NCBI GenBank assembly: GCA_017397545.1
Contig: JAFQIK010000008.1
Location: 1 to 40,545, forward strand
Source: Clostridia bacterium
Lineage (GTDB): Bacteria > Bacillota > Clostridia > TANB77 > CAG-508
Length of the DNA: 40,545 bases
Reading direction: 5' to 3'
Shown piece after piece: positions 1 through 40,545 of the stretch (position 1 is the first letter of the stretch; each line of letters begins with the position of its first letter). The translations under genes were made by a program, and so were the position numbers. The notes under the pieces were generated by a model. The model searched no databases and was not told the DNA's origin. It worked only from the letters and a program-made list of their open reading frames with translations.

Positions 1-951
1 TATATCATAATAACCAACAAATCTAGAAGCTAGACGTTCGTCATATGTTTGGAATAGACCACGTAAATCTAAATTTGTTGAAATTATTGTTTTTGTTTTT
101 TTACTTAAAAGTCTTGTGTTAATTATTTTATACAATTCTGTAAATTTTAAGCTATTTAAATTTTCTGTTCCTAAATCGTCAATTACTAATAAATCAACTG
201 TTAATAAATTTTTAGAAATTCCTGTTTGATTTTCTGGTTTTGCAAATAAATCTGCAATTAAGTTATCTAGCATTACAGGTGCTGTTTGATACATTACAGT
301 TTTTCCTTTTTCTAAAAGGTTATTTACAATACAATTAGAAAGAAATGTTTTTCCAAGTCCTGTTGCACCAGAAAAAATTAAGTTTTTTGTATTTTCATTA
401 TCAAAATTATTAATAAAATCAATTGCTGCATTTTTTATATCTATAATATTTTCTCTAGGAGAAATATTAGAATTATATTTTTTTTCATTTATTTCATCAG
501 AAAATAAATTTATATTAAAATTATTAAAAATTTGATTTTTAATAATATTTTCATTTTTTTGATTATATTCTATATTATATATTTGTTGTTTTAAGCAATT
601 ACACATAGAAGTTTTTCCGTTTTCAAGAACATATCCTGTGTCTTTACACATATTGCAATTATAAAAAGGTTTTAAATAATCTTTTGGTAATCCAAGAGAT
701 TTTAATATTTTTTGTTTTTCTGTTTTTAAATTTTCTACTTTTAATTTTAATTCTTCTAAATATTCTTTAGAATTATTTTGCAAAATAGATTTTGCAGTAT
801 TAATAGATAAAGAATTTAATTCATTATCTATTTCTTGTAATTTAGGATTAGATAAATATAATTCTTTTTTTCTATTTTCTAATTCATAGGTGTTTTTTAT
901 TCTTATTTTTTCGTATTGTTTTAATAAATCATTTAATACAGAATTATTCAT
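1..951 (-). CDS. DnaC/DnaI-like replicative helicase loader, 3' end cut by window edge
   Basis: The reading frame starts with ATG at 951 (MNNSVLNDLLKQYEK) and runs off the left edge, so the C-terminus is missing. An N-terminal helical region is followed by a cysteine cluster (CNMCKDTGYV and CNCLK), then an AAA+ core with Walker A GATGLGKT and Walker B LLVIDDLG and an SRF-type arginine-finger region (LASRFVG). This matches loaders of the DnaC/DnaI/IstB type that place the replicative helicase on DNA. It lies just downstream of a DnaD-domain gene on the same strand, as in many Firmicutes. No recoding site is seen; the only CGG on its coding strand straddles two codons (AAC GGA). Phage origin is possible, but the chromosomal dnaD partner favours a housekeeping loader. 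Confidence 0.88.
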   Translation of the reverse strand, partial: MNNSVLNDLLKQYEKIRIKNTYELENRKKELYLSNPKLQEIDNELNSLSINTAKSILQNNSKEYLEELKLKVENLKTEKQKILKSLGLPKDYLKPFYNCNMCKDTGYVLENGKTSMCNCLKQQIYNIEYNQKNENIIKNQIFNNFNINLFSDEINEKKYNSNISPRENIIDIKNAAIDFINNFDNENTKNLIFSGATGLGKTFLSNCIVNNLLEKGKTVMYQTAPVMLDNLIADLFAKPENQTGISKNLLTVDLLVIDDLGTENLNSLKFTELYKIINTRLLSKKTKTIISTNLDLRGLFQTYDERLASRFVGYYDI

Positions 952-996
952 TTATTTAATCCATCCTTTCATTTTACAAAATATTAATTAAAAATG

Positions 997-1061
997 TGTA
1001 GGGGTCGCCGCCCACGGCGACCCGCAATTGTTTCGGGTCGCTGTGGGCAGCGACCCCTACA
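997..1061. repeat. GC-rich palindromic repeat, TGTAGGGG type
   Basis: Starts TGTAGGGGTCGCCGCCCACG and ends CGACCCCTACA. Two smaller hairpins (GGTCGCCG/CGGCGACC and GGGTCGCTG/CAGCGACCC) are nested within a longer inverted repeat. It belongs to the dispersed family listed throughout this window and sits in the gap between the DnaD and DnaC-like genes. Confidence 0.9.
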
Positions 1062-1096
1062 ATATTTATAATAATTTTATCTCAAACCAATCGCTA

Positions 1097-1148
1097 GGAC
1101 GGAGGAAAAAATTCCATTTTTACCAAAATAAATTTTTTCCTCGCGTCC
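1097..1148. other. Long imperfect hairpin between dnaD-like and dnaC-like genes
   Basis: GGACGGAGGAAAAAATT pairs imperfectly with AATTTTTTCCTCGCGTCC across a short AT-rich loop. It lies 9 bases after the DnaD-like stop codon. It could be a processing or termination structure, or another small repeat. Confidence 0.55.
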
Positions 1149-1156
1149 GGACGCTC

Positions 1157-2128
1157 TCAATTCACTTTTTTGTTTGCATACAAATTATCTAAATTATCAT
1201 AATTTCTTTGTTCATAATTATTATAATTTGTTTGTTTTTCTAGTTGTTTAACATTTTTCTTTTTCTGTTTCATTTTGCTTAAGAAATTATTAACGTCTTC
1301 TTCTGTTTTTAGGTTTCTATCGTGCCAATCTGAAATTAATTTATCTAAATAATCAAAACTTGGATTGGCTTTAGATGTTGTCTTTTTAAGAGCTATATTT
1401 ATAATTTTTAAATCGTAATTATAGTCTAATATCCATTTTTCTATAAAAGCATCTTCGAATTGTGTAAGAGGATTATATCTTCCTAATTTTTTAGCTATTT
1501 CTTTTTTCATTTTAGCTAATTTTTCTTGTTTTGAAGAATAAGCTTCTAAATCTTCGTAAGTTTTTATATTACTTTTATGCCAAGCATCTGCTACTGCTGT
1601 TACATAATTTTTATGAAGAGCTGATTTGTTAAAACAATAATCAAAAAGAGAAATCATAACTTGTTCATCAAATTCATATTTTTTAAACCATAAATCTATA
1701 TCGCTATACCATGCAGGAGACATTACTCCTTGGAAATACATATTATTGATACATTCAATTGCTTTTGCACGATATTTGCTTTCTTCATTTTTTTGAACAT
1801 CTTCAGCAGAAAGTGTAAGATTAGGAGAATATAGTTTATGAAGCTCTATTTCTTGAAGGTCATTTAATATATAACCGTTCATTTTTTTAGTTAGAACGCC
1901 CTTTTCTTCCCAAAAAGCAAGTGCAGTTTGAATATTGTTAAGTGGTATATTTAATTTTTTAGATAAATCATTTAATTTTATATCTTTATCATATTTACTT
2001 AAAAAAAGCATGCATAAATAAACTTTAATACAATCACCATTTGCTTCGCACATATATTCTGTAAAAAATACATCTGGTATTTCAGTAGAAGAAAAAATTA
2101 AAGATTTTTCGTTTTTTTCAAGTTTCAT
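1157..2128 (-). CDS. DnaD-domain replication initiation protein
   Basis: A 323-residue protein. The N-terminal part is a winged-helix-like region (KLNDLSKKLNIPLNNIQTAL, then FWEEKGVLTK). The middle and C-terminal parts resemble two DnaD/DnaB2 helical repeats, the second ending near FDYLDKLISDWHDRNLKT, followed by a charged and Asn-rich tail. DnaD proteins act in primosome assembly with the DnaC/DnaI-type loader encoded next. I chose ATG 2128 because GGAGG lies 5 bases upstream; the in-frame TTG at 2140 overlaps that Shine-Dalgarno sequence. It is the last but one gene of the leftward cluster. Confidence 0.88.
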   Translation of the reverse strand: MKLEKNEKSLIFSSTEIPDVFFTEYMCEANGDCIKVYLCMLFLSKYDKDIKLNDLSKKLNIPLNNIQTALAFWEEKGVLTKKMNGYILNDLQEIELHKLYSPNLTLSAEDVQKNEESKYRAKAIECINNMYFQGVMSPAWYSDIDLWFKKYEFDEQVMISLFDYCFNKSALHKNYVTAVADAWHKSNIKTYEDLEAYSSKQEKLAKMKKEIAKKLGRYNPLTQFEDAFIEKWILDYNYDLKIINIALKKTTSKANPSFDYLDKLISDWHDRNLKTEEDVNNFLSKMKQKKKNVKQLEKQTNYNNYEQRNYDNLDNLYANKKVN

Positions 2129-2229
2129 AAAAACCTCCAATAGAGCAATTTATTACACTAATAACTCCCTTAAAATTTAGTGAAGTAATTATATCATTTT
2201 TAAGGGAGTAATACAACGAAAAAATAAAA

Positions 2230-2469
2230 TTATTGATTTAAAGGGGTACTTGTTTGATATAAAGTGTCAGCACAAATATCAATTTCATCATTCCAAGAAA
2301 TTGTATCAAAAGAAATATGAACAGAATTAAAAAAGGTTTTGTTTTTTAATTTTTTAAAAACACCTTTATTAAGATAAGGTTTCATATCTTTAATCCTTTT
2401 TTCATTATTAGAAAAAATTAATAATAAATTATAGTCATCTAAAGGCTTTACAGAAATTATTTTCTTCAT
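2230..2469 (-). CDS. DUF2442 domain protein
   Basis: 79 residues. The pattern VKPLDDYNLLLIFSNNEKRI, then DMKPYLNKGVFKKLK and VHISFDTISWNDEIDICADTL, is typical of DUF2442. It starts 11 bases after the DUF4160 stop, with a GGGGGA site upstream of ATG. In many genomes DUF2442 and DUF4160 genes are adjacent and have been suggested to be a toxin-antitoxin-like pair. No function is proven here. Confidence 0.85.
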   Translation of the reverse strand: MKKIISVKPLDDYNLLLIFSNNEKRIKDMKPYLNKGVFKKLKNKTFFNSVHISFDTISWNDEIDICADTLYQTSTPLNQ

Positions 2470-2480
2470 TATACTTCCCC

Positions 2481-2738
2481 CTAGTTTAAAGGCTTGATTT
2501 TAAACGGTTTTTCACTATTTCTTGAAAGAGACCAATTTGCTAAAAGTTCTTCCTTATGTAGTTCAATCCAAGCTTTTATCAATTTTGTTTGCTTTTCTGG
2601 AATAAATCCATCCATAATATTACCATCAAAGTTAAATGAAGCAATATATTCATTATAATATGCGTGAATATGTGGTGGGTTATGATCTGTATAATACATT
2701 CTAATTATTATCCCATAAAACATACTAATTGTAGGCAT
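2481..2738 (-). CDS. DUF4160 domain protein
   Basis: 85 residues. MPTISMFYGIIIRMYYTDHN followed by PPHIHAYYNEYIASFNFDG and WIELHKEELLANW match DUF4160, whose hallmark is the PPHIHA..Y motif. An AAGGAG site lies upstream of the ATG. It is the first gene of a two-gene unit with DUF2442. The His-rich motif suggests a metal or nucleotide site, but biochemistry is not established. Confidence 0.87.
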   Translation of the reverse strand: MPTISMFYGIIIRMYYTDHNPPHIHAYYNEYIASFNFDGNIMDGFIPEKQTKLIKAWIELHKEELLANWSLSRNSEKPFKIKPLN

Positions 2739-2784
2739 ATTTTTTAACTCCTTTCTATTATATCATTTTATATATAAAAAATCA

Positions 2785-3072
2785 TTACTTATTTTTAGAA
2801 TAAAAATAAATTTTTTTGTTAAATAAATATTTAAATAAATATGTTAAAACATAAACGAAATTTTCGTGATTAAATCCAATTATGCTAAATAAAAATAAGG
2901 GTAAACAAAAAATAATAAAAAGAGAAATTTTAAAAGAAATATCTAAAATAAATAAATCTAATAAACAAAATATAAATAAATCCCAAATAATGTTTAAAAA
3001 TAATGTTGAATAATCAATAAAACCTAAAAACTTACTTTTAAAAGAATAATTTTGTGGAAATATAAATTTCAT
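2785..3072 (-). CDS. PrgI/VirB3-like small membrane protein of a type IV secretion locus
   Basis: 95 residues with a soluble N-terminus (FPQNYSFKSKFLGFIDYST), two long hydrophobic segments (about residues 22-45 and 48-65) and a basic aromatic C-terminus (YLFKYLFNKKIYFYSK). This layout is that of PrgI/VirB3-type proteins, which precede the VirB4 ATPase in Gram-positive conjugation modules. The stop of the upstream VirB6-like gene is 3 bases away, so the two are co-translated. No VirB4 follows. The family call rests on layout and neighbours rather than a catalytic motif. Confidence 0.6.
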   Translation of the reverse strand: MKFIFPQNYSFKSKFLGFIDYSTLFLNIIWDLFIFCLLDLFILDISFKISLFIIFCLPLFLFSIIGFNHENFVYVLTYLFKYLFNKKIYFYSKNK

Positions 3073-3075
3073 AAT

Positions 3076-3960
3076 CTAACTCCTTGTAATTAAATTTCTA
3101 AAACTTGAAATACCCATACTAACATCTGTAGATAATCCTCCCATAAAATCTCTTACAAAAGAATTTGCTTTTATTAGAGCATAAACAGAGCCAATATAAA
3201 TAATTTGTGAGAATATATCTGAAGAGTTATATTCTATAGAAAAAGAGACTAATAAAATAATAGGGACTAAAATTTGTAAAAATAAAAGTGATAAAAATAA
3301 TTTTAGCCATGATTTGAAAATCCAAGAAGAGGAAGAATTAATTAAAGAAATAAAGGCAAATGGACTTAAAAATACAAAAACTTTAATCATAATATATCTT
3401 AAAGAATAAGAAAGTGATAAATTTAAAAGACCAATAGAAATAAATCCTTTTACTAATCCGGTTAATGAAAAAATATTAACAGAAGAGTCTTCTAAGTAAA
3501 CAGTTGAATTAAATTCTTGTATAAAGGTAGATAAACAAATATTTTTATTAAAAGTAATTTCTCCAATCTCGCGAATAGAAAGAGAAATATTAGAAAATAA
3601 ATTAATAATATTTTCCATAATAAAATTAGAAGAATTCATTGCAATTGCACATAAAAATAATTTAAAAATAAATTGAGAAGGTTTTTGAACCTGGTTAAAA
3701 GTAAGATGAGATAAAAGAAGTTTAAATCCATAATATATGCAAACACCAATAAGTAAGGAGTTACAGATTAAAATAATACCAGAAGATGAGGAGCCAAATA
3801 TTTCATTAAAATATTTATTATCAACAATATCTGTATTTATAAATAATAAATCATCTAAAACAGAATATAAAGAATTATCAATAGAAGAGAAAAGGTTAGT
3901 AAAAAGATTATTAATAGTTTGTGTTATAGTTCCTACTATATTTATTTGTTCATTTTCCAA
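3076..3960 (-). CDS. VirB6/TrbL-like polytopic membrane protein
   Basis: 294 residues starting with TTG at 3960 (AGAGGTG just upstream). The soluble N-terminus is followed by about five to six hydrophobic segments (for example IILICNSLLIGVCIYYGFKL, YIMIKVFVFLSPFAFISLIN and LFLSLLFLQILVPIILLVSF) and a polar C-terminal loop (DFMGGLSTDVSMG). This is the architecture of TrbL/VirB6 proteins, which form the inner-membrane channel part of type IV secretion systems. It lies directly after the VirB2-like pilin gene. Confidence 0.75.
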   Translation of the reverse strand: MENEQINIVGTITQTINNLFTNLFSSIDNSLYSVLDDLLFINTDIVDNKYFNEIFGSSSSGIILICNSLLIGVCIYYGFKLLLSHLTFNQVQKPSQFIFKLFLCAIAMNSSNFIMENIINLFSNISLSIREIGEITFNKNICLSTFIQEFNSTVYLEDSSVNIFSLTGLVKGFISIGLLNLSLSYSLRYIMIKVFVFLSPFAFISLINSSSSWIFKSWLKLFLSLLFLQILVPIILLVSFSIEYNSSDIFSQIIYIGSVYALIKANSFVRDFMGGLSTDVSMGISSFRNLITRS

Positions 3961-3977
3961 AATTACACCTCTTTATT

Positions 3978-4311
3978 TTAAGCAATTAAAGTTTCTATTG
4001 CAGAAAGAATTAAATCAATTGCAAGTATAAATGCATAAGAAAATAAACTACCTTGTATAACTTTTTTTCCAACTCTAATTCTTTCTTCATCTCCAAAACT
4101 AAATTTTTTCATAAAAACACCTGTTCCGAACTGCTACTGCAGCAGCAGGAGTTGCAATTTTTATAAGCCATTCTTTTATGGAATTAAATCCTTTTATTAA
4201 TTTAGAAACCAGTTTTGGATATGCTGCAAAACTTAAAGAAGAAAAAGAAAATATAAAAATAATAAATAATATAAATGTAAAATAGATAAAAAATAAATAT
4301 TTTTTTTTCAT
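3978..4311 (-). CDS. VirB2/TrbC-like pilin, read through one CGG +1 frameshift
   Basis: ATG at 4311 opens a signal-peptide-like segment (FIYFTFILFIIFIFSFSSLS then FAAYPK). It continues to KIATPAAAVAV, where CGG at 4128-4126 breaks the frame. Skipping the C gives GTGVFMKKFSFGDEERIRVG and a second hydrophobic helix ending ILSAIETLIA, stop at 3978. The joined product is 110 residues with two transmembrane segments, the usual size and shape of a VirB2/TrbC pilin. Without the shift it is a 70-residue stub. The length 334 equals 3 x 111 + 1, fitting exactly one skipped base. The neighbours are VirD4-like (upstream) and VirB6-like (downstream). Confidence 0.75.
4126..4128 (-). other. CGG +1 recoding site in the VirB2-like gene
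   Basis: Frame 0 reads GCA GTA GCA GTT CGG AAC. Skipping C gives GTT GGA ACA GGT GTT (VGTGV), matching the hydrophobic Gly-rich pilin segment. See the finding on CGG decoding. Confidence 0.82.
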
Positions 4312-4365
4312 TTTTTCACGACCTTTCTATAAATTGTAATTTGGAGGAAGGAATGTTTTTTAATC

Positions 4366-4440
4366 TGTAGGGGCGGAACCCCGTGTCCGCCCGAAAAAAT
4401 TGCACAAAATTGCGGGCAGACAGAGGCGTCTGCCCCTACA
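4366..4440. repeat. GC-rich palindromic repeat, TGTAGGGGCGGAACCCC subtype
   Basis: Runs from TGTAGGGGCGGAACCCCGTG to GGCGTCTGCCCCTACA. It is nearly identical to the copy at 33157-33231, including the flank AACGTTTGCAAT. It lies between the VirD4-like and VirB2-like genes of one strand. Confidence 0.9.
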
Positions 4441-4481
4441 ACGTTTGCAATAAATTATTTCCTATGGTTATAATTTCTTAT

Positions 4482-6207
4482 TTAAACAATTTTTAAATTT
4501 GATTTGTTTTTTGTTTCAATTTCAGGAACTTTAAAATATGGAATTAAATTTATTTTGCAAGGAGGATGGATTTTATTTCCATCTGAAATAAAGGCAAGGC
4601 AGGAGAATATTGTTAAATTTTGTGTAAAAAAATTCGTGTCATAAATAAAGTCTGTTTGAATATGTGTGGAAATACTTTCTGATAAATTAGATTTTTTAGA
4701 TTTTAAAGAATTTGTAAAATAGTTATAATTAGTTTCAGAAGCGTTTTCAGAAATATTTTTTGATACTTTTGTTTTGTCTTCTCTGCCTATTTGTTTTTGA
4801 GCACTTTCTATTGTAAAAATATCATCTGTTCTAAGCCATAATTTATTAACTAAATTTTGAATTATTACTTTAACAGAAGCTTCATCTTTTAAAGAATTTA
4901 GTAGAGAAGAATAGCTTTGCGTAGCAACAATACTTATACATTTAGATTCCCTGCTTTGAGCAAAAAAGTCTGCATCAGATGTGTTTGCATATTCGTGATA
5001 TTCGTCACACATAAATATAGTTGGATTAATTTTTGCATTATTGGATAATTGAGATAATATTTCAGATTGAAAATCAAGTTTTAAATATGTTGCAATTATT
5101 TTAGATAAATTTTTGTATTCTGCAATATTCATATTTAATACAACTATTTTTCCTTTATTTATTACATCTTTAAAACTATTAAAATTTATATCTTTTTTTT
5201 CAGGAGAAAAAACTTTAGAAATATCATAATCAGAAATAAATGTACCAGTAATTCTGGTAATTTCAGATTTTAAAATAGAACTTGTTCTAGGATCTAAATT
5301 TTTAAATTCGCTTTCGAAAAAATTAAGAGAAGAATATAAATTAAAAATATCTTTTATACTCATTTTTCCAGATTGAAAAAGTAATCTTAAATCATTTATT
5401 TTGCTTTTGTAATAATTTTCGTTGTTTATTAAATTATGTATTTCTGTAAAAGTAACATATCCATTATTATATAACCTACAAAGTTTTATGCATTCTGTTA
5501 ATATTTCTTGTGCTTTGTCTAACCAATAAGATTCGGAATTGTTTGGAGAAAATAATTCTAAAATTGTTTTTAATCTATTTGCTAAAACAGATGCATTTAA
5601 ATTAGGTTTATCTAAAGGATTATACCTTACATTGGAATTAAGTTCTATTACTATTATATCTGATAGTCTGTTATAAAGTTTTGCATATTCTAATACTTGC
5701 TTATAAAAATTACCTTTAACATCTAAAATCAACATTCCTAAATTAGGAGAATCATATTCTAATAATTGTTTTAATAAAGGATACATTACAGAAGCGGTTT
5801 TTCCGAGAACCGATAGTTCCTGTTACTAAAATATTTTGATAAAGTCCTTTTTCTTGAATATATATTTTTTCAGAAGTTTTATCTGAAGTTCCGAGTAGCA
5901 AAGAAAAATAGCTATTTAAAAGATTTTTTTCTGCGTTTGCTTTTTTAGGAATTTTAATTTTTATTGTGAGAATAAATTTACTAAAAGAATAAATTGTTAA
6001 ATAAATAGTAATAAAACAGTTGATTAAATATATAATTTTTATATATTTCCAAACAATAGGATATTCTACAATAATATCAAATTTACTTAAAGAATAAGGG
6101 AATATTAAATTTGTTGCTGTAAATATTGGGTTAAAGATAAATAGAACAATTAGAAAAATTAAAACAGAAGCAATTAAAATTATTAAATTATTTTTTATAA
6201 ATTTCAA
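4482..6207 (-). CDS. VirD4/TraG-like coupling ATPase, read through one CGG +1 frameshift
   Basis: TTG at 6207 lies 7 bases after AGGAGG. Two transmembrane helices come first (LIILIASVLIFLIVLFIF and IIYLINCFITIYLTIYSF). The frame then reaches GLYQNILVTGTIGS, where CGG at 5805-5803 interrupts Walker A. Skipping C gives GTIGSGKTASVMYP and an intact ATPase with Walker B PTIFMCDEYHEY and a motif III-like ATQSYSSLLN. The joined length is 574 residues; 1726 bases equals 3 x 575 + 1. VirD4-type hexamers feed substrates to type IV secretion channels. No relaxase is nearby. Without the shift the ATPase half has no P-loop. Confidence 0.85.
5803..5805 (-). other. CGG +1 recoding site in Walker A of the minus-strand VirD4-like gene
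   Basis: Frame 0 reads ACT ATC GGT TCT CGG AAA AAC. Skipping C gives GGT TCT GGA AAA ACC (GSGKT), restoring the P-loop. Confidence 0.9.
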
Positions 6208-6218
6208 TAAAAAGCCTC

Positions 6219-6374
6219 CTATAAATTAAGTGAATCTTTTTTTATTTTTAATCTATAACCTTGCAAATTATGGAATATTACAATATCAAAAAAAGAATAA
6301 ATTGCATAAAGAACAACAAAAAGATTAATAATAAAAGAAATAAAAAAAGTATGAATTAAAATAATAAAAAGCAT
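6219..6374 (-). CDS. Small hydrophobic ORF preceding the VirD4-like gene
   Basis: 51 residues from ATG 6374 to a TAG that overlaps the VirD4-like ribosome binding site. One long hydrophobic stretch (MLFIILIHTFFISFIINLFV) is followed by a basic tail (YRLKIKKDSLNL). AAGGAG directly abuts the ATG, an unusually short spacing, so the true start is uncertain. Its position suggests translational coupling with the secretion genes. Function unknown; it could be chance. Confidence 0.45.
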   Translation of the reverse strand: MLFIILIHTFFISFIINLFVVLYAIYSFFDIVIFHNLQGYRLKIKKDSLNL

Positions 6375-6456
6375 CTCCTTTCCATTTTTTACCATGATAA
6401 TACATTATTTTAAATTTGTCTATACTTTTTTAAAAAAATATGATAAAATTTTTTGA

Positions 6457-6522
6457 AAACGAGGGACATTCCTCTCCAAGTGAGGAATACCCGTGAGAAA
6501 GGTTTGTCCCTCAAACCTTATA
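6457..6522. repeat. GAGGGACA hairpin element, copy 1
   Basis: The ends GAGGGACA and TGTCCCTC are inverted, with an inner GAGGAAT/ATTCCTC pair. Copy 2 lies 116 bases downstream and differs at only a few positions (CCAAG versus CTAGT in the loop). Both precede the DUF1858 gene. Confidence 0.85.
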
Positions 6523-6572
6523 AAGGACGGGAAATTTTGTCTGCTCGAGTGAAAAGTGAATAATGAAGAATA

Positions 6573-6639
6573 AAACGAGGGACATTCCTCTCTAGTTGAG
6601 GAATACCCGTGAGAAAGGTTTGTCCCTCAAACCTTATAA
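6573..6639. repeat. GAGGGACA hairpin element, copy 2
   Basis: Nearly identical direct repeat of 6457-6522. Its last bases (ACCTTATAAG) run straight into the AAGGAGGAAG ribosome binding site of the DUF1858 gene, so the hairpin probably lies in that leader. The spacer between copies contains an AGTGAAAAGTGAATAATGAAG tract also seen elsewhere. Confidence 0.85.
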
Positions 6640-6654
6640 GAAGGAGGAAGAAAT

Positions 6655-6837
6655 ATGATAGAAAAAACAACAACAATTGGAGAATTATTAAAAATAGCAC
6701 CAGAAAAAGCAAGTATTTTATTAGAAGCTGGAATGCATTGTTTAGGATGTCCATCTGCACAAGGTGAAACAATAGAAGAAGCTTGTGATGTACATGGAAT
6801 TGATGTAGATGAACTATTAGCAAAAATAAATTCATAA
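6655..6837 (+). CDS. DUF1858 domain protein (small CxxC protein)
   Basis: 60 residues. [20 protein letters not shown], then [20 protein letters not shown] and [15 protein letters not shown], match the DUF1858 helical domain with its HCxGC motif. The domain occurs alone or with hybrid-cluster or ScdA-like proteins and may bind a metal or respond to redox state. A strong AAGGAGGAAG site precedes ATG. It is a stand-alone gene. Confidence 0.9.
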
Positions 6838-6863
6838 AAAACATAAAAAATTTTAAAAAAATG

Positions 6864-6892
6864 TTGACAATTATAAAAAAATATTGTAATAT
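6864..6892 (+). promoter_or_regulatory. Promoter for the tRNA-Lys/Glu/Thr cluster
   Basis: TTGACA (6864-6869), a 17-base spacer and TAATAT (6887-6892). It lies about 54 bases upstream of tRNA-Lys. Confidence 0.75.
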
Positions 6893-6894
6893 AT

Positions 6895-6937
6895 TTAAGC
6901 AACTGCAAAAAACAGTTGCTTAAATAATTCTTTTTTT
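6895..6937 (+). terminator. Hairpin plus T-tract before tRNA-Lys
   Basis: TTAAGCAACTG and CAGTTGCTTAA form an 11-bp stem, followed by an interrupted T-tract. It may terminate the DUF1858 transcript. It also begins at about the predicted start of the tRNA transcript, so it could instead be the 5' end of the tRNA precursor. Confidence 0.6.
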
Positions 6938-6945
6938 AGGATTAT

Positions 6946-7021
6946 GGGCCATTAGCTCAGGTGGTAGAGCACTTGACTTTTAATCAAGTTGTCCCGCGTT
7001 CGAGTCGCGGATGGCTCACCA
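6946..7021 (+). tRNA. tRNA-Lys (UUU)
   Basis: Cloverleaf: acceptor GGGCCAT/ATGGCTC, D-arm GCTC...GAGC, anticodon loop CTTTTAA (anticodon TTT), T-arm CCGCG TTCGAGT CGCGG, CCA encoded. Confidence 0.96.
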
Positions 7022-7053
7022 AACAAATATTAATTTTAATTAATATTTGTTTT
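7022..7053. other. Perfect inverted repeat between tRNA-Lys and tRNA-Glu
   Basis: AACAAATATTAA and TTAATATTTGTT flank a short loop. It ends in only a short T run, so it is more likely a processing structure within the tRNA transcript than a strong terminator. Confidence 0.6.
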
Positions 7054-7057
7054 ATAA

Positions 7058-7132
7058 GGCCCGTTGGTCAAGCGGTTAAGACATCGCCCTTTCACGGCGG
7101 AGACATGGGTTCGATTCCCGTACGGGTCACCA
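7058..7132 (+). tRNA. tRNA-Glu (UUC)
   Basis: Acceptor GGCCCGT/ACGGGTC, anticodon stem-loop TCGCC CTTTCAC GGCGG (anticodon TTC), T-loop TTCGATT, CCA encoded. Confidence 0.95.
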
Positions 7133-7141
7133 ACTAAATAT

Positions 7142-7443
<302 letters not shown>

Positions 7444-7449
7444 CAAATT

Positions 7450-7488
7450 GAAATAGAACGTTAATTTAATGGTCTGTTTCATTTTTTT
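7450..7488 (+). terminator. Terminator after tRNA-Thr
   Basis: GAAATAGAAC pairs imperfectly with GTCTGTTTC, followed by ATTTTTTTT. Its sequence resembles the terminator at 8337-8380. Confidence 0.6.
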
Positions 7489-7529
7489 TAATCCAGTAGT
7501 TGGCCAAAAGACAAAAAAGAGGTAAAAAT

Positions 7530-7922
7530 ATGCAATGTTATAATTGTAGTAAAGAAATTCAAAAAAGAAATAAATATTGTAGCATAAAATGCCAAAAAGA
7601 ATATGAATATAACGTATATATAGATAAATGGAAAAATGGAGAAGAGACTGGAAATAGAGGAGATTATCAAATTTCAATGCATATAAAAAGATATTTATAT
7701 AATAAATATAAAAATAAGTGTGCAAAATGTGGATGGGGAGAAGTAAATAGATATACTGGAAATATTCCTTTAGAAGTAGAACATATTGATGGAAATTATG
7801 AAAATAATAAAGAAGAAAATTTAATATTGCTATGTCCAAATTGCCATTCTTTGACAAGTACATATAAAGGTGCTAATTTAAATAATGGAAGAAAGACTAG
7901 AAGTAAGTATTGTAAAAAGTAA
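7530..7922 (+). CDS. HNH endonuclease with N-terminal zinc motif
   Basis: 130 residues starting MQCYNCSKEIQ at ATG 7530, with AGAGGT 6 bases upstream. An N-terminal four-Cys motif (CYNC and CSIKC) resembles a zinc ribbon. The HNH core follows: CAKCGWGEVN, VEHIDGNYENN and LILLCPNCHSLTSTY, holding the catalytic His pair and the zinc-binding Cys pairs. The fold is that of phage-type and free-standing homing endonucleases. It lies 87 bases downstream of the intron-containing tRNA-Thr, so it may be an intron-linked homing enzyme or a stray phage gene. The linkage is inferred. Confidence 0.88.
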   Translation: MQCYNCSKEIQKRNKYCSIKCQKEYEYNVYIDKWKNGEETGNRGDYQISMHIKRYLYNKYKNKCAKCGWGEVNRYTGNIPLEVEHIDGNYENNKEENLILLCPNCHSLTSTYKGANLNNGRKTRSKYCKK

Positions 7923-7952
7923 TCTATATGGTACTTTTTTACAATTTAATAT

Positions 7953-7980
7953 TTACTTTTATTAAAAACCGTGCTATAAT
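7953..7980 (+). promoter_or_regulatory. Promoter for the small repeat-containing protein gene
   Basis: TATAAT at 7975-7980 with TTTACT 16 bases upstream (7953-7958). The gene starts 35 bases later. Confidence 0.5.
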
Positions 7981-8014
7981 GATTCACATAATATAAATAA
8001 AGGATGTGGATTAA

Positions 8015-8314
8015 ATGCATGATAAATTTTGTAAAGAATTAGGAAATGTACATTATGGAGCTGAACCAGTAGAAGAAAATATAGATAGTGAACAAGACGA
8101 TTCTGTTGCTGTAAAAACACATGTATTTGGGTTGGAAGAACAGGATAGTGAACAAGAAGATGATGTTGCTGTGAAAACGCATGTATTTGGGTTAGGGGAA
8201 CAGGATGATGCTGAATTTTATACGTTTTGTAAACCAATAAGAACTCCAAGACAAAATCAGTTTTTTGGGATAGATGCTTATAATGCTCATCCATTACAAA
8301 AAGAGGATAGATAA
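8015..8314 (+). CDS. Unknown 99-residue acidic protein with a 20-residue tandem repeat
   Basis: I do not recognise this family. AAGGATG precedes the ATG. Residues about 30-67 contain two near-identical units, SEQDDSVAVKTHVFGLEEQD and SEQEDDVAVKTHVFGLGEQD. The C-terminus (YTFCKPIRTPRQNQFFGIDA) repeats the phenylalanine-glycine theme. There is no signal peptide or membrane segment. It has its own promoter and a strong terminator, so it is a monocistronic gene. The DNA repeat is recent (few differences), suggesting that unit number may vary among strains. Confidence 0.65.
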   Translation: MHDKFCKELGNVHYGAEPVEENIDSEQDDSVAVKTHVFGLEEQDSEQEDDVAVKTHVFGLGEQDDAEFYTFCKPIRTPRQNQFFGIDAYNAHPLQKEDR

Positions 8315-8336
8315 ATAAAAGAAAAAATTAAAATAG

Positions 8337-8380
8337 AATGAAATAGAACATTGTTATAAAGTTCTATTTCATTTTTTTAG
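8337..8380 (+). terminator. Strong intrinsic terminator
   Basis: A 13-bp perfect stem AATGAAATAGAAC/GTTCTATTTCATT with a following T run. It ends the 8015 transcript. Confidence 0.85.
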
Positions 8381-8390
8381 CTAACCTTTG

Positions 8391-8433
8391 CGAGAGGCGG
8401 GCGACTGCTAGTCGCCCCTACAAGCATTCTACA
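8391..8433. repeat. Partial GC-rich palindromic repeat
   Basis: AGGCGGGCGACTGCTAGTCG followed by CCCCTACAAGCATTCTACAA. It represents the right half of the long repeat form at 12994-13133. Confidence 0.8.
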
Positions 8434-8477
8434 ATTTTTAAATGTTTACTAAAAAGTAAGGAATAAATATATAATTA

Positions 8478-8506
8478 TTGACAATAAAATGAAAAAATGT
8501 TAATCT
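8478..8506 (+). promoter_or_regulatory. Promoter for the SDR reductase gene
   Basis: TTGACA (8478-8483), 17-base spacer, extended -10 TGTTAATCT (hexamer 8501-8506). Confidence 0.7.
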
Positions 8507-8531
8507 ACAAAGTAAAGAAAGAGGTGCGAAT

Positions 8532-9257
8532 ATGAAAACAGTTTTAGTTACAGGTGGGTCAAGAGGGATAGGAAAATGTATAGCAGAAAATTTAGCAAAA
8601 GATGGATTTAATGTAGTTTTAAATTATAATAAATCCGAAAAACAAGCTAAACAAATACAAAAAGAACTAAGTGAGCAAGGCATAAATATAGAAATATATA
8701 AAGCAGATGTTTCGAAAAGAGAAGATGTAAAAAAATTAGTAAAATTTACTTTAAATAAATTTAAAAATATAGATGTATTAATAAACAATGCAGGAATTGC
8801 AAAACTTCAAATGTTTAATGATATTACAGATGCAGATTGGAACGAAATGCTAAATACAAATTTAAATTCTGTTTTTTATACAACACAAGAAGTGTTACCA
8901 AATATGATACATAACAAAAATGGATGTATTATAAATATTTCTTCAATTTGGGGAGTAGTTGGAGCATCGTGTGAAGTTGCTTATTCTGTTTCAAAAGCAG
9001 GAATTAATGGAATGACAAAATCACTTGCAAAAGAGTTAGGATTATCTAATATAAGGGTAAATGCAATTGCACCAGGTGTAATAGATACAGAAATGAACAG
9101 TAATTTAGATAATGCAATTAAAGAACAAATAAAAAATGATACACCTTTAAATAAAATTGGAAAACCAATAGATATTTATAGATGTGTAAAATGGTTAATA
9201 GAAGATGAATTTACTACAGGTCAAATAATATCTCCTAATGGAGGATATGTGATTTAA
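8532..9257 (+). CDS. SDR-family reductase, FabG/YmfI-like
   Basis: 241 residues, full length for the family. The N-terminal NAD(P) loop is TGGSRGIG, the structural motif is NNAG, and the catalytic Ser, Tyr and Lys are in SSIWG and YSVSK. The stretch NISSIWGVVGASCEVAYS is characteristic of clostridial FabG-like and YmfI (elongation factor P 5-aminopentanone reductase) proteins. Beta-ketoacyl-ACP reduction or EF-P modification are therefore both possible. It is monocistronic with its own promoter and terminator and not inside a fab cluster, which slightly favours the YmfI-type role. Confidence 0.9.
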   Translation: MKTVLVTGGSRGIGKCIAENLAKDGFNVVLNYNKSEKQAKQIQKELSEQGINIEIYKADVSKREDVKKLVKFTLNKFKNIDVLINNAGIAKLQMFNDITDADWNEMLNTNLNSVFYTTQEVLPNMIHNKNGCIINISSIWGVVGASCEVAYSVSKAGINGMTKSLAKELGLSNIRVNAIAPGVIDTEMNSNLDNAIKEQIKNDTPLNKIGKPIDIYRCVKWLIEDEFTTGQIISPNGGYVI

Positions 9258-9273
9258 AAAATATAAATAATGT

Positions 9274-9299
9274 AGGACAGATATTGTATCTGTCCTTTA
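9274..9299 (+). terminator. Terminator after SDR gene
   Basis: AGGACAGATA/TATCTGTCCT stem followed by TTT. Confidence 0.75.
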
Positions 9300-9322
9300 A
9301 AATTGAAATTAAATGAAAATAC

Positions 9323-9350
9323 TGTAGGGGTCGATGCCAACATCGACCCG
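9323..9350. repeat. Half-size GC-rich repeat
   Basis: TGTAGGGGTCGATGCCAACA, then TCGACCCG. A simple hairpin GGGTCGATG/CATCGACCC of the dispersed family without the second arm. Confidence 0.8.
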
Positions 9351-9444
9351 AAATATATCTAATGAATTACTCACAAACATAGTTCAAACTGTGTTCGCTT
9401 GTAAAAGTAAATAGTGAAGAATGAATAGTTAATAGTGAATAATA

Positions 9445-9475
9445 CAAAAACCTCCGACATAGTCGGAGGTTTTTG
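9445..9475. terminator. Bidirectional terminator
   Basis: ACAAAAACCTCCGAC and GTCGGAGGTTTTTGT form a near-perfect stem with A and T tracts on either side. It abuts the stop of the leftward CBM25-like gene. Confidence 0.88.
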
Positions 9476-9943
9476 TTAATCGTTATTAGTTAGTTTTTTC
9501 TTATAATTTCCAGAAATTAGTTTTGGAACATATGTAATTATTTTGTATACTGCAAGTCTAATCTTTTTACTCCATAAATAACTTCTTCTTAATCTATTTG
9601 GTCTATCTAAAGAAGAATCGAAGTTTGAAACTATTAAATCTAGATTTGGACTTTCTAATTCGAAAACATAGTTTTCGCAGTTATTATTATCCCACTCGTT
9701 ATTTCCATTTCTGAAACAGAAATTAAAAGAATCGCTATCTAGTAATTCTATTTCTGCTTGGAATCCTAATTCTGTTTTTTCCATTTTTATTTCAGATAAA
9801 TTATCCCAATAAGTACCAAAACCATAATGAATAAACACTTCTTCTGAGCCATCATCAAAAAAACTTCCTGTATAAGAAATTTTTACAGTGCTGTTTTTTA
9901 TTAGTTTATCTGTATTAAAAAATATATTTTTTGTTAGTTCCAT
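9476..9943 (-). CDS. CBM25-like carbohydrate-binding domain protein
   Basis: 155 residues. The N-terminal part VKISYTGSFFDDGSEEVFIH, YGFGTYWDN, GFQAEIEL and FNFCFRNGNNEWDNNNCENY matches the family 25 starch-binding-like fold found in clostridial proteins (the NFCF..... WDNN signature). The C-terminal about 55 residues are basic and hydrophobic (LRRSYLWSKKIRLAVYKIIT) and could contact a membrane or partner. There is no signal peptide or catalytic domain, so it probably acts inside the cell, perhaps on glycogen-like polymers. That role is inferred. Confidence 0.75.
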   Translation of the reverse strand: MELTKNIFFNTDKLIKNSTVKISYTGSFFDDGSEEVFIHYGFGTYWDNLSEIKMEKTELGFQAEIELLDSDSFNFCFRNGNNEWDNNNCENYVFELESPNLDLIVSNFDSSLDRPNRLRRSYLWSKKIRLAVYKIITYVPKLISGNYKKKLTNND

Positions 9944-10036
9944 TTTATTCTCCTCTTACTTTTTATCTTTTGTTGAAAATATTATATTATTAAAAAATAT
10001 AATATTCAAGTATTTTTTACAAAAACATCTAAAAAA

Positions 10037-10609
10037 TTATTTATTATTTAAAACTTTTCCAATTATATAAAAATTATCAGAATTTGTAACATCAATGTCT
10101 TCAAAATCTTTATTATCTGATTTTAATATAATTTTACCTTTTCTGTTAGTAAATTTTCTAATTATAATTTTGTTATCCACACTAAATAAACCAATATCTT
10201 TATTATCTAAAAGAGAATTGAATTCTATATAAGCATAGCTTCCTTTCTTTAGAGTTGGCTCCATAGAATTGTCATTGATTTTTATTGCTAATGAAGCGCT
10301 TGGTATACTAGAAGGACATTCAATAAAACTATCTAAATTATTTACTGCAAGAACTTTATTATATGATATATGTTTTATAAAATTATAAGTTTCTTGTTCT
10401 TCGCTAATTTGTTTATCGTATGTATACATTAATTGTTGATAAGGTATATCTAAAGCTTTGCATATATTTTTTAGAGCTTTATGACTAGGATTTCTTTCTC
10501 CTTTTTCTATATGTGTTAAATGACCAATATTGATTTCTGTAAGTCTTGCAAGTTCTGTTTTAGTAATTCCTTTTTCTTTTCTAACTTTGGCAATCATATC
10601 ACCTATCAT
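10037..10609 (-). CDS. XRE-type repressor with S24/LexA-like C-terminal domain
   Basis: 190 residues from ATG 10609; AAAGGAG lies 8 bases upstream and the GTG at 10618 overlaps it. Residues about 5-60 are a helix-turn-helix (TKTELARLTEINIGHLTHIE). The C-terminal half has the S24 serine context DNSMEPTLKKGSYAYIE and a lysine context NKIIIRKF, as in CI/LexA-type repressors. The usual Ala-Gly cleavage pair is not evident, so self-cleavage is uncertain. It is divergent from a second XRE gene and has an operator overlapping its own -35 box, suggesting autoregulation. Confidence 0.88.
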   Translation of the reverse strand: MIGDMIAKVRKEKGITKTELARLTEINIGHLTHIEKGERNPSHKALKNICKALDIPYQQLMYTYDKQISEEQETYNFIKHISYNKVLAVNNLDSFIECPSSIPSASLAIKINDNSMEPTLKKGSYAYIEFNSLLDNKDIGLFSVDNKIIIRKFTNRKGKIILKSDNKDFEDIDVTNSDNFYIIGKVLNNK

Positions 10610-10645
10610 GTTATGCACTCCTTTATTCTACAAAATTATACTGAC

Positions 10646-10685
10646 ATTATATAGAATAATTTGTAATTTGTCTACTAGTAAACAA
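10646..10685 (-). promoter_or_regulatory. Repressor promoter with palindromic operator
   Basis: On the minus strand TAGACA (10674-10669), 17 bases, TATAAT (10651-10646). The -35 lies within the 18-bp near-perfect palindrome TTGTCTACTAGTAAACAA at 10668-10685. Confidence 0.65.
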
Positions 10686-10724
10686 GAAAAATGTAAAAAT
10701 TTAACAAATATTTTTTAAGAACGC

Positions 10725-10754
10725 TTGACTTGTCAAAATGGTTTATGCTAATAT
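10725..10754 (+). promoter_or_regulatory. Promoter of the small XRE gene with palindromic operator
   Basis: TTGACT (10725-10730), 18-base spacer, TAATAT (10749-10754). The -35 is part of the palindrome TTGACTTGTCAA (10725-10736), which shares TTGTC/GACAA half-sites with the operator at 10668. Confidence 0.6.
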
Positions 10755-10783
10755 ATTGTTAAATAGACAAAAGGAGGCTTTGT

Positions 10784-10978
10784 ATGTATAAAAATAAATT
10801 AAAATATATAAGAGAACAAAAAGGAATTACGCTATTGCATTTGTCAAAATTATCTGGGGTGTCAGTTGGGTATTTATGCCATTTAGAAAAAGGAAGTAGA
10901 AGTAATCCATCTTTAGAAGTTATGGAAAAAATATCAAAGGCATTAGATAAAACTATAGCAGAAGTGTTTTTTGTATAA
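10784..10978 (+). CDS. Small XRE-family helix-turn-helix regulator
   Basis: 64 residues, almost entirely an XRE domain (IREQKGITLLHLSKLSGVSV then GYLCHLEKGSRSNPSLEVME). AAAGGAGG precedes the ATG. It is divergent from the S24-type repressor, with paired palindromes between them, a lysogeny-switch-like layout without other phage genes. Confidence 0.9.
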   Translation: MYKNKLKYIREQKGITLLHLSKLSGVSVGYLCHLEKGSRSNPSLEVMEKISKALDKTIAEVFFV

Positions 10979-11116
10979 TAGTAATATATATTAAAAAATA
11001 AGCGTAGAATATATGGATAAGAAAAATATGGATAATAAATAAAAAATATTGTAAAAAAATAATAGTTATGATAATATTAATTTGAAAAATAATGTTTTAT
11101 GTCAGGAGATAAAACC

Positions 11117-12967
11117 ATGGAATTCTACGAAAAAAAAGATAAAAAAGAAGTAATCAAACAAAATACTAATGAAGAAACAACTATAACAGAAGGAAAAGTA
11201 AATAAAAAGAAAAATAAAATACCAAAAAATAAAACATTAATTATATCTTTTGTATTTATAACTATAATGCTCATTATTTTGTTTTGTTGTACAATTTTTT
11301 CATTGTTAAATATAAATAATACAAAAATAATAAAAGGTGTTACTATAAATAAAATTAATATACAAGAGTTAACAAAAGAAGAAGCAAAAGAACTTATAAA
11401 ACAAGAAGTGGAAAAAGAATTAAATAAAGATATAAATATTAAATTAGATGAATTTGAGTATTCAATTAAGTTTAGCCAAATAGAATTAGAATATAAAATA
11501 GATGAGGCAATAGAAAATGCATATAAAGTTGGAAGAAGCGGAAATATATTTACTAATAATTTTAGTATTTTTAGTTCTATTATAAAAGGAAAAGATATAA
11601 CTCTAGAATATTCATATAACGAAGAGTTGATTAATTCTATAACTAAAGATATAGCGGCAAAAATACCAGGGGCAGTAGAAGAATCAAGTTATTATATAGA
11701 AGACAATAAACTATGTATATTAAAAGGAAAATCAGGAAACACAGTAAACCAAGAAAGACTAAAAGCGGAAATTTTAGATAAAATAGGTAAAAATGATAAT
11801 CAAGAAATTATATTAGAAATTTATGAGACAGAACCTAAACCAATAGATATAGAAAAAATATACAACGAAGTACATACAGAACCTAAGGATGCATATTATA
11901 CAAAAGAGCCTTTTGAAGTTTTTCCACATGTAAATGGAATAGATTTTGATATTGAAGCTGCAAAAGAAATGATAAAAGAAGATAAAGAAGAATATGAGAT
12001 AGCACTTATAATAACAGAACCAAAAGTAACTACTAACCAAATAGGAACAGAAGCATTTCCAGATTTAATCTCTTCGTTTAGTACAAGATATGATACAAGC
12101 AATGCTCCAAGAACTACAAATTTAAAATTAGCAATGCAAAAATTAAATGGATATGTAGTGAATCCAGGAGAAACTTTTTCGTATAACAAAGCTCTAGGGA
12201 AAAGGACAGTAGCTGCTGGATACAAAGAAGCAGGAGGATATGCTGGAGGTAGAGTGGTTCAAACACTTGCAGGAGGAATATGCCAAATATCATCAACATT
12301 ATATGATGCCGCTGTTTATGCTAATTTAGATATTGTAGAAAGACATAACCATATGTTTTTAGCAGGATATGTAGGGGCAGGAAAAGATGCTACAGTTGTA
12401 TATGGGTCATTAGATTTTAAATTTAAAAACACAAGAAAATATCCTATTATGATAAAAACATCAATAGGAGGAGGAACTGCAAAAATAAGTATATATGGAG
12501 TAAAAGAAGATGTAGAATATGATGTAGAAATTTCTACAACGATATTAAATTATATACCATATAAAGTTATATATGAAGATGATAATACATTAGCAGAAGG
12601 AAAAGAGAAAGTTGCGCAAGGTGGAATGAATGGATGCAGAAGTATTACATATAAAATATTAAGGTTAAATGGAAAAGAGATATCAAGAACAGTGCTTTCT
12701 TCAGACACATATGATCCTATGAATAAAATTATAAAAAGAGGACCAACAAAAACTGTGGAAACAAATACAACACCAGAAAATATTCAAACAAATACTAAGC
12801 CAGAAGAAACGCCAAGTGTAACACCAGAACAACCAGAAATTCCAGAAGATACGCCAAGTACAGAACCAATAACTCCAGAGGAAAAACCATCAGAAGAAGT
12901 ACCAGAACAAATACCGACAACACCAGAAGAAAATCCGGATGAAACGATACAAAATGTTGAAGGTTAG
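11117..12967 (+). CDS. VanW-family cell-surface protein
   Basis: 616 residues from ATG 11117 (CAGGAG 8 bases upstream, preferred over the ATG at 11099). A Lys-rich cytoplasmic tail is followed by one transmembrane helix near residues 42-65 (IISFVFITIMLIILFCCTIF). Two peptidoglycan-binding-like repeats follow, then the VanW domain (NPGETFSYNKALGKRTVAAG, GGYAGGRVVQTLAGGICQIS and STLYDAAVYANLDIVERHNH). A strand-rich domain and a Pro/Glu/Thr-rich tail (PEETPSVTPEQPEIPED) end it. VanW proteins are membrane-anchored envelope proteins of unsettled biochemistry, likely acting on peptidoglycan. All CGG trinucleotides in it straddle codons. Confidence 0.92.
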   Translation: MEFYEKKDKKEVIKQNTNEETTITEGKVNKKKNKIPKNKTLIISFVFITIMLIILFCCTIFSLLNINNTKIIKGVTINKINIQELTKEEAKELIKQEVEKELNKDINIKLDEFEYSIKFSQIELEYKIDEAIENAYKVGRSGNIFTNNFSIFSSIIKGKDITLEYSYNEELINSITKDIAAKIPGAVEESSYYIEDNKLCILKGKSGNTVNQERLKAEILDKIGKNDNQEIILEIYETEPKPIDIEKIYNEVHTEPKDAYYTKEPFEVFPHVNGIDFDIEAAKEMIKEDKEEYEIALIITEPKVTTNQIGTEAFPDLISSFSTRYDTSNAPRTTNLKLAMQKLNGYVVNPGETFSYNKALGKRTVAAGYKEAGGYAGGRVVQTLAGGICQISSTLYDAAVYANLDIVERHNHMFLAGYVGAGKDATVVYGSLDFKFKNTRKYPIMIKTSIGGGTAKISIYGVKEDVEYDVEISTTILNYIPYKVIYEDDNTLAEGKEKVAQGGMNGCRSITYKILRLNGKEISRTVLSSDTYDPMNKIIKRGPTKTVETNTTPENIQTNTKPEETPSVTPEQPEIPEDTPSTEPITPEEKPSEEVPEQIPTTPEENPDETIQNVEG

Positions 12968-12993
12968 TGGAAAATAAGGAATAATAGAATTTG

Positions 12994-13133
12994 TGTAGGG
13001 GCGACTAATAGTCGCCCGCCTCTTACAGAGACCTTTTTAAGAAAATTATTAATAGAAGTTTCTTTGAAGAGCGGGCGAACACAGTTCGCCCCTACAAACA
13101 CTTTACAAATTTTTTGTATTCTACTGAACTGTA
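12994..13133. repeat. Long GC-rich repeat with core in orientation A
   Basis: Core 12994-13096 from TGTAGGGGCGACTAATAGTC to ACAGTTCGCCCCTACA, with a non-palindromic middle. The right flank is AACACTTTACAAATTTTTTG then TATTCTACTGAACTGTA. The copy at 40237-40376 has the same flank but the reverse-complement core. Confidence 0.9.
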
Positions 13134-13164
13134 ACACTAAAAACAATATTTGTTATCTATTTGA

Positions 13165-13193
13165 TTGACAAAGATAAAATTTGGTATTATAAT
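13165..13193 (+). promoter_or_regulatory. Consensus promoter for tRNA-Lys (CUU)
   Basis: TTGACA (13165-13170), 17 bases, TATAAT (13188-13193): perfect hexamers at ideal spacing. Confidence 0.85.
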
Positions 13194-13211
13194 AAAAAAC
13201 GTTAAAAATAT

Positions 13212-13287
13212 GCACCATTAGCTCAGTTGGTAGAGCATCCGACTCTTAATCGGCAGGTCCAGAGTTCGAATCTCTGATGGTGCACCA
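13212..13287 (+). tRNA. tRNA-Lys (CUU)
   Basis: Acceptor GCACCAT/ATGGTGC, D-arm GCTC...GAGC, anticodon loop CTCTTAA (anticodon CTT), T-arm CAGAG TTCGAAT CTCTG, CCA encoded. Confidence 0.95.
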
Positions 13288-13313
13288 AACTTGCTTTAAG
13301 CAAGGGTTAAGAG

Positions 13314-13410
13314 ATAAAAGTGAAGAGTGAAAAGTAGATTTGCTATTTAAAGAAATGAACTAAAAAGCAAGTTTGTACTATTCACTCTTCAATTTTTCAC
13401 TATTCACTAA
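13314..13410. repeat. GTGAAGAGTGAAAAGT-type inverted repeat
   Basis: AGTGAAGAGTGAAAAGT near the left end is matched by ACTATTCACTCTTCAATTTT and TCACTATTCACT on the right. Related tracts occur at 6549, 9405, 17404 and, in a GTGTGAAGTG form, at 34471 and 35931. Confidence 0.7.
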
Positions 13411-13512
13411 AATTTTAATATTGGGCTACTCAAAAAAACAAAATTATGTTATAATATATAAAGTTATGCAAAAAAACGAATGATTAAATGAAAATAAAAG
13501 GGGTGATTTTTT

Positions 13513-14454
13513 ATGCTAAGCATATACAACACAGATTTAAAGACTAATAAATTTGAAAAAATAAAAGAGTTTAGACCAGGATCCTGGATAAATTTAGTAA
13601 ATCCTACAGCTGAAGAAATTGAAGAAGTTTGTTCAAATTTAAAAATAGAAGATGAGTTCATAAAATATCCTCTTGATTATGAAGAACAAGCCAGAATTGA
13701 CATAGAAGATGACATGACATTATTCGTTATAGATGTTCCAGTTATAGAAGAAGATAGTGAAGGGAAAACTTATTCAACAATGCCGTTAGGATTAATTGTA
13801 GTAAGAGATGAGTATTTTATTTCTGTAGCATTAAAGAAAAATAGAATAATAGAAGCTTTTGAAAAAGGAAGAGTAAAAGGAATGTTTACATACAAAAAAA
13901 CTAGATTCCTATTACAAATATTATATTTAAACGCATCATATTATTTAAATGATTTAAAGAAAATAAATAAAGAAGCTGAAAATACAGTAAACGATTTAAA
14001 GAAAACAATGAAAAATCAAGATTTAATGAAATTGTTAAGATTAGAAAACAGTTTGGTATATATAACAACATCATTAAAAGCCAATGAAGTTGTTATGGAG
14101 AAAACTGCAAGAGGCAAAGTATTAAAATCTTATGAAGAAGATGACGAAATATTAGAAGATGCTATTATAGAAAATAGACAGGCAATTGAGATGGGGAAAA
14201 TATATAGAGAAGTGTTAAATGGTACAATGGACGCTTATGCATCAATAATATCAAACAATCTAAATGTTGTAATGAAATTATTAGCATCAATTACTATTGT
14301 TTTGTCATTACCAACATTAATTGCAAGTATCTGGGGAATGAATGTACCTCTTCCATTTGCAACTAATCCATATGGATTTGTAATAGTATGCGGAATTTCA
14401 GTATTAGTTTCAGTCATAGCATTTGTATGGTTAAAGAAAAAAGACATGTTATAG
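13513..14454 (+). CDS. corA: CorA-family magnesium/divalent cation transporter
   Basis: 313 residues. A large acidic cytoplasmic domain (PGSWINLVNPTAEEIEEVC, long helices such as LLQILYLNASYYLNDLKKIN) is followed by two transmembrane helices with the signature SIWGMNVPLPF (GMN) between them and a basic C-terminus WLKKKDML. This is the pentameric CorA channel for Mg2+ or Co2+. An extended -10 (TGTTATAAT, hexamer 13450-13455) and GGGGTGATT site precede it. The ABC-F gene starts 55 bases later without a terminator, so they are likely co-transcribed. Confidence 0.94.
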   Translation: MLSIYNTDLKTNKFEKIKEFRPGSWINLVNPTAEEIEEVCSNLKIEDEFIKYPLDYEEQARIDIEDDMTLFVIDVPVIEEDSEGKTYSTMPLGLIVVRDEYFISVALKKNRIIEAFEKGRVKGMFTYKKTRFLLQILYLNASYYLNDLKKINKEAENTVNDLKKTMKNQDLMKLLRLENSLVYITTSLKANEVVMEKTARGKVLKSYEEDDEILEDAIIENRQAIEMGKIYREVLNGTMDAYASIISNNLNVVMKLLASITIVLSLPTLIASIWGMNVPLPFATNPYGFVIVCGISVLVSVIAFVWLKKKDML

Positions 14455-14509
14455 TTAAAAAAACAGCTTTTGGCGTTGTATATTAAATTAAAAAAGGAAG
14501 GGATAAATA

Positions 14510-16090
14510 ATGTTAAATACTGTAGGAGTAACAGTAAGATTTGGAAAGAGAGTTTTATTTGAAGATGTAAATATAAAATTTTCAAAAGGAAATTGCTATG
14601 GATTAATTGGAGCAAATGGAGCTGGGAAGTCTACTTTTTTAAAAGTATTATCAGGAGAACTAGAACCAAGTAAAGGTGAAGTTTCTATGGATAAAGGAGA
14701 AAGACTTTCTACTTTAAAACAAGACCACTTTGCTTATGAAGAAAATTCTGTAATAGACACAGTTATAATGGGTAATAACGAACTTTATAGCATAATGAAA
14801 GAAAAAGAAGAAATATACGCAAAACCAGATTTTTCAGAAGAAGATGGATTAAAAGCTGCAAAATTGGAAGAAAGATTTGGGGAATTAGATGGGTGGAATG
14901 CAGAATCAGATGCTGCAACACTTCTTAATAATTTAGGTATACCTGCAAGTGAGCATTACAAATTAATGAAAGAAATAGAAGCAAAAGACAAAGTAAAAGT
15001 ATTACTTGCACAAAGCTTATTTGGAAATCCAGATGTTTTATTATTGGACGAGCCTACAAACGATTTAGATTTAAAAAGTATAAATTGGTTACAAGAATTT
15101 TTAATAGATTTTGAAAATACAGTAATAGTTGTATCTCATGATAGATATTTCTTGAATAAAGTTTGTACACATATAGCAGATGTGGATTTTGGAAAAATTA
15201 AAGTTTATCCAGGTAATTACGACTTTTGGTACGAATCTAGTCAATTAGCACTAAAACAAGCTAGAGAACAAAATAAAAAGAAAGAAGAAAAAATAAAAGA
15301 ATTGCAAGAATTTATAGCAAGATTTAGTGCAAATGCTTCAAAATCAAAACAAGCAACATCAAGAAAAAAATCATTAGAGAAAATACAATTAGAAGAAATA
15401 AAAGCATCTAACAGAAAATATCCATATATAGATTTTAAACCAGATAGAGAACCAGGAAAAGAAATTCTTACAGTAAAAAATCTATGTAAAAGTATAAACG
15501 GAGAAGAAGTATTAAAAAATATATCTTTTTCAGTAAAAGCAGATAATAAAATAGCAGTATTGTCAGATAATGAGCTTGCAACAACACTTTTATTCCAAAT
15601 AATAGCAGGAGAAGTAGAACCAGATAGTGGAGAAATAATTTGGGGACAAACAATAACAAAAGATTATTTTCCAAAAGATAATTCATATTTATTTGATAGA
15701 GATGAAATACTTGTAGATTGGCTTAGAAAATATTCTAAAGACCCAGACGAAACATATGTAAGAGGATTTTTAGGAAGAATGCTATTTTCAGGAGATGAAG
15801 CTTTAAAGAATGTTAAAGTTTTATCAGGTGGAGAAAAAGTAAGATGTGTATTATCTAAATTAATGCTTTCAGGGGCAAATTTCTTAATATTTGATGACCC
15901 AACAAATCATTTAGATATGGAATCAATTACAGCACTAAATGAAGGAATGAAGAAATTTAAAGGAAATATGATATTTACATCACATGATCACCAATTAACT
16001 GAAACTGTTGCAGATAGAATAATAGATTTAAGAAAAGATAAAATTATAGACAGAGAATGTACATATAATGAATATCTTGGAATTGAATAG
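14510..16090 (+). CDS. ABC-F family ATPase, YbiT-like, with degenerate second P-loop
   Basis: 526 residues with two ABC domains and a charged linker at about 245-310 (EQNKKKEEKIKELQEF), and no transmembrane helices. Domain 1 has Walker A GANGAGKST and Walker B LLLDEPTNDLD; its signature is replaced by MKEIEAKDKVKVLLAQ. Domain 2 has signature LSGGEKVR and Walker B FLIFDDPTNHLD, but its P-loop reads LSDNELATTLLFQ with no Lys. ABC-F proteins act on the ribosome, relieving stalled states. The signature loss in domain 1 is typical of the YbiT branch; the missing P-loop Lys suggests asymmetric ATP use. Confidence 0.9.
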   Translation: MLNTVGVTVRFGKRVLFEDVNIKFSKGNCYGLIGANGAGKSTFLKVLSGELEPSKGEVSMDKGERLSTLKQDHFAYEENSVIDTVIMGNNELYSIMKEKEEIYAKPDFSEEDGLKAAKLEERFGELDGWNAESDAATLLNNLGIPASEHYKLMKEIEAKDKVKVLLAQSLFGNPDVLLLDEPTNDLDLKSINWLQEFLIDFENTVIVVSHDRYFLNKVCTHIADVDFGKIKVYPGNYDFWYESSQLALKQAREQNKKKEEKIKELQEFIARFSANASKSKQATSRKKSLEKIQLEEIKASNRKYPYIDFKPDREPGKEILTVKNLCKSINGEEVLKNISFSVKADNKIAVLSDNELATTLLFQIIAGEVEPDSGEIIWGQTITKDYFPKDNSYLFDRDEILVDWLRKYSKDPDETYVRGFLGRMLFSGDEALKNVKVLSGGEKVRCVLSKLMLSGANFLIFDDPTNHLDMESITALNEGMKKFKGNMIFTSHDHQLTETVADRIIDLRKDKIIDRECTYNEYLGIE

Positions 16091-16101
16091 GAAAATAAAA
16101 A

Positions 16102-16153
16102 TTGTAGAGAAATTGTAGGGGCGACTACTAGTCGCCCCTACAGTTCTCTACAA
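16102..16153. repeat. Short, near-perfect copy of the GC-rich palindrome
   Basis: TTGTAGAGAAATTGTAGGGG CGACTACTAGTCG CCCCTACAGTTCTCTACAA: a symmetric 52-base palindrome showing the extended terminal arm TTGTAGAGNNNTTGTAGGGGCG. It sits between the convergent ABC-F and HD-GYP genes and can act as a terminator for both. Confidence 0.9.
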
Positions 16154-16176
16154 ATAATTATCATGCTATATTTGTT

Positions 16177-17238
16177 TTAGCTTTCTGGATTATATTTTTT
16201 TCTGATTTCTTCTATCTTTTCATAATCATTATTTAATATATCCAAAAATGCATCTGCGCAATTTGGGTCAAATTGTGAACCTTTGCATTTTTCAATTTCT
16301 GCTTTAACAATATCTAAAGATAAGGAATCTCTGTAAGTTCTTCTAGATGTCATAGCATCAAATGCATCTGCTACTGCAGCAATTCTTGCTAGAAAAGGAA
16401 TTTCCAAACCTTTTAATTTTCCAGGATAACCGTTCCCATCAAAACGTTCATGATGATGTTTAACAACAGGAAGTACATTTTGAAAAATAGTAGCATTAGA
16501 CAATATGTGAGCACCGATTGTAGGGTGATTCTTAATTTCGGAATATTCATCATCTGTAAGTTTTGCGTTTTTTAATAAAATACTATCAGGAACACCTATT
16601 TTTCCAATGTCATGAAATAAACCACCTATTTTTAAAGTATTTATATCTTCGCTTGGAAGGTTTAGTTTTTGTCCAATTAATACAGAATATTCAGAAACTC
16701 TATCTGAATGACCTCTTGTATAGGTGTCTTTTGCTTCTACTGTAAAACGCAAAGTTTCTATACTTTCTAAATATGCTTTTTCCAATTTTTCATATGTATC
16801 TTTTAACTCATTATTTATTTTTCTAATTAAATTCATTTGAGATATTGCCTTTATTCCTGATTCTACAAGTAAAAGTAGTTGATCAAATTTATCACTTTTT
16901 TCGCAATACCCTTGAATATCTAATCTTCTAATTGTTTCTAGTGGTGGAGCTAAATCTTTATGACCAGTAAGAAGCAAAATATATAAGTCTTTATTAAATT
17001 TACGAATTTCTTCTACTACTTGGTCTCCATGAATAGGTGTCATTATAAAGTCAAGTAACATTAAATCAAAATGTTCTTGTTTTACTCTTTCTATTGCTTC
17101 CATAGGATCTGTTATTCCAACAAAATTATAACCAGCTTTATTTAAAAAAACTTTTAAAGAATCTAAAATTCCAGATTCATCATCAACAGCTATTATTTTG
17201 TATTGAGAATTTTCGTTAGAATATATGTTTTTTCTCAT
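16177..17238 (-). CDS. Response regulator with HD-GYP phosphodiesterase domain
   Basis: 353 residues from ATG 17238 (AAGGAG 8 bases upstream; the GTG at 17247 overlaps the site). The N-terminal receiver domain has acidic pair AVDDE, phospho-acceptor DLMLLDFIMTP and Thr/Lys positions LLLTGHKD and CEKSDKF. A short helical linker is followed by HD-GYP with GLFHDIGKIGVPD and HHERFDGNGYPG. Such proteins hydrolyse cyclic-di-GMP on phosphorylation. No kinase is adjacent, so it is an orphan regulator. Confidence 0.94.
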   Translation of the reverse strand: MRKNIYSNENSQYKIIAVDDESGILDSLKVFLNKAGYNFVGITDPMEAIERVKQEHFDLMLLDFIMTPIHGDQVVEEIRKFNKDLYILLLTGHKDLAPPLETIRRLDIQGYCEKSDKFDQLLLLVESGIKAISQMNLIRKINNELKDTYEKLEKAYLESIETLRFTVEAKDTYTRGHSDRVSEYSVLIGQKLNLPSEDINTLKIGGLFHDIGKIGVPDSILLKNAKLTDDEYSEIKNHPTIGAHILSNATIFQNVLPVVKHHHERFDGNGYPGKLKGLEIPFLARIAAVADAFDAMTSRRTYRDSLSLDIVKAEIEKCKGSQFDPNCADAFLDILNNDYEKIEEIRKKYNPES

Positions 17239-17269
17239 AAGCAACACTCCTTCTTGCTAATTCAACTAA

Positions 17270-17298
17270 ATTATATGCAAATTATGTAAAAATTGCAA
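17270..17298 (-). promoter_or_regulatory. Promoter of the HD-GYP gene
   Basis: On the minus strand TTGCAA (17298-17293), 17 bases, TATAAT (17275-17270). Confidence 0.6.
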
Positions 17299-17326
17299 TA
17301 AAAAAGTAAAAAAATTAAGCAATATA

Positions 17327-17355
17327 TTCACAAATAAGCATTTTTATGGTATAAT
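17327..17355 (+). promoter_or_regulatory. Promoter of the DnaJ-like gene
   Basis: TTCACA (17327-17332), 17 bases, extended -10 TGGTATAAT (hexamer 17350-17355). The leader contains a GAGTGAAAAGTGAAGAGTTAA tract (17405-17425) and a small AAATTTGC/GCAAATTT hairpin before the ribosome binding site. No CIRCE element is seen. Confidence 0.65.
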
Positions 17356-17467
17356 CATTCAAGATTAAAACTAAATATGAAAAGTTAAATTGTACAATAG
17401 ATAAGAGTGAAAAGTGAAGAGTTAATAGTACAAAATTTGCAGGCAAATTTTGTAGGAGGATGTTGAA

Positions 17468-18373
17468 ATGATTTTTAAAGATTATTATAAAATACTAGGA
17501 TTAGAAAATAATAAAGTAAATAATGAACAAATAAAAATAGCATTTCGTGAACAGGCAAAAAAATATCATCCAGATGTAAATGGGGGGAACGCTAGAACAG
17601 AAGAAAGATTTAAAGACATAAATGAAGCATATAGAGTGTTATCAAATTCATCTACAAAAAGAAAATATGATAGAATGTGGAATACACATGTAGCAAAAAA
17701 ACAGGCAAAACAAGAATATCAAGAAAGCAAAAGAGATAAAGATTCAATATTTAGTGACTTTTTTAATATGTTTTTTGGAGTACCAACAGAAACAAACCAA
17801 GAAAATAATACAAATATAAAAAAGAAAAATCCTATAAAAGGAGAAAACGTAGAAACAGAAATAAATGTTGGAATAGAAGATGCATATTATGGAACAGAGA
17901 AAAAAATTTCTTTAAGAACAGTTAATGGAAAAATGAAAACATTTTCAGTAAAAATTCCGGAAGGGATAAGAGATGGAGAAAAAATAAGACTACTAGGACA
18001 AGGTAAACAAGGTTCTAATGGCGGAAAAAATGGAGATATGTTTATAAAAATAAACATACAAAATAATAACAAATTTAAATTACAAGGATATGACGTAGTA
18101 ACGGATTTGTTTTTAACACCATGGGAAGCAGCATTAGGAAAAAGAGTAAATATAGATTCAATAGATGATACAGTTTCTTTATATGTACCACCAGGAATAC
18201 AAAGTGGAGAAAAAATAAGAATTGCACAAAAAGGATACAAAGACGGTAGAGGTAGCAGGGGAGATCTAGTAGCAGAAGTAAAAACAGTTGTACCTAAAAG
18301 GTTAACAGAAGATGAAAAAGAATTATTTGAGAAATTAAAAAATATATCAACATTTAACCCAAGAAACAAATAA
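17468..18373 (+). CDS. DnaJ-like (CbpA-type) co-chaperone without zinc finger
   Basis: 301 residues. The J domain (about 3-70) has YYKILGLENN, the HPD triad in KYHPDVNGG, and INEAYRVLSN. A spacer of about 50 residues is followed by the two substrate-binding beta domains (KTFSVKIPEGIRDGEKIRLL, VSLYVPPGIQSGEKIRIAQK). The Cys-rich zinc region of DnaJ is absent, as in CbpA/class II J proteins, which stimulate DnaK. It is monocistronic, and no dnaK or grpE is adjacent. Every CGG in it straddles codons (CCG GAA, GGC GGA, ACG GAT, GAC GGT). Confidence 0.92.
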   Translation: MIFKDYYKILGLENNKVNNEQIKIAFREQAKKYHPDVNGGNARTEERFKDINEAYRVLSNSSTKRKYDRMWNTHVAKKQAKQEYQESKRDKDSIFSDFFNMFFGVPTETNQENNTNIKKKNPIKGENVETEINVGIEDAYYGTEKKISLRTVNGKMKTFSVKIPEGIRDGEKIRLLGQGKQGSNGGKNGDMFIKINIQNNNKFKLQGYDVVTDLFLTPWEAALGKRVNIDSIDDTVSLYVPPGIQSGEKIRIAQKGYKDGRGSRGDLVAEVKTVVPKRLTEDEKELFEKLKNISTFNPRNK

Positions 18374-18375
18374 AT

Positions 18376-18447
18376 TAGTAGGGACGAGGTTCCACCCTCG
18401 CCCGAAAAGATACAACCAAATTGTAGGGGCAGGGCTTGCTCTGCCCA
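18376..18447. repeat. Two diverged GC-rich hairpins of the dispersed family
   Basis: TAGTAGGGACGAGGTTCCAC, CCTCGCCCG, then at 18421 TTGTAGGGGCAGGGCTTGCT CTGCCC. The inner hairpins GCGAGGG-like and GGGCAG/CTGCCC are intact. They follow the DnaJ-like stop codon and may terminate transcription. Confidence 0.75.
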
Positions 18448-18522
18448 AATAAAAAATATTAGAATTTGAAAGAGACCAATCTAACCCGCTACAAAAACAG
18501 TTCACATAATTTGTTGAAAATA

Positions 18523-18551
18523 TTGACATTTAAATAAAAAAAAGGTATAAT
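18523..18551 (+). promoter_or_regulatory. Consensus promoter for the 18617-21417 gene group
   Basis: TTGACA (18523-18528), 17 bases, TATAAT (18546-18551). Confidence 0.8.
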
Positions 18552-18616
18552 TATAAATATGATTATACGAACGATAAAATGCATTAGTATATGTAGAAAT
18601 GAGGTGCTAAAAAAGC

Positions 18617-19141
18617 ATGGAGGAATTTATACAAGGAAAACATTTTAGTATAACGGATCCACAAGGAGTAAATACTGTAATTTACCAAGTAAATAAAACG
18701 GAAAAGGAAATGGCTAAAAATGCGCCTAAATATACAGTAGAAAGACTTGAGTTTACCGAAGAATTAATAGGAGAGAAAAAGAAAAAAACGTTTTATGTAA
18801 ATGAACCTAAACCAGAAGGTAATGAACTAGTAATTCTTTCGTTTGCTAAAGAAAAAGTTGTTGTAAATGTAGGGTTGCTAGAAGAAGATAGTGTGACTAT
18901 ATCTAAAAAGCCAATACCTATGAAATTTGATAATATATATAGCGAAGAAGAAATTGAATATAAAGATGTGGAGTATACGCCAAATTTGAAAAGACCTATA
19001 TCAATTATAGATCCTGAAACAACTGAAGAAGTAAAACCAATATTATATTTTGATGAAAAAACTAATGAAGTAAGAGGAAAATGCAAATTAAAACCATATA
19101 AAACGTATTTTGCATTTGAAATAAGAGAAAGTAATAATTAA
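18617..19141 (+). CDS. Unknown 174-residue soluble protein
   Basis: I do not recognise the family. GAGGTG lies upstream of ATG. The sequence is strand-rich and charged (HFSITDPQGVNTVIYQVNKT, YTVERLEFTEELIGEKKKKT, ILYFDEKTNEVRGKCKLKPY), with no signal peptide or membrane helix. The YTVERLEF and DPETTEEVKP segments suggest beta domains. It is the first gene after a consensus promoter, followed by a small repeat protein and a VirD4-like ATPase, so it may be an accessory of that module. That role is inferred from position only. Confidence 0.65.
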   Translation: MEEFIQGKHFSITDPQGVNTVIYQVNKTEKEMAKNAPKYTVERLEFTEELIGEKKKKTFYVNEPKPEGNELVILSFAKEKVVVNVGLLEEDSVTISKKPIPMKFDNIYSEEEIEYKDVEYTPNLKRPISIIDPETTEEVKPILYFDEKTNEVRGKCKLKPYKTYFAFEIRESNN

Positions 19142-19159
19142 TAGGGAGGATAAGTGATT

Positions 19160-19429
19160 ATGAATAGTGAAACTACAAATGTAGATCCTAAAATTAAAGC
19201 ATGTATAGCTACAATGGAAGCTCAAAACAAGGAGTTTAACCCCAAAAGAAGTACGGAGTTAGCAATTAGAGAATACTTAGCAAAAAATCCAACTACAAAA
19301 ATTCCATTAGAGAACAACAGAATTAGAGAAGGAGCGAAAGAAGCTATTAGAGAACACTTAGCAAAAAATCCAACTACAAAAAGTTTATTAGAGAACAACA
19401 AAACTAAAGATGTAGAGGATGGCAGATAA
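19160..19429 (+). CDS. Unknown small protein with tandem helical repeat
   Basis: About 89 residues. ATG 19160 is 10 bases after AGGGAGG; the in-frame GTG at 19154 is 4 bases after it, so the start is ambiguous. Two units, AIREYLAKNPTTKIPLENN and AIREHLAKNPTTKSLLENN, are separated by a short linker. It is polar and probably helical, with no membrane segment. It lies between the unknown 18617 gene and the VirD4-like gene, 29 bases from the latter, and likely shares their transcript. No function can be assigned. Confidence 0.6.
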   Translation: MNSETTNVDPKIKACIATMEAQNKEFNPKRSTELAIREYLAKNPTTKIPLENNRIREGAKEAIREHLAKNPTTKSLLENNKTKDVEDGR

Positions 19430-19458
19430 AAATAACACTAATGAAAAGGTGATTAATT

Positions 19459-21417
19459 ATGGGTTATAAAATAAAAAACACGTTAAAAAAAAGTAAAATG
19501 TTGTTTATAATAATTTCTATACTATGGATTTCATTATCCATAGTTTTAGCTTCGTCTATTACAGTAAGTAAAGTTGAGTCTACTGTTGGTCGGAGCATTT
19601 AATTTGGGAACATTTATAGAAAAGATATTTCTAAATATAGGAGATATAGGAATAAATTTAGATAAAATATTTAAGGCTGAGTATATTTCTACTTTTTGGA
19701 AAGTAGAAGGCTATTTAACAGTATTTTTAATAATTTGTGCAATGATTGGATTTATAAAATCTATGCCTAAAAATGAATATACAGACATAGAACATGGTTC
19801 AAGTGATTGGGCATCAGGAGAGCAATATAGTGTATTAAGTAAAAATAAAGGAATACTTCTTGCAGAAAAACATTATTTACCAGTAGATAAAAGAGGAAAC
19901 GTAAATGTTTTAGTTGTTGGACGGATCAGGATCTCGGAAAATCTGCATCATACGTTATTCCAAATGCTTATCAGCTTTTAGGGTCTTATGTTTTTACAGA
20001 TCCAAAAGGAGAATTGTATGATAAAACAGCCGGATATTTAAAAAGCAAAGGTTATGATATAAAAATATTTAACTTAGTTAACCCTAAAAACAGCGATGGA
20101 TATAATCCATTAATGCACATACAAAGTGAAATAGATGTTGACGTTATAGCAAATACAATAGTTAAAGGGCAGACTGAAGTACAAAATCAAGCAGATCCAT
20201 ATTGGGATGATATGGCAGAAATGCTATTAAAAGCATTGATATATTATTTACTAGCAACGAGGCCAGAGGAGGAACAAAATTTAGCAAGCTGTGCGGAGCT
20301 TGTTAGAGCTGCAAATAACAATGGAGCAGGAAATTTATTAACAGAACTGATGAATCAATTACCTTATGATCACCCTGCAAGAATGAACTATAAATCTATT
20401 GAAATTGCACCAGAAAAAACATATAGTTCTATACTTTCATCACTACAATCAAAACTTGGTAAGTTTGATTCAAAAGATATTGCAGAACTTACATCAACAA
20501 ACACTATAGATTTTGAAGAAATAGGAAGTAAAAAAACAGCAGTATTTGTAATTTCATCAGATACACATGCTGCATATGATTTTTTATTAACAATATTCTT
20601 TTCTCAAATGATACAAAGATTATATGACTTTGCAGATATAAAAGGTGGAGCACTTCCACAGCCTACATATTTTATATTGGACGAGTTTGCAAACATTGGT
20701 AAAATACCTGATTTTGATAAAAAAATATCAACATCAAGAAGTAGAAAAATTTCCTTTAGTGTCATCTTACAAAACTTAGACCAATTAGAAGCGGTTTATG
20801 AAAAATCTCATGAAACAATAATTGGTAACTGTGATACAACATTATTTTTAGGAAGTAACTCACAAAAAACAGTTGAATATTTCTCGAAAGAATTAGGAGA
20901 AAAAACAATAAACAGAGATAGCTGGTCTGTAAGTAAAGATAAACATATGTGGAGGCAAGGATACAATAAACAAGACCAAGTTATGGCAAGGGCACTAATG
21001 ACACCAGATGAATTAAGAAGATTAGACAATGATTTGTGTATTATATTTGAAAAAGGTATAAAACCGATAAAAGCACCAAAATATTATTACTTTAAATATG
21101 ATACAATAAAATTAGTAAATAGATTTGCGTGTAGCCACAATGATATAGACCCAATAGATAGAGGAAAATGGAGAAAATATAATCCATATAACCCTTATGT
21201 AGAAGAATCAGAAGAGAAAAAACAAGATACAAAAATTGAAAGTTTAGATGATTTATTTGATGATGACATATCAGATAATAAAATAGATGAGAGTGCTCCA
21301 GAATTACCACAAGACGATATAACTAATAATGAAAATGATGTATTATCATATGATGTACAAAAAGAATTAGAAGCAAAATTTGACGAATTATTTGGAGCAT
21401 TAGAAGATGATAATTAA
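19459..21417 (+). CDS. VirD4/TraG-family coupling ATPase, read through three CGG +1 frameshifts
   Basis: ATG 19459 follows AAGGTG. The N-terminus has two transmembrane helices (MLFIIISILWISLSIVLASS and YLTVFLIICAMIGFI). Frame 0 meets CGG at 19591 (VESTV-G-G-AFNLG), then 19922 and 19935 in Walker A (VLVVGGSGSGKSASYVIPNA). Three skipped bases return to frame 0, giving one 651-residue product; 1959 - 3 is divisible by 3. The rest is intact: FTDPKGELYDKT, NPLMHIQS, DPYWDDMAE, Walker B PTYFILDEFANIGKIPDFDK, ILQNLDQLE, and an acidic C-terminal tail. The family pumps DNA or protein substrates into type IV secretion channels. No relaxase is next to it. Confidence 0.9.
19591..19593 (+). other. CGG +1 recoding site, first of three in the VirD4-like gene
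   Basis: ACT GTT GGT CGG AGC ATT TAA stops three codons later. Skipping C gives GGT GGA GCA TTT AAT (GGAFN) and a long open frame. Confidence 0.87.
19922..19924 (+). other. CGG +1 recoding site, second of three (Walker A)
   Basis: GTT GTT GGA CGG ATC. Skipping C gives GGA GGA TCA GGA (GGSG), the start of the P-loop. Confidence 0.9.
19935..19937 (+). other. CGG +1 recoding site, third of three (Walker A)
   Basis: In the shifted frame TCA GGA TCT CGG AAA. Skipping C gives TCT GGA AAA TCT (SGKS). Only four codons separate it from the preceding site. Confidence 0.9.
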
Positions 21418-21420
21418 AAT

Positions 21421-21462
21421 AAAAAAACAACTTCTTATGAAAGAGGTTGTTTTTGTTTTTTT
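21421..21462 (+). terminator. Terminator after the VirD4-like gene
   Basis: ACAACTTCTT/AAGAGGTTGT stem, ATGA loop, then a long T-rich tract. Confidence 0.88.
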
Positions 21463-21572
21463 GTTCTTATTAAAATGAACTAACATTGGAGAAATAATAC
21501 TTTATACGTTAAAGCAAAAAACAAAAGTTGAATTTTCAGAAAAATGTTTATGCGTAACTAGAAAATTTAACG

Positions 21573-21923
21573 GTGGATATGCAAGGAAGGATAGGTATCA
21601 AATCTGTTGGAATAGAACAAATAGAAGCAGGTATTTCAATGGGATTCACAAAAATTCAAATATTATTATATATTGTTTTACCTCAAGCAATTAAAGTAGT
21701 TTTCCCGGTATACAAAGGGGAAGTTATAACTATTATAAAATTAACATCTATTGTAGGATATATAGGAGTTCAAGATTTAACTAGAGCAACAGATATAATT
21801 CGTAGTCAAACTTTTGATGCCTTTTTTCCATTAATATTAACTACTATATTATATTTTATGGTGATTGGAATGTTGATATTAATTCTCAATTATATAGAGA
21901 AAAGAATAAATAGAGAGAAATAA
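21573..21923 (+). pseudogene. Amino-acid ABC transporter permease, 5'-truncated remnant
   Basis: 116 residues matching only the C-terminal half of HisM/GlnP-type permeases: the EAA-like loop IEAGISMGFTKIQILLYIVL PQA (canonical EAA...G....F..I.LPQA), then transmembrane helices around VITIIKLTSIVGYIGV and LILTTILYFMVIGMLILILN. The first two or three helices are missing. Upstream DNA (21463-21572) carries no matching frame and no convincing ribosome binding site. It overlaps no promoter I can see. Loss by recombination is likely. The ATPase gene follows 12 bases later, so this was a permease-ATPase pair. Confidence 0.7.
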
Positions 21924-21935
21924 GTGGGGATGGGT

Positions 21936-23000
21936 ATGATTAAAATAGATAATTTATGCAAGACTTATAATGGTATTACTGTTTTAGAAAATATAAATTT
22001 ACATGTTGCAAAAGGAGAAATTATATCTATTATTGGCGCATCTGGTGCAGGTAAGAGCACATTAATACGCTGTATTAATTTATTAGAGAAGCCAGAACAG
22101 GGGGAAATATATATAAATAATACTGCTATTTTAGATAGCAAAGTAAGTGTGTCGGATATTAGAAAAAAGATAGGAATGGTCTTTCAAAAATTTAATCTTT
22201 TTGAACATTTGTGTGTAATTGATAATTTAACCATTGCACCTATAAAATTATTAAAACAAAATAAGAAAGAAGCTGAAGAAAAAGCAAGGCATTTATTAAA
22301 ACAAGTAGGATTATTAAATAAAGAAAATTGTTTCCCAAGACAACTGTCAGGGGGGCAAAAGCAGAGAGTGGCAATTGCAAGATGTCTTGCAATGAATCCT
22401 GAAATAATATTATTTGATGAACCTACTTCAGCTCTCGATCCAATAAAAGCTTATGAAGTGCTTGCAGTTATTCGTAAGTTAGCAAAATCAGGAATAACTA
22501 TGGTGGTTGTAACACATGAAATGAATTTTGCTAAAGAAATTTCAGATAGAATAGTATATATGCATAATGGGAGAATATGTGAAATAGGGAGCCCAGAACA
22601 AATTTTTAATAATCCTATAAAAAGGGAAACAAGAGAGTTTATTTATAAAGAATGCAATTTTAATTATCAAATTAATGGTAGTGATTTTGATGTATATTCT
22701 CTAAACTCTGAAATATTAGACTTTTTAGAAAGGTATTCCCTTCCTAATGATTTAATGGATATGATTTCAGGTAGAATACAATATGTTTTAAATTTATTAA
22801 ATAAATTGAGTTATACTATGGAGATAACTTTGTCTTATTTTAAAGATAAGAGGTTAGTAAAATTAGAAATGACATCTAAAGGAGAAAAGTTTTTGTTTCA
22901 AATGCCTGAAGATTATGAATATAAAAGAAAAGATAATAAAAATATTTTAGAAACTTATTTTGAAATTAGAGATAGGAGGAAGAAGAGTGAAGAATTATAA
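21936..23000 (+). CDS. GlnQ-type amino-acid ABC transporter ATPase with C-terminal extension
   Basis: 354 residues from ATG 21936 (GGGGA 5 bases upstream). Walker A GASGAGKST, Q-loop VFQKFNLFEHL, signature LSGGQKQRVAIAR, Walker B ILFDEPTSALDP and switch His VVTHEMNFAKE are all intact, as in polar amino-acid importers. The family is normally about 245 residues; here an extra 100 follow RETREFIYKE, without similarity I recognise and not resembling the MetN NIL domain. The partner permease is truncated and no binding protein is nearby, so transport function is doubtful. Its end overlaps the HAD gene by 14 bases. Confidence 0.9.
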   Translation: MIKIDNLCKTYNGITVLENINLHVAKGEIISIIGASGAGKSTLIRCINLLEKPEQGEIYINNTAILDSKVSVSDIRKKIGMVFQKFNLFEHLCVIDNLTIAPIKLLKQNKKEAEEKARHLLKQVGLLNKENCFPRQLSGGQKQRVAIARCLAMNPEIILFDEPTSALDPIKAYEVLAVIRKLAKSGITMVVVTHEMNFAKEISDRIVYMHNGRICEIGSPEQIFNNPIKRETREFIYKECNFNYQINGSDFDVYSLNSEILDFLERYSLPNDLMDMISGRIQYVLNLLNKLSYTMEITLSYFKDKRLVKLEMTSKGEKFLFQMPEDYEYKRKDNKNILETYFEIRDRRKKSEEL

Positions 23001-23640
23001 AAATATCTTATTTGATTTAGATGGCACGTTAATAAATCCAAAAGAAGGAATAACTAACTCAGTAAAATATGCATTAGAATATTTTGGAATTAAAGTAAAA
23101 ACAACAGAAGAGCTATATAAATTTATTGGCCCTCCGCTTAGAGAATCTTTTTCACAATATTATAGGTTTAATGAAAAGGATACAGAAATGGCTATAACAA
23201 AATATAGAGAATATTTCAAAGAGAAAGGTGTGTTCCAAAACGTCTTATATAAAGGCGTTCCGGAGCTATTAAATAAATTGGTAAGCGAAAATAAAAATCT
23301 TATAATTGCGACGTCAAAGGCAGAAGTATTTGCTAAACAAATACTTGATAATCTCGATATAAGCAAATATTTTTCTTTCATATGTGGAAGTACTCTTGAT
23401 GGTACAAGATCAAAAAAAGGAGAAGTAATACAGTATATATTATCTTCAACTAATTTAAATCCTGAAGATAGTGTTATGATAGGTGATAAGTCACATGATA
23501 TAATAGGGGCCAAACAAACTAAACTTGATTCGATAGGGGTTTTATATGGATATGGAAATTATACTGAACTACAAAATGCAGGAGCAACATATATAGTAAA
23601 AAATATTACAGAATTACAAGCTCAATTATTAGCTAATTAA
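22987..23640 (+). CDS. HAD-family phosphatase, phosphoglycolate phosphatase-like
   Basis: 217 residues with a GTG start at 22987 following AGGAGGA; it overlaps the preceding ATPase by 14 bases. HAD motifs: FDLDGTLIN (nucleophile and acid Asp), IIATSK (motif II), KKGEV Lys (motif III) and VMIGDKSHDIIGAK (motif IV). A helical cap lies at about 18-80 (IGPPLRESFSQYYRF). This is the Gph/PpaX subfamily, acting on small phosphate esters; the substrate is unknown. Translational coupling with the transporter ATPase is likely. Confidence 0.92.
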   Translation: MKNYKNILFDLDGTLINPKEGITNSVKYALEYFGIKVKTTEELYKFIGPPLRESFSQYYRFNEKDTEMAITKYREYFKEKGVFQNVLYKGVPELLNKLVSENKNLIIATSKAEVFAKQILDNLDISKYFSFICGSTLDGTRSKKGEVIQYILSSTNLNPEDSVMIGDKSHDIIGAKQTKLDSIGVLYGYGNYTELQNAGATYIVKNITELQAQLLAN

Positions 23641-23650
23641 TTTTAATGTC

Positions 23651-23692
23651 AAAAAATATCCTTCAATGCAACAACAGAAGGATATTTTTTTT
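23651..23692. terminator. Bidirectional terminator between HAD and sensor kinase genes
   Basis: AAAATATCCTTC and GAAGGATATTTT with flanking A and T runs serve both convergent genes. Confidence 0.9.
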
Positions 23693-23697
23693 ATAAT

Positions 23698-25515
23698 TTA
23701 CTCCAAAGGAATTTCAACAAAGAATGAAGTTCCTTTTCCTTTTTGAGTTTCATATTTTATATTTCCACTAAAGTGAGCTTTAATATTTGAATAAGACATA
23801 AATAACCCAAGACCAGTTCCGTTTTTACCTTTTGTTGTTACCATTTCTTTAAATAATTTATCTTGTACTTTAGCAGGTAACCCACCAGCAAAATCTTCTA
23901 TTTTAAAAATTATATTTTTACCTTCTTTATATATTGTAAAGTTTATATCCTCGTTTGTTTTTCCTTTAGCTTGGTAAGCTTGAATACTATTAGATATTAT
24001 ATTATTAATTACTTGAACCAAGCTATTAATATTTCCATTAACAACTGTAGAAGTATCGATATTTGCTTGAGTTTTTAAATTTATTAATGCATTTTTTAAT
24101 TCGTGTTTCATTAAAATATCTACATAATTTATAAGCTCTCTAACTGTAAAACCACTTGCAGTTTGCTCTGAAAATGCAACAGCTTGTCCTTTTATTGCTG
24201 TAATTACATCAGACATATATGATAAATGAGTTTTTGTTTTTTCTATCCATTCTTGCATTTCTTTTGCAATCTCATGATGATCTTCAGCAGTTACATCAGA
24301 GTCTTCTACACTTGAGTCATATTCTTTAATTAAATCAGATAAACCTTCTGCAGCACCGGCAATTGACATTATAGGAGTTTTTAAGTTATGTGCTATACCA
24401 CCAATCATTTGTCCAAGAGAAGCTAAACGTTCTTTTTCAACAAGCATATCCTGGTTATCCTTAATAGTTTGCATGTCTACAGTGTGCTGAGTAATATCTT
24501 TCAAAAGAATAAGTGTACCTAAAAAATTCCCCTTTGATTCTATGCGATTTATTTCAATATGGAAATATTTATTTATTTTATCAAAGTGCTTTTCTAGTAT
24601 TACTGTTTTGTTAGAATTTTCAACTTCTTTTAAAGATTTACTAAAAATATTGATATTAATGTTTAATTCTTTATAAGATGATAGTAAATCAAACAAATTC
24701 TTATTTCTTATATCAGTAGAAGTAGCTTCAAACATATTTAAAAAAGTTTGATTAAAATCTGTAATTGTATTATTTTCATTTATAACTATATATGCATCAG
24801 ATATTCTATCAACTACTTTTTGAAGAGCAATTGGTGCTACAGTTAGAAAATTGAATTTAAACATTGCCAAAGATATTAAGAATATTTCTAATGTAAATGA
24901 TATAGGCGTTATATATATAGATAAATCTAATATTCCAAAAGTTGATACAATGCTAGTTAATAATGAAATTAGGGCTCCAATACATATTAGCAAAGATTGT
25001 CTAGAAAAGAAACCAGAATTTCTTATTGTATAATAAAGAAGATATATTATACCAATTGCTATACAAGAGTATGAATATATTGAATGTATCAAAAAATATG
25101 GACCAAATATTGTTTCTCTAAAATTTGTAGAATATTGTTCATAGAATAGATGATGAAAATCATTTGTCCATAATATAAATAATGAGGTTAAAGGTATAAC
25201 AAATAAAAACAAATATTTAGTAGTAAATTTAATTTTTGTATTTACAAATATTAAAGACATTATTAATACGAATACCGGTAAAAAACAAGCAGATATATAT
25301 ATTAAATATTCAAAATATATAGGAGATATTTTCAAAGGAGTAGATAAATATATCTGTAAGAGTAGTCCTATAAACCATACGAATAGTAAACTAAAAAGTA
25401 TAATAAAAACTTTATGCAACTGGTTCTTTTTTTTGGCTTTTAGTAGGAAAATAAGCATTCCTATTACTATTATTAGTGCTATAAACAATAATATTGCATC
25501 TAAAGAGAAAAACAT
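23698..25515 (-). CDS. Sensor histidine kinase with 7-TM N-terminal domain and PAS
   Basis: 605 residues. Seven hydrophobic helices fill residues 1 to about 220 (LFIALIIVIGMLIFLLKAKK first), as in the histidine-kinase 7TM input domain. A PAS domain follows (VVDRISDAYIVINENNTITD). The phospho-acceptor is in MIGGIAHNLKTPIMSIAGAA near residue 374. The ATPase has N-box NIISNSIQAYQ, DFAGGLP and GTGLGLFMSYSN. The NRPS stop codon is 1 base upstream of its start, so it is translated from the NRPS message and may sense its product or the conditions for making it. No response regulator is adjacent. Confidence 0.93.
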   Translation of the reverse strand: MFFSLDAILLFIALIIVIGMLIFLLKAKKKNQLHKVFIILFSLLFVWFIGLLLQIYLSTPLKISPIYFEYLIYISACFLPVFVLIMSLIFVNTKIKFTTKYLFLFVIPLTSLFILWTNDFHHLFYEQYSTNFRETIFGPYFLIHSIYSYSCIAIGIIYLLYYTIRNSGFFSRQSLLICIGALISLLTSIVSTFGILDLSIYITPISFTLEIFLISLAMFKFNFLTVAPIALQKVVDRISDAYIVINENNTITDFNQTFLNMFEATSTDIRNKNLFDLLSSYKELNININIFSKSLKEVENSNKTVILEKHFDKINKYFHIEINRIESKGNFLGTLILLKDITQHTVDMQTIKDNQDMLVEKERLASLGQMIGGIAHNLKTPIMSIAGAAEGLSDLIKEYDSSVEDSDVTAEDHHEIAKEMQEWIEKTKTHLSYMSDVITAIKGQAVAFSEQTASGFTVRELINYVDILMKHELKNALINLKTQANIDTSTVVNGNINSLVQVINNIISNSIQAYQAKGKTNEDINFTIYKEGKNIIFKIEDFAGGLPAKVQDKLFKEMVTTKGKNGTGLGLFMSYSNIKAHFSGNIKYETQKGKGTSFFVEIPLE

Positions 25516-25516
25516 T

Positions 25517-28500
25517 CTACATCACCCTTTTAATAATTTCTATAAATTTTAAAATATAATCGTTACTTATTTTAGGCCATTTAAATTTAATTTTTTTAAG
25601 ATAACTGATTGTGAAATCAGACTTAATTATAATATCAGTTTTATAGGTTAAATGCAAATCTTTATCAAAATCATTTATAAAAACATTCAAATTATTATTT
25701 TCTTTTTTTCTGTTTATTAATGTTTTTACAATGTTTTTAAATTCAGATTCATCAACGAAGCTAAAGTTATAACCATGCTTATTTAACAATTTAAAAAGAG
25801 GTTTTAAATATACATGATTGTGATTAAATAAATGGAATATTCTATTTATTTTGTTACTATTGCATATTAATTTGATTATAGAATCACTTGCAGAGTCAAT
25901 CGGTGTAAATTCTAAATACAAATCTTCAATATAATTTGGAAGTTTTTTTATTTTAAGGAATGCTATAAGTCTATTGATGTATGCATTGTCAAGTATATTT
26001 TCCTGAAATTTTCCATCAGAAAGTCTAGGCATTAAATTACCCATCCTTAAAATATAAGCATCTAATCCAGCTTGGATTGCATGTAGAACAAGTTTTTCCG
26101 CTTCAAACTTACTCTTAATATATACATTATCCAAGTTTTGGCCTATATAAAGTGAAGATTCATCAAAAGTTTGGGTTCCTTCTATAGTTTGTATATTGCT
26201 TGAAGTGTCAAAGGCATTGCCAGATACACTTAGTGTAGATATTTGGTAAAATTTCTTGTTAAAAGTAGAACAGAAATTTATAATTTGTTTTACACTTTTA
26301 ACATTTGCATTATAAAAATCTTGATATTTTCCATAGTGATCTACTCTAGCTGCACTATTTATTACTATATCCACAGAATTAGCTAAATTGAATAAATCCT
26401 CTTGATTTAATCCAAATCCATCTTCAGTTATATTTCCTGTAACAACAAATATTCTTTTATTTATTAAGTCATTATATTTACTTCCAAAGTAATAATTTAG
26501 TTTATCATATAATTTGGTTTCTGCAGTAATACCAGGTTCTTTTCTTACAATGCAATAGACATTTCCAGATTGAGTTTTTAAGTAGGAATCCAGTATATGA
26601 GCACCTAAGAAACCTGTTGCACCAGTAAGTAATATATTATCTGGAGATGATTTATATATATGAGAATCATCTAAGTTATGGTTAAGAATATCAGAAAAAT
26701 CAAAAATATTATTATCTGATTCTTCTAACATAATTTCATCATCAGATTGATTTGATTCTATTTTTTTTGCTAGGCTTGAGATGGTTGGAAAATTAAATAT
26801 ATCTGAATATGTTGTTTTATCTGATATCTTTAATAGTTCTATATTTAAATTCATTGCTAATATAGAATCTCCACCTAATTCAAAAAAGTTATCATTAATT
26901 CCTATAGGTTTTGTGTTTAAAAGCTTTTCCCATATTGAAGCAATACGTATTTCTAAGTCTGTTTTAGGTGCTACATATTTTTCTTTACTTGAATTTAGTA
27001 TGCCATTAGGAATAGGAAGTGCTTTTTTATCTATTTTGCCATTAGGAGTATATGGAAATTCAGACATAGGTGTAAAATATGAAGGTACCATATATTTAGG
27101 CAATGAGGTAGATAAATGTCTTCTAAGTTCATTTATTTTTATTCTTTTATTTGAAATATAGTATGCAGCTATAAATTCTCTATTATCAATAGTTTGTTTT
27201 ATTACTTTTGCTTTTAAAATGTTAGGATATTCTAACATTTTTGCTTCAATTTCTCCAAGTTCAATTCTAAGTCCCCTAATTTTTACTTGATTATCAACTC
27301 TTTCAAGATAATAAATTTCTCCATTATCCAAAAACTTGCATAAATCACCAGTTTTGTACATTATTGTATTATCTATAAATAAATTTTTTATAAAACTTTT
27401 TTGAGTTAAATTTTCATTATTTACATATCCATAACCAACGCCATCACCACTAATATATAATTCACCAGGGATTCCAATTGGAGTAGGGTTCATAAACTTA
27501 TCTAAAATATACATTTGTGTATTATATAAAGGTTTACCTATATTAATATCTTTTTGATTAGTTACATCAGTTAAAGATGAAAATACAGTAGTTTCGCTAG
27601 GACCATATCCATTATATATCTTACTTATTCCTAAATCTTTTAATTTAGATAACAACTGATTTGGAAGAGGTTCACCTGCTAAAACAACATATTTAAGGTT
27701 TTTTAGGTAAGGACATTCTTCTATATTATCAACAAAAAATTGCATTCTAGATGGTGTCATTTGAAGTATTTGTATATCATGTTTTTGTAACATTTTGTTT
27801 AATTTAGAAGGTAGATGTTGTTCTTCTTCATTAGCAAGGATTACTTTTAATCCTTTTTGAAGAGAAATTAGTGTTTCAAATACAAATATATCAAAGCTTA
27901 TTGTAGTAATGGAAGCAATTGATTGATTAGTATTAGATTTTAAGTACTCTACATAGTTATTACAATAATTTGTTAAATTGTAAATAGAAATGTGTTTTAA
28001 TGCAACCCCTTTAGGCATACCAGTAGAACCTGAGGTATATATAATATATGACAAGTCATCTGGTTCATTAATGTTTTCTAAATTACTTTTATTAGAATTA
28101 TATGATTTATTATTTAACTCAACAAATAATTTGTTTTCAAAACTAACTTTATCTTCTAATTTTTTAAAAGTTAAAAGCAGTTTAGCATTACTATTAGAAA
28201 GCATATATTCTATTCTGTCTTGAGGATATTCTGGATCAATAGGAATGTAGCATGCCCCGCTTTTAAGTACAGCAAGAATAGAAACAATCATTTCTAAAGA
28301 ACGATTGACCATAATGCCAACAATATCATTTCTTCCAACACCATTATTTCTTAAGTAATATGCAAGGCTATTTGCTTTTTCATTTAATTCTTTATATGTT
28401 AGTTGCTGATTTTCAAAAACAATAGCAATATTATCAGGAGTTTTTTCGACTTGTTCTTCAAAAGCTTCAGTAATTGTTTTATCTTTTGGATAGTCTACTT

Positions 28501-31500
28501 TTGTATTGTTAAAATTATATAATATTTTGTTTTTTTCGTCATTTGATAGCATACAAATATCAGCTATTTTTATATCTATATTATTTAAAATAGCAGTTAA
28601 AATATTTATATAATGGTTTGATAAGTTTTTAATAAAACTTTCATCAAATAATTTAGTTGCATATTCAAATGATAAACTAAGTTTTTCATCATTTGGTACA
28701 ATTTCTAAAGATAAATCAAATTTAGAAATTTTTAAGTTTGGTATATAATACTCTGCATTAATTCCATTAAAAGAAACTGGTGAATAGCCGTTATTTTGAT
28801 AAATAAACATAGTATCAAATAAAGGGCTTCTGCTTGTATCACGTGTTAAATTTAATTTATTTACTAATTCATCGAAAGGATAGTTTTGATGCTTATAGCT
28901 TTCTAAACAAATATCTTTAATTTGATTTAAGAAAGTTTTAAATGATAAAGTACTATCAATAGTTGCTCTAAGTGGCAAGCTATTAACGAACATACCAACA
29001 ATGTTATAAAGCTCACTAGAATCTCTATTTACAATAGGAGTTCCAACAACAATATCTTCCTGAGAAGTATATCTTGAAAGTAAAATATAGTATGCAGATA
29101 AAAGAATCATGTAAGGAGTAATTCCTAAATTTTTAGCTAAAACATTTAATTTTTCTGTAGTTAATTTATCAATTTCTGAATAAACTTTATCCCCTTCAAA
29201 AGATTGAACAGCAGGTCTTGTTTTTGTAGGTAGGTTAAGGACAGGAACTTCTGATTTAAACTTATTTAACCAGTAATCTTCAGATTCTTTTAAATCTCCA
29301 TTATTTATTTTTGTGTTTTCCCATACAGCATAATCTTTATAATCTATTTTTAATGCTGGTAATTCTTCATCATTATATAATTTGCAAACATCATTAACTA
29401 AGATGGATAAAGAAGTTCCATCAGAAATAATATGATGCATATCTATCATAAGAAAAGCTTTTTCATTATCTAGTTTTACTATTTTTGCTCTAAATAAAGG
29501 AGCTTTAGACAAATCGAAAGGTTTTACAAATTCATTAAATACAGATTTAATTTGTTTTTCTTCTATAGCATTAGAGTCTGAACTTAATTTAAAGTTTAAA
29601 GAATCTTCAACTTTTTGTACAACTTTATTATCCTGTACTTCAAAATGTGTTCTTAAAGCAGAATGTCTTTGAAGTAATTTATTAAAGGCATTTTGTAATT
29701 TTGAAGTATTAGGCATTTTGTCTAAGATTAAACCACCAGAAATGTTGTATAAAGTAGAGCTTGGTCCTGCAATATTAGAAGCATAATATGTTCTTGTTTG
29801 TGCAGAAGAAGCAGCATAATATGAAGCTTTGTTTGCTTTATATATAGTATTATCAATATTATTACTATCTTTAGAATAAAGATAGTCAGATAAATCTTTA
29901 ATTACAGGATTTTCTAAAATATCTTTAACAAAAATTTGTACATTAAATTCACTATAAATTTTTGTACATAAATTTATAGCAGTTAAAGAATCTCCACCAA
30001 GTTCAAAGAAAGAATCTTCAATACTTATATTTTCAATATTTAGTAGCTCACTTAATAGATTTATTAATAATTCATCTGTGCTGTTTCTAGGTAAAAATAT
30101 CTCTTTATTGGGAATTTCAACATTTGGCATAGGTAGTTTTTTTCGATCAATTTTTCCATTAGGTGTATATGGAAAAGCATCAAGCTTAATGAAATATTGA
30201 GGTATCATATATAAAGGTAAAACTTTTGTTAAATGGTTTCTTATAGTGTTTATATCAATATTATCAGATGAAATAAAGTATGCACATAGAAATTCATGAT
30301 TATCATTTAAACAATTTTTTGTAACAATACATTTGTCTATTTTATCTAAAGATATTATTTTATTTTCAATTTCTTCCAATTCTATTCTATGTCCGTTAAC
30401 TTTTACTTGAAGATCGGTTCTTCCTAAATGAACTAAGTCTCCTGTGTCTGTGTAATATGCTAAATCTCCAGTATCATAAATTTTTCCGTTTACATATTTG
30501 TTGTCAATAAATTTTTGAGCAGTTAAAGATGTGTTGTTATAATATCCTGATGATACTCCATCTCCACCAATATATAGATTTCCAGGAGTAAAAATAGGAA
30601 GCATATTTTTGTTTTTATCAAATATGTAACATATAGTATTATAAATTGGTGTACCTATTGTTATATATGTAGAATTACTTAAGTTTTTTACTGTAGACCA
30701 TACAGTCGTTTCAGTTGGACCATAAACATTATATATATTAGCACTTGATAATGTTTTTAATTGTGTTAATAATAATTTTGGAAATGGCTCTCCGCCAACT
30801 AATATATCAGTAATGTTATTAAAGTAATCAAGGTTACTTGAATCAGAAATTAAAAATTGAAAACGAGAAGGTGTGGTCTGTATAATATTTACATCATTTT
30901 CTATACATAGTTTATTAAATAGACTTACGTTTGTTTGCTCCTTTTCGTTCGCAATTATAATTTTTAGGCCTTTTTGTAAAGGTAACAAAGACTCTAATAC
31001 AAAAATATCAAAGCTAATGGTAGTAACTGAAACTATTGTTTTATTGGCAGAGAAATTAATTATATCTGTCATACCTGCTATAAAATTGTTTACATTCTTA
31101 TGACTCAGCATAACCCCTTTAGGCATGCCAGTAGAACCAGAGGTATATATAATATATGATAAATCATCTGGTTCATTGATATTTTCTAAATTTTTTTTAT
31201 GAGAATTATATAATTCGTTATTTAATTCAACAAATAATTTATTTTCAAAATTAACTTTATAATCCAATTTTTTAAAAGTTAAAAGCATTTTAGCATTACT
31301 ATTAGAAAGCATATATTCTATTCTGTCTTGAGGATATTCAGGGTCTATTGGAATATAGCAAGCTCCACTCTTAAGAACCGCAAGAATAGAAACAATCATT
31401 TCTAAAGAACGATTGACCATAATACCAACAATATCACTTCTTCCAATACCATTATTTCTTAAGTAATATGCAAGGCTATTTGCTTTTTCGTTTAATTCTT

Positions 31501-32956
31501 TATATGTTAGTTGCTCATTTTCAAAAACAATTGCAACATTATCAGGAGTTTTTTCTACTTGTTCTTCAAAAGCTTCAGTTATTGTTTTATCTTTTGGGTA
31601 GTCTGCTTTTGTATTATTAAAATCATATAATATTTTGTTTAATTCATCAGGTGTAACTATTTCTATATCCTTTAATTTAATTTCGTTATTTTCTAAAATT
31701 TGATTAATTATATGTAAAAGTCTAGCATGAATTGAGCAAATATCATCTATTGTATATTTGCTTAGCAAATAATCATAAGCTATACTTAAACTACCTGTAT
31801 CATTCATATCATACAAGTGTATATTAATATCATCTGAAATATTGTTATTTCCAATCCATCTTGAATCATATAATACATCAGAAGATTGTTTATTACTTCT
31901 TACATTTTGATAAGAAATTAAAAGTTTATATAAATTAGGAATACTGCTATCTTTACTTCTTAAATCTTCTAATAAGTATTGATATGGATATTTTTGGTGT
32001 CTAAATATTTTTAAAAAATCTACTGAAATATTGGTTAAAAAATCTCCAAATAAATCTTCAGAATTTACAGATACCTTAAATGGAATTGTGCTTATATACA
32101 TACCAGTTGTTTGCTTTTCTTTAAAATTTCCTCGGTTTAATATAGGAGTACCAATTACAAATTCGTCAAGTCCTGATACTCTAGATAAATATATTGAAAG
32201 AACTCCCATAAAGAAATTAAATATAGAAGCTTTTTTTGTTTTACAAAATTCATTTATTAAATCTACAGTTTCTTTTGGAATAGTAAAAAGTTTTCTTTTT
32301 GCACTGCAGTTTATTTCTTTAGTTTCTTGTTTTACACTAGGAATTGTAGCTACTTCTGGAATAGTATCGAAAAGTTCATTCCAAAAAGTTTTATCTTTTT
32401 TAAATTTTTCACTATTCAAATATTCTTTTTCAGAATTTATATAGTCTATATATGAAGGGATAGGTTCATTTGATAATTCTTCATTTTTTATTAAAGTTTC
32501 ATAATATCCCATAATTTCGTTAACAACAAGACCAGCTGTCCAAGCATCAGCAATTAAATGGTGTGCATTTATAACAAAACCACCATTTCCATTTGGAAAT
32601 TCAAATAATTTGAAATCAAATAAAAAATTTTCTAATGTGTTAAAAACAGTATCACACATTTTCCTTTCTAAATTTTTAACATCTTTATCAGTTTGAACTG
32701 ATATTTTTTCTATGTTAAATTCAGTAAAAGTATCAACATACTGCATAACAGTACCATCTTTTACTGTAAATTTTAGTCTAAAACTATCATTATTTTTAAC
32801 AAATAGATTTATTGCTTTTTTTAAAGCATCAAAATCTACATTTTGTGAAACAATTACAGTACCTGTAATGTTTTCGATCGACGTCCCTTTATAAAATTGC
32901 TCCGTTAGCCATATTGATTTTTGGGGATTTGTTAAAGCGTACATGTTTTTTGACAT
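25517..32956 (-). CDS. Two-module NRPS with terminal reductase (C-A-T-C-A-T-R)
   Basis: 2479 residues. C1 has HHLIADAW near 132; A1 has YTSGSTGMPKGV near 605, YGPTETT and NGKIDRK; T1 has LGGDS with Ser about 990. C2 has HHIISDG near 1172; A2 has YTSGSTGMPKGV near 1642; T2 has LGGDS with Ser about 2031. A Rossmann thioester reductase starts TGATGFLG near 2107. By alignment to the GrsA pocket, A1 reads D-I-L-Q-L-G-V-V-W, very close to the published Gly code; A2 reads D-I-F-Q-V-A-G-V-F, unassigned. Reductive release gives an aldehyde that may cyclise to a pyrazinone. An N-terminal C domain with no upstream module suggests N-acylation. Related gut Clostridia NRPSs make protease-inhibiting peptide aldehydes. 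Confidence 0.95.
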   Translation of the reverse strand: MSKNMYALTNPQKSIWLTEQFYKGTSIENITGTVIVSQNVDFDALKKAINLFVKNNDSFRLKFTVKDGTVMQYVDTFTEFNIEKISVQTDKDVKNLERKMCDTVFNTLENFLFDFKLFEFPNGNGGFVINAHHLIADAWTAGLVVNEIMGYYETLIKNEELSNEPIPSYIDYINSEKEYLNSEKFKKDKTFWNELFDTIPEVATIPSVKQETKEINCSAKRKLFTIPKETVDLINEFCKTKKASIFNFFMGVLSIYLSRVSGLDEFVIGTPILNRGNFKEKQTTGMYISTIPFKVSVNSEDLFGDFLTNISVDFLKIFRHQKYPYQYLLEDLRSKDSSIPNLYKLLISYQNVRSNKQSSDVLYDSRWIGNNNISDDINIHLYDMNDTGSLSIAYDYLLSKYTIDDICSIHARLLHIINQILENNEIKLKDIEIVTPDELNKILYDFNNTKADYPKDKTITEAFEEQVEKTPDNVAIVFENEQLTYKELNEKANSLAYYLRNNGIGRSDIVGIMVNRSLEMIVSILAVLKSGACYIPIDPEYPQDRIEYMLSNSNAKMLLTFKKLDYKVNFENKLFVELNNELYNSHKKNLENINEPDDLSYIIYTSGSTGMPKGVMLSHKNVNNFIAGMTDIINFSANKTIVSVTTISFDIFVLESLLPLQKGLKIIIANEKEQTNVSLFNKLCIENDVNIIQTTPSRFQFLISDSSNLDYFNNITDILVGGEPFPKLLLTQLKTLSSANIYNVYGPTETTVWSTVKNLSNSTYITIGTPIYNTICYIFDKNKNMLPIFTPGNLYIGGDGVSSGYYNNTSLTAQKFIDNKYVNGKIYDTGDLAYYTDTGDLVHLGRTDLQVKVNGHRIELEEIENKIISLDKIDKCIVTKNCLNDNHEFLCAYFISSDNIDINTIRNHLTKVLPLYMIPQYFIKLDAFPYTPNGKIDRKKLPMPNVEIPNKEIFLPRNSTDELLINLLSELLNIENISIEDSFFELGGDSLTAINLCTKIYSEFNVQIFVKDILENPVIKDLSDYLYSKDSNNIDNTIYKANKASYYAASSAQTRTYYASNIAGPSSTLYNISGGLILDKMPNTSKLQNAFNKLLQRHSALRTHFEVQDNKVVQKVEDSLNFKLSSDSNAIEEKQIKSVFNEFVKPFDLSKAPLFRAKIVKLDNEKAFLMIDMHHIISDGTSLSILVNDVCKLYNDEELPALKIDYKDYAVWENTKINNGDLKESEDYWLNKFKSEVPVLNLPTKTRPAVQSFEGDKVYSEIDKLTTEKLNVLAKNLGITPYMILLSAYYILLSRYTSQEDIVVGTPIVNRDSSELYNIVGMFVNSLPLRATIDSTLSFKTFLNQIKDICLESYKHQNYPFDELVNKLNLTRDTSRSPLFDTMFIYQNNGYSPVSFNGINAEYYIPNLKISKFDLSLEIVPNDEKLSLSFEYATKLFDESFIKNLSNHYINILTAILNNIDIKIADICMLSNDEKNKILYNFNNTKVDYPKDKTITEAFEEQVEKTPDNIAIVFENQQLTYKELNEKANSLAYYLRNNGVGRNDIVGIMVNRSLEMIVSILAVLKSGACYIPIDPEYPQDRIEYMLSNSNAKLLLTFKKLEDKVSFENKLFVELNNKSYNSNKSNLENINEPDDLSYIIYTSGSTGMPKGVALKHISIYNLTNYCNNYVEYLKSNTNQSIASITTISFDIFVFETLISLQKGLKVILANEEEQHLPSKLNKMLQKHDIQILQMTPSRMQFFVDNIEECPYLKNLKYVVLAGEPLPNQLLSKLKDLGISKIYNGYGPSETTVFSSLTDVTNQKDINIGKPLYNTQMYILDKFMNPTPIGIPGELYISGDGVGYGYVNNENLTQKSFIKNLFIDNTIMYKTGDLCKFLDNGEIYYLERVDNQVKIRGLRIELGEIEAKMLEYPNILKAKVIKQTIDNREFIAAYYISNKRIKINELRRHLSTSLPKYMVPSYFTPMSEFPYTPNGKIDKKALPIPNGILNSSKEKYVAPKTDLEIRIASIWEKLLNTKPIGINDNFFELGGDSILAMNLNIELLKISDKTTYSDIFNFPTISSLAKKIESNQSDDEIMLEESDNNIFDFSDILNHNLDDSHIYKSSPDNILLTGATGFLGAHILDSYLKTQSGNVYCIVRKEPGITAETKLYDKLNYYFGSKYNDLINKRIFVVTGNITEDGFGLNQEDLFNLANSVDIVINSAARVDHYGKYQDFYNANVKSVKQIINFCSTFNKKFYQISTLSVSGNAFDTSSNIQTIEGTQTFDESSLYIGQNLDNVYIKSKFEAEKLVLHAIQAGLDAYILRMGNLMPRLSDGKFQENILDNAYINRLIAFLKIKKLPNYIEDLYLEFTPIDSASDSIIKLICNSNKINRIFHLFNHNHVYLKPLFKLLNKHGYNFSFVDESEFKNIVKTLINRKKENNNLNVFINDFDKDLHLTYKTDIIIKSDFTISYLKKIKFKWPKISNDYILKFIEIIKRVM

Positions 32957-33002
32957 ATAATCACCCTCGCTATTTGCAAATTTTATATATTTTTATATAT
33001 CT

Positions 33003-33031
33003 AATATATAATGAAATGATTGATTTATCAA
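33003..33031 (-). promoter_or_regulatory. Promoter of the NRPS-kinase operon
   Basis: On the minus strand TTGATA (33031-33026), 17 bases, TATATT (33008-33003). The start codon is preceded by GAGGGTGAT. Confidence 0.55.
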
Positions 33032-33156
33032 CCATTTTTTTACATATTGTAACATAAAATGCAAGAGGATGTAAACAATTTGACAGAAACTTATATAAAG
33101 AGACATTTTTCGACAAAGGTAAATTGTAATTTGTGTGAATAATTTATTTTAAAATC

Positions 33157-33231
33157 TGTAGGGGCGGAACCCCGTGTCCGCCCGAAAAAAATCGCATAAA
33201 ATTGCGGGCAGACAGAGGCGTCTGCCCCTAC
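33157..33231. repeat. GC-rich palindromic repeat, TGTAGGGGCGGAACCCC subtype
   Basis: Almost identical to 4366-4440 over the full length, including the GACGTTTGCAATT flank. The rest of the 32957-33322 gap holds the NRPS promoter and the HtrA leader; nothing else is recognised. Confidence 0.9.
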
Positions 33232-33322
33232 GACGTTTGCAATTAATTCAATCATACAAATTACAATTTATCAGACTAAAACCACAAAAAATGGAAATGC
33301 TAATATAGAGGTGGATTTTAAT

Positions 33323-34459
33323 ATGTACGAATATAAAAAAAGACCTAGTAAGCTAAAAAAATTTTTAATATATTTTATACTAATTATAATTATATCAGCT
33401 TTAAGTATATTTATTTATGATATGTATGTAAATATTGATGTATATTCTGCAGAACAAAATAATGAAAATGATAATGCTGTAAGATTATCAAATATAGAAC
33501 AGTTAAATAATAAAGAAGAACAAGATATTACTAAAACATTAGAAAATACTATTAAATGCGTAGTTGGAATTTCTAAAATAAAAAACACAGGAAGTTCTAT
33601 ATTTTTAAATAATAGTACTTCTGAATTAGGATTAGGAACAGGAATGATTGTATCAGAAAATGGATATATACTTACAAACTGGCATGTTGCAGGAGATAAA
33701 TATAGTAATTGCTATGTTACTTTAGAAAATGGTAATATATATAATGGAAATGTAGTTTGGGCAGATTCTGATTTAGATTTAGCTATTATAAAAATATCTG
33801 TTTCAAATTTAAATCATATCACTTTAGGAGATTCTGATAATATAAAAATAGGGGAACAAGCATATGCAATTGGAAATCCAATAGGAGTTGAGTTTCAAAG
33901 GACGGTAACCTCAGGAATTATTAGTGGAATAGATAGAACCATAAGAATTGAAGAAGATGGTAACGTAGCATATATGGAAGATTTAATACAAACAGATGCT
34001 ACAATTAATCCAGGAAATAGTGGGGGGCCTCTTATAAATTCAAAAGGAGAAGTTATAGGAATAAATTCAGTAAAAATAACAGAAGCCGAAGGTATTGGAT
34101 TTGCTGTACCAATTAATATTATAAAACCTGTAATAGAAAGCTTTTCCGTTAATGGAAATTTCGAAGAAGCATACCTTGGGATTTTTGCTTATGATAGAAA
34201 TATTATACCATATTTAGATTCTAGTATAGAGTTTAATACAGGGGTTTATGTGGCACAAATATCAACAGACGGACCAAGTAAATCTTCTACTTTAAAAGTG
34301 GGAGATATTATAACAAAAATAGATGATATATCTATAAATAAAATGAGTGAGTTAAGAAATTATATATATACAAAAAAAGTAGGAGATGAAGTAGAGTTAA
34401 CAATATTAAGAAACAAGAGGGAAATAATTATAAATATAAAATTAGGTAGAAAAAATTAA
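33323..34459 (+). CDS. HtrA/DegP-type membrane-anchored serine protease
   Basis: 378 residues from ATG 33323 (AGAGGTGG 8 bases upstream; the GTG at 33311 lies in that site). One transmembrane helix near the N-terminus (IYFILIIIISALSIFIYD) anchors it. The trypsin-like domain shows the triad in TNWHVAG (His), DSDLDLAII (Asp) and INPGNSGGPL (Ser). A single C-terminal PDZ domain begins AYLGIFAYD and includes LKVGDIITKIDDI. HtrA proteases degrade or refold damaged exported proteins. It is monocistronic. Confidence 0.94.
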   Translation: MYEYKKRPSKLKKFLIYFILIIIISALSIFIYDMYVNIDVYSAEQNNENDNAVRLSNIEQLNNKEEQDITKTLENTIKCVVGISKIKNTGSSIFLNNSTSELGLGTGMIVSENGYILTNWHVAGDKYSNCYVTLENGNIYNGNVVWADSDLDLAIIKISVSNLNHITLGDSDNIKIGEQAYAIGNPIGVEFQRTVTSGIISGIDRTIRIEEDGNVAYMEDLIQTDATINPGNSGGPLINSKGEVIGINSVKITEAEGIGFAVPINIIKPVIESFSVNGNFEEAYLGIFAYDRNIIPYLDSSIEFNTGVYVAQISTDGPSKSSTLKVGDIITKIDDISINKMSELRNYIYTKKVGDEVELTILRNKREIIINIKLGRKN

Positions 34460-34470
34460 ATAAAATGCTG

Positions 34471-34585
34471 TTTGTGTAGAAGTGTGAAATGAGAGGTGGG
34501 AAGTGTGAAATTAAGGTAAAGACTACAAAGCCAATTCTTAAAAAGCGCATCTCACATATCCCACATCACACTGCTAAATTACAAA
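34471..34585. repeat. GTGTGAAGTG/CACATCACAC inverted element, copy 1
   Basis: Left arm TAGAAGTGTGAAATGAGAGG, GGGAAGTGTGAAATT; right arm CATCTCACATATCCCACATC ACAC. The central part GGTAAAGACTACAAAGCCAA is shared with copy 2 at 35931-36048. It lies between the convergent HtrA and M14 genes. Confidence 0.85.
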
Positions 34586-34591
34586 CTCATT

Positions 34592-35867
34592 TTATAACAC
34601 AGCTCCTAAAACCAATATACCAATATTATCATTATAAATTTCATTAAATTGACTAATTGGAAGCGGGCTTTGGCCAAGACCTGCTTCTATTGTATAACCA
34701 GGTCTTCTATATTCTTGCAGGAACCAATCTTTGTAGCCTGCAAAACCGGATTCAAATGGTACATTTGCTAATCTATAACCACTAACATCTGCAAAAGTTT
34801 GCCCTATTAATTCTGCTTCAAGGGGAGCATAATTTTGGAATTGCCAATAAATTTCTTGACCTTGTGTATGATACGCAAGGATTAATCTAAAATTGTGGAA
34901 AAGTGTAAAATTATATAATGCTAAAGATTCGGGTTCAGTAAGTGGACCGAGCGCCTACATAATCGCGAGGAGCAGGAGTTCTAAAACCTTGAGCAAATTT
35001 TATTTCTCTTGCCTGTTCCCAACCTGCAGGAAACTGAAGATTTAAATCCACACCTCTAATATTTGCTTTCCATCCACTTGGGAAAGGAATAGAAGAATAA
35101 TTATTTGCAATTGTTCTTGCTTGATTATATATTGAGCTACCTTGTTTTATTTGACCTGTAACTAAATTCACACCATCGGGATTGCACATAGGAACAATAT
35201 AGATAGAAGTATTATTAAACAATTCCCTTGCCCTATAACTATAGATAGTAGTATTATTAACATATGCTAAGCAAAATTCTTCAATAAATTTCATAAGTAA
35301 AGGAGAAGTAATCCATTCATTTGCATGAATTGATGCACTATAAAAAACTTCTTTATCCCCAGTTCCTATTCTTATATATGGTATAGAATTATTAAGAACA
35401 CTGTTACCAATTAAGCCAACCTCCAAAAATGGATATATTCTAGAAAGAGCGTTAATATTTAATTCTAAAATATCAGAACTATAACTTATATTAGTAGGGA
35501 CAATATTTCCAAATGGAACAATAATTGTTTGACCAATTTGCAAATTGTTTGCATTAATATTAGGATTAGCAAAAATAATTCTAGACACAGTTGTATTAAA
35601 ATTTCTTGCAATACTATTTAAAGTATCGTTTGCCCTAATAGTATACACAGTTCTTCCATTTATATATGGAAAAAGTGCAGCCCAAGTTCTAGGACCAACT
35701 ATTCCATCTATAGTTAGACCAAAATTTCTTTGAAATCTAATTACAGAAGATTGCGTTAATCTTCCGAAATTTCCATCTATAATTCCCGAATAAAAACCTA
35801 ATTTCATTAATGTACTTTGCAGTAGTTCAACCATTGGCCCAGTAGAGCCTAAACGTAATGTTTCCAT
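34592..35867 (-). CDS. Peptidoglycan-binding, LysM, M14 zinc peptidase, read through one CGG +1 frameshift
   Basis: 424 residues if CGG at 34949-34947 is skipped; 1276 bases equals 3 x 425 + 1. An N-terminal peptidoglycan-binding domain ([20 protein letters not shown]) and a LysM ([20 protein letters not shown]) precede the M14 catalytic domain. Zinc ligands His and Glu are in SIHANEW. The frame breaks at PRDYVGA; the shifted frame gives [13 protein letters not shown], the third ligand in AYHTQGQ, and catalytic Glu in YTIEAG. Without the shift it lacks these and cannot be active. The layout is that of gamma-D-glutamyl-diamino-acid endopeptidases cutting peptidoglycan peptides. There is no signal peptide. 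Confidence 0.9.
34947..34949 (-). other. CGG +1 recoding site in the M14 peptidase gene (CGGT)
   Basis: GTA GGC GCT CGG TCC ACT TAC TGA stops at once. Skipping C gives GGC GCT GGT CCA CTT ACT GAA (GAGPLTE), matching the conserved M14 G-x-x-P-x-S/T-E-P-E stretch. It is the only site followed by GGT rather than GGA. Confidence 0.9.
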
Positions 35868-35910
35868 ATAATCACCTATAATAATATATTAACAAAAATA
35901 AATTTTGTGA

Positions 35911-35916
35911 TATAAT
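35911..35916 (+). promoter_or_regulatory. Extended -10 element for the deoC remnant
   Basis: TGATATAAT (hexamer 35911-35916) with no clear -35. The transcript would include the inverted element at 35931-36048 as leader. Confidence 0.45.
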
Positions 35917-35930
35917 GTAATAAAAAATTT

Positions 35931-36048
35931 GGAATTTGTATAGAAGTGTGAAGTGTGAGGTGAGAAGTGTGAAATTAGGGTAAAGGCTGCGAAGCGAATC
36001 TTTAAAAAGCACATCTCACACATCCCACATCACACCTCCAAATTACAT
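35931..36048. repeat. GTGTGAAGTG/CACATCACAC inverted element, copy 2
   Basis: Left arm GGAATTTGTATAGAAGTGTG, AAGTGTGAGGTGAGAAGTGT; right arm CACATCTCACACATCCCACA, TCACACCTCCAAATTACA. It closely resembles 34471-34585. AGGAGG of deoC follows directly. Confidence 0.85.
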
Positions 36049-36066
36049 TTTTTAGGAGGAATAAAT

Positions 36067-40545: not shown

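What the first reader, a model, noticed from the sequence alone, without database searches (positions are those of the whole stretch)
25517..32956. NRPS predicted to make an N-acylated Gly-containing peptide aldehyde
C-A-T-C-A-T-R with both T serines, both C motifs and the reductase intact. A1 pocket DILQLGVVW is near the Gly code; A2 pocket DIFQVAGVF is unassigned. Comparable C-A-T-C-A-T-R enzymes of gut Clostridia produce dipeptide aldehydes and pyrazinones that inhibit host proteases. A starter C domain points to N-acylation.
Basis: partly seen in the sequence, partly recalled or inferred. Interest (0 to 1): 0.7.

Follow-up and report, generated by a model that had tools for sequence, protein, structure and literature searches.

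The report
Gut peptide-aldehyde synthetase with paired receptor
A tiny-genome gut bacterium carries an enzyme predicted to make a small reactive peptide aldehyde, and right behind it a membrane sensor that looks like the matching receptor, which suggests that such compounds, known as inhibitors of host proteases, may first of all be bacterial signals.

Summary
C1 clusters with N-terminal starter C domains. Such gut enzymes are known.

One base downstream lies a 7TM-PAS histidine kinase. It follows the NRPS in 54 of 56 surveyed loci whose NRPS reaches the reductase end, and in 78 of 80 further places fetched through the kinase. A REC-HD-GYP response regulator and a dedicated HtrA-type protease usually lie close by. 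Of 20 sampled relatives with the regulator but without this kinase, 18 pair an NRPS with a kinase of the same core and another sensor.

Over 93 non-redundant loci, kinase residues 6-95 (membrane sensor) vary with the A2 specificity code (partial r 0.57), more than the reductase end lying between (0.33), PAS (0.13) or DHp (0.05). The top covarying residues lie mostly on the outer side of TM2/TM3.

Best reading: the aldehyde (or a derivative) is a polymorphic self-signal whose last residue the 7TM kinase reads. Product, ligand and output are untested; block recombination explains part of the correlation.

The parts
25517..32956 (-). NRPS, C-A-T-C-A-T-R, 2479 aa
31607..32944 (-). C1, starter-type condensation domain (about residues 5-450), motif HHLIADAW
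30107..31579 (-). A1 (about residues 460-950), code DILQLGVVWK, Gly-like
29879..30070 (-). T1 (residues 963-1026), GGDS at 987
28520..29821 (-). C2, LCL-like (residues 1046-1479), motif HHIISDGT
27035..28462 (-). A2 (residues 1499-1974), code DIFQVAGVFK, unassigned
26762..26947 (-). T2 (about residues 2004-2065), GGDS at 2028
25880..26629 (-). R, NAD_binding_4 terminal reductase (residues 2110-2359; the protein runs on to 2479)
23698..25515 (-). Histidine kinase, HisKA_7TM-PAS-HisKA-HATPase, 605 aa, one base downstream of the NRPS; proposed cognate receptor
24832..25491 (-). 7TM sensor domain of the kinase (residues 9-228); residues 6-95 covary most with the A2 code
25288..25395 (-). Kinase residues 41-76 (second half of TM2, outer loop, first part of TM3): hold 16 of the 20 positions with the highest mutual information with A2 class
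16177..17247 (-). Response regulator REC-HD-GYP, 356 aa, proposed partner; here 6.45 kb beyond the kinase, in many relatives directly after it
33311..34459 (+). HtrA/Deg-type protease (Trypsin_2 + PDZ), divergent from the NRPS; this paralogue (E <= 1e-80) in 28 of 32 NRPS-bearing and 0 of 5 NRPS-free genomes of the 37 searched

Best explanation
The NRPS loads a Gly-like first residue (A1) and an unassigned second residue (A2), probably caps the first with an acyl group through its starter C domain, and releases a dipeptide aldehyde through R (inferred from domains). The aldehyde, or a derivative, leaves the cell and is read by the 7TM domain of the kinase encoded next, whose outer TM2/TM3 side recognises mainly the C-terminal (A2-derived) residue (inferred from covariation). 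The kinase passes phosphate to the conserved REC-HD-GYP regulator, changing a cyclic dinucleotide level (inferred from linkage and motifs). The dedicated HtrA is an accessory: target, antagonist or effector. The operon would thus be a polymorphic self-signalling system of small-genome gut Clostridia; inhibition of host proteases would be a second effect of the same molecule.
For: Of the loci plus the window, 56 have an NRPS match beyond residue 2400; 54 of these carry the kinase downstream on the same strand. Of 80 further places fetched through the kinase, 78 have the NRPS directly upstream; gap 20 bp or less in 111 of 132 loci. RR same strand downstream in 38 of 54, elsewhere in 3; HtrA divergent upstream in 40 of 54, downstream in 3. 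In 37 genomes (own included) close kinase (E <= 1e-60) in 31 of 32 NRPS-bearing versus 1 of 5 NRPS-free; close RR (E <= 1e-130, one split gene counted) 26 of 32 versus 0 of 5; close HtrA (E <= 1e-80) 28 of 32 versus 0 of 5 (my tally; Fisher values, not corrected for phylogeny). At 20 places with the RR but no close 7TM kinase, 18 have an NRPS beside a kinase with the same core (59-65% identity) and no 7TM-sensor match. A2 code versus kinase, controlling the kinase CA domain, n=93: residues 6-95 r=0.566, reductase C-terminal part 0.328, residues 101-228 0.292, PAS 0.134, DHp 0.05; residues 6-95 still 0.27 with R, T2, A2 parts, rest of TM and PAS controlled; bootstrap difference from the reductase end 0.237 (2.5% bound 0.122). 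Control: A1 code against the same residues r=0.108, A2 0.611, n=70. 18 of the 20 top covarying positions lie on the outer half of the modelled 7TM domain (set drawn after the fact). Sensor varies (median identity 0.44) while REC (0.83), HD-GYP (0.77) and kinase core (0.67) are conserved (n=25).
Against: No product, ligand binding or expression was tested. The A2 subdomain (0.576) and T2 (0.56) correlate with the code as strongly as the sensor, so exchange of an A2-T-R-sensor block explains part of it; with everything else controlled T2 keeps 0.205, the A2 subdomain 0.247 and the whole TM part 0.194. In 46 independent nearest pairs (13 same code, 29 different, 4 between) residues 101-228 (p=0.0021) and PAS (p=0.0025) also differ beside residues 6-95 (p=0.0001). 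In the window the RR is 6.45 kb away behind genes on the other strand; 13 of 54 loci lack it nearby, 11 of them with more than 6 kb of room. The RR is commoner than the 7TM kinase (191 of 287 genomes at E <= 1e-130 versus 99 at E <= 1e-110), and at 2 of 20 sampled places it stands without NRPS or kinase (one on a 5.5-kb contig). Lachnospiraceae L065/L066 have a C-A-T-C-A-T-R enzyme without this kinase. A second orphan RR, Spo0A-like by eye, is a possible partner. C-A-T-C-A-T-R products reported as pyrazinones argue against obligatory N-acylation (PMC10979478 passage).
Confidence: 0.6

Rival explanations
1. Host-directed protease inhibitor: the aldehyde acts on host cathepsins; the kinase only switches the NRPS on in response to a host or gut cue and does not bind the product.
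For: Gut NRP clusters reported to make peptide aldehydes that inhibit cathepsins (passage in PMC12282076) and dipeptide aldehydes (passages in PMC12327764). BGCs with a kinase are not rare in themselves: 204 of 2694 in one survey (PMC10663231 passage).
Against: A host-cue sensor should not vary with the A2 pocket of the neighbouring NRPS; the near-constant linkage and the sensor exchange in one-module relatives are unexpected.
Confidence: 0.2
2. Hitch-hiking: A2, T2, R and the first part of the kinase gene are exchanged as one recombining block, and the sensor-code correlation carries no functional meaning.
For: A2 subdomain (0.576) and T2 (0.56) correlate as strongly as the sensor, R 0.42; T2 and the A2 subdomain keep 0.205 and 0.247 when the other parts are controlled; PAS differs too in the independent pairs.
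Against: The profile is not monotonic: it wobbles between 0.23 and 0.51 in R, is 0.23-0.24 in its last three windows, rises to 0.44-0.55 at kinase residues 21-61 and then drops. With the intermediate parts controlled kinase residues 6-95 keep 0.27, the whole TM part 0.194, R only 0.043.
Confidence: 0.2
3. Envelope protease feedback: the aldehyde inhibits the bacterium's own HtrA, and the kinase senses envelope state; signalling between cells is not involved.
For: Dedicated HtrA paralogue next to the NRPS; the coralinone cluster corA has a Deg-type neighbour corB that antagonises its product's effect (PMC10979478 passages).
Against: HtrA is not seen nearby in 11 of 54 loci (7 of the 11 with less than 5 kb of upstream DNA) and its close form is missing in 4 of 32 NRPS-bearing genomes, while the kinase is nearly always there.
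Confidence: 0.15
4. Sporulation kinase: the kinase phosphorylates Spo0A rather than the HD-GYP regulator, so the product gates sporulation.
For: An orphan Spo0A-like regulator exists in the genome (identified by eye).
Against: The HD-GYP regulator stays on the same contig stretch as NRPS and kinase in most genomes of families f1, f3 and f4 of the 37 searched, not in f2 and f5, and at 18 of 20 sampled places.
Confidence: 0.15

Closest known systems
Gut C-A-T-C-A-T-R NRPS family making peptide aldehydes/pyrazinones (Guo 2017 Cell; paper not held, known here from citing passages); ruminopeptin of Ruminococcus bromii (passage in PMC12327764)
   Same: Domain order (PMC10979478 passage), gut bacteria, terminal reductase, predicted peptide aldehyde
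   Different: No signalling operon is mentioned in the passages I saw; whether those clusters have the kinase could not be checked. Lachnospiraceae L065/L066 show the NRPS without it.
Aureusimine synthetase AusA of staphylococci
   Same: Two modules and R, aldehyde intermediate (PMC12153313 passages)
   Different: A-T-C-A-T-R without starter C and with its own PPTase AusB (same passages), whereas the one PPTase-family hit in this genome is a 125-aa AcpS-like protein
Coralinone corA/corB of myxobacteria
   Same: Pyrazinone-type product with a signalling-like role and a neighbouring Deg-type protease (PMC10979478 abstract and passages)
   Different: NRPS/PKS hybrid; 'histidine kinase' does not occur in the text; another phylum
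Leupeptin-derived pyrazinone autoinducer of Klebsiella oxytoca
   Same: Pyrazinone derived from a protease inhibitor and called an autoinducer (PMC11480411 abstract and passages)
   Different: 'Histidine kinase' does not occur in the text; read-out is iron acquisition
Polymorphic peptide pheromone two-component systems (ComX-ComP, Agr; recalled)
   Same: Signal maker next to membrane kinase; variable sensor, conserved kinase core and regulator
   Different: Signal would be nonribosomal; the neighbouring regulator ends in HD-GYP, not a DNA-binding domain

Membership tests
Gut C-A-T-C-A-T-R peptide-aldehyde NRPS | C-A-T-C-A-T-R order with intact motifs | tested here: met
Gut C-A-T-C-A-T-R peptide-aldehyde NRPS | Related enzymes in gut Clostridia | tested here: met
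   full-length relatives mainly in uncultured Clostridia MAGs, several with sample names such as Sheep_Ileum or Lapin; record titles only
Gut C-A-T-C-A-T-R peptide-aldehyde NRPS | Homology to the published clusters | not testable with these tools
   paper not held
Gut C-A-T-C-A-T-R peptide-aldehyde NRPS | Aldehyde or pyrazinone product | not testable with these tools
   needs expression and LC-MS
Starter condensation domain (Cs) | Clusters with N-terminal starter C domains, not LCL | tested here: met
   one reference of recalled function (lichenysin), the other reference labels are mine from motif and position
Starter condensation domain (Cs) | N-acylated product | not testable with these tools
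   indirect: AMP-binding ligase divergent from the NRPS in 5 of 54 loci (two of the five checked by Pfam)
Gly-activating A domain (A1) | Known Gly pocket code | tested here: inconclusive
   DILQLGVVWK, 8 of 10 like the recalled DILQLGLIWK; the second A domain of LgrA (Gly, recalled) reads differently by eye
Signal/receptor two-component pheromone system | Signal synthase next to membrane histidine kinase | tested here: met
   that the NRPS makes the signal is inferred
Signal/receptor two-component pheromone system | Sensor covaries with signal specificity | tested here: met
   with the linkage caveat
Signal/receptor two-component pheromone system | Regulator is a transcription factor | tested here: not met
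   neighbouring RR is REC-HD-GYP; so it is filed as working like one, not as a member
Signal/receptor two-component pheromone system | Signal activates kinase | not testable with these tools
   bench
HD-GYP phosphodiesterase | HD and HHExxDGxGYP motifs | tested here: met
   HD[IV]GK in 38 of 38, HHE..DG.GYP in 37 of 38 full-length RRs; activity not tested

The most novel reading that the evidence does not exclude
Across an order of small-genome gut Clostridia, NRPS-made peptide aldehydes are a polymorphic signalling language: each operon carries its own synthetase, a kinase whose 7TM sensor is matched to the last residue of its product, an HD-GYP output and a dedicated HtrA; one-module synthetases mostly use a second sensor type on the same kinase core. 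Inhibition of host cathepsins is a by-effect.
Probability: 0.45. Interest if true: 0.88.

Novelty: new variant of a known kind. Interest (0 to 1): 0.72.

Why it matters
[quoted passage not shown] A receptor encoded next to the enzyme, and matched to it in sequence, would give them a primary role and make it directly testable: each operon supplies both the ligand maker and the read-out. The shuffling of about ten pocket codes over two positions would also give natural ligand-receptor pairs for the study of specificity.

Tried and rejected
Ideas rejected. (1) An upstream module elsewhere: rejected, only two condensation domains found in the genome. (2) C1 as LCL: rejected. (3) Module number decides the sensor type: rejected as a strict rule, since 7 of 132 7TM-kinase loci have a one-module NRPS (104 two-module, 10 scored as more, 11 cut). 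(4) RR confined to 7TM-kinase genomes: rejected, 191 versus 99 of 287, at different cut-offs. (5) Whole-model fold search of the kinase: the 50 rows shown are kinases, phytochromes and the like; it says nothing about the 7TM part. (6) Profile search of the kinase against PDB sequences: all 31 best stretches start at profile position 235 or later, none in the 7TM part. (7) GGDEF in the own genome: one hit above the cut-off and one below, so c-di-GMP is possible; not followed.

Literature searches on the operon and its parts: (open-licence PMC only). I saw the listings and, for eight papers, passages found by term; two of the eight, PMC11448209 and PMC6694145, gave nothing used here. None of what I saw describes an NRPS-kinase-HD-GYP operon of gut Clostridia. 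This is not proof of absence from print; the key paper (Guo 2017) is not held.

Rows dropped: of 132 loci with adjacent NRPS and kinase, 114 had a kinase of at least 560 aa and an NRPS end of at least 1150 aa, 94 were non-redundant (<95% kinase identity), one dropped for a gapped code, leaving 93. The A1 control used 70 of these 93 (single-ORF two-module, ungapped code). Mantel p-values sit at or near the floor of the permutations and do not model phylogeny fully; small correlations (A1 code 0.108, PAS 0.134) reach the same floor, so size matters here, not p. The 'outer half' residue set was drawn by me from the helix ends of the model after seeing the positions, and the positions cluster, so its hypergeometric p (0.00044) is only indicative.

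Full report
OBSERVATION. The gene is real and intact: window 25517-32956 on the minus strand, 2479 aa, with C-A-T-C-A-T-R by Pfam. The genome (1.15 Mb in 51 contigs, 94.5% complete) shows only two condensation domains, both in this gene. The single PF01648 hit is a 125-aa AcpS-like protein, so unless a PPTase lies in the missing part the carrier domains depend on it.

NRPS DETAILS. Codes are A1 DILQLGVVWK and A2 DIFQVAGVFK. A control on a lichenysin-like synthetase gave codes in keeping with its residues as I recall them. In the 54 loci about ten code classes recur at either position, so pockets are shuffled in evolution. In the window A1 and A2 are 72-100% identical from residue 431 to about 627 and 22-60% after that (40-column steps), a sign of recent internal exchange. 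C1 domains form one clade with N-terminal starter domains: the clade at support 0.986 holds all 48 domains labelled family C1, and each of its other seven members is the first C domain of its protein, two of them family proteins that I had mislabelled. Of 60 domains labelled family C2, 57 form a separate clade with three family fragments (support 0.935), outside the starter group. C1 motifs have D[AS] in 42 of 44 and DG in 2; C2 and later motifs have DG in 44 of 44.

OPERON. The 605-aa kinase starts one base after the NRPS and has HisKA_7TM, PAS, HisKA and HATPase_c. Of 77 named loci found with the NRPS, 53 carry this kinase (E <= 1e-40) downstream on the same strand; with the window 54. All 54 have an NRPS match beyond residue 2400. 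Of the 24 without it, two also have one, the Lachnospiraceae L065 and L066 (same coordinates, probably the same species); three are truncated family fragments (L023, L053, L070); the other 19 do not match beyond residue 2143. So the kinase is present in 54 of 56 loci where it could be. Searching 287 genomes of the order with the kinase gave 99 positive genomes (E <= 1e-110) and, by my count, 103 places. I fetched 80 of these, and 78 have the NRPS directly upstream. The exceptions are L183, near a contig start, and L171, where a second kinase lies between. L171 holds HtrA, C-A-T-R NRPS, a kinase with a weak HAMP match (below Pfam's cut-off), the 7TM kinase and the RR in a row.

PARTNERS. The REC-HD-GYP regulator follows the kinase on the same strand in 38 of 54 loci, lies elsewhere in 3 and is not seen in 13; the HtrA-like protease is divergent upstream in 40, downstream in 3, not seen in 11. 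In the window and its nearest relatives a stretch with TraG- and DnaJ-like genes separates kinase and RR. In 37 genomes (own included) the close forms of kinase, RR and HtrA follow NRPS presence (31, 26 and 28 of 32 NRPS-bearing genomes; 1, 0 and 0 of 5 NRPS-free ones; cut-offs E 1e-60, 1e-130, 1e-80; my tally, Fisher). A second HtrA of about 34-46% identity is found in 34 of the 37. G035 is the exception among NRPS-free genomes: a kinase of 32-36% identity without an NRPS nearby.

SENSOR SWAP. The RR (E <= 1e-130) is commoner than the 7TM kinase (E <= 1e-110): 191 versus 99 of 287. I picked and fetched 20 places with the RR from genomes without a 7TM-kinase match: 18 have an NRPS next to a kinase with the same core (59-65% identity) and a different sensor (no 7TM-sensor match at E <= 1e-5). 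Where complete, the NRPS is one-module (13 single ORFs of 1408-1450 aa, one split), with HtrA divergent in 14 of the 18; at the other four the fetched stretch or contig ends within the NRPS. The remaining two of the 20 show the RR alone (L197 on a 5.5-kb contig, L214 on 17 kb). In 7TM loci the NRPS is two-module in 104 of 132, scored as more in 10 (some of these barely longer), one-module in 7, cut in 11.

CO-DIVERSIFICATION. With 93 non-redundant loci and the kinase CA domain as control, partial Mantel correlation with the A2 code is 0.566 for kinase residues 6-95, 0.292 for 101-228, 0.134 for PAS and 0.05 for DHp; on the NRPS side 0.396 (A2 N-half), 0.576 (A2 subdomain), 0.56 (T2), 0.468, 0.386 and 0.328 (three parts of R, 5' to 3'). 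The sliding profile wobbles between 0.23 and 0.51 in R, is 0.23-0.24 in its last three windows, rises to 0.44-0.55 at kinase residues 21-61 and then drops. With the other parts controlled, residues 6-95 keep 0.27; in a second set of controls the whole TM part keeps 0.194, T2 0.205, the A2 subdomain 0.247 and R 0.043. A1 code gives 0.108 and A2 0.611 for residues 6-95, n=70. In nearest pairs used once each, same-code pairs (13) have 0.69 identity in residues 6-95 against 0.37 for different-code pairs (29); the same-code pairs are also closer in the CA domain (0.84 versus 0.76), so residuals were tested: p=0.0001, but residues 101-228 (0.0021) and PAS (0.0025) also differ. Earlier runs with n=25 and n=46 gave the same picture for A2; there PAS went with the A1 code (0.34 and 0.21), which my reading does not explain. 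So part is block exchange, and part is a sensor-specific excess.

WHERE. The twelve positions with the highest mutual information with A2 class are 47, 76, 69, 51, 58, 72, 59, 116, 200, 70, 48, 73; 16 of the top 20 lie in 41-76. The AlphaFold model (mean pLDDT 77, pTM 0.48; ten-residue blocks of residues 1-220 at 75-94) puts helices at 2-26, 32-58, 65-92, 99-116, 139-167, 172-192 and 202-220. With the kinase in the cytosol and seven helices the N-terminus is outside, so these positions lie mostly at the outer ends of TM2 and TM3, their loop and nearby loops: 18 of the top 20 in an outer set of 119 of 220 residues drawn after the fact. I had no model coordinates to measure distances.

MECHANISM AND STATUS. 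Shown by computation: domains, starter clade, conserved operon, sensor exchange, covariation. Inferred: aldehyde product, Gly first, acyl cap, export, binding, phosphotransfer to the HD-GYP regulator. HtrA's role is open; a Deg-type protease also neighbours the coralinone synthetase and antagonises its effect (PMC10979478 passages).

KNOWN AND NEW. Aldehyde-making NRPSs of gut bacteria are known (passages in PMC12282076, PMC12327764, PMC10979478), as is a pyrazinone autoinducer derived from leupeptin (PMC11480411 abstract and passages). I found no description of the kinase operon in the searches listed under Tried and rejected. By itself the finding as given is a new member of a known kind; the operon and the matched sensor make it a new variant.

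Noticed in passing
window NRPS residues 431 to about 627 versus the A2 counterpart: A1 and A2 share 72-100% identity in the first part of the domain and 22-60% beyond it, suggesting recent internal exchange with the pocket part kept apart.
   Followed up: partly
G000:C10 (L088:1477-1854, minus): The only PPTase-family protein found in the genome is AcpS-sized (125 aa); no Sfp-type seen.
   Followed up: partly
L015, L025, L031, L044, L048 upstream of the NRPS; also L198, L200, L201, L205, L212, L213: An AMP-binding ligase of about 563-592 aa is divergent from the NRPS, possibly supplying the acyl group; two of these checked by Pfam.
   Followed up: partly
L012 17389-21064 and L056 9046-12840: Two 7TM kinases in tandem after one NRPS: possibly two receptors for one product.
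   Followed up: no
kinase PAS domain, n=25 and n=46 runs: PAS distance correlated with the A1 code (0.34 and 0.21) more than or as much as with the A2 code (about 0 and 0.19) in the smaller runs, and weakly with both in the n=70 run (0.153, 0.154); unexplained.
   Followed up: partly
window 12964-13146 (-), 36198-36674 (-), near 39600 (+), 40202-40423 (+): ORF translations with recurring strings (GANCVRP...LLVAPT; VAAHGDP) point to dispersed repeats; one overlaps the end of a short DeoC-like ORF at 36067-36534 (read by eye). A GC-rich repeat-like stretch also lies in L088.
   Followed up: no
window 20014-21417 (+): VirD4/TraG-type coupling protein between kinase and RR in the window and its nearest relatives, with further conjugation-like ORFs in the first 6 kb (by eye).
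   Followed up: no
L171 530-11127: Compact cluster with HtrA, one-module NRPS, two kinases with different sensors and the HD-GYP regulator.
   Followed up: partly
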